From positions 1-64,000 of the forward strand of contig JAHOYT010000025.1 of the NCBI GenBank assembly GCA_019038645.1: a stretch of 64,000 bases of DNA, written 5' to 3'. The stretch's first letter is position 1. Each line of letters opens with the position of its first letter. Source of the stretch: Bacteroidales bacterium. GTDB taxonomy: Bacteria; Bacteroidota; Bacteroidia; Bacteroidales; UBA12077. The notes beneath the pieces are model-generated. The model made no database searches. It saw only the letters and a program-made list of their open reading frames with translations, and was not told where the DNA came from. Position numbers and translations under genes: made by a program. This document shows, in pieces, positions 1-64,000 of the stretch.

Positions 1-142
1 ATTACGTTGTCCGGATTAATCATATTTCAATAAAGATTATGCATTTAAAGATAATTATAATTTATAAACCATTGGTTAAAAAACATTTGTTAAATTCTGT
101 TAACATTTAAGGTTCAATTGGTTTATTAAGTATCTTAGCATT

Positions 143-1420
143 ATGAGAAAACCTGCAATCAGATTGGTTATTTTATTGGGAATTATTTCAATTATTGGAG
201 TAATAGGAATTCAGGTTTACTTTTTTCATGTAACTTTTAATAACGAGGAGAGAAAACTAAATCAGAAAATTCAGGTAGCACTTTGGGAAGTTGTTGAAGA
301 AATTTATGAACTGAATCACATTGAATATGTTGGCGACAATCCTGTTTTTCAGTTTTCTCAGGATTATTATATTGTTAATGTAAACGATTTTATTGATTCC
401 GATATTTTGGAGCATTTTTTAATAAAAACATTTGAAAAACAGAATATCAGGCTGGACTTTGAATATGCCATTTACGATTGCCAAACAGATGAAATGTTAT
501 ACGGGAAATATGTTAATCTGAGTGAAACACAGGAAAAACCTTCAAAAATTACACTTTCGAAACACGAAGAATTTGTATATTATTTTGGTATTTATTTCCC
601 TGGGCGAAAGCAATATTTATATGGAAATATTAGCAGCATTTATTATTTGTCAGGAATATTAATTTTTGTGATTCTGTTTCTGGGATATGCATTAATTGTA
701 ATTCTACAACAAAAGAGATTTTCTGAAATTCAGAAAGATGTTGTTAATAATCTTACACACGAATTTAAAACTCCTCTTTCATCCATAGTATTATCTACTG
801 ATGTTTTAAGTGAAGAAAATATAACTAAAGAACCTGACAGGATTACACAATATTCAGAGATTATTAAAACCCAGGCGAACTTCATTTTAGATCATATAGA
901 AAAAGTGCTTGTTATGAGTGAAATGGGGGATGCAGGAAGACTCGATAAGAAAACAATCAACCTGCACGAGTATTTAACTAAACTAAAAGATGAAATAAGC
1001 TGGAGAATTACAGAAAGCAAAGGTAAACTGGAATTAAACCTGAAAGCAAAAGAACATTCCGTTTGTGCCGACGAATTTCATTTAACAAACCTGCTGGTTA
1101 ATTTAGTTGATAATGCATTAAAATATTGTGAAGAAAATCCGGAAATAATCATATCTACAGATTCAGATAAAAAATATTTGTTCCTGCAAATTAAGGACAA
1201 TGGTAATGGTATTGACAAAAAATATCATAAAAAAATTTTTAAAAAATTTTACAGAATTCCTTCAGGCAATGTACATAATGTTAAAGGATTCGGGCTCGGA
1301 TTAAGTTATGTGAAAAGTGTTATTGAAAGGCATCACTGGAAATATAATTTTAATAGCGAGCCTGGTTATGGAACAGAATTTAAAATCACTATCCCACTTA
1401 AAAATAGTAATTGTGGATAA
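143..1420 (+). CDS. Membrane sensor histidine kinase
   Basis: Sensor kinase that would autophosphorylate on a histidine and pass the phosphate to the response regulator encoded directly downstream. The 425-residue protein has a membrane segment at about residues 7-27, an extracytoplasmic domain without recognisable motifs to about 165, and a second membrane segment at 166-188. The HisKA domain carries the phospho-acceptor His206 in the motif LTHEFKTPLSS. The ATPase domain shows an N box around residue 323, G1 (DNGNG) near 352 and G2 (GFGLGL) near 381, so the core is complete. There is no HAMP domain. Its stop overlaps the start of the regulator gene, indicating translational coupling. The stimulus cannot be read from sequence. 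Confidence 0.93.
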   Translation: MRKPAIRLVILLGIISIIGVIGIQVYFFHVTFNNEERKLNQKIQVALWEVVEEIYELNHIEYVGDNPVFQFSQDYYIVNVNDFIDSDILEHFLIKTFEKQNIRLDFEYAIYDCQTDEMLYGKYVNLSETQEKPSKITLSKHEEFVYYFGIYFPGRKQYLYGNISSIYYLSGILIFVILFLGYALIVILQQKRFSEIQKDVVNNLTHEFKTPLSSIVLSTDVLSEENITKEPDRITQYSEIIKTQANFILDHIEKVLVMSEMGDAGRLDKKTINLHEYLTKLKDEISWRITESKGKLELNLKAKEHSVCADEFHLTNLLVNLVDNALKYCEENPEIIISTDSDKKYLFLQIKDNGNGIDKKYHKKIFKKFYRIPSGNVHNVKGFGLGLSYVKSVIERHHWKYNFNSEPGYGTEFKITIPLKNSNCG

Positions 1421-2111
1421 AACTTCCCGAATATTGTATGTTGAAGATGATGAAACTTTAAGCTTTATCACTACCGATAATCTGACGCGCAAGGGATTTG
1501 AGGTAGTAAATGCCTCAGACGGAGTTGAGGGATTCAAACTGTTTACAAATAATAACTTTGATATCTGCCTTTTTGATGTAATGTTGCCAAAAATGGATGG
1601 TTTCGATCTGGCCCATAAAGTAAGATCTGTAAATAAAGAAATTCCAATCTTATTTATTACGGCTAAAACATTACCCGAAGATCGTATAAAGGGCTTATTG
1701 ATTGGTGCAGATGACTACATTGTAAAGCCATATACAATGGAAGAACTTATTCTTCGGATTAAAGTTTTTCTTAAACGTAAAAATGTGGTTAATTCCAAAT
1801 CAGAAGAAAATATTATCACATTAGGTAGTGTTAATTTTGACAAAGATAATCTTACATTATTGGTAAAGAATAAGCTAAACAACCTGACATATCGTGAAGC
1901 AGAACTTCTGATGTTTTTTATTGAAAATAAAAATACTGTTGTTACGCGTGAAAGAATTCTTAATGTATTATGGGGTGAAAATGATTATTTTGCAGGACGT
2001 AGTTTAGATGTTTTTATTACACGCATTAGAAAGTATTTAAAACCAGTTACAGGAATTTCTATTGAAAATAAGCATGGGGTAGGTTTTATTTTTAAGGTTC
2101 CCGATAAGTAA
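1413..2111 (+). CDS. OmpR/PhoB-type response regulator
   Basis: DNA-binding response regulator, partner of the kinase just upstream. The receiver domain has the acidic pair in YVEDDE and the phospho-acceptor Asp55 in FDVMLPKMDG; the C-terminal half is a winged helix with the usual ending (SLDVFITRIRKYL ... GVGFIF). I chose the GTG at 1413. It gives 232 residues, the normal family length, starts just before the receiver domain and overlaps the kinase by 8 bases. The longer reading frame opening at 1317 lies inside the kinase gene and would add 32 residues unrelated to the fold. Target genes are unknown; autoregulation is possible but no operator is evident. Confidence 0.9.
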   Translation: MDKTSRILYVEDDETLSFITTDNLTRKGFEVVNASDGVEGFKLFTNNNFDICLFDVMLPKMDGFDLAHKVRSVNKEIPILFITAKTLPEDRIKGLLIGADDYIVKPYTMEELILRIKVFLKRKNVVNSKSEENIITLGSVNFDKDNLTLLVKNKLNNLTYREAELLMFFIENKNTVVTRERILNVLWGENDYFAGRSLDVFITRIRKYLKPVTGISIENKHGVGFIFKVPDK

Positions 2112-2171
2112 AGCGCTAAAGAAAAGATACATGTTGTTTAACTAATTTATTGAATATACTTTATTTGTGAT

Positions 2172-2969
2172 ATGATTGAAAGAATAACAAGTACACAGAA
2201 TCCAAAGATTAAAAATATAGTAAGACTTCAGCAAAAATCTTCGGAGCGTAAAAATCAAAATTTATTCGTTATTGAAGGATTGCGGGAAATTAGTCTTGCC
2301 ATGCAAGCAGGTATTAAATTAAAATCAGTATTTATATGTGCCGGGATTATTCCGTATGATGAAGTTATGGCAAGTCTTAGTTTTGATTTACAAAGCTTTG
2401 AAATAAGCCGGGAAGTTTTTGAAAAATTAGCATATCGTGGATCCACAGAAGGTGTTATCGCAATAGCCGAACCAAAACCGTACTCCCTGAATGATATAGT
2501 ATTACAGACAAATCCACTTGTTGTTGTACTTGAGTCGGTAGAAAAACCTGGTAACTTAGGCGCTATTTTGCGAACAGCAGATGCAGCTAAGGTTGATGCT
2601 ATAATAATTTGCGATCCTTTAACCGATATTTATAATCCAAATGTAGTTCGTTCAAGCGTCGGGTGCGTATTTACAAATCAAGTAATAGCATGCTCAAGCG
2701 ATGAAGCTATAAAATGGTTAAAAGAAAAAAATATAAAATCTTATGCTGCAGCATTGACAGCAAAAAAGTTTTATCATGAAACAGATTTGACAAAACCGGT
2801 TGCAATAGTTATGGGCACAGAGGCGGATGGATTAACTGAAAAATGGTTAAAAAATACTGATGAGCAAATAATTATTCCAATGAGCGGGAAAATTGATTCA
2901 TTAAATGTTTCAACATCAACAGCTATAATTGTTTTTGAAGCAATGCGACAACGTAATTTTTATAAATAA
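2172..2969 (+). CDS. TrmH/SpoU-family RNA 2'-O-methyltransferase
   Basis: S-adenosylmethionine-dependent ribose methyltransferase acting on rRNA or tRNA. The 265-residue protein has an N-terminal substrate-binding domain (about 1-95) followed by the knotted SPOUT domain. The family motifs are clear: NLGAILRTADA, the VMGTEADGL loop, and the C-terminal NVSTSTAIIVFEAMRQR. Length and architecture resemble the TsnR/RlmB branch, but the exact target nucleotide cannot be assigned. It is a single-gene unit ending in a strong hairpin. A near match to the bacteroidetal -7 element (TTTATTTG) lies about 12 bases upstream of the start. Confidence 0.9.
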   Translation: MIERITSTQNPKIKNIVRLQQKSSERKNQNLFVIEGLREISLAMQAGIKLKSVFICAGIIPYDEVMASLSFDLQSFEISREVFEKLAYRGSTEGVIAIAEPKPYSLNDIVLQTNPLVVVLESVEKPGNLGAILRTADAAKVDAIIICDPLTDIYNPNVVRSSVGCVFTNQVIACSSDEAIKWLKEKNIKSYAAALTAKKFYHETDLTKPVAIVMGTEADGLTEKWLKNTDEQIIIPMSGKIDSLNVSTSTAIIVFEAMRQRNFYK

Positions 2970-2970
2970 A

Positions 2971-2999
2971 AAAAGCTTCGATATTATATCGAAGCTTTT
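2971..2999. terminator. Bidirectional terminator
   Basis: A 12-bp perfect stem (AAAAGCTTCGAT paired with ATCGAAGCTTTT) around a 5-base loop begins 2 bases after the methyltransferase stop. The A/T-rich arms give a U-tract on either strand, so it could also stop transcription from the tRNA-His gene on the minus strand, whose 3' end is 8 bases away. Confidence 0.8.
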
Positions 3000-3006
3000 C
3001 TGTCCG

Positions 3007-3080
3007 GGTGGAAGAGCGGTCTCGAACCGCCGACCTCTGGAACCACAATCCAGCGCTCTAACCAACTGAGCTACAACCAC
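3007..3080 (-). tRNA. tRNA-His (anticodon GTG)
   Basis: Read on the minus strand, the cloverleaf has D stem GCTC, anticodon arm CTGGA-TTGTGGT-TCCAG with anticodon GTG, a five-base variable loop and a T arm with loop TTCGAGA. The discriminator base is C, and a G precedes position 1 (base 3081), the -1 G expected of histidine tRNA. No CCA is encoded. The 5' acceptor strand GTGGTTG faces CTTCCAC, leaving T-T oppositions at pairs 5:68 and 6:67, which is unusual. Confidence 0.9.
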
Positions 3081-3250
3081 CATTTTTCGGACTGCAAATA
3101 TAAAGAAGAATTTTTATATTTTGCTATAATGAGAATAAATATTTTCCTGAATCCTTAAATATTTGCTTTCAATAATTCCTAAAAAAAGTTAATTAGTTTT
3201 TTATTTTATAGTTTAAATGTATTTTTGAGCTCAAATTCAAAAACATACAA

Positions 3251-4597
3251 GTGCCAGGGGCAAGAATAAACGTAAGTAACGTTACAGGTTTACAAGCCAT
3301 TAACATATTAAGATTTCTTACATTCCTGATAATATCGATAGTTTTTACTAAAATCGGTTTGTCAAAAGAGGAAATAGGATTGTTCGAAATTTCAATCTTT
3401 ATTGCAAGCGTAGCAAGTTTTTTCTGGGTTAATGGTTTAATTCAGGCTTTCTTGCCGCTTTTTAAAAGCAATAAAACCTTTGGCGAAAAAGAACAACTCG
3501 CCGGGACAAAATCACCTGAAGTATTTAATATATACGTTATTCTTGTTTTTTTTAGTCTGGTTGTTTTCTTAATTGGCCTTGCTATTAAAAGTAATTTCTC
3601 GGTTTTCGGATATTCAGGGAACGTCCCTTTGCTAAATGCTACATTATGGTATTTGCTGTTAAGTAGCCCTGCAAATCTGATCGAATACATATACATGGTT
3701 CAGGATAAAAACGGGAATACTTTAAGCTATGGATATGCTACATCTGTTCTTCAGCTTTGTGCTGCGATTTTGCCGGTAACTCTTGGATACGATGTAATTT
3801 GGTCAATCAGAGGTTTGGTTGTAGTTTCAATAATTAAAAATATTTGGCTGGTAACGCTTTTATATAATTATTCTGAAATAAAGTTTTCTTTCCCTTTCGT
3901 GAAAGAAGTATTGTTACTTGCTGCTCCGATTACATTTAGTATTCTGGTGAGCGGATCGGCACAATATATTGACGGACTAATTATTTCTACACATTATACT
4001 GCTGAGGATTTTGCAATTTTCAGATATGGTGCTAAAGAACTTCCTTTTGTTGTTATGATGGCAGCAGGGCTTAGTTCTGCATTGCTGACAGAATTTTCAA
4101 AAAAAGAAAAGATAAAAGAGACACTCGGCTTGTTGCGTAAAAAATCATTAAGAATAATGCATGCGATGTATCCGTTGTCTATTATGTTATTATTATTCGC
4201 AAAACCATTGTATAAGTGGATGTTTAGTCCGGAATTTACAAGAAGTGCCGATATTTTTGTAATTTATTTGCTGGCAATTATGAGCAGAATTCTTTTTCCA
4301 CACACCATATTAATCGGATTGAAAAAGACTAAAACACTGTTTCGGATATCTGTAATTGAAGTAATACTTAATATTGTTTTAAGTTTATGGCTTGTAGACG
4401 GATATGGTACTGTTGGTGTTGCTCTGGCAACGATTATTACATATTTTATTTCAAGGCTTATTCTAATTCTTTACAATTACATTAAGCTTGGAATAAAGCC
4501 CGGCGAATACATTCCTCTAAAGTGGTATGCATTTTATAGTTTTGTTCTTGCCACCGTGTTTATCTTATTAGACCGTGGAATAATTACAATTCAATAA
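3251..4597 (+). CDS. Polysaccharide flippase-like membrane protein (MOP superfamily)
   Basis: Integral membrane protein of 448 residues with roughly 12 hydrophobic segments, resembling Wzx-type flippases that move lipid-linked oligosaccharides across the inner membrane. The N-terminal segment (LQAINILRFLTFLIISIVFTK) and the paired-helix pattern through the protein fit the polysaccharide biosynthesis branch of the MOP superfamily. The start is a GTG; there is no in-frame ATG nearby and the first membrane helix follows closely. No glycosyltransferase gene is adjacent, so the substrate is unknown; the glycan cluster at 44-50 kb has no obvious flippase of its own. Confidence 0.78.
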   Translation: MPGARINVSNVTGLQAINILRFLTFLIISIVFTKIGLSKEEIGLFEISIFIASVASFFWVNGLIQAFLPLFKSNKTFGEKEQLAGTKSPEVFNIYVILVFFSLVVFLIGLAIKSNFSVFGYSGNVPLLNATLWYLLLSSPANLIEYIYMVQDKNGNTLSYGYATSVLQLCAAILPVTLGYDVIWSIRGLVVVSIIKNIWLVTLLYNYSEIKFSFPFVKEVLLLAAPITFSILVSGSAQYIDGLIISTHYTAEDFAIFRYGAKELPFVVMMAAGLSSALLTEFSKKEKIKETLGLLRKKSLRIMHAMYPLSIMLLLFAKPLYKWMFSPEFTRSADIFVIYLLAIMSRILFPHTILIGLKKTKTLFRISVIEVILNIVLSLWLVDGYGTVGVALATIITYFISRLILILYNYIKLGIKPGEYIPLKWYAFYSFVLATVFILLDRGIITIQ

Positions 4598-4599
4598 AT

Positions 4600-4629
4600 T
4601 GCCAAAATTTCTAATAGTACAATTTGGCA
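4600..4629. promoter_or_regulatory. Inverted repeat TGCCAAA-N16-TTTGGCA
   Basis: Two heptamers in inverted order sit between the flippase stop and the start of the Bax-inhibitor-like gene. The same heptamers, in opposite arrangement and with a shorter spacer, lie upstream of lon (9978-9998). It may be a regulator site or just a weak transcript-end hairpin; sequence alone does not decide. Confidence 0.25.
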
Positions 4630-4650
4630 TTAAACACAAAATTTATAATT

Positions 4651-5418
4651 ATGAATATTGGAAGATCTTCAAATCCCGCATTGTCCACAAAAGCTTTTAG
4701 TCCTCAAACATATTCAGCTTCTTATTCAGAAGTTATGACTTTAAACGGAACAATTAATAAATCTGTTGCGATGTTATTGTTAGTTGTTGTAGGAGCCATG
4801 TATACATGGAAAATGTTTTTTGGAGCAGCAACAATCGAGGCAGGAACAGCACTGGTTTCAAAATGGATATTTATTGGTGGTATCGGAGGGTTTATTTTTT
4901 CATTAGTTACAATATTTAAGAAAAACCTGGCATACATTACCGCTCCGGTATATGCTATACTGGAAGGTCTGTTTTTGGGAGCAATTTCTGCTTTTTTTGA
5001 GGCAAGATTCCCTGGATTGGTTTTACAGGCAGTTACACTAACTTTTGCGACCCTGTTTTTAATGTTAATTGGATATAGAACCGGAATAATAAAAGTTACC
5101 AAAAAACTCAGAGCCGGAATAATAGCTGCTACAGGAGCGGTTGTAATGGTTTATCTTATATCGTTTATATTTTCGATGTTTGGAGCAGGGAGTTTAATCA
5201 TTCATAGTAATGGAATATTAGGAATTGGGATTAGTTTAATAATTGTTATTATTGCAGCATTGAACTTAGTTCTTGATTTTGAGTTTATTGCAAAGGGTTC
5301 TCAGGCAGGTTTGCCTAAATACATGGAATGGTATGCAGCCTTCGGTTTAATGTTAACTCTTGTTTGGTTATATATTGAGATTTTAAGGTTGCTCTCAAAG
5401 TTAGCCAGTAGAGATTAA
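4651..5418 (+). CDS. Bax inhibitor-1/YccA family membrane protein
   Basis: Inner-membrane protein of 255 residues with seven hydrophobic segments after a polar N-terminus of about 40 residues. The spacing of helices and the acidic motif in the last third (LVLDFEFIAKG, then a hydrophobic hairpin with WLYIEILRLL) match the Bax1-I/YccA family. Its bacterial members are membrane-stress proteins; E. coli YccA modulates FtsH, but that link here is only by analogy. I take the ATG at 4651; the reading frame extends to a TTG at 4624 inside an inverted repeat, which is a less likely start. It ends before a hairpin shared with the convergent gene. Confidence 0.82.
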   Translation: MNIGRSSNPALSTKAFSPQTYSASYSEVMTLNGTINKSVAMLLLVVVGAMYTWKMFFGAATIEAGTALVSKWIFIGGIGGFIFSLVTIFKKNLAYITAPVYAILEGLFLGAISAFFEARFPGLVLQAVTLTFATLFLMLIGYRTGIIKVTKKLRAGIIAATGAVVMVYLISFIFSMFGAGSLIIHSNGILGIGISLIIVIIAALNLVLDFEFIAKGSQAGLPKYMEWYAAFGLMLTLVWLYIEILRLLSKLASRD

Positions 5419-5440
5419 ATTCAAATATAAGTTATTATAA

Positions 5441-5467
5441 AAGGTGCCCAATCGGACACCTTTTTTT
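5441..5467. terminator. Hairpin terminator between convergent genes
   Basis: AAGGTGCCC and GGACACCTT pair (one C-A mismatch) around a four-base loop, followed on the plus strand by a run of seven T. It serves the Bax-inhibitor-like gene; the T run overlaps the last bases of the convergent CysK-like gene. Confidence 0.7.
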
Positions 5468-6578
5468 ACATTGGTCTTCTCGGACAATATGGTAAATCAA
5501 ATTGATGTGTTTCTTTAGCATATTTTGCTTCAACACATTCGGTTGGGTCACAACATGTATGACATACTCTTTTAAATGATTTTATTCCAATAAGTTTAAC
5601 ATGTGTTGATAAGAAATTATCTTTAACAGGTTCTTCTTTAAGTAAATCAGTTGAAAGGTATTTTTTATTATCATCAGAAAAGACAGTTGCTACAACAGCA
5701 TCATTTCCCATCTCATTTTGAATCTTTATTGCTCCTAAAAGATTTGCTCCTGAAGAGATTCCAACTCCAATTCCGAGTTGTGCTAATTTTTGAGACATAA
5801 TAATAGCATCTCCATCATCAACTTCAACAATTGAGTCAAGTTCATCAAGCTCTACAATTGAAGGAATAAATTCATCCGAAATACCCTGAATCCTATGTTT
5901 ACCAATTTTGTAACCTGTGCTTAATGTTGGAGAGTTTGCTGGTTCAAGGGGATGAATTTTTATATTAGGATCTTGTTCCTTTAAAAATTGACCTACACCC
6001 ATAACTGTTCCGCCAGTTCCAACACCGGCAATAAATGCATCAGGTTTTAAGTATCTATATTTAAGTTGCCACCAAATTTCCGGGCCAGTAGTTAGATAAT
6101 GTGCTTCTGTATTATCAGTATTTGAAAATTGTTGAGGACGAAAACCTCCTTCCAATGATTCAGCAATTTTGTCCGCCAGTTCAATGCTTTCCAAAAAACC
6201 GCCTTCTTCTTTACTTACTAATTCTATTGATGACCCAAAACTCCTAATTAGATTAATTCTTTCTTTACTCATCCAGTCAGGCATAAAAATAGTAACAGGA
6301 TGTCCTAAAGCTCGGCCAATTCCTGCTATGGAAATACCTGTATTACCACTCGTTGCTTCAATAATTGGATTGCCCGGTTTTAACTTTCCTTCTGATATTG
6401 CTTTACTTAAAATGTGAAATACCATTCTGTCTTTTATACTCCCGGTCATGTTAAGATTTTCAGCCTTTGCATAAATCTTTCTATTTAAACCTTTGTATTC
6501 CAATTCAATTTCTAATAGAGGGGTGTTTCCAATTAAGCTTGAAAGTCCAAGGATTCTTTGGGAATAATTTACGCTCAT
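5466..6578 (-). CDS. Cysteine synthase/cystathionine beta-synthase-like PLP enzyme with Cys-rich tail
   Basis: Fold-type II PLP enzyme of the O-acetylserine sulfhydrylase/CBS family, expected to make cysteine or a related amino acid by beta-replacement. Lys49 in GSIKDR is the PLP lysine, EATSGNTG is the substrate loop, [10 protein letters not shown] the phosphate-binding loop and GISSGAN the C-terminal motif. The catalytic core ends near residue 300. The final 34 residues (337-370) are unusual: they hold five cysteines (VCHTCC, TEC, YC), a layout that could bind metal or act as a thiol relay. It is divergent from the cysteine-desulfurase-like gene, which suggests linked sulfur chemistry. The exact substrate is uncertain. 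Confidence 0.85.
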
Positions 6579-6816
6579 TGTTTCTAATTTTGAATAAACA
6601 TTTTGAATTTAAAAGTTGATAATTTCATATACTTCAAATTTAATGTAAACAATCGGTTAAACATAAAAAGATATTTAAATCTTAAAATACTATTATCCGA
6701 AAGTCTAATATATCAAGTTGTTATAAAGTGTTTTTAAATCTAGATATAAAAGATATAGAAGAAAGGAAGTAACTGTTTTATTTCTTAAATTTACCACGAT
6801 TTGAAAATGGTGAGCT

Positions 6817-8292
6817 ATGGAATCATTAGAGAAGTATTTTGAAAAATTTAGAAGGAATGTGATTGGAGTGGATCAGGTTTATAATTCTCCTTATGGTGAA
6901 CAAAAAATTTTATATGCTGATTGGATTGCAAGTGGAAGACTTTATGGTCCTATTGAAGATAAAATGCAAAATGATTTTGGGCCTTACGTAGCAAATACCC
7001 ATACCGAAACGAGTGAAACAGGAGCCTTAATGACACATAGTTATCATTATGCCCAGAAATTGATTAAAGAGAATGTAAATGCAGGGCCAAATGATGTTCT
7101 TATTCAGGCTGGCTTCGGAATGACAGCTGTAGTAAATAAACTTCAAAGAATTTTAGGATTAAAGGGATGTGACAGAAGATATAACAGTTTTTGTTCAAAA
7201 CAGGAAGATAGACCCGTTGTTTTTATTACTCATATGGAGCATCATTCAAATCAAACATCTTGGTATGAAACCATTTGTGATGTTGTAATTATTGATCCTG
7301 ATGAAAATTTACTTGTGGATCCGGAAAAATTACGGGAGCAATTGGAGAAATACAAAGACAGAAAACTTAAAATTGGTTCATTTTCGGCGGCATCAAATGT
7401 TACCGGAGTTAAACCTCCGTATCATATGCTTGCAAAATTAATGCACCAGTACGATGGTATTTGTTTTATTGATTTTGCCGCTGCAGCACCTTACACCGAA
7501 ATTAATATGCACCCTGATGATCCTATGGAAAAACTGGATGTTATATTCTTTTCTCCACATAAGTTTTTAGGCGGACCAGGAACTGCTGGAATAATGGTGT
7601 TTGATTCCAGTTTGTACAATAGCGAAGTGCCGGATAATCCGGGAGGAGGAACGGTTGACTGGACAAATCGCTGGGGCGAATATAAGTATATTGACGATAT
7701 TGAGCTTAGAGAGGATGGAGGAACACCGGGCTTTTTGCAAATGATAAAATCTGCTTTATCATTTGAGCTTAAAGATTTGATGGGGATTGAAAATATTGAA
7801 AATCGTGAAAAAGAACTAATTCCCAAGGCATTTAAAGGACTACAATCTATTCCTGCCGTAAAAATATTAGCAGATAACGTAATGGACCGAATTGGGGCAC
7901 TTTCTTTTTATATAGAGAATGTTCATTTTAATTTAGTTGTAAAAATATTGAGTGATCGTTATGGCATTCAGGTTCGTGGAGGATGTGCTTGTGCAGGTAC
8001 TTACGGACATTATCTTTTAGATGTAAGTTATGATTACTCGCAAGAAATTACCAAACTAATTAATCATGGCGATCTTTCACAAAAACCGGGCTGGATACGT
8101 TGGTCTATTCATCCTACAACTCTTAATTCTGAAATTGACTATGTTGTTTTTGCCGTGGAAGAAATTGCTAAAAATCATAAAAAATGGGCCGTGGATTATA
8201 AATATAATAAACAAACCAATGAATTTACACATAAAGATATGATCGGAAAGTCAAATTATGATTTGAATAAATGGTTTTTGTTAAAAAAATAA
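6817..8292 (+). CDS. Class V aminotransferase / cysteine desulfurase-like protein
   Basis: PLP-dependent fold-type I enzyme of 491 residues. The PLP lysine is Lys249 in SPHKFLGGPGT, and the SFSAASNVTG and FIDFAAAAPY segments are typical of class V aminotransferases. Cys390 and Cys392 in RGGCACAG occupy the region of the catalytic cysteine in cysteine desulfurases and selenocysteine lyases. It is longer than SufS or IscS (about 400 residues), with an extra C-terminal region after residue 440. No suf or isc genes are near. Divergent orientation with the CysK-like gene across a 238-base gap hints that it supplies or removes sulfur from cysteine, but the substrate is unproven. Confidence 0.82.
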   Translation: MESLEKYFEKFRRNVIGVDQVYNSPYGEQKILYADWIASGRLYGPIEDKMQNDFGPYVANTHTETSETGALMTHSYHYAQKLIKENVNAGPNDVLIQAGFGMTAVVNKLQRILGLKGCDRRYNSFCSKQEDRPVVFITHMEHHSNQTSWYETICDVVIIDPDENLLVDPEKLREQLEKYKDRKLKIGSFSAASNVTGVKPPYHMLAKLMHQYDGICFIDFAAAAPYTEINMHPDDPMEKLDVIFFSPHKFLGGPGTAGIMVFDSSLYNSEVPDNPGGGTVDWTNRWGEYKYIDDIELREDGGTPGFLQMIKSALSFELKDLMGIENIENREKELIPKAFKGLQSIPAVKILADNVMDRIGALSFYIENVHFNLVVKILSDRYGIQVRGGCACAGTYGHYLLDVSYDYSQEITKLINHGDLSQKPGWIRWSIHPTTLNSEIDYVVFAVEEIAKNHKKWAVDYKYNKQTNEFTHKDMIGKSNYDLNKWFLLKK

Positions 8293-8312
8293 TTAAAAAA
8301 TAGCAATTTGTT

Positions 8313-8342
8313 TTGTATTTATAAGAACTATATTTAATTTTG
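8313..8342 (+). promoter_or_regulatory. Bacteroidetal promoter for rpmE2
   Basis: TTG (8313-8315), a 19-base spacer and TAATTTTG (8335-8342) match the -33/-7 pattern of the primary sigma factor of Bacteroidota. It leaves a leader of about 50 bases before the L31 start codon. Confidence 0.6.
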
Positions 8343-8400
8343 CAAGCCATTAGGTATAAATTAGGATATAAAGAATAGCAAAATATAAAGGAGTTTAAAG

Positions 8401-8664
8401 ATGAAAAAGGAAATACATCCGGAGAATTATAGGTTCGTGGTTTTTAAGGACATGTCAAATGGTGAAATGTTTTTAACGAAATCGACTGCGCCTACAAAAG
8501 AAACAGTTAAGTATGAAGATGGAAAGGAATATCCATTAATTAAAGTCGAGATTTCTAATACTTCTCATCCGTTTTATACTGGCAAGATGAAGCTTGTTGA
8601 TACTGCCGGACGTGTTGATAAATACTTGAATAAGTATAAGAAACATGCTGATAAGAAAAAATAA
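8401..8664 (+). CDS. rpmE2: 50S ribosomal protein L31 type B
   Basis: Structural protein of the large ribosomal subunit, located at the central protuberance and contacting the 30S subunit. The 87-residue sequence opens [17 protein letters not shown] and has the [11 protein letters not shown] motif. It lacks the four zinc-binding cysteines of the C+ form, so it is the zinc-independent type B paralogue. An AAGGAG motif at 8388-8393, seven bases before the ATG, is one of the few good Shine-Dalgarno sequences in the window. The gene is monocistronic, with a matching promoter and terminator. Confidence 0.96.
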
Positions 8665-8685
8665 TCAAACCATACTATAAAAATG

Positions 8686-8713
8686 AAAAGCTCCGGATTC
8701 CGGAGCTTTTTTT
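8686..8713 (+). terminator. Rho-independent terminator of rpmE2
   Basis: AAAGCTCCGG and CCGGAGCTTT form a 10-bp perfect stem with a three-base loop, followed by a T run, 20-odd bases after the L31 stop. Confidence 0.88.
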
Positions 8714-8747
8714 GTAAATTTGTCATCATACAATAAACGTTTACTTT

Positions 8748-9935
8748 ATGAATTATATTTTATTCGATGATAAATCCTGGGACAACCTGTTACCCTTAAC
8801 ATTTACAAGACCTGTTTGCGAAGTCCGTACAGGGATACTGACAATTAAGGAAAAATGGGAAAAACAACTTGAAGTTAAGGTTTCTTATTTAACACAGGAT
8901 TATTTGCAGGAAAAATTTGAACTCAGAATTGATACTGATAATATTTTAATAAACGGAGCTGTAATCCCGGATAAAAATTTATTGAATGAAATAAGCAAAC
9001 TTAACAAAAGAGAGGCATTATTATATAATGAAAAACTAATTGCTGTCAGACTTGAAAAGCAAGATGTGCCCGAATTTAAATATACTGAATATAATCAGTA
9101 CACAATAAAAAAGTATCCCGATAGTCTGGTTGAAATTGTCTGGCCCTGGGATATTTTCAGATTAAATGGTGAAAACATTAATTCTGATTTTAAACTTATT
9201 ACTAAAGATAGAAAATCAGAAAATCTTAGTTCCACAAATAATGTATTGGGCAAAGAGAATATTTTTATTGAAAAGGGTGCGAAAATTGAATTTGCAACCA
9301 TAAATGCTTCTGTCGGACCGGTTTACGTCGGAGAAAATACAGAAATAATGGAAGGGAGCGTAGTACGCGGGCCTTTAGCTTTATGCAACAATTCAGTTCT
9401 GAAAATTTCAGCTAAAATATACGGACCAACAACTATTGGCCCTTATTCAAAAGTAGGTGGTGAGATTAATAATTCTGTGATTTTTGGTTATTCAAACAAA
9501 GCACACGATGGGTTTTTAGGGAATTCTGTAATTGGAGAATGGTGTAATCTGGGTGCAGACACTAATAATTCAAATTTAAAAAACAACTATGCTGAAGTTC
9601 GTTTGTGGAATTACGAAACAGAGCGCTTTATAAAAACAGGATTGCAGTTTTGTGGTTTAATTATGGCAGATCATTCTAAATGTGCCATAAATACAATGTT
9701 TAATACGGGAACTGTCATTGGTGTAAATGCAAATATTTTTGGGGAAGGATTTCCACGTAATTTTGTACCTTCTTTTTCGTGGGGAGGAGCGCATGGTTTC
9801 AGTGTTTATGGATTAAACAAGGCTTTTGAAGTTGCTGAAATGGTTATGGAAAGAAGGAATAAGGTTTTGAATGATACAGAAAAAAATATTTTCAAATACA
9901 TATTTGAGAAAACTTCAAAATACCGATTGTTTTAA
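8748..9935 (+). CDS. GlmU-like sugar-phosphate nucleotidyltransferase/acetyltransferase
   Basis: The 395-residue protein matches the alternative bacteroidetal GlmU type: an N-terminal nucleotidyltransferase-like domain (MNYILFDDKSWDNLLPLTFTRP, about 1-150) and a C-terminal left-handed beta-helix (about 165-340) with hexapeptide-like repeats such as VYVGENTEIMEGSVVRGP and TTIGPYSKVGGEI. It is predicted to make UDP-N-acetylglucosamine, or another nucleotide sugar, for the cell wall and LPS. The N-terminal domain lacks the classical GxGTRM loop of E. coli GlmU, so its activity is inferred from the family. A TAAATTTG -7-like element (8715-8722) abuts the preceding terminator. Confidence 0.82.
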   Translation: MNYILFDDKSWDNLLPLTFTRPVCEVRTGILTIKEKWEKQLEVKVSYLTQDYLQEKFELRIDTDNILINGAVIPDKNLLNEISKLNKREALLYNEKLIAVRLEKQDVPEFKYTEYNQYTIKKYPDSLVEIVWPWDIFRLNGENINSDFKLITKDRKSENLSSTNNVLGKENIFIEKGAKIEFATINASVGPVYVGENTEIMEGSVVRGPLALCNNSVLKISAKIYGPTTIGPYSKVGGEINNSVIFGYSNKAHDGFLGNSVIGEWCNLGADTNNSNLKNNYAEVRLWNYETERFIKTGLQFCGLIMADHSKCAINTMFNTGTVIGVNANIFGEGFPRNFVPSFSWGGAHGFSVYGLNKAFEVAEMVMERRNKVLNDTEKNIFKYIFEKTSKYRLF

Positions 9936-9977
9936 ACTTCTTATATTTAATATTTGTTAAATATACCTTATTTAAAA

Positions 9978-9998
9978 TTTGGCATAGTGATTGCCAAA
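9978..9998. promoter_or_regulatory. Inverted repeat TTTGGCA-N7-TGCCAAA upstream of lon
   Basis: A perfect 7-bp inverted repeat centred about 90 bases before the lon start, with a further TTTGG at 10036-10040. Symmetry and position suggest a dimeric regulator site. The same heptamer pair occurs upstream of the Bax-inhibitor-like gene. No protein could be assigned. Confidence 0.35.
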
Positions 9999-10077
9999 CC
10001 TAATATCTGATAAATGAATTGATGTGTGCTGACAATTTGGCGCAAGTGAAGAAAAGTAATTAAGGAATTAGAAAATC

Positions 10078-12543
10078 ATGAGTGATAAAAACAGACATAA
10101 AAGCAGATATAGTAATGTTCTTTTTGCCGGGGATATGGAGAGCGACGGAGAATTTATTCCACTAATATCAGATGATGAAGATGATGTGGATATGAAAAAA
10201 TCTGAGTTGCCAAAAGAGTTGCCAATTTTGCCTTTACGAAATACAGTTATGTTTCCAGGTGTAATTTTACCTATTACTGTAGGACGTGAAAAATCTATTA
10301 AGCTTGTTAATGAGATATATAAGTCAGACAGAATAATTGGTACCGTTGCTCAAAAAGATCTCAGGATAAACGAACCGGAAGAAGAAGATATGTACAGACT
10401 GGGTACTGTAGCACAAATTCTTAAAGTTCTGGAAATGCCTGATGGTAGCACTTCCGTTATTATTCAGGGAAAACAGCGGTTCGAAATGATAGACATGGTT
10501 CAGGCAGAGCCATATCATAAAGCAACTGTTCGATTATTGAAAGATAAAAAGCCAAATGATAAAACAAGAGAGTTTGAAGCCATAGTAGGTTCATTAAAGG
10601 ATTTATCTTTAAATATTATTAAGCTTTCAAGTAATATTCCACCGGAAGCTTCATTTGCAGTAAAAAATATTGAGAACACTAAATTTCTGGTAAATTTTAT
10701 CTGTTCAAATAGTGATATCGATATTGAGGATAAACAGAAATTACTTGAGATTGATAATCTGAAAGAAAGATCAATACGTTTGCTGGAGCATCTAACAAAG
10801 CAAATTCAGATGCTTGAGCTAAAGAATGATATTCAGAGCAAAGTTAAAACAGACCTCGACAGGCAGCAACGGGAATATCTGTTGCATCAGCAAATGAAAA
10901 CCATTCAGGATGAACTTGGGGGAAGTCCTCTGGATCAGGAGATACAAGACCTGAAGAAGAATGCTAAAGAAAAAAAATGGGGAAAGGAAGTTTCAGAAAC
11001 CTTTAATAAGGAAGTTGAAAAATTAAACAGATTAAATCCTGCTACAGGAGAATATTCTGTTCAGTTAAATTACTTGCAGACCTTACTTGATTTACCATGG
11101 AATGAATTTACTCAAGATAATTTTGACCTGAAGAGAGCTCAGAAAATTCTTGATGAGGATCACTTTGGACTCGAAAATGTAAAAGACAGGATTCTGGAAT
11201 ATTTGGCAGTATTAAAACTAAAAGGCGATTTAAAATCTCCGATTTTATGTTTATACGGTCCTCCGGGAGTTGGAAAAACATCGCTTGGAAAATCAATTGC
11301 TAAAGCACTCGACAGAAAATATGTAAGAATGTCATTAGGAGGATTGCACGACGAAGCAGAGATTCGCGGACACAGAAAAACATATATTGGAGCAATGCCT
11401 GGAAGGATTGTTCAAAACATAAAAAAATCAAAATCATCAAACCCTGTGTTTATTTTAGATGAAATAGATAAAGTGGGAAAAGATTTTCATGGAGATCCTT
11501 CTTCTGCTTTACTCGAAGTTCTGGATCCGGAACAAAACAATGCTTTTCACGATAATTATCTTGAGCTGGAATACGATCTGTCAAACGTAATGTTTATCGC
11601 AACAGCAAATACATTATCGACAATTAATCCGGCTTTACGCGACAGAATGGAAATGATAGATGTGAACGGTTATATTGTGGAGGAAAAAATTGAAATTGCA
11701 AAACGTCATTTAGTTCCTAAACAATTGGATGCTCACGGGGTTGAAAAATCAAAGGTATCGTTTAGCAAAAAAGTTCTTGAATATGTTGTTGAGAATCATA
11801 CGCGTGAGTCTGGTGTTAGAACTATGGATAAAACAATTGCCAAAATTACTCGTAATCTGGCACGTAAAATAGCGTTGGAAGAAGAATTTAGTAAAACCTT
11901 ATCTATCGATAATATCAAAGAAATTTTAGGTCCGCCTGAATTTTCAAAAGATAAATACCAGGGCAACGAATTTGCCGGAGTTGTTACAGGACTTGCATGG
12001 ACAGCTGTAGGCGGAGAAATATTGTTTGTCGAAAGTAGTTTGAGTAAAGGAAAAGGTAAACTTACACTTACAGGAAACCTTGGAGATGTAATGAAAGAGA
12101 GTGCCGTTATTGCACTGGAATATATTAAATCTCATGCAGGCGATTTAAATATTGCTGGTGAGGCCTTCGAAAACTGGAACATTCACATTCATGTTCCTGA
12201 AGGTGCAATACCTAAAGACGGACCTTCTGCGGGTGTAACAATGGCAACATCAATTGCTTCGATATTTACACAGCGAAAAGTAAAAAGGAAAGTTGCCATG
12301 ACCGGCGAAATAACGCTACGTGGGAAAGTGCTTCCGGTAGGTGGCATTAAAGAAAAAATACTGGCGGCGAAACGTGCCGATATCACTGATATTATTTTGT
12401 CAAATGAAAACAAAAAAGATATCAGCAAAATTAAAGACATTTATTTAAAGGGCTTGAATTTCCATTATGTAAACGAACTGATGGATGTTTTAGATATTGC
12501 TCTCTTAAAGGAAAAAGTTAAAAAACCACTGAAAGTTTCGTAA
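10078..12543 (+). CDS. lon: ATP-dependent Lon protease (LonA)
   Basis: Cytoplasmic AAA+ serine protease that unfolds and degrades misfolded and regulatory proteins. The 821-residue protein has the LON substrate-binding domain ([16 protein letters not shown], from about residue 43), a coiled-coil region (about 230-330), an AAA+ module with Walker [10 protein letters not shown] near 394-402 and Walker B FILDEIDK, and a C-terminal peptidase domain. The catalytic dyad is Ser717 (DGPSAG) and Lys760 (GGIKEK), 43 residues apart as in E. coli Lon. The first 40 residues are acidic and variable. It is a single gene closed by a terminator; the palindrome upstream may be its control site. Confidence 0.98.
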
Positions 12544-12566
12544 TTTAGAATTATAAATTCAGGATA

Positions 12567-12599
12567 AGTCCGGTCGTTATATTGCGACCGGATTTTTTA
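12567..12599 (+). terminator. Terminator of lon
   Basis: TCCGGTCG and CGACCGGA form an 8-bp stem with an 8-base loop followed by six T. Confidence 0.88.
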
Positions 12600-12660
12600 T
12601 TGATTTTTATAACAAAATCCGTAAATTTACTAATTCAAGTTATGTTTAATTAATAATATT

Positions 12661-13197
12661 ATGAAAATGGGAGCTGGATTATTCTGGGGAGTTTTCTTAA
12701 TTCTTATCGGATTAGGAATAGTTATTCGTGTTGTATTCAACATCAATATCCCCATCATTAAATTTATTATTGCATTCTTCTTTATTTTTATTGGTATTAA
12801 ATTGTTGGTAGGAAATTTTAATTTCCGGCACGGGCATATTGATGAAAACACCACATTATTTAGCGAAAGTAAGATTGATGGAACACAGGGAAACCATAAG
12901 GAGTATAATGTGATTTTCGGAAGTTCAGTTATTGATCTTCGTGGTATTGATCTTTCCGAAGGATCCAGAGAAATAAACATTAATACTATTTTTAGCGGCA
13001 CAGTATTAAAAATCGATAAAAATATCCCTTTAAGAATAAAAGCTGAAGCTGTTTTTGGGAATGCAGAACTTCCAACTGGTAATTCCGCAACATTCGGTAC
13101 TGTATATTATGAAAGCGAGCAATTTAATAGTGATACCAATCATCTGTTTGTAAAATCCGATGTTGTTTTTGGTAATATTAAAGTTAAGTTGTATTAA
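12661..13197 (+). CDS. LiaF-like membrane protein
   Basis: The 178-residue protein has two hydrophobic helices at about 6-28 and 31-52, then a soluble beta-rich domain from about 75. That domain contains the repeated pattern YNVIFGSSVIDLRGID ... INTIFSGTVLKID ... AVFGNAELP ... VVFGNIKVKLY. This layout matches the cell-wall-active-antibiotic response (LiaF/YvqF C-terminal) family, which in Firmicutes restrains an envelope-stress kinase. No Lia-type two-component genes adjoin it here, so an envelope-stress role is only suggested. It is convergent with the coiled-coil gene and shares a terminator with it. Confidence 0.72.
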   Translation: MKMGAGLFWGVFLILIGLGIVIRVVFNINIPIIKFIIAFFFIFIGIKLLVGNFNFRHGHIDENTTLFSESKIDGTQGNHKEYNVIFGSSVIDLRGIDLSEGSREININTIFSGTVLKIDKNIPLRIKAEAVFGNAELPTGNSATFGTVYYESEQFNSDTNHLFVKSDVVFGNIKVKLY

Positions 13198-13221
13198 AAT
13201 ATCAGACTTAATTATAGTAAG

Positions 13222-13249
13222 TAGCCTCTGAAAATCCAGAGGCTATTTT
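13222..13249. terminator. Bidirectional terminator
   Basis: TAGCCTCTG and CAGAGGCTA form a 9-bp perfect stem with a six-base loop followed by T-rich sequence, directly between convergent genes. Confidence 0.82.
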
Positions 13250-13798
13250 TTATTTCCTGAAATGATCAAAGGCTTTGTTAACAGAATCTTTAATTTTTAT
13301 GATTCCTTCATCCAGACTCAGCTTTATTCCCTGCCAGGTATCATCTTGCGAAACTTTTAATAATTTAAGTTTTTCATAAAGATTTTCTTTTTGTTCTTTA
13401 ATATTTTCGATTTGCAAATAAATTTTTTGTTTGATATTTTCATTGGCATTCTTTGCTTTTTCCTCCAGATTTTCAATTTTATCATTCATTTCCTGAAACC
13501 AGAATTCTGCTTTTTCATAAAAATCCTGTTTGTCCGAACTTAAATTTCTTAATAGTCCTTCAAATTCCATTACCAGGCTTTCCCATTTTTCCTGTCCGGC
13601 ATTTTTAAGATCATCAAATTTTGTATCCAGCCTATCCCTTTGGGTCTTAAGTGATTTGAGATTCTCTTCAAGTTGATCTAAACTATTTTGAGTTTTTAAT
13701 TTAGCCTCAAGAGCTTTTGCCTCCAGATCATAAATTTTTGCTTTAAGCTGTTTTACAATTATTTCAGCTTTTGCTTCATATTCTTTTCTTTCTTTCAT
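13250..13798 (-). CDS. Coiled-coil protein of unknown function
   Basis: I do not recognise a family. The 182 residues are almost entirely charged heptad-type helix (for example KTQRDRLDTKFDDLKNAG and IENIKEQKENLYEKLKLL), with no signal peptide, membrane segment or cysteine. The C-terminus (about 150-182, with the WQGIKLSLDEG segment) resembles the helical ends of small stress-associated proteins, without a specific match. Codon use and base composition look like the neighbours. It has about 150 bases of upstream sequence to itself and faces the LiaF-like gene, so it is probably a single-gene unit. Confidence 0.75.
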   Translation of the reverse strand: MKERKEYEAKAEIIVKQLKAKIYDLEAKALEAKLKTQNSLDQLEENLKSLKTQRDRLDTKFDDLKNAGQEKWESLVMEFEGLLRNLSSDKQDFYEKAEFWFQEMNDKIENLEEKAKNANENIKQKIYLQIENIKEQKENLYEKLKLLKVSQDDTWQGIKLSLDEGIIKIKDSVNKAFDHFRK

Positions 13799-13923
13799 GA
13801 TATTTGTATTTCATATCTGTTTTTGGAGGTATAAGATATAAAATGCAGATTCAAAATTCAAATAAAACCTTAGATTATATGGTAACATAATTAAAAGTTC
13901 CTGAATATTTCAAACAAATGTTT

Positions 13924-13931
13924 TAAGTTTG
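13924..13931 (+). promoter_or_regulatory. -7 element of coaD (TAAGTTTG)
   Basis: TAAGTTTG fits TAnnTTTG. The -33 region has CTG rather than TTG about 20 bases upstream. Since transcription would start after this box, the TTG at 13929 cannot be the coaD start codon, which favours the ATG at 13953. Confidence 0.45.
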
Positions 13932-13952
13932 TTGTGTATTAAAATAAAAAGT

Positions 13953-14423
13953 ATGAAAAAAATAGCAGTTTTTCCAGGATCATTTGATCCGTTTACTGTT
14001 GGACATGAATCAATTGTAAACAGAGCACAGGTGCTTTTTGATAAAATTTACATTGCTATTGGATATAATGCAAAAAAAGATGCTTTGTTCTCACTCGACG
14101 ACAGAAAAAGATTCGTTAATGAGGTTTTTAACGATAATGACAAAATAGAAGTAATACATTTTGAAGGTCTTACAATAAATTTGTGCAAAGAACTTGGTGC
14201 AAAATATATTCTTCGGGGCTTAAGAACAGCTGCTGATTTTGAATACGAAAGAGCTATTGCTCAGGTAAATAAAGCTATGCACGAAGGTATTGAGACAGTA
14301 TTTTTATTAACAATGCCCGAACATACTCCTATTAATTCTTCAATTGTACGTGATATTCTACGCCACGGAGGAGATGTAAGTAAGTTTATCCCTGAAAAAG
14401 TAAAAATTAATAAAATAAAATAG
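13953..14423 (+). CDS. coaD: Phosphopantetheine adenylyltransferase
   Basis: Transfers AMP from ATP to 4'-phosphopantetheine, the penultimate step of coenzyme A synthesis, in the cytoplasm. Starting at the ATG at 13953 gives 156 residues, the normal length. The nucleotidyltransferase motif is FPGSFDPFTVGH with the key His18. ILRGLRTAADFEYE and the NSSIVRDI segment near the C-terminus are the usual family blocks. The reading frame extends 24 bases upstream to a TTG that lies inside the probable promoter. The gene begins a conserved-looking block with the nudix, pyrE, birA, rsfS and ftsH genes; the thiol-disulfide-like gene follows after 11 bases. Confidence 0.96.
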   Translation: MKKIAVFPGSFDPFTVGHESIVNRAQVLFDKIYIAIGYNAKKDALFSLDDRKRFVNEVFNDNDKIEVIHFEGLTINLCKELGAKYILRGLRTAADFEYERAIAQVNKAMHEGIETVFLLTMPEHTPINSSIVRDILRHGGDVSKFIPEKVKINKIK

Positions 14424-14434
14424 TAATCAGAAAA

Positions 14435-15841
14435 ATGCTGTTTAAAAAGTTATTGATAATACTATTTGTATTACCATTTTCATTATTAGCCGAAAATGTT
14501 GTTTTTAAGGGCAATGTTCCTGATTATGCAGGCGAAAAATTTACTTTCTTATGCTTTTCTGATAATATAACTTTTACGGAAGAAGAGCTTTGTACTATTA
14601 TCGTAAAAGAAAATGGTGATTTCCTGTGCTCATTTAATACTGATAAAACAAAATATGTATTCATTCGACTGGGTGTTTATGAAGCATATGTTTTTGCAGA
14701 ACCCGGAAAAGAATATGAATTACTATTTCCTGAAAAGAAGGAGAAAACCATAACAAATAAACTAAATCCTTACTTTGAACCTGTTTTTTATCATCTTGGA
14801 ATTGAAAATTCAGATGATTCGGAACTGAACTATCAAATGGCATTTTTTGATGCAGTTTATAACAATATGATTAATGAAAATTCATATTTAATTTATAAAA
14901 AATTAGGGAAGTTTGACGGGGAAGGAGCAATAAACAAAGCTGACTCCCTTTTCCAAAATGTTACTACAGACTTTTTTAATGAATTCAAAAGATATAAATA
15001 TGCTTCATTCAGGCATTTATCGTCATCTGTAAAGATGAAAAGCATTTCGGATACATATTTTTTAAATAATGAAATTCTGTATGAGAATCCTGCTTATATG
15101 GAGCTGTTTAATCAGGTATATGATAATTACTTTCAGTATTTTGGTAGAACCGAAGAGGGAGAACAGATATATAGTGATATTGGAAGATTAAAAAGTATAA
15201 AATCATTAAAAAGGACTTTAGGACAGGATTCGGTTCTTACGAATGACTCGCTAAAAGAACTGGTAATTCTTAAATGCTTGCATGATGAATTTTATAAAGA
15301 TCGGTTTTCCCGATCAGCTATGTTAGTTGTTCTTGATTCTCTGGCAGATCAAACCACAATACTGCAACATAAAAAAATAGCTTCAAACATAAAAACGAAG
15401 GTTACAAAACTTATGACAGGTTATAATCCACCTGAATTTGAACTTTATGATAAGGACAGTAATCTGATTTCTCTTGATTCTTTTAAAGGGAAATATGTAT
15501 ATCTTGGATTTTGTACATCGATTAGTTATGCCTGTATAAAAGAATTTAAGATGCTTGAGAATCTTTATAAAAACCACAAAGATCATTTTGAGATTGTAAT
15601 AATCTGTCTGGATGAAACACAGGAGCAAATGAAGCACTTTGTTGAAAACGAAGCTTATCCATATACTTTTTTGCATTATGGAAATCAATCCGGAGTTTTT
15701 AAAGATTATGATATCAGAGCATTCCCCACATATTATTTTATTGACAAAGAAGGGAAACTTTCAATATCACCTGCACCGTCTCCTGATCAGAACGCTGAAT
15801 TTACAATATTTAAAAAGATGAGAGCAAACGGGGATATCTGA
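14435..15841 (+). CDS. Exported thioredoxin-fold (TlpA-like) protein with atypical redox site
   Basis: The 468-residue protein starts with a signal peptide (KKLLIILFVLPFSLLAEN). A beta-rich N-terminal domain and a long helical middle region follow, as in the DUF4369/TlpA-type proteins of Bacteroidota. From about residue 330 there is a TlpA/AhpC-type thioredoxin domain (PPEFELYDKDSNLISLDSFKG, then IRAFPTYYFIDKEG). Where family members carry WCxxC, this protein has FCTSISYACI, two cysteines six residues apart. It may therefore be non-catalytic or use a rearranged disulfide. It lies 11 bases after coaD and is probably periplasmic or surface-exposed. Confidence 0.78.
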   Translation: MLFKKLLIILFVLPFSLLAENVVFKGNVPDYAGEKFTFLCFSDNITFTEEELCTIIVKENGDFLCSFNTDKTKYVFIRLGVYEAYVFAEPGKEYELLFPEKKEKTITNKLNPYFEPVFYHLGIENSDDSELNYQMAFFDAVYNNMINENSYLIYKKLGKFDGEGAINKADSLFQNVTTDFFNEFKRYKYASFRHLSSSVKMKSISDTYFLNNEILYENPAYMELFNQVYDNYFQYFGRTEEGEQIYSDIGRLKSIKSLKRTLGQDSVLTNDSLKELVILKCLHDEFYKDRFSRSAMLVVLDSLADQTTILQHKKIASNIKTKVTKLMTGYNPPEFELYDKDSNLISLDSFKGKYVYLGFCTSISYACIKEFKMLENLYKNHKDHFEIVIICLDETQEQMKHFVENEAYPYTFLHYGNQSGVFKDYDIRAFPTYYFIDKEGKLSISPAPSPDQNAEFTIFKKMRANGDI

Positions 15842-15844
15842 TCT

Positions 15845-16462
15845 TTATTTAATCAGATTGCCTTTTTTTAAAACCTGAATTATTGAAGGGTAAGTATTAT
15901 GTAAAATTTTATAATAATTATCAGAACCAAGCCATACTGCATCAGTAATTTCTTCTTCAGTTTGCGGAACGGGTTCCTGATTTCCATCATGATACATTTC
16001 ATACCAGTAAGTTCGTTTTAAAATGCTTTTCCCTTTAAGTGTATAGGTATGATAAGTAATTTCTAATAATTTTGTAATAAGCAGATTGCTGAGACCACAC
16101 TCTTCTTCAACTTCTCTTATTGCTCCTGTTTCCGGGTTCTCGTTTTTCTCCAGTTTCCCTTTTGGTAAATCCCATTTCCCGCGGCGATATATAAACAGAG
16201 CTTTCTTATCATTCGTAATTACAAGTCCTCCGGCTGCTTCAATCAATTTGTAAATCCTTATATATTTTCTAAATACCCGCTCTGTATTTTTGGCAATAAC
16301 ATAAAGGTTATTTATTTCGGAATTATTAATAAAAGTATTTAATGCTGATTTTAATAGTTTTTTATTCCTGAAATAATGAATTTTATTTTCACTATTCTCT
16401 GTATAATTTTGTTTGTCATCAGTAAAAAAAACAGTTCTGTCGTTATAAAAAACTTTATACAT
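15845..16462 (-). CDS. NUDIX hydrolase with N-terminal extension
   Basis: Predicted pyrophosphohydrolase acting on a nucleoside diphosphate linked to another group. The complete Nudix box spans residues 102-124 (G102, E108, then REVEEECGL), and GKWDLPKGKLEKNE precedes it. Residues 1-72 form an extra N-terminal domain of unknown role. Substrate is not assigned. The gene is convergent with the thioredoxin-fold gene (3 bases apart) and divergent from pyrE with only 7 bases between start codons, so each promoter must lie inside the other's coding sequence or leader. Confidence 0.88.
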   Translation of the reverse strand: MYKVFYNDRTVFFTDDKQNYTENSENKIHYFRNKKLLKSALNTFINNSEINNLYVIAKNTERVFRKYIRIYKLIEAAGGLVITNDKKALFIYRRGKWDLPKGKLEKNENPETGAIREVEEECGLSNLLITKLLEITYHTYTLKGKSILKRTYWYEMYHDGNQEPVPQTEEEITDAVWLGSDNYYKILHNTYPSIIQVLKKGNLIK

Positions 16463-16469
16463 TTGTGGT

Positions 16470-17102
16470 ATGGAAAATTTAGAGACAAAAATTGCCGAAT
16501 CCTTATTACAAATTAAGGCAATTAAGTTACAACCTGCAAATCATTTTACATGGGCATCAGGATGGAAATCCCCGATATATTGCGATAACAGAATAATATT
16601 ATCGCATCCCGAAATCAGAGAAGAAGTAAAAGATGCATTTGTTAACTTACTTTCCAAAGAGTATAGCAGACCCGATTATATTGCTGGTGTTGCAACCGGG
16701 GCAATTGCCATAGGAGTTCTGGTAGCTGAGGCAATGAATTTACCATTTGTTTATGTACGACCAAAACCAAAAGAACATGGTTTGGGCAATATGATTGAAG
16801 GAGAAATAGAGGCAGGTAAAAGAGTTGTGGTAATTGAAGATTTAATATCAACTGGAAAAAGCAGCTTAAAAGCCGTTGAAATTTTAAGAAATGCCGGAGT
16901 TGAAGTAATGGGAATGCTTGCAATTTTTACATATGGATTTCAGGAAGCAGAGCAAAATTTTGCAGATGCAAAAGTTAATCTAAATACACTTAGTAATTAT
17001 AATACCTTAATTAAAAGTGCATTAAATTCTGGTTATGTTAAGAAAGTCGATTTTGAAACATTGAAAATCTGGAGAATTAATCCTGAATCGTGGGGTAACT
17101 AA
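16470..17102 (+). CDS. pyrE: Orotate phosphoribosyltransferase
   Basis: Converts orotate and PRPP to orotidine 5'-phosphate in de novo pyrimidine synthesis. The 210-residue protein has the N-terminal AIKLQPANHFTWASGWKSP segment, the flexible catalytic loop (YVRPKPKEHGLG, about 95-106) and the PRPP motif VVVIEDLISTGKSS at 119-132. Length is typical. It is followed after 37 bases by the SRPBCC gene, probably on the same transcript. Other pyrimidine genes are not in the window. Confidence 0.96.
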   Translation: MENLETKIAESLLQIKAIKLQPANHFTWASGWKSPIYCDNRIILSHPEIREEVKDAFVNLLSKEYSRPDYIAGVATGAIAIGVLVAEAMNLPFVYVRPKPKEHGLGNMIEGEIEAGKRVVVIEDLISTGKSSLKAVEILRNAGVEVMGMLAIFTYGFQEAEQNFADAKVNLNTLSNYNTLIKSALNSGYVKKVDFETLKIWRINPESWGN

Positions 17103-17139
17103 ATTGTATTAATGTGCTAATCTGAAATTTGAATTAATA

Positions 17140-17565
17140 ATGAGCAAATACACAAGCAAAACAGGAAAGATTAATAAGTCCGATGAATTGATTTATAAGT
17201 TTCTTACAGATTTTAATAATTTAAAATCTGTAATTCCGGCCGATAAGGTTTCTGATTTTGAAGCAACTGAGGATGCCTGTAAATTTAATATTGATGGAAT
17301 AGGAAAGGCTGGTTTAAAAATTATTGAAAAGGAACCAAATAAGTTAATAAAAATATCGAGCGACGGTAAATCTCCATTTAGTTTCTTTTTGTGGATTCAG
17401 TTAAAACCAATGGAAGAAGAAAATATAACAGCAATCAGGTTGACAATTGATGCCAATTTGAATCAAATGATGAAAATGATGATTGAAAAACATCTGCAGA
17501 AAGGAGTTGATGCTATGGTTGATCAGTTGGTAATATTCTTTAATGAAAAAGTAAAGGAAGAGTAA
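17140..17565 (+). CDS. SRPBCC-fold protein
   Basis: Small cytoplasmic protein of 141 residues with the pattern of the START/polyketide-cyclase-like fold: an initial strand and helix (SKTGKINKSDELIYKFLTDFNNLKSVIP), central beta strands and a long amphipathic C-terminal helix (MIEKHLQKGVDAMVDQL). The fold usually binds hydrophobic ligands. No catalytic residues are apparent and the ligand is unknown. Position after pyrE and before the convergent birA gene matches a gene order I recall as common in Bacteroidota. The short inverted repeat TAAACA/TGTTTA straddling its stop may end transcription. Confidence 0.78.
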   Translation: MSKYTSKTGKINKSDELIYKFLTDFNNLKSVIPADKVSDFEATEDACKFNIDGIGKAGLKIIEKEPNKLIKISSDGKSPFSFFLWIQLKPMEEENITAIRLTIDANLNQMMKMMIEKHLQKGVDAMVDQLVIFFNEKVKEE

Positions 17566-17580
17566 ACACTGACTGTTTAT

Positions 17581-18321
17581 TTAAATAATAAACTCAATTT
17601 CCTTAAATCCGAATTCCAGTTTTTTATTATTTTCAGTAGTTAATTGCAAATGCCCGAATTCATTTACTCCGTTAATTGTTGCCTTGAAAATATCTTTGTC
17701 AGTTTTGAATTTGTGCATTTCGTTAAACCTGTACAGGCATTTTAAGTAATCCTTGTTGAGTTCTTCAATTTTTCCGGCTTTTAATTTATTGTAAAAAAAA
17801 CGGATATTACTTCTGATTTTAACAATTTCCTGATCAATTGAATAGGTCTTTTTTGTAATTTGATGTACAGATATCGGGTTAGGGGCATCACTATAAAATT
17901 CGGACTGATTTAAATTAAAGCCTATGCCAATAATACTATAATTCAGAGTAATACCTTTAATAGAATTTTCAATTAAAATACCGGCCAGTTTTTTATCCTG
18001 ATAGTAAATATCATTGGGCCATTTTATCTTTATAAAATTTGTTTTTGCCTGAACATAATTTGCAATTCCTAACGACACTACTTTTGAAATTAAAAACTGT
18101 TTTTCTACCGCCAAAAATTCAGGATAAAGAATTAAACTAAACAGGAGGTTTTTTCGTTTTTCACTTTCCCAGTTGTTTTTGCCCAGACCTTTTCCGGCAC
18201 TTTGAAACAGAGCTGAATATATCGATCCTTCTTCAGGCTTTGTTTTCTTTAATAAAACGGAAGCATAATCATTTGTCGATTCAACTGAATCCAGTTTTAC
18301 TATCCTTTGCCAGGGATCCAT
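17581..18321 (-). CDS. birA: Biotin--[acetyl-CoA-carboxylase] ligase
   Basis: Activates biotin with ATP and attaches it to the biotin carboxyl carrier domain. The 246-residue protein is the catalytic domain plus the small C-terminal domain, without the DNA-binding helix-turn-helix of E. coli BirA, so it should not act as repressor. Motifs seen are DSVESTNDYA, the biotinyl-AMP loop (SAGKGLGKNNW, a K-rich version of GRGRxG), KWPNDIYY at 100-107 and KLAGILIE. It is divergent from rsfS across about 250 bases. Confidence 0.92.
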   Translation of the reverse strand: MDPWQRIVKLDSVESTNDYASVLLKKTKPEEGSIYSALFQSAGKGLGKNNWESEKRKNLLFSLILYPEFLAVEKQFLISKVVSLGIANYVQAKTNFIKIKWPNDIYYQDKKLAGILIENSIKGITLNYSIIGIGFNLNQSEFYSDAPNPISVHQITKKTYSIDQEIVKIRSNIRFFYNKLKAGKIEELNKDYLKCLYRFNEMHKFKTDKDIFKATINGVNEFGHLQLTTENNKKLEFGFKEIEFII

Positions 18322-18526
18322 ACAAAATAATTTTAAGTAAAGTTAAGATGAAATCTGCCAATAAATTAAAAAACATGACAATTTCTTTAAAATTCAATTC
18401 AATATCCTTAAAAAAATGACAAATTTACCGTATAAACAAATACCTTGTGTTCTGTGTTGATAAGGAATGATTTTTGAATAACTAAAAACCTGTATTAAAA
18501 ATCAATAAACTGAAGAAAAGCAGAGT

Positions 18527-18559
18527 TTGACAAAATAAATGGTAATTTCATTACCTTTG
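18527..18559 (+). promoter_or_regulatory. Promoter of the rsfS-ftsH operon
   Basis: TTG within TTTGACA at 18527-18529, a 22-base spacer and TACCTTTG at 18552-18559, which fits TAnnTTTG; the spacer is slightly longer than usual. Transcription would start about 8 bases before the rsfS ATG, giving a very short leader. Confidence 0.5.
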
Positions 18560-18573
18560 CAAAAAAATAGTGA

Positions 18574-18972
18574 ATGGCAAAACAAAAAAGTGAAGCAAAA
18601 ACGAACACAAAAGAAATAGTTAGTGCTGCAATTGAGGGTATTTTAAAGAAAAAAGGAAAAGACCCTGTAAGTTTAGATTTAACAAAACTGGAAAATTCAG
18701 TTTGTAAATATTTCATAATCTGTCACGGAGATTCAAATACACAGGTTGAAGCACTGGCAGATTCTGTTCTGGAAACCGTTCGGGAAGAAACAGGTGAAAA
18801 AGTATGGCACAAAGAGGGATTAGGGAATTCTACATGGGTATTATTAGATTATGCCGATGTTGTTGTTCATATTTTCCAAAATGAATACAGAGGTTTTTAT
18901 AAACTGGAAGAATTGTGGGCTGATGCGAAGCTTACAAGTTACAATGATGACAAAAAACAAGGAGATAAATAA
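18574..18972 (+). CDS. rsfS: Ribosomal silencing factor RsfS
   Basis: Binds ribosomal protein uL14 on free 50S subunits and blocks joining with 30S, saving energy in stationary phase. The 132-residue protein carries the family core: ENSVCKYFIICHGDSNTQVEALAD, then EGLGNSTWVLLDYADVVVHIF and FYKLEELWADA. Residues 1-25 are a basic extension. It is the first gene of a run with ftsH (2-base gap), cdsA and psd. Confidence 0.95.
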   Translation: MAKQKSEAKTNTKEIVSAAIEGILKKKGKDPVSLDLTKLENSVCKYFIICHGDSNTQVEALADSVLETVREETGEKVWHKEGLGNSTWVLLDYADVVVHIFQNEYRGFYKLEELWADAKLTSYNDDKKQGDK

Positions 18973-18974
18973 TA

Positions 18975-21071
18975 ATGACTGATAATAAACAGGATAATAA
19001 TAAACAAAATAACCCAACGAATCCGGGTAATAAATTTAAACCCAAATTCAGTGTATACTGGATTTATGGATTAATTGCAGTTGTTTTTATTGGGATGCAA
19101 CTTTTGAGTTTTAGCCCCAAACCCCGGGAGATTACAATGCAGGAATTTGAAAGAGATATGCTTCGTAATGGAGATGTAGCGAAAATTGTTGTTGTAAATA
19201 AAGAAAAAGCCAACATATATATAAAAGAAGATAGGCTTAGTGATCCAAGGTATAATGATTTAAACGGGGGTACTTTCGCAAAGGTCTCAAAGGATGGACC
19301 TCATTTTTTCTTTACCATAGGATCAATGGAGTATTTTGAAAAGTGGATTAATGAAGCACAGGGTGATTATAACAAAGGTAACTATATTGAAGTTAGTTAT
19401 AAATCGCAACCCAATTATATGCGTGATATAATCGGATGGGTATTTCCAATACTTATTATTTTAGCAATCTGGCTTTTTATTTTTAAAAGAATGTCGAAAG
19501 GTGGTGGTGGCCCCGGTGGAGGTAATATCTTTAGTGTTGGTAAATCAAAAGCTCAACTTTTTGATAAAGAAAGTAATATAAAAATTGATTTTAAAGATGT
19601 TGCCGGATTAGAAGAAGCGAAAGTTGAAGTAAGAGAAATTGTCGATTTTCTAAAAACTCCAAAAAAATATACAGATCTTGGTGGTAAAATCCCTAAAGGA
19701 GTTCTTCTTGTTGGCCCTCCGGGAACAGGGAAAACATTAATGGCAAAAGCAGTTGCCGGAGAAGCAAATGTGCCGTTTTTCTCAATGTCGGGATCCGATT
19801 TTGTTGAAATGTTTGTTGGTGTTGGAGCTTCGCGTGTTCGCGATTTGTTTAAACAGGCAAAAGAAAAAGCCCCATGTATTATTTTTATTGATGAAGTTGA
19901 TGCAATTGGTCGTGCACGTGGACGAAATCCGAATTTTGGATCTAACGACGAAAGAGAAAATACATTAAACCAGTTATTAACTGAAATGGATGGTTTTGGA
20001 AATAATGTAGGTGTAATAATTATGGCGGCAACAAACCGGGCCGATATACTCGACAAAGCGTTAATGAGAGCGGGTCGTTTTGATCGCCAGATTCATTTGG
20101 AGCTACCTGATATAAATGAAAGAAAAGATATCTTTAAAGTTCATCTGAAACCCATTAAAATGGAAACAAATCTTGATGTTGATTTTCTTTCGAAACAAAC
20201 ACCTGGCTTTTCGGGAGCCGATATTGCAAATGTTTGTAATGAGTCAGCACTAATTGCCGCAAGAAAAGATAAAAAAGCTGTAGAACGTCAGGATTTCCTT
20301 GATGCTGTGGACAGAATCGTTGGCGGAATGGAGCGTAAAACAAAAATCATTACAAAAGAGGAAAAGAAAACGATAGCATTTCACGAAGCAGGTCATGCAA
20401 CGGTTAGCTGGTTATTGGAACATGCTCACCCATTGGTTAAAGTTACAATTATACCTCGCGGACGTGCGCTTGGAGCAGCCTGGTATTTACCGGAAGAAAG
20501 ACAAATTACAACACGGGATCAGTTATTGGATGAGATGTGTGCTGCACTTGGTGGAAGAGTTGCCGAAGAGTTAATGTTTGGGAAAATATCAACAGGAGCA
20601 ATGAACGATCTGGAAAAAATAACCAAGCAGGCTTATGCTATGATTGCGTATTTTGGCATGAGCAATAAGGTTGGTAATGTGAGTTTTTACGATTCGTCTG
20701 GTCAGTCAGATATGGCATTTACTAAGCCATATAGTGAAAAAACAGCAGAACTTATCGATAAAGAGGTGAAAGACCTTATAGAAGAGGCGCATAAAAGATC
20801 TTTTGAAATTCTAAAAAAGCATAAAGGTGATTTGACTCAGTTGGCTGAAATTCTTTTAGAAAAAGAGGTGATATTTACTGAAGATCTTGAACGTATTTTT
20901 GGTAAACGGCCTTGGAAAACGCAACATGAAAAGGAAGATGAAGTTAAGAAGGAGCTGGAAAAGAATAAGAAAAAAGCTAAGGCTGCAAAAAAAGTAATTA
21001 AATCGGACAAAGCTCAGAAAGAAGAAACAGAAAAGGCTGAAAAAGGAGAGAACGAGTTAAAACCTGAATAA
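18975..21071 (+). CDS. ftsH: ATP-dependent zinc metalloprotease FtsH
   Basis: Membrane-anchored AAA+ protease that degrades membrane and short-lived cytosolic proteins. Membrane helices lie at about 26-44 and 152-170 around a periplasmic domain. Walker A is GPPGTGKT (247-254), followed by [12 protein letters not shown] and the second region of homology ([20 protein letters not shown]). The zinc site is H470-E471-A-G-H474 with the third ligand probably Asp545. The last 50 residues are a lysine/glutamate-rich tail of low complexity. Two bases separate it from rsfS; cdsA follows after 13 bases. Confidence 0.98.
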
Positions 21072-21084
21072 AAAATTAAAGAAA

Positions 21085-21897
21085 TTGAATAATTTAATAC
21101 AACGCACAATTACCGGTATAATACTTCTTGTTATTGTAGTCGGATCAATTGCATTTGGGAAAATAAGTTTTTTTATATTATTCGAACTTATAATTATTGG
21201 AGCTATGTATGAGTTTTATTCATTAGCCGAAAAGAAAAAGTTTAATCCTTTAAAAATATATGGAATAGTAATTGGCGCAATGGTTTTTGCTGCCAATTAT
21301 TTTTATGTTAATGATTTGATTGGGAATAAGGTGTTTTTGGCTATAATCCCTGTAATAATAAGTGTTTTCATTATTGAATTATACCGAAAATCGGAGTATG
21401 TATTTGTAAATATTGGATTTACTTTATTAGGAATTTTATATATAGCAGTGCCGTTTTCATTTGCAAATTATATTACAATTTCAAGTGAACTTAAATATAG
21501 CTCTAACCTATTGTTGGGATTCTTTTTCCTTACCTGGGCATACGATACACTTGCTTATGTATTTGGAGTATCATTTGGTAAACATCGTTTATTCGAACGT
21601 ATTTCCCCTAAAAAATCATGGGAAGGTTTTATTGGAGGAACAGTATCAGGTTTGGGAGTAGCTTATGTTATATCTATATTTTTTACAGAGTTAAGTTTTC
21701 TTCATTGGGCTGTATTATCAGTAATAATTGCCGTTTTTGGCACTTATGGTGATCTTGTAGAATCATCTTTCAAAAGAAATATTGACCAAAAAGATTCAGG
21801 AAATATCTTACCTGGGCATGGTGGTGTAATGGATCGATTTGATGCAGTGTTGTTTACTTTGCCGCTATTTTATGTATATTTACAGTTTGTGCAGTAA
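21085..21897 (+). CDS. cdsA: Phosphatidate cytidylyltransferase
   Basis: Makes CDP-diacylglycerol from phosphatidate and CTP, the branch-point lipid intermediate, in the inner membrane. The 270-residue protein has about eight hydrophobic segments and the full C-terminal signature: SSFKRNIDQKDSG, then PGHGGVMDRFD. The start is a TTG at 21085; the sequence from there (NNLIQRTITGI) is the normal beginning of the family and no in-frame ATG lies near. It sits in the ftsH operon and directly before psd, so two steps of phospholipid synthesis are co-transcribed. Confidence 0.95.
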   Translation: MNNLIQRTITGIILLVIVVGSIAFGKISFFILFELIIIGAMYEFYSLAEKKKFNPLKIYGIVIGAMVFAANYFYVNDLIGNKVFLAIIPVIISVFIIELYRKSEYVFVNIGFTLLGILYIAVPFSFANYITISSELKYSSNLLLGFFFLTWAYDTLAYVFGVSFGKHRLFERISPKKSWEGFIGGTVSGLGVAYVISIFFTELSFLHWAVLSVIIAVFGTYGDLVESSFKRNIDQKDSGNILPGHGGVMDRFDAVLFTLPLFYVYLQFVQ

Positions 21898-21916
21898 ACT
21901 ATAAATATCTTTTTAA

Positions 21917-22573
21917 ATGACGATACATAAAGAAGGACGCGCCATTATTATTTCATTTTTTATCTTATTATCAGCTATTAATCTGTTAGTTTTTTATTTT
22001 ATTTCTGACCACCGGATTGTAACATGGTGTTTAGGAATAGTATCATTTTTATATCTCATTTTTATTGTCCGTTTTTTTCGTAAACCAGCAAGGGTTTTAA
22101 ACACAGATGAAAACAACATTTATGCTCCAGCTGATGGAACTGTAATGGTAATTGAAGAAACCTCTGAGAACGAATATTTTAAAGATAAGCGAATTCAGGT
22201 TTCCATATTTATGTCTGTATGGAATGTACATATTAACTGGTTTCCGATTTGTGGTATTATAAAATATTTCAAATATCATCCGGGTAAATTTTTAGTTGCC
22301 CGTGTACCAAAATCTTCTACAGAAAATGAACGTACTACAGCAGTTCTGGAAGATAAAAATAAACGTCAGATTCTTGTGAGGCAAATTGCGGGAATTGTAG
22401 CCAGACGAATTATTTGTTATGCAAAAGAAGGAAGCGAAGTAAGTCAAAATTCAGAAATGGGATTTATCCGGTTCGGCTCACGCGTTGATGTATTTTTACC
22501 ACTCGGTGCTAAAGTTCATGTTGAGTTAGGTCAAAAAACCAAAGGAACTCAAACAATTGTAGCCACCTTTTAA
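21917..22573 (+). CDS. psd: Phosphatidylserine decarboxylase, short form
   Basis: Pyruvoyl-dependent enzyme that converts phosphatidylserine to phosphatidylethanolamine. The 218-residue length and N-terminal membrane segments (about 10-50) are those of the short PSD-A type. The self-cleavage site, where the pyruvoyl group forms, should be the Gly-Ser of GFIRFGSRVDVF near residue 190. APADGTV and FMSVWNVHINWFP are further family motifs. It follows cdsA by 19 bases; the partner pssA lies separately at 30.7 kb. Its stop overlaps the stop of the convergent lipoprotein gene by four bases. Confidence 0.94.
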   Translation: MTIHKEGRAIIISFFILLSAINLLVFYFISDHRIVTWCLGIVSFLYLIFIVRFFRKPARVLNTDENNIYAPADGTVMVIEETSENEYFKDKRIQVSIFMSVWNVHINWFPICGIIKYFKYHPGKFLVARVPKSSTENERTTAVLEDKNKRQILVRQIAGIVARRIICYAKEGSEVSQNSEMGFIRFGSRVDVFLPLGAKVHVELGQKTKGTQTIVATF

Positions 22574-23064
22574 TCAAAATAATTATCAATATTAATTCTC
22601 TGTAGTTTTCCTTTGTCAAAAAGGAAGGTGTATTTTGTTCCTTCTCCATTCAAAACAAGGCTATCCGCGTTAAAATTTAATTCATCTGTAAATTTATTGA
22701 TAAATTCACTCTTTGTTATTCCCACATAAATACCATTTTTAAGTTTTATTTGTTTATTTAAAACTTTTCCTGCGAGTAAAAATTCCTTTCCCAGATGTGT
22801 TTTATAGAAGAAAATTTCAGAGTTTTTGTAGGTAAATTGATAAATAGTATCCGTTTTCTCCGGATAATGTTGATTTTTTCTTAATAGTTTTTGTGAACTA
22901 AAGATTGGCCTTGTCGAATTAGTGAAATTTTTAATATTTTCTTTAAAACCAAAGGGATTATTCAGGAACTCTTTTTGGCTAAGTGCTGTATATTCTGTTG
23001 TGATTTTCTCTGAAGTACACCCAACCAGACTAATAACAACAATTACAATAATATATTTTTTCAT
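22570..23064 (-). CDS. Putative lipoprotein of unknown function
   Basis: No family recognised. From the ATG whose first base is 23064 the product has 164 residues and starts with a lipoprotein signal (MKKYIIVIVVISLVGC), acylated Cys16. The mature part is short-stranded and lysine-rich with no cysteines or known motifs. The reading frame extends 24 bases further upstream, but that would bury the signal peptide. It is convergent with psd. Function cannot be inferred from the neighbours. Confidence 0.72.
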   Translation of the reverse strand: MKKYIIVIVVISLVGCTSEKITTEYTALSQKEFLNNPFGFKENIKNFTNSTRPIFSSQKLLRKNQHYPEKTDTIYQFTYKNSEIFFYKTHLGKEFLLAGKVLNKQIKLKNGIYVGITKSEFINKFTDELNFNADSLVLNGEGTKYTFLFDKGKLQRINIDNYFD

Positions 23065-23133
23065 CTGTTGGTAATTTGTGCCTGACATAGATATTGCGTC
23101 ATTTAGCTTTTAAGCTAAAATACAAAAAAACAA

Positions 23134-24075
23134 CTACATAAAGAATAATACAACTCCCCCGACTGCAACTAAAGACCCGATAACTTCTTTAAAAGTAATT
23201 TTTTCTTTGAAGAAAATGATGGCCGGAGGAATTATCAGAACCGGAACAATTGCCATAATAGTCGATGCTACACCTGTTGTAGTATGTTTTACTGAAAGTA
23301 ATGAAAATGATACTCCAAGAAATGGTCCGAATAATGCTCCAATGCTTAATCGGGTCATAGCCTTTTTGTTTTTTACAGCTTCTATAATTCTCTTCCAGCG
23401 TTTCATAAAAACAAACAGAATTGTAAAACCAACAAATCCGGTAATTACTCTTATTTGTGTTGCTGCGAAAGGATCAAAATCCTGCATTCCGTATTTACTT
23501 AAGACAAGACCGGCACCTTGCCCTACAGCACCTCCGAAAGCAAGAAGGATGCCCAAAATTGGATATGATAATTTAATTTTATTCTTATTCCCTCCTGGAG
23601 GATGGGTATGTTTTTCTTTAGCATTTTTGGTTTTTGATTTACGATCTAATACCACTATCATAATACCTAAAATGGTTAGGAACATTCCCAGAAAATTTTG
23701 CGGTGTAAGTATTTCTCCTAATATTATCCATCCGAAGAATGCTGTTATTGGAGGAGTTAAAGACATGATCAGCATAGATATGCGGGAGCCAATAACAACG
23801 TATGCTTCAAAGAGTAAAAGATCACCGATTACAAAACCAACGAGTCCCGATAAGGATAACCAAATCCAGTTATGAGCCGAAGCATCAAAGGGTATTATTG
23901 ATCCGCGCGTTATCTGACTGTAAATCCCAATAAAAACAAAAGCTAAAAATAATCTTATTAGGTTTGTTGATAGTGAGCCTACTTTTTTGCCTGCAGATTC
24001 AAATGCAATTGCTGTTATTGTCCAAAATACTGCTGTAAGCAATGCAGCGTACTCTCCTATATGTGACTGAAACAT
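23134..24075 (-). CDS. EamA/DMT-family transporter
   Basis: Inner-membrane permease of 313 residues with ten hydrophobic helices arranged as two EamA repeats (about 8-145 and 170-313), separated by a hydrophilic, histidine-containing linker (KTKNAKEKHTHPPGGNKNK). Each repeat ends in the typical glycine-rich helix (GVVLFF at the end). Drug/metabolite transporters export amino acids, purines or other small molecules; the substrate here is unknown. The unit appears monocistronic. Confidence 0.88.
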   Translation of the reverse strand: MFQSHIGEYAALLTAVFWTITAIAFESAGKKVGSLSTNLIRLFLAFVFIGIYSQITRGSIIPFDASAHNWIWLSLSGLVGFVIGDLLLFEAYVVIGSRISMLIMSLTPPITAFFGWIILGEILTPQNFLGMFLTILGIMIVVLDRKSKTKNAKEKHTHPPGGNKNKIKLSYPILGILLAFGGAVGQGAGLVLSKYGMQDFDPFAATQIRVITGFVGFTILFVFMKRWKRIIEAVKNKKAMTRLSIGALFGPFLGVSFSLLSVKHTTTGVASTIMAIVPVLIIPPAIIFFKEKITFKEVIGSLVAVGGVVLFFM

Positions 24076-24204
24076 AATTTAATGTTATTCTCCCGATTTA
24101 TATTTCCAACAATATTTTATTATCGCTGAAAAAAACTTATTTTAGTTCTGATTTTTAGAATCTGATCAAAGCATTAGATATCAAAACTTAATTAAAGTTT
24201 AATA

Positions 24205-25308
24205 ATGAACAGGAATTTACGCTATTTGTTTATTGCTCTGGGAGTAGCTGTGGTAGGATTCATTCTGTGGTATTTTAAATCAATAGTAGCATATATTCTT
24301 ATTTCTTCTGTTTTAACATTAATCGGACGACCATTAGTGGCTTTTTTAAATAAATTGAATTACAAAAAGTTAAAAATTCCCAATGCTATTTCTGCCTTAT
24401 TAACTGTTGCACTGATCTGGACCCTGATACTTGTATTTTTCAGAGTATTTATTCCGTTGATTGCGAATCAGGCAAGTGAACTGTCTGCTATTGATGCGGA
24501 ATCCGTTATGAGTAATTTACAGGAGCCAATAAATAAAACAGAAGCTCTCTTTGTTAAATACAATATAAACTCAGGCAATACTCAGTCAATGGATCAGTAT
24601 TTAACTGAGAAGTTAATGTCTGTTTTAAACGTTTCGGTTTTATCTAACTTTTTTGGTTCTATTGCAGGGGTTTTAGGAAATATATTTATTGCAGCCTTTG
24701 CTATTTCGTTTATTACATTTTTCTTTTTAAAAGACAGAGGTTTGTTAAATGATGGAATATTAATATTTGTACCTGATAAATATCTTGAAAAAGCAGAACA
24801 TATTTTAATGTCCGTAAAAAAGTTATTAACAAGGTATTTTATTGGCATAATTGTACAAATTAGTGGAATTATCACGCTGGTATCCATAGGTTTAACTATC
24901 GTGGGCGTTGATTTTTCAGATGCATTGGTAATTGGACTTGTAGTCGGATTAATGAATATTATTCCGTATTTAGGACCAGTTATTGGAGCCAGCCTTGGAT
25001 TAGTGCTGGGTTTAGCAACGAATCTGGATCTGGCATTTTATTCCGAACTATTACCATTATTAGGTTATATGACCATTGTTTTTATAATTGTACAGGTGAT
25101 TGATAATGTTGTATTTCAGCCTTTTATATATTCAAGCAGTGTAAATGCGCATCCTTTGGAGATATTTCTTGTTATTTTGGTTGCAGGAAGTATGTTTGGA
25201 ATTTCGGGAATGATACTGGCTATACCGGGTTATACGATATTAAGAGTGATAGCAAAGGAATTTTTCAATAATTTGAAAGTGGTTAAAAAATTAACAGAAA
25301 AAATTTAA
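24205..25308 (+). CDS. AI-2E family transporter (PerM/YdiK type)
   Basis: Membrane protein of 367 residues with about eight helices. The family pattern is clear in the C-terminal half: FFLKDRGLLNDGI, then LVVGLMNIIPYLGPVIGASLG, then VFQPFIYSSSVNAHPLEIFLVILVAG cut by hydrophobic stretches. The family is named after AI-2 export but several members are Na+(Li+)/H+ antiporters or uncharacterised, so transport substrate is left open. No quorum-sensing genes are close. It is followed 47 bases later by the small T9SS cargo gene. Confidence 0.88.
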   Translation: MNRNLRYLFIALGVAVVGFILWYFKSIVAYILISSVLTLIGRPLVAFLNKLNYKKLKIPNAISALLTVALIWTLILVFFRVFIPLIANQASELSAIDAESVMSNLQEPINKTEALFVKYNINSGNTQSMDQYLTEKLMSVLNVSVLSNFFGSIAGVLGNIFIAAFAISFITFFFLKDRGLLNDGILIFVPDKYLEKAEHILMSVKKLLTRYFIGIIVQISGIITLVSIGLTIVGVDFSDALVIGLVVGLMNIIPYLGPVIGASLGLVLGLATNLDLAFYSELLPLLGYMTIVFIIVQVIDNVVFQPFIYSSSVNAHPLEIFLVILVAGSMFGISGMILAIPGYTILRVIAKEFFNNLKVVKKLTEKI

Positions 25309-25355
25309 GATAATATTGTGGTATTTTATATATTTACGTGACTAAATGTAAATTA

Positions 25356-25973
25356 ATGGGTAGAATTAAAGTTTTTATTTACTTCATATTTTTCTTAATT
25401 GCCAATAATGCAATTGCTCAGATTGATACGGTAACTTTCCAATTTGTACCGGACTATGCTACTTTTAGGATAAAATGTCATGCTCAGAAAGTTATTGCAG
25501 GCGACACTAGTTATTTTGAAATAACAGATACTTTAAATAACGCATATTCTCTTGATTGGGGAGGTGATATTGAGCCTGTAGTTGATGGTTTGCCATTGGT
25601 GACCTATGAGTTTTTAGCATCAGGGATAAAAACTTTTTCGTTGTCTGTTGTAGAAGATGCCACAGGGAAAACATTTACCGAAATAAAAACATTTGATATT
25701 CGTGATATTATCAGAGTTCCAAATGTATTTACTCCAAACGGTGATGGAGATAATGACCGTTTTGTTATCAATGCTAATGGTATTGATCCATTAGAAATTA
25801 CAATATTTAGTAGAACCGGTGCTATGGTTTTTAGTAACAAATCACCAATTATTGTATGGGATGGAAGAAATTCATCCGGTTCTGAATTGAGCGAGGGCGT
25901 GTATTATTATATACTAAAATCAGACGATCCTGCAGTAGCCGATCAAACAGGATTTATTCATATGTACAGGTAA
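25356..25973 (+). CDS. Small secreted PKD-like protein with T9SS type B sorting domain
   Basis: From the ATG at 25356 the product has 205 residues. It has a signal peptide (about 1-21, ending ANNAIAQ), a PKD-like beta domain (about 25-115, DWGGDIEP ... VTYEFLASGIKTFSLSVV) and the gliding-motility-associated C-terminal domain (PNVFTPNGDGDNDRF ... TIFSRTGAMVF ... WDGRNSSGSELSEGVYYY). That domain routes proteins through the type IX secretion system to the cell surface or outside. The frame is open back to a GTG at 25338. It is unusually short for a T9SS cargo: nothing but one domain and the sorting signal. Role unknown. Confidence 0.85.
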   Translation: MGRIKVFIYFIFFLIANNAIAQIDTVTFQFVPDYATFRIKCHAQKVIAGDTSYFEITDTLNNAYSLDWGGDIEPVVDGLPLVTYEFLASGIKTFSLSVVEDATGKTFTEIKTFDIRDIIRVPNVFTPNGDGDNDRFVINANGIDPLEITIFSRTGAMVFSNKSPIIVWDGRNSSGSELSEGVYYYILKSDDPAVADQTGFIHMYR

Positions 25974-26044
25974 CCACTTTTCTTTATTCAACTCTCTATT
26001 ATTTAGAATGCTTCATTAAAACTCCTAAGATACAGGTCTTTATA

Positions 26045-26074
26045 TTGTGATTAATTTGTAATTATGTAATTTTG
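26045..26074 (+). promoter_or_regulatory. Promoter of the cytochrome bd operon
   Basis: TTG at 26045-26047, a 19-base spacer and TAATTTTG at 26067-26074 match the bacteroidetal consensus exactly. The leader to the DUF4492 start would be about 55 bases. Confidence 0.6.
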
Positions 26075-26135
26075 GGAAATCTGCACTGCATTACCTTTTT
26101 TATTTTTTTTTATATTTGAGTAAATAACAGATTTA

Positions 26136-26372
26136 ATGAAAAAAGGAAACATCTTTAAACGTATTTTTCTGTTTTATTACGAAGGCTTTAAAAATATGAC
26201 GGTTGGTAAAAAGTTATGGACTATTATTATCATAAAACTTTTTATCATGTTTGTTATTTTGAAAATTTTCTTTTTCAGAGATTTCTTAGACGAAAAATTT
26301 GAGACAGATAATGAAAAAGGAGATTATGTGATTGAGCAATTAACTAATCCTAAAAATATAAACAATGATTGA
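26136..26372 (+). CDS. DUF4492 small membrane protein upstream of cydA
   Basis: A 78-residue protein with a basic N-terminus (KKGNIFKRIFLFYYEGFKNM), one membrane helix at about 30-48 and an acidic C-terminus. It matches DUF4492, a family I know from the position directly before cydA in Bacteroidota. Its stop overlaps the cydA start by eight bases, so translation is coupled. A role in assembly or stability of the oxidase is a reasonable guess from context only. Confidence 0.85.
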   Translation: MKKGNIFKRIFLFYYEGFKNMTVGKKLWTIIIIKLFIMFVILKIFFFRDFLDEKFETDNEKGDYVIEQLTNPKNINND

Positions 26373-27930
26373 ACATATTGATTCAGCTCTTGTCGATTGG
26401 TCGAGGGCGCAATTTGCACTTACAGCATTGTATCATTGGCTATTTGTCCCACTTACTTTGGGGATTACATTTATTATAGCCTTTATGGAAACGCTGTATG
26501 TTAAAACGGGCGATCCGGAATGGAAAAAAATAACTAAATTCTGGATGACGCTGTTTGGTATTAACTTTGCCATCGGTGTTTCAACAGGTATCATTCTCGA
26601 ATTTGAATTTGGAACCAACTGGTCAAATTATTCGTGGTTTGTCGGGGATATTTTCGGAGCTCCTCTGGCAATTGAAGGCATTATGGCATTCTTTATGGAA
26701 TCAACTTTTATTGCTATCATGTTTTTTGGTTGGAACAAGGTGAGCAAGAAGTTTCATTTACTTTCAACCTGGTTAGTAGCTATTGGGTCTAACTTATCTG
26801 CTCTTTGGATATTAATTGCCAATGGATGGATGCAATCTCCTGTTGGGATGCATTTTAATCCTGACACAGCCCGAAACGAAATGCTTGATTTTTTGGAGGT
26901 ATTTTTATCGCCGGTTGGAATAAATAAGTTTTTACACACCATTACTTCTTCTTATGTATTGGCTTCAGTTTTTGTTATTGGCGTTAGCGCATGGTTCTTA
27001 TTGAAAGGAAGAGAACAATTATTAGCTAAACGAAGTATCATTATTGCTGCTGTTTTTGGTTTGGTAAGTAGCTTATTTCTTATTTACACCGGCGACGGTT
27101 CAGCTTACCAGGTAGCTCAAAAACAACCTATGAAATTAGCAGCTATGGAAGGGTTATATGAAGGGTCAGAGGGAGCTGGTCTTATTTTGCTTGGTATGCC
27201 TACTCCGGGGAAAGAAATTAATGATGGTCAAGATGATTATGTTTTTAAGTTTGAGATTCCAAAACTATTATCATTTCTTGGTTACAGGAATGCAGATGCA
27301 TTTGTACCAGGTGTAAAAGATATAGTTGAAGGAGGATTTGAATACGAAGATAAAAACGGAGAAATACAGATTGCATTATCCGCCATGGAAAAAATTGAAA
27401 TGGGGAAATTGGCAATTAATGCACTTTCCAGCTACAAGAAAGCTAAAAAAGTGGACGATGTAGTTATACAGGAAGAATCTTTAATAATTTTCAGAGAAAA
27501 TTTTAAATATTTTGGGTATGGATTTTTAAATGATCCTAAGAGTATTATTCCAAATGTTCCAATAACATTTTATAGTTTTCACATTATGGTCGCTCTGGGG
27601 TTTTATTTTATTTTAATATTTGCTCTTGTATTAGTATTTGTTTTTAAGGGTAAACTGAGTAATAAAAAATGGCTTTTGCGTTTGGCAATAATTACTGTTC
27701 CTCTGGCTTTTATTGCTTCATTGTCAGGATGGATTGTTGCGGAGGTTGGTCGTCAGCCATGGACAATTCAGGATCTTTTACCTACCGTTGCTTCAGTTTC
27801 ACAGATTGATGCAAGTGCTGTTCAAATAACTTTCTGGTTATTTACACTTGTGTTTACAGCATTATTAATTGCAGAGCTCAAGATAATGTTTAAGCAAATA
27901 AAAATCGGACCTAAAGAAGGAGGACATTAA
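26365..27930 (+). CDS. cydA: Cytochrome bd ubiquinol oxidase subunit I
   Basis: Quinol-oxidising subunit of the high-affinity bd oxidase in the inner membrane, carrying hemes b558, b595 and d. The 521-residue sequence includes the heme ligand His24 (TALYHWLFVPLTLG), a second histidine in GINKFLHTI and a methionine ligand in FHIMVALG. The GRQPW motif follows (WIVAEVGRQPW). The quinol-binding Q loop between helices 6 and 7 contains an inserted acidic stretch (about 275-375). Genes for DUF4492 and cydB flank it in one operon; no cydCD is present in the window. Confidence 0.97.
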   Translation: MIEHIDSALVDWSRAQFALTALYHWLFVPLTLGITFIIAFMETLYVKTGDPEWKKITKFWMTLFGINFAIGVSTGIILEFEFGTNWSNYSWFVGDIFGAPLAIEGIMAFFMESTFIAIMFFGWNKVSKKFHLLSTWLVAIGSNLSALWILIANGWMQSPVGMHFNPDTARNEMLDFLEVFLSPVGINKFLHTITSSYVLASVFVIGVSAWFLLKGREQLLAKRSIIIAAVFGLVSSLFLIYTGDGSAYQVAQKQPMKLAAMEGLYEGSEGAGLILLGMPTPGKEINDGQDDYVFKFEIPKLLSFLGYRNADAFVPGVKDIVEGGFEYEDKNGEIQIALSAMEKIEMGKLAINALSSYKKAKKVDDVVIQEESLIIFRENFKYFGYGFLNDPKSIIPNVPITFYSFHIMVALGFYFILIFALVLVFVFKGKLSNKKWLLRLAIITVPLAFIASLSGWIVAEVGRQPWTIQDLLPTVASVSQIDASAVQITFWLFTLVFTALLIAELKIMFKQIKIGPKEGGH

Positions 27931-27931
27931 A

Positions 27932-29062
27932 ATGTTTGAAAGTTTATCACATTTAGTATTACAGCAATATTGGTGGATTATCATCTCCCTTTTAGGATCT
28001 ATATTGGTTTTCCTGCTTTTTGTGCAGGGCGGTCAAACACTGATTTATACTTTAGGAAAAACCGATATAGAACGTCGGCTTATAGTAAACTCTTTGGGAC
28101 GTAAATGGGAATTTACATTTAGTACTCTGGTTACATTTGGAGGAGCATTTTTTGCATCTTTCCCATTGTTTTATTCAACAAGTTTTGGAGGTGCATACTG
28201 GGTATGGATGTTAATCCTGTTTGCTTTCATTATTCAGGCTGTTTCTTATGAATTCAGATCAAAGCCAAATAATTTTTTAGGCGCAAAAACATACGAGGTT
28301 TTTCTTTTTATAAACGGAATGGCAGGAACAATTTTATTAGGAATAGTTGTAGCAACATTTTTTACAGGTTCCGAATTTTCGGTAAATGAAATGAATTTCT
28401 CAAAATGGGAAGGTGCTGCAAGGGGACTTGAGTTATTGTTAAATCCACACAATCTTTCATTAGGATTAGCAATATTCTTTCTGGCCAGAGTTCTTGCTAT
28501 CCTTTATTTTATGAATAATATAGATGATGAAAATATTTTTAAAAGATCGAAAAAACAGTTAATTTATAATGCAATTCCTTTTCTTGTATTCTTTTTAGTT
28601 TTTGTAATATGGTTAATGTTTATCAATGGTTTTGCCTATAATCCTGTAAGTAAGAACGTTTCATACGAATCTTATAAGTACCTGCATAACTTTTTACAAA
28701 TGCCATTGGTATTGATCATATTTGTAGTTGGAGTTGTTTTAGTTTTACTTGGAATTGGTAAATCGATATTCACAATTTGCACAAAAGGTATTTGGGTTGC
28801 CGGGGCAGGAACAATCCTGACTGTTTTAGCTTTATTTTTATTAGCAGGATTTAATAACACAGCATTTTACCCATCTACATTTGATTTGCAAAGTTCGCTT
28901 ACCATTGAGAATGCATCATCGAGTAAATATACGCTTAAGGTTATGGCCTATGTTTCTTTAATGGTGCCATTTGTGATTGCATATATCTGGTATACATGGA
29001 GAGCAATGAATAATAAAAAAATTGATGCAAAAGAAATGGAAGAGGATATCCACATCTATTAA
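27932..29062 (+). CDS. cydB: Cytochrome bd ubiquinol oxidase subunit II
   Basis: Second structural subunit of the bd oxidase, with eight to nine membrane helices over 376 residues. The N-terminal block (LQQYWWIIISLLGSILVFLL, then GGQTL) and the central FLGAKTYEVFLFINGMAG region fit the family. One base separates it from cydA. The C-terminus ends in an acidic cytoplasmic tail (DAKEMEEDIHIY). A 33-residue membrane ORF follows 86 bases later and may encode an accessory subunit. Confidence 0.96.
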   Translation: MFESLSHLVLQQYWWIIISLLGSILVFLLFVQGGQTLIYTLGKTDIERRLIVNSLGRKWEFTFSTLVTFGGAFFASFPLFYSTSFGGAYWVWMLILFAFIIQAVSYEFRSKPNNFLGAKTYEVFLFINGMAGTILLGIVVATFFTGSEFSVNEMNFSKWEGAARGLELLLNPHNLSLGLAIFFLARVLAILYFMNNIDDENIFKRSKKQLIYNAIPFLVFFLVFVIWLMFINGFAYNPVSKNVSYESYKYLHNFLQMPLVLIIFVVGVVLVLLGIGKSIFTICTKGIWVAGAGTILTVLALFLLAGFNNTAFYPSTFDLQSSLTIENASSSKYTLKVMAYVSLMVPFVIAYIWYTWRAMNNKKIDAKEMEEDIHIY

Positions 29063-29107
29063 TTATAGTTTTGAGATTTATTAACTCGGAACTTTTAACT
29101 ATAAACC

Positions 29108-29127
29108 AGTCTGCCGACAGGCAGGCT
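29108..29127. repeat. Short hairpin element between cydB and the small ORF
   Basis: AGTCTGCC and GGCAGGCT pair (one G-T wobble in RNA) around GACA. A related module, CTGCCAACAGGCA read on the minus strand, lies at about 37824-37838. It looks like a dispersed intergenic repeat module rather than a plain terminator, as only three T follow. Confidence 0.5.
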
Positions 29128-29148
29128 TTAAACTTTAAACTAAAAAAA

Positions 29149-29250
29149 ATGTATTTAACAGAAATAATATGGTTAATTGTTTGGCCGGTATTGATTTGGG
29201 TTAGTTATAAACTTTCGGTTTTAGCAATAAAGAAATTTGAGAATAAATAG
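29149..29250 (+). CDS. 33-residue membrane protein, candidate bd-oxidase small subunit
   Basis: An ATG-initiated 33-codon frame ending in TAG at 29248. The product begins MYLTEIIWLIVWPVLIW, continues as a single hydrophobic helix to about residue 26 and ends in a basic tail (IKKFENK). Length, single helix, a proline in the helix and position behind cydB recall the CydX/CydS/CydH small subunits of bd oxidases, which sit on CydA and stabilise the hemes. There is no sequence identity I can claim. The start has no Shine-Dalgarno motif but an A-rich leader, normal for this organism. It lies in an otherwise gene-free gap. Confidence 0.55.
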   Translation: MYLTEIIWLIVWPVLIWVSYKLSVLAIKKFENK

Positions 29251-29362
29251 TATTTAGCATTCTTCAGTAACAAATTGATCCTGGCTGGCTTTAAACCTGT
29301 CAGGATTTGTTATAAAATAAATACTGAAATTCTCTATCTTTAACCAATATTTATGAATAGAA

Positions 29363-30478
29363 ATGACAAAACTTAAAAGTATATCAAAAATAAATACATG
29401 GTTCGATGGTTTAAACGAACCCTTAATTATTGCAGGTCCGTGCAGCGCAGAATCTGAAGAGCAGGTTATGCAAACTGCAAAAGAAATTAATGCTTTAGGT
29501 AAGATAAAGGTATACAGATCTGGTATCTGGAAACCACGTACACGTCCGGGAAATTTTGAAGGTGTTGGTGAGGAAGGATTAAGATGGTTGCAACAGGTAA
29601 AAAAAGAAACAGGTCTTTTAACGGCTGTCGAAGTTGCAAATCCGGAACATGCTGCTTTAGCAATTAAATATGACGTAGATATTCTTTGGATTGGTGCAAG
29701 AACCACTTCAAATCCTTTTTCAGTTCAGGAACTGGCAGATTATTTAAAAGCTTATGATAAACCTGTAATGGTTAAAAACCCAATTAATCCCGATGTTAAT
29801 CTTTGGGTTGGTGCATTAGAAAGGTTTCACAAAGCCGGAATAAATAAACTTGCCGCAGTCCATCGGGGATTTTATCCATTTGAAGCTACCACCTTGCGCA
29901 ATATACCAAAATGGGAGGTTCCAATTGAATTAAAGAGTATTTGTCATGATTTGCCCATAATATGCGACCCAAGTCATATTGCAGGCAATACCGAATATAT
30001 TCCTGAAGTGGCACAAAAGGCTCTTGATCTTAACATGGATGGGTTGATGATTGAAACTCATTTTAATCCAAAGCTTGCTCTGAGTGATATGAATCAACAG
30101 TTAACTCCGCAGCAATTAGGAAACCTTCTTGACAAACTGATTTTTAGATCGACAACTACAAAAGACACAGATTTTGCAGGTATTCTGGAAACATTGCGGA
30201 GTCAGATTGACTCTATTGATCAGCAAATGCTTGAACTATTATCTCAGAGAATGAATATTGTTGAGGAAATCGGAATATACAAAAGTAAAAATGAGGTAAC
30301 AATTTTACAGCTTCGTCGTTGGGAGAAAATTATTACAACAAGATTAAAACTGGGCAAGAGTTTAGGATTATCAGAAGATTTTGTAAAAAAATTACTTCAG
30401 CTTGTGCACAAAGAATCTATTCAAAGACAAACTGAAGTTATGAGTAAGATTGCTTCTTCAGAAATGAAGAACAAATAA
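29363..30478 (+). CDS. Bifunctional DAHP synthase / chorismate mutase (type II)
   Basis: Joins the first step of the shikimate pathway with the first step toward phenylalanine and tyrosine. Residues about 14-250 form a class I DAHP synthase of the short, KDO8P-synthase-like type (LIIAGPCSAES, KPRTRPGNFEGVG, WIGARTTSNPF, CDPSHIAGN). Residues about 272-360 form an AroQ chorismate mutase (LRSQIDSIDQQMLELLSQR, then KESIQRQTEVM). The fusion makes the synthase sensitive to prephenate in characterised relatives; that is expected, not shown, here. It stands alone, with the purS operon converging on it. Confidence 0.95.
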   Translation: MTKLKSISKINTWFDGLNEPLIIAGPCSAESEEQVMQTAKEINALGKIKVYRSGIWKPRTRPGNFEGVGEEGLRWLQQVKKETGLLTAVEVANPEHAALAIKYDVDILWIGARTTSNPFSVQELADYLKAYDKPVMVKNPINPDVNLWVGALERFHKAGINKLAAVHRGFYPFEATTLRNIPKWEVPIELKSICHDLPIICDPSHIAGNTEYIPEVAQKALDLNMDGLMIETHFNPKLALSDMNQQLTPQQLGNLLDKLIFRSTTTKDTDFAGILETLRSQIDSIDQQMLELLSQRMNIVEEIGIYKSKNEVTILQLRRWEKIITTRLKLGKSLGLSEDFVKKLLQLVHKESIQRQTEVMSKIASSEMKNK

Positions 30479-30482
30479 TAAA

Positions 30483-30737
30483 TTATTTTACTTCTTTTAA
30501 TGTATAATCAAATCCTTCCATAATTGGATTTGATAATATTTTATTACAAGCTTCATTAACCCTTTCCATCGCGATTTCTTTACTTGCAACTTCAATTTCT
30601 AACGTAATGTGTTTGCCGATACGCACATTTGAAACTTCGGTAAAACCAATATTTTTCATACTATTAGTTACAGCTTTCCCTTGGGGATCTAACAAAGCTT
30701 TAAGAGGCATTACGTTAATTTCTGCAATAAATTTCAT
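30483..30737 (-). CDS. purS: Phosphoribosylformylglycinamidine synthase subunit PurS
   Basis: Small dimeric subunit that links PurL and PurQ in the fourth step of purine synthesis. The 84-residue protein matches the family in length and in the segments KALLDPQGKAVTNSMKNIGF, VRIGKHITLEIE and the C-terminal NPIMEGFDY. purL and purQ are not in the window. It follows pssA by 11 bases on the same strand, an unexpected functional mix. It ends four bases from the convergent DAHP synthase stop. Confidence 0.93.
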   Translation of the reverse strand: MKFIAEINVMPLKALLDPQGKAVTNSMKNIGFTEVSNVRIGKHITLEIEVASKEIAMERVNEACNKILSNPIMEGFDYTLKEVK

Positions 30738-30748
30738 ATTATAAATAA

Positions 30749-31498
30749 TTAATCAAAGTTAAAAATCCAGTTGTTAATTGCTGATAATAAAATATATAAA
30801 ATAATAATTAGCGGGATTGCTATTGTATGCAATGATATTAATAAAATTGCAGATAACACAATAAAAATATATCGAATCTTATTTCCGTTAAAACTTAGAT
30901 TTTTGAATTTTAATGAAAACATAGGGAATTCTGTAACCAGTAGTAACGAGAATAGAATTATTAAAACAGATAAAAAATAGTTGTTTTTCAAAAATGTAAG
31001 TAAAAGGTCATTTGTAGTTGTAACACTAACTAAATAGAGTGATACAAAAAAGATTGCATTTGCCGGAACTGCCAATCCAATAAAACTCTCTGTTTGCCTT
31101 TCGTCTACATTGAATTTTGCTAACCTTACTCCGGAAAGAATCGCAATAAAAAATGGGATTAATAAAAATATAATTTCTGTTATTGTTAAATTTTCAACCG
31201 GAGGTAAATGAACAGTTTTAAACAACGAAATTTTCATCATGTGGAAAATAATAACTGATGGTGCAACACCAAAACTTACTACATCTGCAAGTGAATCAAG
31301 CTCTTTTCCAACAACAGAATAGGCTTTTAATAACCGGGCCGAAAATCCATCCAGAAAATCAAAAATAGCAGCTAAAAAAATCAGATAAACTGCATAAAGA
31401 ATGTAACCTTCAAATGCCAAAACAATGGAAATACAACCAGACAATAAATTTAATGATGTTATTGTATTGGGAATGTGTTTTTTTAAACTGACGGGCAT
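30749..31498 (-). CDS. pssA: CDP-diacylglycerol--serine O-phosphatidyltransferase
   Basis: Makes phosphatidylserine from CDP-diacylglycerol and serine, between CdsA and Psd. It is a multi-spanning inner-membrane protein of 249 residues. The CDP-alcohol phosphotransferase motif is complete (DGFSAR, then GKELDSLAD). I take the ATG ending at 31498, which gives MPVSLKKHIPNTITSLN, the usual family beginning. The frame extends to a GTG at 31534, but a -7 element (TACTTTTG) overlaps that codon, so the transcript probably starts inside it. Together with cdsA and psd it completes the route to phosphatidylethanolamine. Confidence 0.92.
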   Translation of the reverse strand: MPVSLKKHIPNTITSLNLLSGCISIVLAFEGYILYAVYLIFLAAIFDFLDGFSARLLKAYSVVGKELDSLADVVSFGVAPSVIIFHMMKISLFKTVHLPPVENLTITEIIFLLIPFFIAILSGVRLAKFNVDERQTESFIGLAVPANAIFFVSLYLVSVTTTNDLLLTFLKNNYFLSVLIILFSLLLVTEFPMFSLKFKNLSFNGNKIRYIFIVLSAILLISLHTIAIPLIIILYILLSAINNWIFNFD

Positions 31499-31533
31499 AG
31501 CTAATTTAGCTTCGTTAATAACAATATTTTTCA

Positions 31534-31541
31534 CAAAAGTA
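31534..31541 (-). promoter_or_regulatory. -7 element of pssA-purS (TACTTTTG)
   Basis: On the minus strand TACTTTTG fits TAnnTTTG, 36 bases before the ATG chosen for pssA. No clear TTG at the -33 position. Confidence 0.35.
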
Positions 31542-31632
31542 AGTTAAAAAATATAGTTTGATAAATATTTTATTAATTACTAAGTTTATCGACAGAAAAA
31601 TATTTAAGTATACTTGATTAATATTGATCTTA

Positions 31633-32706
31633 ATGGGGCGAAGGATTTTAATACCAGTTTTAATTCTTATTACAAATTTTACTTACTCTCAAACAGCTAA
31701 GTATAGTAATGAGTTCTTATCTATTGGTGTGGGAGCAAGATCGTTAAGCATGTCAAATGCTAATATAGCAAATACAAATGATGTAACTTCCGGTTACTGG
31801 AACCCTGCAGGATTAACCTCATTGCAAACAGATTTCGACGCAGCAATAATGCATGCCGAGTATTTTGCGGGTGTGGCTAAATATGATTACTTGGGAGGAG
31901 CTATGGCTTTGGATACTAATAGTTACCTTGGAGCCACAATAATTCGATTTGGCGTCGATGATATCCCAAATACCACTGATTTAATAGATAGTGACGGAAA
32001 TATTGATTACGATAGAATTACGCGATTTTCAACTGCTGATTATGCTTTTTTATTGAGCTATGCACGAAAAACACAAATTCCTAATTTAAATTATGGCGCT
32101 AATGTTAAAATAATTTATCGCGGCATTGGCAAATTTGCTCATGCCTGGGGATTTGGTCTTGATTTGGGTTTCCAGTATAAACTGAATGACTGGAAATTTG
32201 GAGCAATGGCACGCGATATAACTTCAACCTTTAATGCATGGACCTTTAACGAGGACGAATTAATTATTGAAGTTCTGGATTCAGCATCTAATTTAGCCCC
32301 GGATAATTCATTGGAAATTACGCTTCCAATGTTATTGATAGGAGCATCAAGAGATTTTAAAATTTATAATAAGTTTAGCGGATTAGTAGAGTTGGATCTG
32401 GACTTTTCTTTTGACGGACAGCGTCATGTATTAATTGAAGGAGATCCTGTTAGTATTGACCCTCATTTGGGAATAGAAATTGATTATAACAGGCTTGCTT
32501 TTTTACGATTTGGAATTGGAAACTTCCAGCGTGTTGTGGAATTTGATGACAAAGAATCAATGACTTTTCAACCAAATTTTGGAATTGGAATTCAGTTTAA
32601 AGGAATAAGCATTGATTATGCTTTAACTGATATCGGTGATCAATCACTGGCTTTATATTCTAATGTTTTTTCAATCAGATACTCGTTTGACAGAAAGTCG
32701 GATTAA
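31633..32706 (+). CDS. PorV/PorQ family outer-membrane protein
   Basis: Outer-membrane beta-barrel of 357 residues from the ATG at 31633. It has a signal peptide (about 1-20, ending TNFTYS), the family N-terminal block (FLSIGVGARSLSMSNANIANTND cut after the conserved GARSLSMS, then YWNPAGL) and a series of amphipathic strands up to a terminal aromatic (FSIRYSF). PorV-like proteins shuttle or anchor T9SS cargo at the surface, or form related barrels. This gene is alone rather than in a por cluster, so it may be a PorV paralogue. A TTG three codons upstream is a less likely start. Confidence 0.84.
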   Translation: MGRRILIPVLILITNFTYSQTAKYSNEFLSIGVGARSLSMSNANIANTNDVTSGYWNPAGLTSLQTDFDAAIMHAEYFAGVAKYDYLGGAMALDTNSYLGATIIRFGVDDIPNTTDLIDSDGNIDYDRITRFSTADYAFLLSYARKTQIPNLNYGANVKIIYRGIGKFAHAWGFGLDLGFQYKLNDWKFGAMARDITSTFNAWTFNEDELIIEVLDSASNLAPDNSLEITLPMLLIGASRDFKIYNKFSGLVELDLDFSFDGQRHVLIEGDPVSIDPHLGIEIDYNRLAFLRFGIGNFQRVVEFDDKESMTFQPNFGIGIQFKGISIDYALTDIGDQSLALYSNVFSIRYSFDRKSD

Positions 32707-32713
32707 AAATCCT

Positions 32714-32721
32714 TACTTTTG
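32714..32721 (+). promoter_or_regulatory. -7 element upstream of the HAD-like gene (TACTTTTG)
   Basis: TACTTTTG fits TAnnTTTG and lies 21 bases before the ATG at 32743. A TTG within TTTGACA lies 24 bases upstream, longer than the ideal spacing. Confidence 0.4.
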
Positions 32722-32742
32722 TTTAACGTTAAATAATAGTGT

Positions 32743-33171
32743 ATGATAATTGCTGTAGATTTTGATGGTACCATTGTAGATCATGAGTACCCGGAAATAG
32801 GGAAACCGAAATTATTTGCATTTGAAACCTTAAAAGCTTTACACAAGCAAGGTCATCAGTTAATTTTGTGGACATACCGGGCAGAAGAGAAGTTGGATGA
32901 CGCCGTTGAATATTGCAAAATAAATGGCATTGAGTTTTACGCGGTTAATAAAAATTATCCGGAAGAAATTTATGATGATACCATTAGCAGGAAAATTAAT
33001 GCTGACATTTATATTGATGATAAAAATATTGGAGGTTTCCTTGGCTGGAGTGCTATCTGGCAAATTCTTAATCCGGAATATTTTGACGATGATGTGAAAA
33101 AGCAAATGAAAAATATTCCGGTATCGGAAATAAAATTCTGGCAAAAAGTAAAACGGGTTTTAGGTTCGTAA
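32743..33171 (+). CDS. HAD-like hydrolase, small
   Basis: A 142-residue cytoplasmic protein of the haloacid dehalogenase superfamily. Motif I is VDFDGTIVD with the nucleophile Asp6 and acid Asp8; motif II is the threonine in ILWTYR; motif IV is the DIYIDDKN pair near 90. There is essentially no cap domain, as in small phosphatases known from Bacteroides (BT0820-like, from memory). Substrate unknown. It sits 3 bases before the glutaminyl cyclase gene and is likely co-transcribed. Confidence 0.85.
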   Translation: MIIAVDFDGTIVDHEYPEIGKPKLFAFETLKALHKQGHQLILWTYRAEEKLDDAVEYCKINGIEFYAVNKNYPEEIYDDTISRKINADIYIDDKNIGGFLGWSAIWQILNPEYFDDDVKKQMKNIPVSEIKFWQKVKRVLGS

Positions 33172-33183
33172 TAAATGACAAAT

Positions 33184-34296
33184 ATGAAAATAACAAAATC
33201 AATAATTTCTAATATAATTCTTTTTTCACTTTTTTTATTCCAAATTTCTTGTTCGAATCAGGGAAAATCAGAATTAAAGCAAAACAATCAGGAAAAACCA
33301 GATAAGGTTACAAAACGTATTTCTGTTATTAAAATTGATTCTCCAAAATCGGGCGAAACGTTTACGATTGGAGATAATATTGATATAAAAATAGGATTGA
33401 AAGAGTCGGATGTGGAAATTGATTCATTGGTTGTTGAATCGGATGGGAGAAAAACAACTTTACGTTCTGAGAATTTAATATATGCCTGGGAAACTTCCGG
33501 ATTAAATACCGGATCAAATCAGTTAAAAGTATTTGCGTATTCGGATGACAATAAGATAGATAGTTATTACCTGAAATTACGTTTTAAATCAGATATTAAA
33601 CCAGAGTTATTTGAATGTGAAATTGTAAATGCTTATCCTCATGACAAAAATGCCTATACTCAGGGTTTATTCTACGACAATGGTGTAATGTTCGAAGGCA
33701 CTGGACTAAGAGGCGAATCATCTTTAAGAAAAGTAAGATTTGAAACAGGAGAGTTAGTTTCAATTTTAAGTTTAGAAGCTCGTTACTTTGGAGAAGGAAT
33801 AACTGCGTTTGGCGATAAGATTATTCAACTTACCTTGACATCCCGTACCGGATTTGTATACGATAAAAATAGTTTTAAACTAATTACAACTTTGGAATAT
33901 GACACACAAGGTTGGGGAATTACTACCGATGGGAAAAAACTTATTATGAGTGATGGTACGCAAACCATTCATTTTCTGGACTCGGAATATTTTAATGAAA
34001 CCGGCAAGATTGAAATTTATGATGACGAAGGGCCTGTTAACAGTTTGAACGAATTGGAATATATCAATGGTTTGGTATATGCTAATGTGTATCAGACAGA
34101 AGAAATTGTCGCATTTGACCCGGAAACGGGGAAAGTCGTAAAACGAATTGATTGTAGTGATATTATACCTAACGGATATAAAAATGAGATGGATAATGTC
34201 CTTAACGGTATTGCATACGATAAAAATAACAACCGCATATTTATTACAGGTAAACGCTGGCCAGTTTTATTTGAAGTTAAGTTTGTAAAAAATTAA
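33184..34296 (+). CDS. Glutaminyl-peptide cyclotransferase, lipoprotein
   Basis: Converts N-terminal glutamine of exported proteins to pyroglutamate. From the ATG at 33184 the product has 370 residues, a lipoprotein-like signal with Cys23 (FLFQISCSNQ), an N-terminal Ig-like domain (about 45-140) and a five-bladed propeller of the plant-type glutamine cyclotransferase family. Family blocks seen: YPHDKNAYTQGLFYDNG, FEGTGLRGESSL, YFGEGITAFGD, DTQGWGITTDGK and NELEYINGLVYANVYQT. T9SS-exported proteins in Bacteroidota commonly start with pyroglutamate after signal cleavage at Ala-Gln, so a periplasmic role fits the signal peptides seen nearby. Confidence 0.92.
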   Translation: MKITKSIISNIILFSLFLFQISCSNQGKSELKQNNQEKPDKVTKRISVIKIDSPKSGETFTIGDNIDIKIGLKESDVEIDSLVVESDGRKTTLRSENLIYAWETSGLNTGSNQLKVFAYSDDNKIDSYYLKLRFKSDIKPELFECEIVNAYPHDKNAYTQGLFYDNGVMFEGTGLRGESSLRKVRFETGELVSILSLEARYFGEGITAFGDKIIQLTLTSRTGFVYDKNSFKLITTLEYDTQGWGITTDGKKLIMSDGTQTIHFLDSEYFNETGKIEIYDDEGPVNSLNELEYINGLVYANVYQTEEIVAFDPETGKVVKRIDCSDIIPNGYKNEMDNVLNGIAYDKNNNRIFITGKRWPVLFEVKFVKN

Positions 34297-34400
34297 AGCT
34301 GTGTAAATGAAAGTTGTTAATAATTCCACAAACCTACCTGACAGTTTAACTGCCGAAGGAAGTCAGTCAGGATCAGTATGACAATTTTTCGGATTATTGT

Positions 34401-34472
34401 TTGTCATGTTGAGCGAATGCGAAACATCTCAATTTAACACTTAAGATTCTTCGCTATCGCTCAGAATGACAA
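34401..34472. repeat. Palindromic intergenic repeat
   Basis: Two 29-base arms (34401-34429 and 34444-34472) are inverted copies, agreeing at 23 positions; each starts TTGTCAT and contains TGAGCG and GCGAA. Related arms occur at 37773-37798, 37870-37894 and 52055-52080. It lies between convergent genes and could act as a transcript-end hairpin or be a mobile miniature palindrome. Confidence 0.75.
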
Positions 34473-34521
34473 CTTTAATTTCTTTTAGGAAAGTATCTTT
34501 CCAATAACTTATTTTTGATTT

Positions 34522-35832
34522 TTAATCAAAATCAAAATTAGTATCGTAAGCTATAAATTTGATTTTGCATTTTGCATTTTCACTTGTAGTTCCTTCCAAT
34601 GAATATTTACTGCTACCTTCAATGTTTAAATCTTTAATTTTAAGTCTGTCTTTTGGAAAATCAACATCACTATGCGTAGTTTGGAAATCCACACTAAATT
34701 CTAAATCAGTTGGTAATTCCATATTTACAGAACCGTATTTAAAATTCCCGGTGAAATTTTCAAATGTAGATTTAACTTCTGCTACGCGTAAATTTAAAGT
34801 ATAAGCATTTGTAAAATGTATTGATTTTGTAATAGCATCGAATTCAACTTCATCATATTTAGATTCAGTACATGTAAACTTGCCAACGATTCCCAGATTG
34901 ATATTTGAATCGTAAAGATTATTTATTTTAACCGACTTAACGTCTAAAGCTTTTAAGGATGAGTATTTTGCAGAATAAACCAGTTTGTCGATATTTTTTG
35001 CTGTAATATCTGAATCGTAAAAATCAACAATACAATTTAACATATTACCATTAATATTATAGTTGCTATATTTTGCCTGAGTTGAAAGTGAGTTTATTTT
35101 ACCAATTTCGATTTCATCATCATATGAATTTAAATTAAGTGTATTCAAAGTGCCAATATCAATTCCGGAATATTTTGAGGTAATTTCTACATCTATCATT
35201 TCAATTGCTTCCAGTTCACAATCATAAATCTCCATAACTGCATCACCTCCTTTACCTATTGATGCTGACGAATATTTCATTTTTAACTTTCCATTTTGTC
35301 CAAAACTAACCAAGGTTAAATCAACATCATACAAATCGAAATTAATATTACCTGTTAAACTTGCAATATCAATTTCATTGTATTTACTTTTTAAATTAAA
35401 AGCAACACTTTCAGGTATCCAAAGAGTATATGTAGCCTTATATTTATCAACCCTGATTGTTTTGCCATCGACCAATGTTATTTTTTTTATGGGACCAATT
35501 ATTATGGTGTTTTTAGCCATGTTGGTTTTAATACTTAACGAATTTCCTGACTTAGAAACTTCCGGATTTTTAAATACTTCAATCAGCTTGTCCTGATCTT
35601 CTTTTTTCCCTCCTTTAATTATTAATTCTCCCGTTAATTTCACTTCATCTTTTTTCCAGGTATTAATTTTTAAATCTGTGTCGTAACAAGTGAAGGTGAA
35701 ATCTCCTGTTGAATTAAGTTTAAATGATTTCTCAAGAGATTCTGTTCTTTCCTGAGCGAAGCCTGAATTTATTGATGTAACAACAATAAGTATTGCTATT
35801 AGTATTTTAGATGTTTGTTTTATTGTTTTCAT
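34522..35832 (-). CDS. Exported DUF4097-like beta-repeat protein of a sigma-factor operon
   Basis: The 436-residue protein has a signal peptide (about 1-26, ending SGFAQ) and no cysteine-linked lipobox. The mature part is a long run of short beta strands with recurring motifs (KYSSASIG, KYSGIDIG, KYSNYNING, KYSSLKALD, with LYD or FYD in between), like a parallel beta-helix of the DUF4097/putative adhesin group. Its gene starts 26 bases inside the anti-sigma gene, so it is translated with the regulator pair. It may be an envelope protein controlled by, or sensed by, that sigma system. Confidence 0.78.
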   Translation of the reverse strand: MKTIKQTSKILIAILIVVTSINSGFAQERTESLEKSFKLNSTGDFTFTCYDTDLKINTWKKDEVKLTGELIIKGGKKEDQDKLIEVFKNPEVSKSGNSLSIKTNMAKNTIIIGPIKKITLVDGKTIRVDKYKATYTLWIPESVAFNLKSKYNEIDIASLTGNINFDLYDVDLTLVSFGQNGKLKMKYSSASIGKGGDAVMEIYDCELEAIEMIDVEITSKYSGIDIGTLNTLNLNSYDDEIEIGKINSLSTQAKYSNYNINGNMLNCIVDFYDSDITAKNIDKLVYSAKYSSLKALDVKSVKINNLYDSNINLGIVGKFTCTESKYDEVEFDAITKSIHFTNAYTLNLRVAEVKSTFENFTGNFKYGSVNMELPTDLEFSVDFQTTHSDVDFPKDRLKIKDLNIEGSSKYSLEGTTSENAKCKIKFIAYDTNFDFD

Positions 35833-36331
35833 AATTTTTATCTTTTTCTATTTCATTTAACATTCGGTCCAGTAATCGGATCTTTTTCTGATATAAATCC
35901 ATTAAAGAATTTAGCAGTCGGGGATTTGGGCCATTAACTGCCAGATCTTCTGAATATTGATTTATTAGAGTATCGATATACTCAAGATCTTTAAAATTTG
36001 TTGTTAACAGATCTTCATTATAAGATGATTTCTGTAAAACCTGATAATAGGTTTTAATCTGGTTTTGGAATTGGGCTTCCTGTTTAGCTAGTTCAGGATC
36101 TATTTTTGCTAAAATTAATTGCTGGTTATTACGTAAAGTTGTTATTTGATATGTTAATAATGATAAACCAACTACAACAATAACTGAGGCTGCAATTTTA
36201 AGGGCAAAAAATCTCTTTTGTTTTTTTGGTTTATTCACAGAATGTGAAATTTTGTTCCAAAGATAATCCTCGTCAGGTTTATCAACATCGAGATTCGATC
36301 TGTTTTTGCGTATGTACTCCTCAATATTCAT
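35807..36331 (-). CDS. Single-pass membrane protein, putative anti-sigma factor
   Basis: The 174-residue protein has a cytoplasmic N-terminus of about 42 residues (with DYLWNKISHSV), one membrane helix at about 43-62 and a helical, extracytoplasmic C-terminal domain rich in glutamine and asparagine. Size, topology and location directly behind an ECF sigma gene, overlapping it by 11 bases, indicate an anti-sigma role. No zinc-binding HxxxCxxC motif is present, so it is not a ZAS-type factor. The assignment rests mainly on context. Confidence 0.75.
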   Translation of the reverse strand: MNIEEYIRKNRSNLDVDKPDEDYLWNKISHSVNKPKKQKRFFALKIAASVIVVVGLSLLTYQITTLRNNQQLILAKIDPELAKQEAQFQNQIKTYYQVLQKSSYNEDLLTTNFKDLEYIDTLINQYSEDLAVNGPNPRLLNSLMDLYQKKIRLLDRMLNEIEKDKNYENNKTNI

Positions 36332-36875
36332 AACTAATCTTTTTTAATAACTTTTCACGTAAAATTTGCTTTGCACGAATATATTGCGATTTAGATGTTG
36401 ATACTGATATATTCAGTATTTCGGCAATTTCCTGGTGGCGGTAACCTTCCAGTAAATATAGATTCAACACAACTCTTGCTTTTTCAGGCAAGCTTTTTAT
36501 TGATTCATGAATCATTTTCGGATCAATCTCAGGAAAACTCCCTTCTTCTTTTTCGTCGGCTACAAGTTGTAAATTGTCAATTTCTGTAAAATTTGTTTTT
36601 TTGTTTCTCAGAAATGTAATTGATTTATTAACTACAATTCGTTTTAGCCACGATCCAAAAGATGAATCTCCGCGGAATGAATCCAAATTTTTAAAAGCAC
36701 TTGTAAATACGTCCTGTATTATATCTTCTGCATCGCACTGATTAGAAACCATTCTGATACAGGTATTATACATGGCTTGTACATATAGTTTATACAGTCT
36801 GTACATGGACTGCTGATCGCCATCACGTGCACTTACGATTAATTTTAAATGTATTTCAACATTCTTACTGCCCAA
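36321..36875 (-). CDS. ECF-type RNA polymerase sigma factor
   Basis: The 184-residue protein has sigma region 2 (YRLYKLYVQAMYNTCIRMV, then DAEDIIQDVFTSAFKNL) at about 25-95 and region 4 (SLPEKARVVLNLYLLEGYRHQEIAEIL split by the helix-turn-helix) at about 125-178. The start appears to be a TTG with an AAAAGG motif about eight bases upstream; the first ATG codon inside would remove part of region 2. It heads a three-gene overlapping operon with the anti-sigma factor and the exported beta-repeat protein, and is probably autoregulated. Confidence 0.92.
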   Translation of the reverse strand: MGSKNVEIHLKLIVSARDGDQQSMYRLYKLYVQAMYNTCIRMVSNQCDAEDIIQDVFTSAFKNLDSFRGDSSFGSWLKRIVVNKSITFLRNKKTNFTEIDNLQLVADEKEEGSFPEIDPKMIHESIKSLPEKARVVLNLYLLEGYRHQEIAEILNISVSTSKSQYIRAKQILREKLLKKISYEY

Positions 36876-36927
36876 AACCTTTTCTTTTTTATATAGACTG
36901 AATGTATTGAAAAAAGACGGAAAGAGT

Positions 36928-37665
36928 TTACATTTTTTTTATTCTAACTTCAATATCTTTTTCTTCTTTTAATAACTCTGTAAGAATTGAAGTATCTGTT
37001 TTATCATAATGGTAAGGATAAAGTATTTTTGGCCGAAATGCTTTTACAGCATCTGCAACCATTTCAGGAGTCATTGTATATGGTAGATTCATTGGTAGAA
37101 ATGCAATATCAATATTAGTTAAGGATTTTAATTCCGGGATATTTTCCGTATCACCGGCAACAAGAACCTTTTTATCACCGAACCTTATTATATAACCATT
37201 TCCTTCATCTTTTACATGAAAAGGATCTCCATTTTCACGTTTATTTATGATGTTATAAGCCGGAATAGCTTCAATTTCAAGCTGATTTATTCCCAATATG
37301 TCACCATTATTCAATACAATAACATTTGAAAGATATTCACTCATTTCACGACATTTTTGTGTTAGAATAATTTTAGTATTCTCTTTTTTAATGAGTTCTA
37401 TGGCATTTAAATCCAAATGATCGCCGTGGTGATGAGTAATAAGAATTAAATCAGCATCAGGATAGTTCTCGTAATTGCCCATTCGGGCTACAGGATCTAT
37501 ATGAATTATTTTGCCATCAAATTCAAAAAAAAGTGAACCATGCTTTACAAAATGAATAGCAAGTTCACCATTATCAGTTTGAAATTTATCGGTTTGCAAA
37601 TCCTGAGAAAACACAACATTTATTGATATTATTATTGTTATAACTGAAAGAAATATCTTTTTCAT
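36928..37665 (-). CDS. Exported MBL-fold metallo-hydrolase
   Basis: From the ATG at 37665 the product has 245 residues and a signal peptide (KKIFLSVITIIISINVVFSQ). The metallo-beta-lactamase fold shows ITHHHGDHLD, a downstream VAGDTEN aspartate and a late YPYHYD histidine, consistent with a dinuclear metal site of the UlaG-like group. Substrate unknown. A frame extension to 37713 adds 16 residues before the signal peptide and is unlikely to be used. The sigma operon lies upstream on the same strand; the gap between them is about 52 bases. Confidence 0.85.
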   Translation of the reverse strand: MKKIFLSVITIIISINVVFSQDLQTDKFQTDNGELAIHFVKHGSLFFEFDGKIIHIDPVARMGNYENYPDADLILITHHHGDHLDLNAIELIKKENTKIILTQKCREMSEYLSNVIVLNNGDILGINQLEIEAIPAYNIINKRENGDPFHVKDEGNGYIIRFGDKKVLVAGDTENIPELKSLTNIDIAFLPMNLPYTMTPEMVADAVKAFRPKILYPYHYDKTDTSILTELLKEEKDIEVRIKKM

Positions 37666-37772
37666 AATAAAGGTAATTTTGAAATTAGCTAATAAAGGTA
37701 TTGAATAATACACTTAGAGTCAATTTAATTGTTTTATACAATATAGACTTTCTAAAATATCAAATGTACAGC

Positions 37773-37894
37773 CATTCTGAGCGGAGTCGAAGAATCTCAC
37801 CCTTTAAAAAGAGATATTTCCATGCCTGTTGGCAGGTAGGCTTAATATGACAAATCACTGAAATACAAGTTGTCACACTGAGCCTGTCGAAGTG
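37773..37894. repeat. Cluster of dispersed repeat modules
   Basis: Three modules in a gap between two minus-strand genes: CATTCTGAGCGGAGTCGAAG at 37773-37792 and beyond, a hairpin GCCTGTTGGCAGG near 37824, and TTGTCACACTGAGCCTGTCG at 37870-37889. The first and last share the core TGAGC(N)GTCGAAG with the elements at 34.4 and 52.0 kb. Confidence 0.7.
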
Positions 37895-37936
37895 TTTTTT
37901 CAATTTTTATTACTTTTCGGATATCCTATACAAATT

Positions 37937-40534
37937 TCAATTTGCTATTCTAAACGAAAGTTTCACTAAGAAAACATTGTAAGGATGTATGTTGAATAAA
38001 GCATCAATATCGTTAACAAATGAAAAATCTCCTGTTGCAACATCTCCCGTTTTACTTTGAGTCCAAACAAGATATATTAATGAGCCTGGTCTGTATTCCC
38101 AACGCGCCACAAGATTTGATCTGAATTGCCTGAAATTGAAATCATAGTCGTTAACATAATCTTCGCTTGTAAAAGACATATCTGTACTGTAACGATCTTC
38201 AAAATTATCTGCATTCGGATTTGTAATGTATTTTGGATCAGAGTAATCCACAGCTGTAATAAATGGAGATCCATAATATTGAATGGTTAATTCTGGTGTA
38301 ATGGTGTAATCTATTCGTATTGTTAAATCAGTTGTAATTTGATCTATTTTAGCAAAAACATAACGATCTTCATTGTTATATTCTTCAGTAGTTACATATT
38401 GCAATTCTCTTTTTGAAACAGAATAGTCAGGCATTAATGATATCCGTAATGCATCAAACGGACGATAAACAATATCGATCCCATACCATTTCGTATTTCC
38501 TGAATTTTCAAATCCCGAAGAGTTTCCTGTATTACCATTAATCTGTAATTTTTTTCTGCCATCTGTTCCAAGATGCATCCAATAAGTAAAATTCCCTGGA
38601 GTTTTAATTGAGGGGCCTCCTCTTAATAGGGTGTTTGAGGTGTTTTCTCCGCTAAGATTTGTTCCTCCTCCCAGCGACCAATGATTTGTAAATTCCATAA
38701 AAACATTAAGGTTTGTCCCATAAAAGCTATTATTAAGTCCAAAATCCCATCCGCTCCATTGATCAAAGTTTATGCTCATTGTTCTGAAAATACTAAATGG
38801 TTCAGTAAAACGATAGCCTGCCCAAAAAACCTGGAATATTGCATCAGAATGATGCAAAAAACCACCTTCGTTGGTTTCAAATTGTGGTGATCGATATGTA
38901 ATCCATGTCATCCATCTTAATTTGCTGCTTCCTTGTTTTCCTGCCTGAATTGTTCCTGCATGCCCTGTCATTGATGTTCTTAACGAATCAAAAGTTGTAT
39001 AGTTATTATCAGGTCGCTGAAAATATCTTCTGGAAGATTCCTGTTGCGAAATCATTGCAGTTGTGTCTCCCTGAATATGACTCATTGCATATTTTAATGT
39101 CAAATAATACTTTTTATCTTTAAAGTACTGAGTTAAGTCAACACCTCCGGTATATGCGTCAGAATTCAGGTAATTTAAATGATCATCCTTTATAAACCTG
39201 TTTGTAGAAGTCAACATTCCTCCAATAATTGTATTGTTATCATTTAAATCTTTTTGTACTCTTGCAACGAAATAATTTGTCATGGGTTCGACCGTTACAT
39301 TTCGTGTTTCATCAGTATCGGCATTGTAAATTTCAGATCTTTCTTCAGCCGCTAAACTTTCAATTATTCCTACAGATAAACCATCTTTCGTTTTTCCGGT
39401 AAGTTTTAAAGCTCCTAAAATGGTAGTATTATTAGGTCTGTTTTCGTACTCATTATCATTCAGGTCAGGATAATACTGAGGAGAACGACCAATGCGACGC
39501 GAGTAAAACAAATTGTCTAAAGAAAATGAATTTCCACCGCCGGAAAGTTGATAAGATGTTATTTCCCGCCCTTCAATAAAAAAGGGTCTTTTTTCCTGAA
39601 AATAAGTTTCGAAAGCGGTTAAATTTACTTCTGAAGGGTCTGCTTCAACTTGTCCGAAATCCGGATTAATTGTAAAGTCTAGGGTAAAATCATTGGTAAT
39701 TCCAATTTTACCATCTAACCCAATACCTAAATTTCTGCTTACACCTTTGTCCATGTATGGATTATCGGGATCAGTGTCGAAATTTTCCTGTTTAACAACA
39801 AGGTATGGCGAAACTTCAACCTGACGTTTTGGTTTGATATTTTTAATTCCGTGCAGCTCACCAAAATGGCGCACCCAGCCTGATTTGTCTTTAGAAAAAT
39901 ATGCCCAGTGTGATCTTTCTTCATTTCTGAAATATCGTCTGTTTACCTGAAAACCCCAAACCTGACTTTCTTTATGATTACTAAATCTGAGTTGCGTAAA
40001 AGGAATTTTCATTTCGGCAATCCAGCCTTCTTCGTCGATGCTGGTTTTAGTATACCAAATCGGATCCCAGGTGAGATCCCATCTGTCACCATCACTGCTT
40101 ATAATTGCATCACCTTTTACTCCGGAAACAGAAGCGGTAAAAGCAAAAGCAGTACGTTTATCGAAATAGCTGTCAATATTTACCTGAACCCAGTCGCCAT
40201 CGAACCCATCACGACGCGACATTCGTTTAACAATTTTTTCAGGCTCTGTATCATATGCACGAATCAGAATATACAGAAAATCATCATCGTATAAAATTTT
40301 AAAAGCTGTTTCCTGAGAAGGGGCAATTCCGTCGCTTGGCTCACGTTGAGTAAAATCGCCCGACCATTCAACTACATCCCAGATTTCGTTATCGATTAAA
40401 CCGTCAATTCGTGGTGCTTCGCCATTAATTCTACTGGTATTGTAAATTCTTTTTCCGGCTGAATTTTCCTGTGCAATTAATGGATTACACAAAACCAGTG
40501 CTATAATTATCAGAAAAATCTTATTTATATTCAA
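37937..40534 (-). CDS. DUF5916 outer-membrane protein with CBM9-like domain
   Basis: Large exported protein of 865 residues: signal peptide (about 1-21), a carbohydrate-binding family 9-like domain (about 35-215; PRIDGLIDNEIW, then WVQVNIDSYFDKRTAFAF, then GWIAEMKIPFTQLRF) and a long region of amphipathic beta strands ending in an aromatic-rich strand (YNVFLVKLSFRIAN), typical of an outer-membrane barrel. Members of this family are widespread in Bacteroidota and often lie near surface or secreted hydrolase genes, but their role is not established. The start is a TTG directly after an in-frame stop. A small hairpin (TTTCGTC/GACGAAA) lies 30 bases upstream. Confidence 0.86.
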   Translation of the reverse strand: MNINKIFLIIIALVLCNPLIAQENSAGKRIYNTSRINGEAPRIDGLIDNEIWDVVEWSGDFTQREPSDGIAPSQETAFKILYDDDFLYILIRAYDTEPEKIVKRMSRRDGFDGDWVQVNIDSYFDKRTAFAFTASVSGVKGDAIISSDGDRWDLTWDPIWYTKTSIDEEGWIAEMKIPFTQLRFSNHKESQVWGFQVNRRYFRNEERSHWAYFSKDKSGWVRHFGELHGIKNIKPKRQVEVSPYLVVKQENFDTDPDNPYMDKGVSRNLGIGLDGKIGITNDFTLDFTINPDFGQVEADPSEVNLTAFETYFQEKRPFFIEGREITSYQLSGGGNSFSLDNLFYSRRIGRSPQYYPDLNDNEYENRPNNTTILGALKLTGKTKDGLSVGIIESLAAEERSEIYNADTDETRNVTVEPMTNYFVARVQKDLNDNNTIIGGMLTSTNRFIKDDHLNYLNSDAYTGGVDLTQYFKDKKYYLTLKYAMSHIQGDTTAMISQQESSRRYFQRPDNNYTTFDSLRTSMTGHAGTIQAGKQGSSKLRWMTWITYRSPQFETNEGGFLHHSDAIFQVFWAGYRFTEPFSIFRTMSINFDQWSGWDFGLNNSFYGTNLNVFMEFTNHWSLGGGTNLSGENTSNTLLRGGPSIKTPGNFTYWMHLGTDGRKKLQINGNTGNSSGFENSGNTKWYGIDIVYRPFDALRISLMPDYSVSKRELQYVTTEEYNNEDRYVFAKIDQITTDLTIRIDYTITPELTIQYYGSPFITAVDYSDPKYITNPNADNFEDRYSTDMSFTSEDYVNDYDFNFRQFRSNLVARWEYRPGSLIYLVWTQSKTGDVATGDFSFVNDIDALFNIHPYNVFLVKLSFRIAN

Positions 40535-40704
40535 AGCTTAAAATTTTAATTATTGTTCAATGATTTCGTCTAAGGACGAAAAATTTATTTGAATGTTGTG
40601 CAAAATGCTGTTTTATGGCCACAAATCATGTGCCTGTAAGGATATTTTCCTGAATTACTGAAAGTTGTATTTAAGGTATATGTTATATTATGTGCATTAA
40701 ATGT

Positions 40705-40734
40705 ACAAAAGCGGACATTTGTGTCCGCTTTTGT
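40705..40734 (-). terminator. Terminator of the radical SAM operon
   Basis: ACAAAAGCGGACA and TGTCCGCTTTTGT form a 13-bp perfect stem around a four-base loop, about 32 bases after the radical SAM stop. The A/T-rich base makes it usable in either direction. Confidence 0.75.
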
Positions 40735-40765
40735 GCTTAAATTTTAGGATTCTTTGTTTATTGTT

Positions 40766-41830
40766 TTACTCCTTAACAACGTCTTTATACTTTAGCTTTT
40801 TATTAGCGCTCCAGTAATAACTACCCAATATTTTTTCAATTAGTTTTTTAGGCAGTATTTTTTCGATATTACGGTACAATATAATATCATACTTTCGGTG
40901 AAAATTTACCCAACATTCGTTGCAACCATCATGGTGCTTTTTATGCAGTTCTTTGGTGGTTTTTTTATTTATAATAGTATGCAAGGATTCATTAAAAAGA
41001 TTTCCAAGAACAATTTTTTTATTCTGACAAATCGGAATATCTCCGTTCGGATAAATAACAATACTTTCTTTTATACTGTTACAGGTCAGTTTCAAATTCT
41101 TCTCTCTGAAATGAGTATACAGAGCCATGAAATCATAGTTTTCCTTAAACTCTTTTACAATTTCCGGAATTTCTTCAATGGTAAAATCAAGCGATGTTTT
41201 TGAAATGTCATTTGTTTGTGTATCAAAGTATTCCATGGTATTGTAAATGCCAATTCGGACATCAATATTGTTTTCCTTACAAATATTCGCTACGTGAATA
41301 AGATCATCAAAAGAATTGTAGGGAGTAAGAGTAAACATAATTGAAAGAGGTACATGATCCTTTAGCTCTTTAATTATATGCAAAACCTTATCGTAAGCAT
41401 CTACACCGCGCATATTAAGATAGGTTTCTTTTGTTCCGTCGAGAGAAATGTATAGTCTGTAAGGCTTATATTTTTTAACGTAATCAATCAGCTTGTCCGT
41501 AATTACCGCATTGGACAAAAGGTCAAACTTAGGATGATATTTTGATAAATATTCCAGTATTTTTTCAGCTTCAGGATGCAAAACAAACTCACCACCTTCA
41601 AGCCCGATTACAGTATTTTTATCAACTGCCGGACTTTCAATTATTTCTTTGATTTTTTCAAAAGGCAAATGCTGTTTTGGAGTTTTTTCCCAGATATAAC
41701 AATGTTTGCATTTTGAATTGCACCGGTCAGTTGCATATAACATAACCGCAGAGAGCTTCTTGTAAGAAGGGAACGTATTGTTTCTGACCATTTTATAACC
41801 TCTGGTCAGGTAATCACTTAATTTATACAT
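40766..41830 (-). CDS. Radical SAM protein with SPASM-like C-terminus
   Basis: The 354-residue enzyme carries the 4Fe-4S cluster motif C37-N-S-K-C41-K-H-C44, followed by the GGEFVLHPE segment that contacts S-adenosylmethionine. The C-terminal part has further cysteines (TCNSIKES, IPICQNKK, GCNECWVNFH), as in SPASM-type auxiliary-cluster enzymes that act on peptides or sugars. It is four bases downstream of the Gfo/Idh/MocA gene, forming a two-gene unit. It is not HydE or HydG: those lack such a tail. The substrate is unknown; a sugar or surface-glycan role is suggested by the neighbours. Confidence 0.88.
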   Translation of the reverse strand: MYKLSDYLTRGYKMVRNNTFPSYKKLSAVMLYATDRCNSKCKHCYIWEKTPKQHLPFEKIKEIIESPAVDKNTVIGLEGGEFVLHPEAEKILEYLSKYHPKFDLLSNAVITDKLIDYVKKYKPYRLYISLDGTKETYLNMRGVDAYDKVLHIIKELKDHVPLSIMFTLTPYNSFDDLIHVANICKENNIDVRIGIYNTMEYFDTQTNDISKTSLDFTIEEIPEIVKEFKENYDFMALYTHFREKNLKLTCNSIKESIVIYPNGDIPICQNKKIVLGNLFNESLHTIINKKTTKELHKKHHDGCNECWVNFHRKYDIILYRNIEKILPKKLIEKILGSYYWSANKKLKYKDVVKE

Positions 41831-41834
41831 GTAT

Positions 41835-42863
41835 TTATTTTATTTCGCTTAGCAGATCAAATGTATTGATCAGTGAACTTAGTTCAGAATTGTTTTTTGA
41901 TTTGTGATTTTCGCACAAATTTAAGAATGTTTTTAACTCATTGAAGTAACCTGCCGAATATAATTCATTTTGAGATGCAACGGGAAGAAAACGATTATGC
42001 TCATAAAGTGTTTTAATCGAAATTTCAGGAGTTTTAATTTTTTCAATGGGAATATTTAGTATTTGTTTTGGTTTGTTATAACAAACTAATTTATCCGTGT
42101 TCGTGGATTCGAATATTAGTTTATCTGTATTAACAACTACACTTTCATTTGCTTTTGCCCACCAGTAATCAGTTGTTAATTCTATATTTCCGATTATTCC
42201 GTTTGAATGCTTAATGTGTAAAAAGTAACTCACAGCACCTTTTCCGGATTCTGTTTTCTGAACTGAAACTAGAGTTCCTTTGCCAAATAAATAGGATGCA
42301 ATATCAATCGGGTGAATAAACAGATCCAGAACAGGATTTCCCTCGGGATAAGCACCGGTTAAATATTTTAGAGTATAATTTTTAGTATTTTTAACTTTTG
42401 ATTTTAATATTTGATAAACCGGAGCATATCTTTTTTGAAGTCCGGCAAGCACAATGCTTTTGCTGCTTTTTTCTAAATCAATTAATTCTTTTAATTCCCC
42501 TGAAGTCGTACAAGGTGGTTTTTCCACAAAAACATTTTTACCCTTCTCCAAAACCTGTTTTGTAAGAGAAAAGTGCGAATCGGGATTAACACAAATAAAA
42601 ATCCCTTTTATTTCAGGATCATTTAAAACTAAATTCAGATCTGTTGTTCCCGTTATTCCTGAAAAATTTTCAGTAACAGATTTAGCTGTTTCATTACTTC
42701 CTGAAACAATGTATTTTATATTAACATTAAGATAATTAAGAACAGGATAAAGGTTGTTGATGGAATGATTCCCTATACCAATAAAAGCATACGAAGATTT
42801 GTATTTTTTATTCAGAAAACTTTGTTTCCGTATTTTTTTGTATTTGTTTATAATTGCTTTCAT
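41835..42863 (-). CDS. Gfo/Idh/MocA family oxidoreductase
   Basis: NAD(P)-dependent enzyme of 342 residues. A Rossmann fold begins SYAFIGIGNHSINNLYPVL, with ICVNPDSHF and the family signature VFVEKPPC near 110-120, followed by the alpha/beta C-terminal domain. Such enzymes oxidise or reduce sugars and inositols, including nucleotide sugars. About 33 N-terminal residues precede or begin the dinucleotide fold, slightly more than usual. It is coupled to the radical SAM gene and separated from hydF by about 100 bases. Confidence 0.87.
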   Translation of the reverse strand: MKAIINKYKKIRKQSFLNKKYKSSYAFIGIGNHSINNLYPVLNYLNVNIKYIVSGSNETAKSVTENFSGITGTTDLNLVLNDPEIKGIFICVNPDSHFSLTKQVLEKGKNVFVEKPPCTTSGELKELIDLEKSSKSIVLAGLQKRYAPVYQILKSKVKNTKNYTLKYLTGAYPEGNPVLDLFIHPIDIASYLFGKGTLVSVQKTESGKGAVSYFLHIKHSNGIIGNIELTTDYWWAKANESVVVNTDKLIFESTNTDKLVCYNKPKQILNIPIEKIKTPEISIKTLYEHNRFLPVASQNELYSAGYFNELKTFLNLCENHKSKNNSELSSLINTFDLLSEIK

Positions 42864-42965
42864 CCTGGATTATATTAACTATAATTAAATATAATGCTAA
42901 AATAGAAAAAGTTTTTCATTTTTATTTAAAACAAAGGCTAATAGGAAACACCTTATGGATTCCTT

Positions 42966-44195
42966 TTACAAATAATCTGTTGATGAAGAATGTGATTTTA
43001 TAAATGGAGCAATGGCACGTTCATAAATGCCCTGAACATAAGCTATTGCCATTCCGTAATTAGTTACTGGTATTCCTGCTTCAATTGCTGGTTTTAACCG
43101 GTTAATAAGTTGTTTTTGGGTTATAACACATCCTCCGCATTGCACAACTAATGCATATTCTTTAATGTTGCGTTGTAATTTGTCAAGTCCCGTTACAACA
43201 TCGTACTCCAGTTTTTTACCTGTAAAGTTCGTAAGCCAACGAGGAATTTTTATTCTTCCAATATCGTCGCACGAAACATGGTGTGTGCAAGATTCAAGCA
43301 CTAAGATACGATCACCGTTTTTAAGATCAGCTATTTTTGGCGTTCCTTTCAGGTAATCTTCGAAATTGCCTTTTAAACGTGCAAGAATAATGCTAAAACT
43401 GGTAAGCGGAATACTTCGTGGCACCGAAGCATCGGCTTTTGTGAAAATCTGACTGTCGGTAATTGCCAGTGCCGGCATAATTTTGGTTTTGCGCAAGAAA
43501 GCATCCACTTCGCGTTCTTTTAATACAATTGCTACCGCATCGTTATCCAGAATATCACGGATAGCCTGAACCTGCGGCAGAATCATTCTTCCGGCCGGAG
43601 CTTCAATATCAATAGGTGTAATAAGTAAAACAATATCGCCATAAGATAATAAATCACCAATCAGAGTTGGATTTTTATACGATGATTCAGGAATTGTTTT
43701 TTTTATCAGCCGAATCAGTTCTTCAGGATATTCTGATTTTAGGGTATTAAATTCAGTTATAGCCGCATTGGTTTGTGATACGATTAAAGTTCTTGAATCA
43801 TCAGAAAGTGATTGTATGTCAGATTTGTTATGAACGATAAAAAAAGGAGTATCAGAATCTTTAAATTTCTCAATCAACATTTTTTCAAAATCGCCAAATG
43901 TATTTTCTGTAATTACCAGAATAGCCAGATCGATTATTTTTATGGATGCCAAAGTTTTTTCAATACGTTTATTCCCCAATTCCCCTGTGTCATCAATTCC
44001 GGCTGTATCAATCAGAATAACAGGACCGAAGCCTGTAATTTCAAACGATTTTTTAACAGGATCGGTTGTAGTGCCGGCAAAATCAGAAACAATAGCAATG
44101 TCCTGACCGGCAAGTTTATTTATCAGAGAGCTTTTTCCGTTATTACGTCGTCCGTAAATTCCAATATGCGGTTTCGATTCTTTTCCCTTAGCCAT
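42966..44195 (-). CDS. hydF: [FeFe]-hydrogenase maturation GTPase HydF
   Basis: Scaffold that carries the 2Fe precursor of the H-cluster to apo-hydrogenase. The 409-residue protein has the GTPase domain (P loop GRRNNGKSS near 16-24, DFAGTTTDP, DTAG, HNKSD), a dimerisation domain, and the cluster-binding domain with CTHHVSCDD and the distal VVQCGGCV, giving the CxH...CxxC ligand pattern. hydE, hydG and the hydrogenase are not in the window. It lies one base after a membrane protein gene, an unusual setting, and aspA is found 6 kb upstream on the same strand. Confidence 0.96.
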   Translation of the reverse strand: MAKGKESKPHIGIYGRRNNGKSSLINKLAGQDIAIVSDFAGTTTDPVKKSFEITGFGPVILIDTAGIDDTGELGNKRIEKTLASIKIIDLAILVITENTFGDFEKMLIEKFKDSDTPFFIVHNKSDIQSLSDDSRTLIVSQTNAAITEFNTLKSEYPEELIRLIKKTIPESSYKNPTLIGDLLSYGDIVLLITPIDIEAPAGRMILPQVQAIRDILDNDAVAIVLKEREVDAFLRKTKIMPALAITDSQIFTKADASVPRSIPLTSFSIILARLKGNFEDYLKGTPKIADLKNGDRILVLESCTHHVSCDDIGRIKIPRWLTNFTGKKLEYDVVTGLDKLQRNIKEYALVVQCGGCVITQKQLINRLKPAIEAGIPVTNYGMAIAYVQGIYERAIAPFIKSHSSSTDYL

Positions 44196-44196
44196 T

Positions 44197-45831
44197 TTAC
44201 TCTTTTATTGTTGGTTTATGTGTTTTTCTGTTAAATTCAAACTCAGGATATATAAATATTTCTGTTCCGTTAATACATTTTAATGTATCGACAGGAATAC
44301 CCGGATGGGCATTAATTTTATCTGTATCAAATCTATTGGTAATAACAAAGTTAAATTCAGGATTACCATATTTTCCTTTCCCTTCTTTGTAAAACCAGTT
44401 CCCGTTCATTACATGATACCATACACTGAGATTATCCAATACAGTATATACACGAACATCCTGCTTCGAAAACATTGTTATGTATTTGGCATCCCAGTAA
44501 TCTGCAACACCATATTTTAAAACATTTTCCAGCGAAAGCTGATCAATACATTGTGCTTTTTCAGGATAATAATTCATAAAACCTGAAAGTCCTTTGCGAA
44601 TATTCTGTTTACTGATTTTAGTAATAATAAAAACAGATTCAGCAAGCATTAATACAACAAGAACAAGTGATAAATAGTTTATCGAAGAACGTTTCGTTTT
44701 TTGTAATTTATATAATAAATAAACATAACTAAATATGCCCAAATACAAACTATATATATTATATCTTAACAGTGCCCAACTTACGTAATTACCATTAATA
44801 ATTGGCGTTACCAGTATAAGGAATAAAACAGGAACAAATATTAATAAATAAATGAATTCAGATTCGTTGAACTCTTTTTTCTTAATAACTAAAACGATGT
44901 TTTTTATTAGCAGATAAATGTGAACAGCGAAACTTAATAAAAATAATATATCAATTATTCCTCTGAAATCTAATTCATTAATGTAATAGGAATGCTGTTC
45001 AATGAAAATTTTTAGGGCAGGAGTAATATTGTTAAAATTGAAAACTTTCCAGAATAAATCAATAATATGAATATAACCTGACAATTTAAGCATTCGGAAT
45101 AAAAACAAACCAATTAATATGGAGGCAGAATTTGAAATTAATACTTTAAAATATCTTTTTTTATCTGCGATTTGAATAAAGAAAACAAATATTAAAGCAA
45201 ATACAGGGAACGAAAACATTACAATAAACAACCTATCATTAATAACAGATAAAATGCTTATTATGAATAGAATAACAAGATGGATATTCTTCCCTGATTT
45301 CAAGTATTTAAAAAGCAGGATAAACGAAATTAATAACATAATAAAAGCACCAAGATGATAACTTATGCTTAACAAATAAAAAGTATATACAAAATCGTTA
45401 TTAACTAGTGTAACCAGTAAGAACAATGACATTAACAGAGCTCCAATACTTAAATGAGTATAATTAATTGATTTGAAAATAGTTTTATAGAAACCGGAGA
45501 GCAAAAACAAAATAATTATTAATTGAACCAGGCTAAAAGCAAAACATGCTGGAATAAAATGGTTAAAGAAACTTCTGATTATGAAAAACAAAATCATGTC
45601 GGGTAGAAAATTAGGAGCTCCATTTAGATGCCATCCGGCAAATCCGCTTTTATCAATAAAAAGATCTTTATATATAGATGGAAGGTAAAGAGTATCTGAA
45701 TTAAAATATGTGTAGATTTGTTTCTCATTGATTGTAGCAAATATGATTACAGCTAAAATAATATTGATAAATATTGATATCAGGAAGAATATTTTTTGAT
45801 ATGAAGCTTTTTGTAGAATACTTTTTTGCAT
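44197..45831 (-). CDS. Polytopic membrane protein, glycosyltransferase-like
   Basis: I do not recognise a specific family. The 544 residues contain about eleven hydrophobic helices up to residue 430 and then a soluble C-terminal domain of about 110 residues (LSGFMNYYPEKAQCIDQLSLENV, in part). The N-terminal loop between helices 1 and 2 carries a FNSDTLYLPSIYKDL segment with an acidic residue after the first helix, as in GT-C glycosyltransferases. Context supports this: three further glycosyltransferase-type genes follow. It ends one base before hydF starts. Confidence 0.7.
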   Translation of the reverse strand: MQKSILQKASYQKIFFLISIFINIILAVIIFATINEKQIYTYFNSDTLYLPSIYKDLFIDKSGFAGWHLNGAPNFLPDMILFFIIRSFFNHFIPACFAFSLVQLIIILFLLSGFYKTIFKSINYTHLSIGALLMSLFLLVTLVNNDFVYTFYLLSISYHLGAFIMLLISFILLFKYLKSGKNIHLVILFIISILSVINDRLFIVMFSFPVFALIFVFFIQIADKKRYFKVLISNSASILIGLFLFRMLKLSGYIHIIDLFWKVFNFNNITPALKIFIEQHSYYINELDFRGIIDILFLLSFAVHIYLLIKNIVLVIKKKEFNESEFIYLLIFVPVLFLILVTPIINGNYVSWALLRYNIYSLYLGIFSYVYLLYKLQKTKRSSINYLSLVLVVLMLAESVFIITKISKQNIRKGLSGFMNYYPEKAQCIDQLSLENVLKYGVADYWDAKYITMFSKQDVRVYTVLDNLSVWYHVMNGNWFYKEGKGKYGNPEFNFVITNRFDTDKINAHPGIPVDTLKCINGTEIFIYPEFEFNRKTHKPTIKE

Positions 45832-45889
45832 AACAGGATCAATATTTTATCAAAGAAAACAAAATTACTTTTTTAAATAACATCGTTTG

Positions 45890-46765
45890 ATGAAAAAAAT
45901 CATAAACATATTATTATACGGATCAATAATTGCGTTAATTATTTATGTTTATAATTTAGATTTTTTGATTTTTCGGGATCTGAAAATAAATTATCAATGG
46001 TTATCCATATCGGTTTTGTTATTATTTACAGGGTTTATTTTTTCGGCTTTAAGCTGGAAAATTGCTCTTAAACTGCATAATATTCCGGTAAAAACAGGTG
46101 AGGCTCTGTTTTCACAGGGAATAGTCACTTTTACAAAATATATACCGGGTAGAGTTTGGACAATTCTCGGAAGAGCGGCTCTTCTTAAAAATGAAAACCG
46201 TGAATTAAAGCGCCTGTCGTTTATTTCTCTGAAAGAACAATTGGTATATTTATGTCTGGGGTTTTTTATAAGTATTTATCCTGTATTAAAAACAGACAAA
46301 TTAAATGAATATGCATGGATATTTTTTTTATTAACTGTTTTACTTTTCTCGCTACTTTTTTCTTCATCATTGCAAAGACTCTTTGAAAAATTATGGAACA
46401 GACTTTTTAAAAATCAGATTGATCTGCCAAAAATTAACATTAAGGAGTTTACTCAACTTTCGGGTATTATAATAATCTGGTGGTTTTTCTGGATTGCTGG
46501 ATTTTATTTTCTGCTAATTTCCATTACCGGAATTGTTCCTTTATATTACTCGTTTGCATTCCCGTTAAGTATCGTTCTGGGATTAATATCAATTATTTTT
46601 CCAGGCGGAATTGGTGTAAGGGAAGGTGCAATAAGTTTGTTTTTAATATCAAATGGTATTAGTGCAGACGTGGCTGTAACAATTTCTATTCTTGCCAGAA
46701 TCTGGTTTTTAGCAGGTGAATTTTTTGCTTTCTTTCTGGCTTTGTATTTCAGAAAAAAAACTTAA
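45890..46765 (+). CDS. Lysylphosphatidylglycerol synthase-type membrane protein (UPF0104)
   Basis: The 291-residue protein has about eight membrane helices and the family motifs FTKYIPGRVWTILGRAAL and PGGIGVREG. This TM domain is found alone in many bacteria next to glycosyltransferases and is thought to act as a flippase or lipid-modifying module. I use the ATG at 45890, as the codon before it is a TTG. It is the only plus-strand gene of the cluster and overlaps the convergent glycosyltransferase gene by four bases. Confidence 0.85.
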   Translation: MKKIINILLYGSIIALIIYVYNLDFLIFRDLKINYQWLSISVLLLFTGFIFSALSWKIALKLHNIPVKTGEALFSQGIVTFTKYIPGRVWTILGRAALLKNENRELKRLSFISLKEQLVYLCLGFFISIYPVLKTDKLNEYAWIFFLLTVLLFSLLFSSSLQRLFEKLWNRLFKNQIDLPKINIKEFTQLSGIIIIWWFFWIAGFYFLLISITGIVPLYYSFAFPLSIVLGLISIIFPGGIGVREGAISLFLISNGISADVAVTISILARIWFLAGEFFAFFLALYFRKKT

Positions 46766-47856
46766 TCCTTATATAAACGTTTGTTGTCCTGCATATCCAT
46801 CCACATGGCAAACATAAGCGATTGAAACCCGCTAATAAATAAAAAAACAAAAGCCATTACTGTTACAGGATTAGATTTTAATCCTTCAAAAACATACCAT
46901 AATATTTTTATTCCATAAGGTATTGCAAGTAAAAGCAGAATAAATGAAAAATGATAAAGTATAAATAATGGATGAAAACTTTTATACAGATAACGAGTCC
47001 ATATTCTTTTAAAAAATGACCGGAATAATAACCAGGCTATTGGTCTTACTACTTTACGGATTTTCATAGTTGATTTTTCACCGATATCATAAACTGGTTT
47101 TACAGGAACTTCTTTTAATGTGCAACCGGCAATATTTAATTTAATAATACGATCGTTAGGCATTCCGTAACGTTTGTACAATTTATATAATTTTATGGAT
47201 GATAATGCTTTGTATGACAAAGCTGTATAGCCTGTCTGTGTGTCAGAAACCTCCCAATAGCCTGATGCTATTTTTGTCAGAATTGATAAAACAGCGTTTC
47301 CCAGAAATCGTTTACGTGGAATTAGAAACGGAGCACTGCTATGTGCAAAACGGTTTCCTTTAACCCAGTCGGCTTCGTTATTTATTACAGGCATGCAAAG
47401 ATTTTCAATTTCTGAAGGATCCATTTGTCCGTCGCCATCCATTGAAACTGTACAATCAATATGATTATCCTTGGCCCATTTATAGCCAACTGATACAGCA
47501 CTTCCAACGCCACCGTTTTTTTTCAGGCTAATTACAACCAGCTTGCCGTCAGGCGAAGGATGATTAACAACCGATTCAGGAAAATAAGCAGTTTCTTTTT
47601 GATTAATCTCATTCAGAATTTCATGTGCTCTTTTATATTTTTCATGAACTGGTTTTTGCAGGTTTTTTTCAGGGAGTTTTATTGAACCTGCTTTTTGAAA
47701 ATACGATTCAGCAATATCTCTGGTATTATCCGTTGAGCAATCGTTAACCACAATAATTCTGTCAACAAATTCAGGAATTGTTTCTATTACAAATCCTATT
47801 TGTTTTTCTTCGTTATATGCAGGAATTACAACTGCTATGGTTTTATTTTCAATCAT
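46762..47856 (-). CDS. Family 2 glycosyltransferase, membrane-associated, with insertion
   Basis: Inverting GT-A glycosyltransferase of 364 residues. The nucleotide-sugar fold starts VVIPAYNEE; VNDCSTDNT and the metal-binding MDGDGQMDP follow. Between the second and third strands (about 58-104) an insertion of about 47 residues is absent from typical dolichol-phosphate-mannose-synthase-like enzymes. Two hydrophobic helices lie near the C-terminus (about 295-345). It probably loads a sugar on a lipid carrier. It shares one base with the upstream membrane gene (TAATG). Confidence 0.9.
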   Translation of the reverse strand: MIENKTIAVVIPAYNEEKQIGFVIETIPEFVDRIIVVNDCSTDNTRDIAESYFQKAGSIKLPEKNLQKPVHEKYKRAHEILNEINQKETAYFPESVVNHPSPDGKLVVISLKKNGGVGSAVSVGYKWAKDNHIDCTVSMDGDGQMDPSEIENLCMPVINNEADWVKGNRFAHSSAPFLIPRKRFLGNAVLSILTKIASGYWEVSDTQTGYTALSYKALSSIKLYKLYKRYGMPNDRIIKLNIAGCTLKEVPVKPVYDIGEKSTMKIRKVVRPIAWLLFRSFFKRIWTRYLYKSFHPLFILYHFSFILLLLAIPYGIKILWYVFEGLKSNPVTVMAFVFLFISGFQSLMFAMWMDMQDNKRLYKD

Positions 47857-49586
47857 TAGTATTTATTGTTTTCGTACAACCAGATTGCATCAAGTACAAG
47901 CATCGAATCTAAGCTAATATCACGTTTTTTTGCTTTCTTTTCAATTTTCTCCATTAGTTCGCTGTTATTTTTTAACGAAATAATCAGGTTCTGAATTATA
48001 AGCTCCTTTTTATATTCAGTAGAATCGGCAAGATATATTTTTTTTGCTTCGGTTTTAACCAATGAATCAATATGAGTTTCTGTTTCTTTTGCTTTTATTG
48101 TCAGAGCTGATAAATGAACTGAATCATTTCTAATATTATTTGAAATTAACATTAGTAATTTTTCTTCTGACGGAATAATGTTATTTTCTTTTTTCTGGTA
48201 TTCGGGTTTAATTTCAACATAAATTCCTTCACGGGCTTTATCGTAATCGGGCAAGGTAATTACCTGCCAGTAACGTTCGGTTGGCCTTAGCTTCAGGAAT
48301 GTTTCCCAATATGCTGTTTTGTTCATCCACCAGTAATGTATAGCCTGATTTGTATATTGCTGAATCTGAAAAATATTAAAAATAATGAGTATTGATATAA
48401 AACCAAAAGAAATAAGTTTCAGATATTTTTTTATGCTAAATCTACTGATTATTGCAGCAAGTGGAATAGCCATTATTGCATACGAGTCGATAAAAGCTCT
48501 TAATCCGAATGAGCCGCCAAACCACCAACACCACCACGATGCAAGAACGTAAATATTTATCAGAGTGAAAGAAAGTATAGGCAAAAACAAACCTTTCTGT
48601 TGTTTTGGAAGTGTAAATATTCCTGCAAAAGCAATAAGCATTAGCGGAGTATAAACAAACCAGCCTTTTTTATAACTAATCAGTATATTTTTAAGCTGTG
48701 GATTAGAAAAGAAAAATTTACCGCCGATTTCGCCATATGAAAAATAGAAAATCTTTCCTGAAATCCAATACCAATACACGAACTGAGGAATCCAGATCAA
48801 TATAAAAGCGGCAAGCATCACTAGTATAATTTTGTATTCTTTAACAAACCAGATAATTCTGTTTTTTAAATCTTTTACAGAAGAAATATTCCAAAGAAAA
48901 AACAGAAGCAGAACAATAATATTTGTTGGTCTGATAAGTGTAATTAATCCACTGATAAGTCCTAACCAGAATATTTTTTTTATTCCTGGATTTTTATAAA
49001 AACGAATGGTCAAATACAGGAAAAGAGAAATCAGAGTAAAGTTGTATGCATGAGGCATTGCAGCTTCGTATGTATAATAATAAAATAAATTTGTGCCAAT
49101 ACCAATGGCTGTTACAACAAGTGCAACAACATCTTCTCTGAAAAATTCACGAAGAGTTTTTTGAAGAAAAATCAAGCCTAGTATGACATAAAATAATGAA
49201 CTAAAAACAAGAGCAAAACGATAAGGCAAAGAATAACCGTCGGCTTCGTAATCTGATACCAAACTATAGATATGTGCTATTCCGAAAAATGGCGAATACA
49301 AAAAGGATAATCCCATTGTTGTAACAATAGCATGTTTGTGAGTAGGTGTTTCAACCGGCCAGATCAGATCTCCGAATTTATCAATATTGTCGCGGCGAAA
49401 CTGTAATGACAAATCTTTATAAATAAAAGTAGCTGGCAAATAGGCATAATATGATTTTACATCCCATTCAATTACACTGTCGTCTTTTTGCCACCGGTGA
49501 TGACTGAAATTTAAGAATATGGATCCAATACCAATTATAAGAATGCAGATATAGGAAATATTTTTTGTAATCAGATTCTTAATCAT
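47856..49586 (-). CDS. Polytopic GT-C-like membrane protein
   Basis: The 576-residue protein has about twelve hydrophobic helices to residue 420 and then a soluble, lysine/glutamate-rich C-terminal domain (about 430-576). The first large loop contains DSVIEWDVKSYYAYLPATFIY cut by acidic residues after helix 1, the site where GT-C enzymes hold the catalytic aspartate. I take it as a lipid-linked-sugar-using glycosyltransferase; the acceptor is unknown. It overlaps the downstream gene by one base and the upstream one by eight, so the three are translated together. Confidence 0.75.
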   Translation of the reverse strand: MIKNLITKNISYICILIIGIGSIFLNFSHHRWQKDDSVIEWDVKSYYAYLPATFIYKDLSLQFRRDNIDKFGDLIWPVETPTHKHAIVTTMGLSFLYSPFFGIAHIYSLVSDYEADGYSLPYRFALVFSSLFYVILGLIFLQKTLREFFREDVVALVVTAIGIGTNLFYYYTYEAAMPHAYNFTLISLFLYLTIRFYKNPGIKKIFWLGLISGLITLIRPTNIIVLLLFFLWNISSVKDLKNRIIWFVKEYKIILVMLAAFILIWIPQFVYWYWISGKIFYFSYGEIGGKFFFSNPQLKNILISYKKGWFVYTPLMLIAFAGIFTLPKQQKGLFLPILSFTLINIYVLASWWCWWFGGSFGLRAFIDSYAIMAIPLAAIISRFSIKKYLKLISFGFISILIIFNIFQIQQYTNQAIHYWWMNKTAYWETFLKLRPTERYWQVITLPDYDKAREGIYVEIKPEYQKKENNIIPSEEKLLMLISNNIRNDSVHLSALTIKAKETETHIDSLVKTEAKKIYLADSTEYKKELIIQNLIISLKNNSELMEKIEKKAKKRDISLDSMLVLDAIWLYENNKY

Positions 49587-50505
49587 TCTTTTCTTTGATT
49601 ATATAATTCGGCCGGTTTTTGTTTTCCATAAAAAGCTTACCCAGATAATTACCCAGAATTCCGATCATGATTAGCTGAATTCCACCAATAAACAATACGC
49701 TGATAATTGTAGATGTCCAGCCTGCAATTGCTTTATCAGTAAATACAGCAATATAAACAGCATACAGAATATAGAGAAATGCAATAAGCGCTATAACGAA
49801 TCCCAGATAAACAGATATTTTTAATGGTTTTACGCTAAACGATGTTATACCATTGGATGCGAAATGCAACATTTTTGAAAAGCTGTATTTGGTTTTTCCT
49901 GACAATCTCTCTGCAGCAATGTATTCCAGCTGTATTTGCGAAAATCCCAGCCAGGGAATTAGTCCGCGGAAAAACAGGAATTTTTCATTGATTTTTTTTA
50001 ATTCATCAACAGCTTGTTTGTCCAGCAATCTGAAATCGGCTGCTCCGCTGTCAACCTTAAATTCAGAAAACAGATTTAATATTTTATAAAACAGGTTTGA
50101 TGTAAGCCTTTTTAGAAATCCTAAGGATTTATCCTTCATTCTTTTGGTTGAAACTATTTTATAACCTTTCTGCCATAAATTGATCATTTCAGGAATTAGT
50201 TCAGGTGGATGCTGCATATCGGCGTCCATACTTATAACACAATCTCCTTCGGCTGTATCATATCCGGCTTTTAATGCATTCTGATGTCCGAAATTCCGGG
50301 AAAATGAAATGAATTTTACGTTTTTATGTTGTGCTGCAAGCGTTTTTATATTTTTAAATGTTTTATCGTTGCTGCCATCATCAATAAAGATTATTTCAGT
50401 ATTTAGTTCCTTTGTATATTCTGAAACTGAGTTAAATAAAGGAATAATATTGCTTTCCTCGTTATAACATGGTACAATAACTGACACTTTATATTCACTT
50501 TTCAT
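49579..50505 (-). CDS. Family 2 glycosyltransferase of the bactoprenol-sugar synthase type
   Basis: The 308-residue protein has a GT-A domain (VSVIVPCYNEESNIIPL, then IFIDDGSNDKT, then SMDADMQHPPELIPEM, then DFRLLDKQAVDEL) and two C-terminal membrane helices (about 228-255 and 268-292). This is the layout of GtrB/DPM1-like enzymes that place a sugar on undecaprenyl phosphate. Such a lipid-sugar would be the donor for the GT-C-like proteins encoded next to it. It is the first of three overlapping minus-strand genes. Confidence 0.93.
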   Translation of the reverse strand: MKSEYKVSVIVPCYNEESNIIPLFNSVSEYTKELNTEIIFIDDGSNDKTFKNIKTLAAQHKNVKFISFSRNFGHQNALKAGYDTAEGDCVISMDADMQHPPELIPEMINLWQKGYKIVSTKRMKDKSLGFLKRLTSNLFYKILNLFSEFKVDSGAADFRLLDKQAVDELKKINEKFLFFRGLIPWLGFSQIQLEYIAAERLSGKTKYSFSKMLHFASNGITSFSVKPLKISVYLGFVIALIAFLYILYAVYIAVFTDKAIAGWTSTIISVLFIGGIQLIMIGILGNYLGKLFMENKNRPNYIIKEKND

Positions 50506-50521
50506 AGGCAGTTTTATAAAG

Positions 50522-51967
50522 TCAGGAGTTTATATCGTCAAGTGTAAACCCCATTTTTAGTAGGTTTTGTGGGGCCAGAATGACTATGAGTTTTTCCTGA
50601 TCAATTAATTTTAGTTTATTGTTGGCACTAAAAATATCGGTATTATTTTCCTGCATTTCCTTTGCCAGTTCTGCAGCCTGATGATATCCGATATAAGGAC
50701 TTAATGCAGTTGTAACAGCGGGACTATTATAAAGTCTTTTTTCAGCTTTTTCGTTATCGATTTCCAGTCCGGAAAATAAATTTTCTTTCAATGTTTTATT
50801 GGCTGCAATAAGTAGTTTTATACTTTCAAGCAGAGCATGACCGATTACCGGTAAATATGCATTTAAATCAAGACAACCTTGCGCACTTAGAGAACTAATT
50901 AGCGAATCGTTTGTATAAACTTTATGTGCAGCACTAATTACGAATTCCGGAATAACAGGATTTACTTTTCCGGGCATTATCGAACTTCCCAATTGTTTTT
51001 TCGGGATGATTAATTCACGCGATCCTGCAATATCGGATGACAGTAAACGTATATCAGAAACCATTTTTTCCAGATTTACTGCATGTGATTTTAAGATTGC
51101 GTGAACTTCGACCAGAGAATCAACATTACTGGTTGCATCAGGCATGTTTTCGCTTCGTGTAACCGGAAGATTTGTTAATTTTTGTAACGCAGGAACAACT
51201 TCCATAATAAAGTAACGTGGAACTGTTATCCCTGTTCCAATGGCGCTGCCTCCAAGATTCACAACTTTAATTCTTTCGAAACACTTTGAAACTCTCCACC
51301 AGTCGCGAGATAAGGCTTCGTTGTATGAACTAAACAGCATTGCATAAGAAGAAGGAACCGCTTCCTGCATTTGAGTATATCCGATACGTAATTTATTCCT
51401 GCTTTTATTTTCATGTGCTTCGATATCAAACCGAAGATCATTTATTTTTTCTTCCAGATCCACTAATAATTTAATGGCCGCAACTTTCAAGGAAGTAGGA
51501 ATTATATCGTTCGTCGATTGAAAAACATTTGCATGTTCCAGCGGATCAATAAATTCATATTCGCCGGGATTATGATCAAGTTTGATAAGTGTTTTATTGG
51601 CAATAATTTCATTCAGATTCATATTAATGCTGGTTCCGGCTCCTCCTTGTATTGCGGGTACAATAAAATGATCAAAATCTTTTCCTTCAGCAACTTCTTC
51701 TGCTGATTCAATTAGGGCTTCAATTATTGGTTCCTCAAATAATGAAAAAGGAAATTCTTTATCAGGATATTTATCTTTAGCTGCTGATTTAAAGTTTTTA
51801 TAAGTAAGATAGCAAGCCAATTTGGTTATGCCGATTGCTTTGTACCATTCAATATGAAAAGGAGTATTATCCGGGAAGTTTTCTACTGCCCTTAATGAGT
51901 GAATACCATACAAAGCATCTTTGTCAATTTCCAATTTTCCTAAAAAATCTTTTTCGGTTCGACTCAT
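50522..51967 (-). CDS. aspA: Aspartate ammonia-lyase (fumarase/aspartase superfamily)
   Basis: The 481-residue protein has the superfamily signature GSSIMPGKVNPV near residue 325 and the earlier blocks AGTSINMNLNEIIAN and FQSTNDIIPTS. These fit aspartase, which releases ammonia from aspartate to give fumarate. Aspartase and class II fumarase are hard to separate by eye; the alignment of the first 60 residues (TEKDFLGKLEIDKDALYGIH) favours aspartase. aspA genes are, as I recall, frequent neighbours of hydEFG genes, where an ammonia supply is useful. It ends 16 bases before the glycosyltransferase gene. Confidence 0.88.
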   Translation of the reverse strand: MSRTEKDFLGKLEIDKDALYGIHSLRAVENFPDNTPFHIEWYKAIGITKLACYLTYKNFKSAAKDKYPDKEFPFSLFEEPIIEALIESAEEVAEGKDFDHFIVPAIQGGAGTSINMNLNEIIANKTLIKLDHNPGEYEFIDPLEHANVFQSTNDIIPTSLKVAAIKLLVDLEEKINDLRFDIEAHENKSRNKLRIGYTQMQEAVPSSYAMLFSSYNEALSRDWWRVSKCFERIKVVNLGGSAIGTGITVPRYFIMEVVPALQKLTNLPVTRSENMPDATSNVDSLVEVHAILKSHAVNLEKMVSDIRLLSSDIAGSRELIIPKKQLGSSIMPGKVNPVIPEFVISAAHKVYTNDSLISSLSAQGCLDLNAYLPVIGHALLESIKLLIAANKTLKENLFSGLEIDNEKAEKRLYNSPAVTTALSPYIGYHQAAELAKEMQENNTDIFSANNKLKLIDQEKLIVILAPQNLLKMGFTLDDINS

Positions 51968-52020
51968 TTTTTTCAGGTTTTAGCTTTTTAATTTATTTAT
52001 TAGTGGATATATATATCACA

Positions 52021-52080
52021 TTTTGACAGGCTCAATGTGACATTAAAACTGAACTTGTCATACTGAGCTTGTCGAAGTAT
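52021..52080. repeat. Palindromic intergenic repeat
   Basis: An arm reading GACAGGCTCAATGTGACA (52025-52042) is the inverted counterpart of TTGTCATACTGAGCTTGTCG (52055-52074). The second half belongs to the family seen at 34.4 and 37.8 kb. It lies between aspA and the NtrC-like gene, both on the minus strand. Confidence 0.68.
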
Positions 52081-52101
52081 AAACAAGTTTTAAAAAACTA
52101 A

Positions 52102-53268
52102 CTATTTTGATATTGGTTGTGCGTATGCAATCACATCTTTACCGGTAATTTCTTTTTCACAAAGTATAATTAAGCGTTCAAGTACATTTCTAAATTCACG
52201 TATATTTCCTGTCCAGCTAATTTTTTTCAGTTCATCTATTGCATCATCTTTAATTTCCTTTTTCGGTACTCCGTAATCAGCACAAATTAGTTCATTAAAA
52301 TGCTCTGTAAGTAACGGAATATCTTCTTTCCGCTCATCGAGCGATGGAACCGAAATTAGAATTACGCTTAACCTGTGATACAGATCTTCGCGAAAGTGAT
52401 TGTTCTTAATTTCTTCTTTAAGGTTCTTGTTGGTTGCAGCAATAATACGAACATCAACAACAATTTCCTTATCGCTACCAACCCGTGAAACTTTCTTTTC
52501 TTCAAGAGCCTTTAACACTTTTGCCTGAGCATTCAGACTCATATCTCCGATTTCATCAAGGAATATTGTGCCAGTATGTGCTTGTTCAAATTTACCTTTA
52601 CGTTGTTTATGTGCAGATGTGAATGCTCCTTTTTCATGACCAAAAAGCTCACTTTCAATTAATTCAGAAGGTATCGCAGCGCAGTTTACTTCAACAAACG
52701 GAAACTCGGCACGATTACTTTTTTCGTGTAACCATCGTGCAACAAGTTCTTTTCCTGAACCATTAGGTCCGGTAATTAAAACACGTGCATCAGTTGGAGC
52801 AACTTTTTCAATCATATCCTTTACATTTTTTACCGGATCTGATTCTCCAACAATATCATAAGTTTTTGTTACCTGTCGTTTTAATATTTTTGTTTCTGTA
52901 ATAAGTGATGTTCTGTCCATTGCATTCCGGATTGTAACTAACAATCGGTTCAGATCAAGAGGCTTTTCAATAAAGTCATAAGCACCTTTTTTTATTGATT
53001 CCACTGCTGTGTCAATATTTCCATGACCAGAAATCATAATAACCGGCACATCGGTAGCAACTCCAAAAAGATCTTCTAATACCTCAATCCCATCTTTTTT
53101 CGGCATTTTTATATCCAGTAAAACAATATCGTATTTATTATTTTTAAATTGTTCAAGTCCTTCTTCTCCATCCTCAGCAAGATCAACTTTATGATCTTCG
53201 TATTCAAGAATTTCCTTTAGTGTATCACGAATGCTTTTTTCGTCATCGATAACTAATATTTTAGCCAT
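52102..53268 (-). CDS. NtrC-like sigma-54 response regulator lacking a DNA-binding domain
   Basis: The 388-residue protein has a receiver domain (DDE motif, phospho-acceptor Asp52 in [12 protein letters not shown]) and a sigma-54 AAA+ domain from about residue 140 (Walker [36 protein letters not shown], second-region arginines and the [13 protein letters not shown] end). The Fis-type helix-turn-helix that ends most NtrC proteins is missing; the sequence stops at about the end of the AAA+ lid. The loop that touches sigma-54 reads GAFTSA in place of GAFTGA. It may act from solution or through a partner. Confidence 0.9.
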
Positions 53269-53279
53269 TGTATTATATT

Positions 53280-54209
53280 TTAACTGTTTAGCATTTTATC
53301 AACCATTCCTTCTTTAATTGCAAAGGCCGATTGGGTTAATGATTTAATATTAAATTTTCTGATTATAAAATTAACAAAAATACTTGCCAGAACAATCATT
53401 TCAATGCGAACCGGTTCAAGCCCTTTCATTTTATTACGATCTTCAAGTGTTGATTCTAAAAGTTCTTTGTGTAAAAGAGCATAATCATTCAGATTTACAG
53501 GATATGAATTACTCTTTTTAACTTCTTGAGGAATTTTACCATTTTTGGCAATTATCATTGCTCTGAAAGAATTAAATGTGCCTGAGCAACCGATCAGTTT
53601 CGCAGGCTTGTATTTTTCAATAGCTTCATACAAAGGTCCAAGATGGGAGTCAATGTAATGTTCTGTTTTTTCAATTTCTTCATTTGTAATCGGATCAGAA
53701 GGGTTAATCCTGTCGAGTAAACGGGCCATACCCAGTTTAAAACTTTTTTTCCAGATCAAGCCTTTACTATTTGCTATAATAAATTCATTACTGCCACCAC
53801 CAATATCAAGAATCAATACATTTTCATTATTAAATTTTACAACTTGTTTAACACCTCTGTAAATTAACTCAGCTTCTTCGTCGCCTGAAATAACCAGTAC
53901 ATTTAAACCGAATTTTTTCTTAAGGGTTTCGACGAATTCATTTCCATTTTTAGTACTTCTTATTCCGGAAGTTGCAGTAGCTATAATTTTGTCTACCTTA
54001 TATTTAGAAATGCTCTTTAAATGATTTGAAATAGCGGTTATACCACGGTCGAAGGCTTCAGGAGTAATAACTTTATTATTAATTCCGTCTTTACCAAGTT
54101 TTACGCCTGCCTTATCTTTAAAAATAATCAGATAACTATTATTTTTAGATGTTTCGACAATAAGCAAGTTAAATGTATTAGTACCCATGTCGATAATGGC
54201 GATTCTCAT
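53280..54209 (-). CDS. Ppx/GppA phosphatase family protein
   Basis: Actin-fold ATPase of 309 residues. It starts IDMGTNTFNLLIVE and carries the phosphate-binding segments ATATSGIR, VISGDEEAELIYRGV and ILDIGGGSNEF, as in exopolyphosphatase and guanosine pentaphosphate phosphatase. It corresponds to the short single-module form (about 300 residues) without the extra HD-like C-terminal domains. Whether polyphosphate or (p)ppGpp is the substrate is not visible. It lies 11 bases upstream of the NtrC-like gene, so the two probably form an operon. Confidence 0.9.
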   Translation of the reverse strand: MRIAIIDMGTNTFNLLIVETSKNNSYLIIFKDKAGVKLGKDGINNKVITPEAFDRGITAISNHLKSISKYKVDKIIATATSGIRSTKNGNEFVETLKKKFGLNVLVISGDEEAELIYRGVKQVVKFNNENVLILDIGGGSNEFIIANSKGLIWKKSFKLGMARLLDRINPSDPITNEEIEKTEHYIDSHLGPLYEAIEKYKPAKLIGCSGTFNSFRAMIIAKNGKIPQEVKKSNSYPVNLNDYALLHKELLESTLEDRNKMKGLEPVRIEMIVLASIFVNFIIRKFNIKSLTQSAFAIKEGMVDKMLNS

Positions 54210-54230
54210 GAAGAATTTTTTAGTAAAATA

Positions 54231-54261
54231 AAAACTATCTGCTAAGTAAACAGATAGTTTT
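54231..54261 (-). terminator. Terminator of the ABC exporter operon
   Basis: AAAACTATCTG and CAGATAGTTTT form an 11-bp perfect stem with a nine-base loop, followed on the minus strand by a T-rich stretch, between the permease stop and the Ppx/GppA start. Confidence 0.78.
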
Positions 54262-54329
54262 CAAAAAATAAAGTATTTAGTACAAATGTTTTGTCTTATA
54301 AACAATATTAATCCACAATTCTTAATACT

Positions 54330-55670
54330 TTAGAACTTATATCGTATCCATTTCCACAGTTCCCGGTAATTTACTTTTTTACCATACATTAAAATCCCGG
54401 TGCGGTATATTTTTCCAGCCAGCCATGTCGACCCTATGAATGTTATTACAAGTAGTCCCATTGATAATGCAATCTGCCAATCCGGAACTCCAAAAGGAAT
54501 TCTAACCATCATTACAATAGGAGAGGTTAGTGGAATCATTGAAAACCAGAACGCAATGGGACTATCAGGAGTTTGAACAGCATTCATCATTACAAAAATA
54601 CCGAGTATTAACGGAATTGTAATTGGGAGCATGAACTGTTGCGTATCTGTTTCATTATCAACAGCAGAACCAATGGCTGCAAACAAAGACCCATAAAGTA
54701 AATAACCTCCCAAAAAATAAAATATAAATGACCCGAAAATTACACCAAAATTAATTGATTTAGCAGAATTAAGAATACTCGTAAACTTATCAATATCCTG
54801 TGGTTGAATAGTTTCTGCCGCAGCTATGTTTTGTTGTTCAAATAAATCCTGAACAACTACTTCCTGTGCATTTTTTGTTCCCAATTCAGGAAAAAACACT
54901 GTTTTTACGCCAGTAATTATAATAAATGTTAAAGCAATCCAAAGTAAAAACTGAGTTAAGCCAACCAATGCAATTCCAATAATTTTCCCCATCATTAACT
55001 GAAATGGTCTTACCGATGAAACGATTATTTCAACAATTCTGCTGGTTTTTTCTTCAATTACACCACGCATTACTTGTGCTCCAAACAAGAAAATAAAAAA
55101 GTAAATCAGAAAACCACTGGCATAACCAACTATCATTGCAATTTCGGTTGAGCTTTCTTTTTCTTCCCCGTCTTCGGTCCACTGAATTGTTCGAATTGAC
55201 ACATCTGATTTAATAGAACGCAAAACTTCCTCGTCGATTCCATGACTTCTGAGTTTCATGTTTTTTAGTTCCTTTTCCATTGAACTGGCAATGTGTGATT
55301 TTATTGAAAATCCCGGCTGTTTTTTTGAGTAAAGATGAACGGCACTTGGTTCATATGTAATACTTGGAAATATTTGTAAAACAGCATAATAATCTGACTC
55401 ATGAAATGTCTTTCGTAGTTTTTTTACACTTATGTTCCCGGGATATTCAAATTTTATGTATTCTGTATCTGTTAATTTATTAATGAAAATACCTGAACTG
55501 TCAACAACTGCAATTTTTTTAACATCAGTATCTTTAATCGAAGCAAGCCATGTTGGAACAATCATCATGGCGGCAAAAAGTACCGGACCCAGAATTGTCA
55601 TCACAATAAATGACTTTTTCTTTACTCTGGTTAAATATTCGCGGGATATTATTAATTTGATCTTATTCAT
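54330..55670 (-). CDS. ABC-2 type exporter permease (NatB-like)
   Basis: Membrane subunit of 446 residues. It has a first helix at about 22-44 (KKSFIVMTILGPVLFAAMMI), an extracytoplasmic domain of about 130 residues and a C-terminal block of five to six helices with EEKTSRIVEIIVSSVRPFQLMMGKI between them. That layout is typical of NatB/ABC2_membrane_3 permeases that export sodium or peptides. It starts 21 bases after the ATPase gene and probably forms one transporter with it. Confidence 0.88.
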   Translation of the reverse strand: MNKIKLIISREYLTRVKKKSFIVMTILGPVLFAAMMIVPTWLASIKDTDVKKIAVVDSSGIFINKLTDTEYIKFEYPGNISVKKLRKTFHESDYYAVLQIFPSITYEPSAVHLYSKKQPGFSIKSHIASSMEKELKNMKLRSHGIDEEVLRSIKSDVSIRTIQWTEDGEEKESSTEIAMIVGYASGFLIYFFIFLFGAQVMRGVIEEKTSRIVEIIVSSVRPFQLMMGKIIGIALVGLTQFLLWIALTFIIITGVKTVFFPELGTKNAQEVVVQDLFEQQNIAAAETIQPQDIDKFTSILNSAKSINFGVIFGSFIFYFLGGYLLYGSLFAAIGSAVDNETDTQQFMLPITIPLILGIFVMMNAVQTPDSPIAFWFSMIPLTSPIVMMVRIPFGVPDWQIALSMGLLVITFIGSTWLAGKIYRTGILMYGKKVNYRELWKWIRYKF

Positions 55671-55690
55671 GTCGATCTGCTTTTCAATTG

Positions 55691-56611
55691 TTAATTTTTA
55701 TGCTCATTTACTACTTTGATAAAAATATCATTCATTCCTGGAATTACTTCATTGAAGGATATTATTTCAACTGCAGGAATGATAAGCGAAAGTAATTCGT
55801 TCTCGTTGGTTTCGTGTAAAAGTTTTACTTTAATAGCATTGTGACCGTTTACCTGCTTACGTTCCGTTACTTCGTAATGCTTATTTAAAGAAGATTCCAG
55901 TTTTTCAGTGTTTCCGTTAAACGAAATTTCATAAATATTCGATTTATACTTTTTTCGAATATCATCAATTTTTCCTTCAAGGATATTTCTGGATTGATTA
56001 ATCAGGGTTATATGATCACACAGCTCTTCAACAGAACCCATATTGTGAGTAGAAAAAATTATTGTTGCACCCTTTTTCTTTAACTCAAGGATTTCCTGTT
56101 TCAGCATATTCGCATTAATCGGATCAAACCCACTAAAAGGCTCATCAAATATTAAAAGTTGTGGTTCATGTAAAATTGTAGTAATGAATTGAACTTTTTG
56201 TGCCATTCCTTTTGAAAGTTCCTCTACTTTTCTGTCCCACCATGCCTGAATCTCAAATTTTTCGAACCAGTATTTTAATTTTTTTAAAGCATTTCTTCTA
56301 GATATTCCTTTTAACTGTGCAAGATACAGAGCCTGTTCGCCAACCTTCATTTTTTTGTACAAGCCACGCTCTTCAGGCAAATATCCTATTATATTCACAT
56401 CTTCAGGTTGCAAAGGTCTTCCGTTCAGATAAACTTCACCTTTATCAGGAGCAGTAATACGGTTAATAATTCTTATTAAAGTTGTTTTTCCCGCTCCGTT
56501 CGGACCCAATAAACCGTAAATGCTGTTTTCAGGTATGGAGATAGAGACATTATCCAGCGCAAGGTGGTTAATGAATTTTTTTTCAATATTCTGAGCTTCA
56601 AGAAGTTTCAT
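55691..56611 (-). CDS. ABC transporter ATP-binding protein (NatA-like)
   Basis: Cytoplasmic ATPase of 306 residues. It has Walker A GPNGAGKTT (about 34-42), Q-loop region GYLPEERGLYKKM, signature ELSKGMAQKVQ, Walker B LLIFDEPFSGFDP and the H-loop STHN. The signature LSKGM replaces the usual LSGGQ, which is common in NatA-type ATPases. The last 80 residues form the DUF4162-like extra domain. It sits directly upstream of the permease gene in one transcription unit. Confidence 0.93.
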   Translation of the reverse strand: MKLLEAQNIEKKFINHLALDNVSISIPENSIYGLLGPNGAGKTTLIRIINRITAPDKGEVYLNGRPLQPEDVNIIGYLPEERGLYKKMKVGEQALYLAQLKGISRRNALKKLKYWFEKFEIQAWWDRKVEELSKGMAQKVQFITTILHEPQLLIFDEPFSGFDPINANMLKQEILELKKKGATIIFSTHNMGSVEELCDHITLINQSRNILEGKIDDIRKKYKSNIYEISFNGNTEKLESSLNKHYEVTERKQVNGHNAIKVKLLHETNENELLSLIIPAVEIISFNEVIPGMNDIFIKVVNEHKN

Positions 56612-56890
56612 TTATTCTTATTTTAAAATAATAGTTGCCAAAGATATAAAATAAGTAGAATTTTATTGTTATTTATTACAATGAACAAGGATTAAATTTA
56701 TATTATTCTAATAAATATTATCTTTTTTTAATTAACAAAAGGAGTTAATTGCTATTAAATTTGTTTGGATAAAAAATATTTTTGTCAACATTATTGAACA
56801 TTTAACGTAGTATATAAGTTCAGGTGTAAAAATTAATGTAATGTATAAGAAAAATTGCATATTTTTATATCATTATATTATACTAATATT

Positions 56891-58780
56891 ATGAAAAAGA
56901 ATATTTTACTACTGCTTATTTTCTTTTTATCTATTAGCTTATATGCTAATAATACTCCCGAAATAGACAGCCTTTATAAAAGACTGATAAATGTTGAGGA
57001 TTCATTAAAGGCTGAGGTTCTAAACGAATTAAGTTGGGAGTTAAGGAATTCTGAGCCTGAAAAGTCAATAGATTATAGCCTTGAAGCTGTAAAGTTTGCC
57101 GAAAAGCACAAGGATTATGAAAACCTGATTAAGGCGCATAGTTACATTGGTGTTGCTTATAGGATTCTTGGAAACTACTCAGAATCAACGGATTATTATT
57201 ACAAAGGACTGGCACTGGCAAAAAAATACGGAGTAACGGAACAGGAAGGATATGCGTATATTAATATTGGGAATTTGCACATATATCAGGGATATTATTA
57301 TAATGCGATTGATAATTTGAATAAAGCCAGGGAAATTGCTGAAAAGCTGGATCATAAAAGAATGCTTGGTTATATTCATTTAAATATTGGGAGGGCTCAG
57401 ATGTTGCGTGATGACAACCCTGAAGCGCTTGAAAATTTTAATAAAGCACTGGAATACCGTATGGAAATTAATCAGGTTTCCGGTCAGGCAGTTTGTTACA
57501 AGTATATTGGTGATATTCATTATGATTTGGGAGAAAATAAAATTGCACTCGAAAATTATAATAAATCGCTGAGTGTTGTTGATAAAGATTCTGATAAAGA
57601 CTTATATGCAAACATTCATACTATGATTGCAAAAGTTTATCTTATGGAAGGGAATTACAGGCTTTCGAAGGAAAACGCAGAGAAAAGTATGAAAATTGCG
57701 GATGATGTGGGAGCAAAGCTAATAATTAGAGATAATTTTAAAGTATTGTCGGATATTGAGTTGGAAACAAACAGTTATAAAAAAGCTTCTGAATATTTAA
57801 ACTGCCTTATCAATTATAATGATACACTTTTTAGTCAGCAACTTTCTGAAAAGATATTTAACCTGGAATATCAAATTGAAAAACAGAAAAAACAAACAGA
57901 AATTGATATTCTTAATAAAGATAAAAGAATAAGAGCCCTTGAGCTAAAAAGAGCCAGAACATATAACTGGGGATTACTGGTTATTCTGGGATTAATTACC
58001 ATTATTTTTGTTTATGTTTTATTATCATTGAAGCTTAGAAGGAAGCAAAACGAATTACTAAAGAACCAAAAAGAGGAGCTTGACAATATAAATAAAACAA
58101 AGGATAAAATGTTTTTAATTATTGGTCATGATTTGCGCGGGCCAATTGGAAACCTGAAATCTTTAATTGAGATGTTACTGGAAGATGAAGAAATAATTCA
58201 GAATAAAAATCTTTTGGAAACATTTAATATTTTCATGAAATCGGTTCAATCGGTAAGCGATTTACTGGAGAATTTATTATTATGGGCAAAAAGCCAAAGA
58301 GGTGAAATAGTTTTTTCTCCTGAGAATATAAGAATTAATAGTGTTATAAACAGAAATCTTCAATTATTTAGAACTATTGCAGATCATAAAGGAATAAAGT
58401 TATCAATACAAATGGATGATAATTTTGATGTGTTTGGAGACAAGAACATGTTGTTAACAGTAGTCAGGAATATTATTTCAAATGCTATTAAATATACATC
58501 CCGCGGAGGAACTATTGATATTAAAGTTGAGCACGACTTAAAGTACAATAAAGTTATAATTAAAGATTCCGGGGTTGGATTTGATAGTAAAATTGCCGGC
58601 CAAATTTTAGATTCCAAAAGCTTTTACACTACATCCGGCACAAACAATGAATCCGGTTCTGGTTTGGGTCTGCTTTTAAGCAAAGAGTTTGTGGAGAAAA
58701 ACGGAGGAAAAATATGGGCAGAAAGTGAGCCGGATAAAGGTGCAACATTTTATTTTACTGTTCCTGTTTCTAAAATGTAG
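56891..58780 (+). CDS. TPR-containing sensor histidine kinase
   Basis: From the ATG at 56891 the product has 629 residues. It has a signal peptide (about 1-20), a periplasmic array of TPR repeats (about 35-310; for example YINIGNLHIYQGYYYNAIDN), a helical linker, a membrane helix near 362-383 (WGLLVILGLITIIFVYVLLSL), a HisKA domain with His413 in IIGHDLRGPIGN, and a full ATPase domain (N box NAIKYTS near 530, G1 DSGVGFD, G2 GSGLGL near 590). No response regulator adjoins it. The final segment resembles the broken kinase at the right edge of the window. Confidence 0.92.
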   Translation: MKKNILLLLIFFLSISLYANNTPEIDSLYKRLINVEDSLKAEVLNELSWELRNSEPEKSIDYSLEAVKFAEKHKDYENLIKAHSYIGVAYRILGNYSESTDYYYKGLALAKKYGVTEQEGYAYINIGNLHIYQGYYYNAIDNLNKAREIAEKLDHKRMLGYIHLNIGRAQMLRDDNPEALENFNKALEYRMEINQVSGQAVCYKYIGDIHYDLGENKIALENYNKSLSVVDKDSDKDLYANIHTMIAKVYLMEGNYRLSKENAEKSMKIADDVGAKLIIRDNFKVLSDIELETNSYKKASEYLNCLINYNDTLFSQQLSEKIFNLEYQIEKQKKQTEIDILNKDKRIRALELKRARTYNWGLLVILGLITIIFVYVLLSLKLRRKQNELLKNQKEELDNINKTKDKMFLIIGHDLRGPIGNLKSLIEMLLEDEEIIQNKNLLETFNIFMKSVQSVSDLLENLLLWAKSQRGEIVFSPENIRINSVINRNLQLFRTIADHKGIKLSIQMDDNFDVFGDKNMLLTVVRNIISNAIKYTSRGGTIDIKVEHDLKYNKVIIKDSGVGFDSKIAGQILDSKSFYTTSGTNNESGSGLGLLLSKEFVEKNGGKIWAESEPDKGATFYFTVPVSKM

Positions 58781-58873
58781 TAAAGTTTACATAGGAAATT
58801 GAAGGTTTTTAACTTTATGGTTTGTTGTTTCGTAATGTATACTGAATCATTGATTTTCAGTTGTTCTGGTTTT

Positions 58874-60298
58874 TTATACTTCTTTTCTTTTCCAGTTTCC
58901 TTTTTTGAATAACCACATAGCTATTGATGCCATTACAGATTCAGCAATAATAATAGCAATGTAAACTCCGGATTCATTCATACCATTTGCTGTTGCAAAA
59001 AAGTAAGCCAGAGGAATTTCAATAATCCAGAAACAGATTACATTAATAAGTGTAGGTGTTTTTGTGTCTCCTGCACCGTTAAAAGCTTGAATCATAACCA
59101 TACCCATAGCGTAAAAAATAAATCCGAAACTTATTATTCTCAAACCACGGGCTCCTGAATTCACAACGTCTTGATTTTCTATGAAAAGGCGAATAAAAAA
59201 ATGCGGTTCTGCGATAAAGATAACCGACACAATCCCTAATAAAAACATATTAATGTAACCGGTTGTCCAAACAGCACGTTCTGCTCTGTCTGGTTTTTTA
59301 GCTCCAAGATTCTGACCAACCAAAGTAGCTGCAGCATTACTCATTCCCCATGAAGGAAGCAGAATAAAAATGATTATTCTGATTGCAATTGTATAACCCG
59401 CCAATGCAGTACTACCGAAAATAGCTATTATTCTAACCATCCCAATCCAGCTCGATGTAGCAATAATTGACTGTCCAATACCTCCAAGCGAAATTTTAAT
59501 AAGATCAAACATCACTTTCATGTTTAGACTAATGGCTTTTTTATAAATTTTTATCCTTCCGTTTCCTTTAAATAATATGTAGAACTGATAAAAAATTGCT
59601 ATACTTCTTCCTACTGTTGTAGCTATTGCGGCTCCTTTTATTCCCATTGCAGGAATTGGACCAAGCCCAAATATGAATAAAGGGTCGAGTATAATATTTA
59701 TACCGTTTGCTAGTAATAATACCCTCATTGATATTGCTGCATCACCGGAGCTTCTGAAAACGGCATTAATAATAAAAAGTAACATGATTATTATATTACT
59801 ACCTAATAAAATTGCCGGATACAAATATCCATGTTCGATTATTTCAGCATTAGCACCCATTAATCTCAATAAATCTTTAGCGAATATCATTCCGGGTATT
59901 CCAATCAATAAGGAAATAACTGCTCCTGCAATTATAGATTGTACAGCTGCAACAGAAGCTCTATATGGTTTTTTCTCACCAATTCTTCGTGAAACCAGTG
60001 CTGTAGTAGCCATACTTAATCCCATCCCAATAGAGTAAATTATGGTAAGTAATGATTCCGTAATTCCCACCGTAGCTATAGCATCGGGACCAAGTTTTGA
60101 AACAAAAAAGATGTCTGCTATGGCAAATACCGATTCCATAATCATTTCCATTACCATTGGAATAGAAAGCAATAAAATGGCTTTACTTAATTTAATTTTT
60201 GTAAAATCTTTTTCTGTTCCGGATATAGATTCTTTAATATCTTTCCACAAAGATTTTAGATTGATTTTATTAATAAGATGTATGAAGTTTGAGAGCAT
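58874..60298 (-). CDS. MATE-family multidrug/Na+ efflux transporter
   Basis: Inner-membrane antiporter of 474 residues with twelve hydrophobic helices in two six-helix bundles. The N-terminal bundle contains IPMVMEMIMESVFAIADIFFV and the second bundle a matching sequence (SWGMSNAAATLVGQNLGA), the two halves of the MATE pattern. About 40 hydrophilic residues precede helix 1. Substrate is unknown. Upstream and downstream genes point differently, so it is probably single. The gap before the small acidic gene (60299-60525) shows nothing recognisable. Confidence 0.92.
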   Translation of the reverse strand: MLSNFIHLINKINLKSLWKDIKESISGTEKDFTKIKLSKAILLLSIPMVMEMIMESVFAIADIFFVSKLGPDAIATVGITESLLTIIYSIGMGLSMATTALVSRRIGEKKPYRASVAAVQSIIAGAVISLLIGIPGMIFAKDLLRLMGANAEIIEHGYLYPAILLGSNIIIMLLFIINAVFRSSGDAAISMRVLLLANGINIILDPLFIFGLGPIPAMGIKGAAIATTVGRSIAIFYQFYILFKGNGRIKIYKKAISLNMKVMFDLIKISLGGIGQSIIATSSWIGMVRIIAIFGSTALAGYTIAIRIIIFILLPSWGMSNAAATLVGQNLGAKKPDRAERAVWTTGYINMFLLGIVSVIFIAEPHFFIRLFIENQDVVNSGARGLRIISFGFIFYAMGMVMIQAFNGAGDTKTPTLINVICFWIIEIPLAYFFATANGMNESGVYIAIIIAESVMASIAMWLFKKGNWKRKEV

Positions 60299-60525
60299 GT
60301 TTAAAATGTAAATTGATAAAACAACTATTCTGGTAAAGAAACTTTAAAGCAAGGCTTTTAAGAATTGAATATCGGAACGACGGTAGTAATTGTAGTTGTA
60401 ATTTTCATCAGACTTTATTTTATCAATACAAAGATAGATAAAAAGGGATAAAACTCAACAGGTAAGCAAATAAATGATTTTGCAGGTGTCCTTTAATAAG
60501 ATCCTGTATGAATGATTAAAAGGAT

Positions 60526-60870
60526 TTATTCTTCGTAAGGTTCGTCTTTAATATTTTCTGCTTCATCAATATTATCATCAAGATATTTTTGTCCATCTTC
60601 ATTCAAATCATCTTCAAAATCATCCCGCAGTTTTCCGTCATCTCCAAAATCATCATCATCTTTGATAATTTGTTTGGCCTCGCTCTCTGTCATCCGAATC
60701 AGATAATAAATTTCATCCGTTTCAAACGGTAGAGCAGAAATAAATCTTCCTTCTTTATTTGTAAAAGTGATCAGGTTATCTTCAAAACCATCAGGATATT
60801 CTATTTTCATACTAATTAAAGTATCTTCAGAAAGTTTTTCGTAATCAATTACAATTCGTTTTTTTGCCAC
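60526..60870 (-). CDS. Small acidic protein of unknown function
   Basis: I do not recognise a named family. The 114-residue protein has a compact N-terminal part (about 1-65, beta-rich) and a strongly acidic C-terminus (IIKDDDDFGDDGKLRDDFED, then DDNIDEAENIKDEPYEE). No signal peptide, membrane helix or cysteine is present. It starts with GTG at 60868-60870. A pI far below 7 and lack of basic residues at the end suggest a calcium- or protein-binding role, but nothing in the surroundings supports one. Confidence 0.72.
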   Translation of the reverse strand: MAKKRIVIDYEKLSEDTLISMKIEYPDGFEDNLITFTNKEGRFISALPFETDEIYYLIRMTESEAKQIIKDDDDFGDDGKLRDDFEDDLNEDGQKYLDDNIDEAENIKDEPYEE

Positions 60871-60983
60871 TTTTAAAATCTGTTTACAATAATTTTATGT
60901 ATCCAAATATATTTAGAAATAGAATTCAATCCTAATAACAAATATACTTATTGCATTATTTTTTTATTAAAGTATTTTAGGCA

Positions 60984-61020
60984 AAAAATAACCCAAAGAA
61001 TTAACTTTAGGTTACTTTTT
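60984..61020 (-). terminator. Hairpin downstream of the FtsX-type permease
   Basis: ATAACC and GGTTAC enclose a second inner pair AAAG/CTTT, giving an interrupted stem with a short loop and an A-rich (T-rich on the minus strand) flank, about 13 bases after the permease stop. Confidence 0.55.
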
Positions 61021-61032
61021 GTTTTGTATGAT

Positions 61033-63426
61033 TTATTCGTAACGAAGAGAATCAACAGGATTTGTATTAGCGGCTTTAAGTGTTTGAGAAGTAATTGTAA
61101 GCATTCCAAAACTTATAATAATAAATATCCCGGTAAAAATTATTCCAAAGCCGAAAGGAGTGTGATTCGAAACATATTGTAACCACATATTATTTATAAA
61201 GTATGCTAAAGGTCCTGCTATAACTGCAGCAATTACAAACAATTTTATATACGTTTTTGATATTAAAATCACAATGTTTTTTGCTTCGGCACCATAAACT
61301 TTTCTGATACCAATTTCTTTAATTCTTGTTTGTGTACTGTATGTTGCCATTCCAAGTAAACCCAAACAGGCAATTACTATTGCCAATACAGAAGTAAAAC
61401 CAACAGTATACGTTATATCCTCGAAATATGAATAATAATCTTTAATTTCTTCATCTAAGAAATCACCCCGAAATTCATTGTATTTATCAATCTTTTCCCA
61501 CTCATTTTCTAATTTTGATATTAAAGCTGGACTATTGCCAGCTTCAATTCTAAGAGCAGCAATTCTGATTTGTTTTGGCGCATATCTTAATACCAATGGT
61601 CGTTCAGGAAGAAACATTGCTACGTATTGGTATTTTTTAACAACACCAATAATTTCAACAAGACTCGAATCGCCTACAATGATATTTTTCCAAATTGCAT
61701 TCTGTGGATTTTCGAAATTAAATTTTTTTACAGCAGCTTCATCTATTATAATAAAGCTTTCTGTTTCGGAGCTCAGGTTGTCAGGGAAGTTATGGCCTGC
61801 AACAAGTTCTAACCCCATTACATCAATGTAATTTTCATCCACTTCAAATTGGTGAATATCCATTTTTTCGTCTTCCATTTGTAATCTTACTTCAACATTG
61901 TCTAAGTGGCCAACACCTGCTACGTGGCCAACACCTGCAATATTTGCTACTTCAGGAAATTGACTATAATAGTTTTTCACTTTATTAAAATCATTGCTTT
62001 GTATTCTGATATTATATACCAAATCACGATCAAAACCCATATTTGCATTTACCATGTGATTCATTTGACGATAAATTAATATTATGGAAATCACAAAAAT
62101 CATTGAGAATACAAATTGAGTAACAAGAAGAATTTTGCGTAAAGTAATCTTGCTTAATAACTTAATATTAGTAAGACCTTTTAAAACCTTAATTGGACTA
62201 AAAGAGGATATGTATATTGCGGGTAATATTCCTGATAAAAACCCGGTTAGTAGTGCGAAAATGAAAAACCAAAAATATACTGTAATATCTTGTGCTGGAT
62301 TTAAATCAAGTAAGGACATCATTTTCATACCGGAAAAACCAGGCAGGATGAATTGTAATAGAACAATAGCAAATAATAAAGCAAAAATAGCAATCATAAT
62401 TGCCTCATACAGAAATTGAAAAATAATTGATCTCCGATTAGCACCAAGAGTTTTTCTTACACCAACTTCTTTTGCTCTGAGTAATGCCCTGGCCATTGAT
62501 AAACTGGTGTAATTGAATGCTGCTGAGATTATTATTACCAAAGCCAATCCACCAAAGAAAAGAATGAAGACTTTTGGCATAAATAAGCCAATTTCGTTTC
62601 CAATAAATGCACCAGGTACAATTTTGTTGAAAGGCTTTAAATAAAAGGTGTGGTTTACGTCCTCAATATCTGCATATTTTTCAATACTTATTTCGTCAAG
62701 AGCTAGTTGAATTTTATTCAGGTCTACATTTTTATTCACTAATATGTAAATGTAGTTTGTCCACGAATTATCCCAATTATCGGTAATTTCTCTTATTTTT
62801 TTGCTTTTTTCCAGTACTTCAATTGTACTCGATGAAGCCAATGCGGTAAACTGAAATTGGGATTTATTGGCAGGTTTTTTGATAATACCTGTAACTTTGA
62901 ATTCCCCCAAACTATCCACTGAAAGAAATTTACCTATTGGATTTTCTTCGCCAAAGAATTTTTTAGCAGTTTCTTCATCTAACAGAATTGAAAATGGTTC
63001 TTTTAATACATCCTGATACGAATTATTTTCTAACTCGAAATCAAATAAATTAAAGAAAGATTCATTAGCATAAAATCCATTTATTGGTAAACGTGTTTCA
63101 TCATAGAGGCCATTGCCATTCAACCTATTACACAAAACCACTGCATCTTCCACAAGATCGTAATTTGTAATAAGTTCATTGTAAAGAGGATATACTGTTG
63201 TAGCACTTTTGTTTAGTGCATATGAACTTTCATTGTCGATACTTTCAATTCTATATATTCTGTCCTTCTTAGTTATAAAATCGTCGTATTTAAACTGATC
63301 TAAAATAATTACAATAATCAGCATACAAACAGACATGCTTAATGCTAATCCAAAGATGTTTATAAATGAAAATCCTTTATGCCTCAGAATATTTCTGAAT
63401 GCAGTTAATAAGTAGTTTTTTATCAT
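61033..63426 (-). CDS. FtsX/MacB-type ABC transporter permease
   Basis: The 797-residue protein has the double layout of macrolide-exporter-like permeases in Bacteroidota. It comprises an N-terminal helix (about 20-42), a periplasmic MacB_PCD domain (about 45-250), three helices around 285-410, a second helix-periplasmic domain (about 430-670) and a last three-helix FtsX block (about 680-790). FNYTSLSMARALLRAKEVGVRKTLGANR and the late RIKEIGIRKVYGAEAKNIV are the matching coupling segments. The second periplasmic domain contains a short tandem duplication (AGVGHVAGVGHL). Its ATPase partner is not adjacent. Confidence 0.9.
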   Translation of the reverse strand: MIKNYLLTAFRNILRHKGFSFINIFGLALSMSVCMLIIVIILDQFKYDDFITKKDRIYRIESIDNESSYALNKSATTVYPLYNELITNYDLVEDAVVLCNRLNGNGLYDETRLPINGFYANESFFNLFDFELENNSYQDVLKEPFSILLDEETAKKFFGEENPIGKFLSVDSLGEFKVTGIIKKPANKSQFQFTALASSSTIEVLEKSKKIREITDNWDNSWTNYIYILVNKNVDLNKIQLALDEISIEKYADIEDVNHTFYLKPFNKIVPGAFIGNEIGLFMPKVFILFFGGLALVIIISAAFNYTSLSMARALLRAKEVGVRKTLGANRRSIIFQFLYEAIMIAIFALLFAIVLLQFILPGFSGMKMMSLLDLNPAQDITVYFWFFIFALLTGFLSGILPAIYISSFSPIKVLKGLTNIKLLSKITLRKILLVTQFVFSMIFVISIILIYRQMNHMVNANMGFDRDLVYNIRIQSNDFNKVKNYYSQFPEVANIAGVGHVAGVGHLDNVEVRLQMEDEKMDIHQFEVDENYIDVMGLELVAGHNFPDNLSSETESFIIIDEAAVKKFNFENPQNAIWKNIIVGDSSLVEIIGVVKKYQYVAMFLPERPLVLRYAPKQIRIAALRIEAGNSPALISKLENEWEKIDKYNEFRGDFLDEEIKDYYSYFEDITYTVGFTSVLAIVIACLGLLGMATYSTQTRIKEIGIRKVYGAEAKNIVILISKTYIKLFVIAAVIAGPLAYFINNMWLQYVSNHTPFGFGIIFTGIFIIISFGMLTITSQTLKAANTNPVDSLRYE

Positions 63427-63579
63427 GACTTTCCTGTTTAATTTTAAAAATGTGACGCCTGATTATAAGTTTTGGTTACAACCAGTATCATTTTAAAAGA
63501 CTAACAAAAAATTAATAAGTTGTAAAATGAAATGGAGTTATTGATTTATTTAAAAGAATGCAGAAGATAAATGTGAAAA

Positions 63580-64000
63580 TTAACTTTCTGTAGAAGGAAC
63601 CGTAAAATAAAATACGGAACCTTTTCCTGGCTCACTTTCAACCCAAATATCTCCCTGATTTTTAAGTGCAAATTCCTTACAGAAGAATAGACCAACTCCA
63701 TTTCCTTTTTCACCCTTTGTGCCTAAACCTTTTTCTTTTTCAATACTAAAAATATTTTTTAGCTTTTCCTAATCCATTCCAATACCATTGTCCTGAATAC
63801 ATAGTTCTATATTGCCATTTTGATGTTCGGCGGTAATAGATATTTCTCCTTTTTCAGGTGTGAATTTAATAGCATTATTTATAAGGTTTCTCAAAATTGT
63901 TCTTAAAATATTTTTGTCAGCATAGATGTTTTGATCGGTTGTAATCAGGTTAACAAGTTTTATTTGCTTAAACTCAGCTACGGGTTTGTAAATTTCTGTA
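63580..64000 (-). pseudogene. C-terminal part of a sensor histidine kinase with an in-frame stop
   Basis: On the minus strand, from the window edge, one frame reads as a histidine-kinase ATPase domain: N box RNLINNAIKFT, then DNGIGMD, then a TAG at 63769-63771, then EKLKNIFSIEKEKG, the G2 box GNGVGLFFCKEF and the end VFYFTVPSTES before TAA at 63580. The reading frame is intact on both sides of the TAG, with no shift, so a single base change (for example from a glutamine codon CAG) would restore it. The gene's 5' part lies outside the window. It is either an inactivated kinase, a sequence error or a truncated protein. Confidence 0.72.

Follow-up and report, generated by a model that had tools for sequence, protein, structure and literature searches.

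A frame of 33 codons lying directly behind the cytochrome bd oxidase genes cydA and cydB of a Bacteroidales bacterium is a real protein-coding gene under strong purifying selection, and its product is probably an accessory subunit of the oxidase, the last product of a cydW-cydA-cydB operon. The gene was overlooked by gene callers and follows the bd oxidase genes in the majority of the environmental relatives. The features around it are listed in Table 1 with their positions in the window, i.e., the whole stretch of 64,000 nucleotides analyzed here.

Table 1. The cyd genes and neighboring sequence elements of the window
Feature	Positions	Strand	Remarks
DUF4492 membrane protein, 78 aa	26136..26372	+	PF14899, E 6.2e-29; first operon gene
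cydA, bd oxidase subunit I, 521 aa	26365..27930	+	PF01654, E 2.2e-168
cydB, bd oxidase subunit II	27932..29062	+	PF02322, E 4.3e-71; TIGR00203 above cut-off
Low-copy intergenic palindrome TCTGCCGACAGGCAGG, 16 nt	29110..29125	+	Between cydB and the small ORF
Small ORF, 33 aa	29149..29250	+	ATG to TAG; candidate bd oxidase small subunit (provisionally CydY/CioY-like)
Imperfect hairpin, possible transcription terminator	29278..29306	+	14-nt inverted repeat, 28 nt past the small ORF

The initial annotation had described an ATG-to-TAG frame directly behind cydB, and such a frame is indeed present, encoding MYLTEIIWLIVWPVLIWVSYKLSVLAIKKFENK, with its TAG stop at 29248-29250 and its ATG 86 nt past the stop codon of cydB. 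As judged by a seed profile and by the stretches that follow cydB in the relatives, similarity within the family begins at this ATG, and the codons of the open frame ahead of it are not conserved; an alternative TTG start at 29071, which would give 59 aa, was rejected, the extension being without conservation among relatives. The same profile set the homologues of the small ORF, short forward frames after cydB such as MTYLTEILWLISWPVLIWVSYKLSVFAIKKYDQTSDLDK and MYLESILWLLSWPVLIYISLKAVQYALKKYEHKLEEE, apart from everything else in those stretches. The initial annotation had staked its claim on a conserved frame at the same place in related genomes and on substitutions that respect codon position, and both were found: the frame recurs behind cydB in most relatives, and among 17 distinct sequences from the genus of the window heterozygosity at codon positions 1, 2, and 3 was 0.154, 0.081, and 0.403, respectively, with a mean dN/dS of approximately 0.09 (NG86). 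Relative to the window sequence, these carried 171 silent changes, against a mean of 64.8 and a maximum of 88 in 1000 trials of random placement, a large effect, although the count is no formal p-value because the pairs share ancestry.

Relatives were gathered through CydB, which had matches in 32 of the 39 nearest genomes, along with 80 loci from a public genome collection; the family profile (A1) comprised 67 rows. The genome of the window holds a single strong match to this profile, the small ORF itself. Order-wide, strong matches were present in 82 of 198 genomes and DUF4492 in 129, and 75 of the 82 small genes lie on the same strand as DUF4492 and 2.68-3.31 kb downstream of it, i.e., just past cydB. 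A frame of 33 codons is short and any stretch of DNA has many such frames, as a chance open frame would have it, but that explanation, whose probability we regard as negligible, is refuted by the silent-site bias and by this cydAB-linked recurrence: the small ORF is a gene because the frame recurs after cydB with the same sequence and its substitutions track codon position. Among the remaining seven copies, five adjoin cydB on contigs that lack DUF4492 or break off before it, one stands at a contig end, and one is an orphan. Nearly exclusive linkage to cydAB is the pattern expected of a bd oxidase subunit and supports that reading. The orphan counts against it, as the small gene of that genome (G383) lies away from its cydWAB, which is on another contig with no small gene there. 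The orphan copy, MYWREILWLISWPLMIWILHLIITSAINKYEDKTDNNKPKISD, occupies positions 2338-2475 of locus L326 on the minus strand, directly after a predicted lipoprotein/peptidase-like gene.

Counted by distinct full cydAB loci, the small gene is present in 131 of 195 and DUF4492 stands upstream of cydAB in 167; about a third of the loci are without the small gene, which is thus not universally needed. Across the 131 loci the median gap to cydB is 19 nt (range, 0 to several hundred) and the median length 39 aa, with an ATG at the expected place in 128, a figure to be read with the fact that ATG was favored when choosing the start. Presence is all-or-none: 49 genomes with DUF4492 had no match, and where the stretch behind cydB could be examined in them the best score was 5.2 bits, with no divergent copy. 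At least 16 changes fall on the CydB tree, and the gene has been lost repeatedly or has moved. Bacteroides, Parabacteroides, Phocaeicola, and Prevotella have DUF4492-cydAB with no trace of the small gene, in agreement with the report that no cydX, cydY, or cydZ follows cydAB in Porphyromonas gingivalis (PMC4668044). In a sample of 296 genomes of the phylum, only one other genome outside the order had a match, a weak one, and most Flavobacteria-type genomes were without the gene; the layout of DUF4492, cydA, cydB, and the small gene recurs in a single genome from a different order. A scan of IMG/VR returned two cydA loci, the full one of which has DUF4492 and cydAB and no small frame past cydB, and PADLOC gave no match. 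The proposal of a bacteroidetal counterpart of the known small subunits therefore stands as regards conservation and linkage to cydAB within the order, but not as a phylum-wide trait, nor for the gut genera tested.

The protein has one predicted transmembrane helix, spanning approximately residues 5-26, and a basic C-terminal tail, features that the initial annotation had already pointed out. The best conserved positions across 131 members are P13 (98%), I16 (93%), I6 (90%), W12 (86%), Y20 (82%), K28 (79%), and W8 (77%), with an S19-Y20 motif in the protein of the window, and members keep the key residues across approximately 40% identity. Because lysine and arginine are commoner behind the helix than before it in 124 of the 131, the N-terminus should face the periplasm and the C-terminus the cell interior, by the positive-inside rule. 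Such residue conservation, the silent-site bias, a gap to cydB that varies so widely, and the orphan copy of G383 together speak against a protein without function of its own, with the small ORF serving as a translated leader, as a coupling peptide, or as part of an RNA element at the 3′ end of cydB; the location of the frame between cydB and a hairpin would suit such a role, which is nevertheless highly improbable and close to refuted. A search of Pfam and NCBIfam with 67 members, at E values up to 10, returned no match to any family, including CydX (PF08173) and CydZ (PF10617), and a profile search of PDB sequences at the same limit returned none either, including the CydS and CydH chains, although chains this short can escape such a search.

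Matches to Pfam bear out the earlier gene calls for cydA, cydB, and DUF4492. The CydA of the window is of the long-Q-loop type and matches the E. coli bd-I chain 6rko_A over residues 9-517 (E 1.1e-132). The DUF4492 protein probably corresponds to CydW of P. gingivalis, a species in which cydW, cydA, and cydB are transcribed as one unit (PMC4668044). It weakly resembles the NCBIfam putative oxidase small subunit CydP (E 0.12, below the cut-off) and is nearly confined to the order of the window among the sampled Bacteroidia genomes. The initial annotation had placed a lone hairpin in the gap behind cydB, which has to be corrected, since a palindrome precedes the small ORF and an imperfect hairpin follows it. 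The genome contains the palindrome five times in exact form and always in the same orientation, compared with no copy of a reversed control, and its presence partly explains the 86-nt gap, compared with the median of 19 nt elsewhere. The stretch that holds the hairpin (29248-29330) has a fold z of -4.35, and a strict terminator scan did not call it; a terminator at this place would keep the small ORF within the cyd transcript, which fits one operon and co-transcription. The next gene downstream (29363-30478) encodes a fusion of DAHP synthase with chorismate mutase (PF00793 and PF01817), beyond which PurS and a CDP-alcohol phosphatidyltransferase are encoded on the other strand, and the gene preceding the cyd operon (25338-25973) encodes a protein whose C-terminal signal domain (PF13585, CHU_C) is that of type IX secretion.

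Several single-helix proteins of bd oxidases offer a comparison. CydX, AppX, and CydS run alongside CydA close to haem b558, and stable assembly requires them, while CydH, encoded outside the operon, occupies the cleft formed by helices 1 and 9 of CydA (PMC8951039). Operons with a long-Q-loop CydA are the type that carries CydX or CydY, the latter having been recognized by visual inspection downstream of cydB in long-Q operons that lack cydX (PMC4325964). The CydY of Campylobacter jejuni, renamed CioY, is a translated protein of 34 aa with conserved Trp, Pro, and Tyr that co-precipitates with CioA (PMC11955535). CydY/CioY, found in Epsilon- and Deltaproteobacteria, resembles the small protein in its one helix and its place after cydB in an operon that has a long-Q cydA and lacks cydX; Trp, Pro, and Tyr stand out in both, CioY being compared by its description only, and the difference lies in the phylum. 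Allen et al. noted that CydY-type operons also encode a small, hydrophobic, unreported protein ahead of cydA (PMC4325964, PMC11955535), which may correspond to DUF4492. CydX/AppX (PF08173, E. coli) shares with the small protein the position after cydB, the single helix, a similar length, the long-Q CydA, and a Trp near the helix start, but E. coli CydX (its sequence confirmed as that of PDB chain 6rko_X) is without the internal Trp-Pro. CydZ (DUF2474, PF10617) is likewise encoded past cydB and has a single helix with a Trp where the helix begins; however, it belongs to short-Q-loop operons (PMC4325964) and to a Pfam family that the small protein did not match. CydS of Geobacillus and CydH (YnhF) of E. 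coli are single-helix proteins of comparable size. DUF4492/CydW is small, hydrophobic, and part of the same operon, but has 78 aa, precedes cydA, differs in sequence, is represented in Pfam, and is kept where the small gene was lost. The helix, length, position, basic inner tail, long-Q CydA, and Trp/Pro/Tyr of the small protein thus fit the single-helix subunits of bd oxidases, CydY/CioY above all, and lend support to the initial proposal of a small-subunit candidate.

By analogy with CydX and CioY, the small protein, encoded last in an operon of cydW (DUF4492), cydA, cydB, and the small gene, would most likely bind CydA as an accessory subunit and stabilize the haem-bearing core of CydA during assembly, as CydX does in E. 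coli; CioY probably plays a like part in Campylobacter. Unlike the gene itself, the selection on it, its operon linkage, and its topology signal, the translation of the gene in the cell, the binding of its product to CydA, and an effect on assembly or activity are inferred, and, going by gene order only, the protein would belong to the oxidase complex and might cooperate with the DUF4492 protein. The top covarying pairs linking the small protein to the other operon products were scattered over CydA, CydB, and CydW, with no coherent interface (131 loci, approximately 89 effective). In locus L268 the frames of cydA, cydB, and the small gene are in phase, and an AlphaFold chain read through all three, with the stops read as Gly, recovered the oxidase fold (Z of 48-51 against CydA chains of E. 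coli bd) and gave the small-protein helix a pLDDT above 90, which says nothing about packing, since the helix modeled alone was equally confident (93). A real small membrane protein could also act as an assembly or regulatory factor, e.g., in haem insertion, quality control, or the tuning of expression, rather than as a stoichiometric subunit; the same genetics would be expected, the DUF4492 protein encoded before cydA could be the structural partner instead, and cydWAB is retained in lineages without the small gene. We consider this unlikely, given that the operon-end single-helix proteins studied (CydX, AppX, and CioY) are all bound to the oxidase (PMC8951039, PMC11955535).

In the literature searched, no bd oxidase small protein has been described downstream of cydB in Bacteroidota, and the authors of the P. 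gingivalis study state that they found none in that species; the small gene therefore either constitutes a family of its own or brings CydY/CioY into a further phylum. Supplements and subscription papers were outside this search, and an earlier report is possible. That it forms an independent Bacteroidales family, unrelated to CydX, CydY/CioY, CydZ, and CydS, within a five-part complex that includes the DUF4492 protein is a tentative and somewhat doubtful idea; if true, gut Bacteroides, Parabacteroides, and Prevotella would, with the loss of the gene, have come to assemble the oxidase differently or to tune it differently for trace oxygen. Cytochrome bd serves oxygen handling in many anaerobic and microaerophilic Bacteroidota. 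None of the solved bd structures matched by CydA in the PDB is from this phylum, and the small protein is probably a missing component when a Bacteroidota bd oxidase is expressed, purified, or modeled. The patchy loss of the gene offers a natural experiment on the function of single-helix subunits, and the layout of small protein, cydA, cydB, and small protein, common with Campylobacterota, suggests a greater age or a wider distribution of these accessory subunits than has been assumed.
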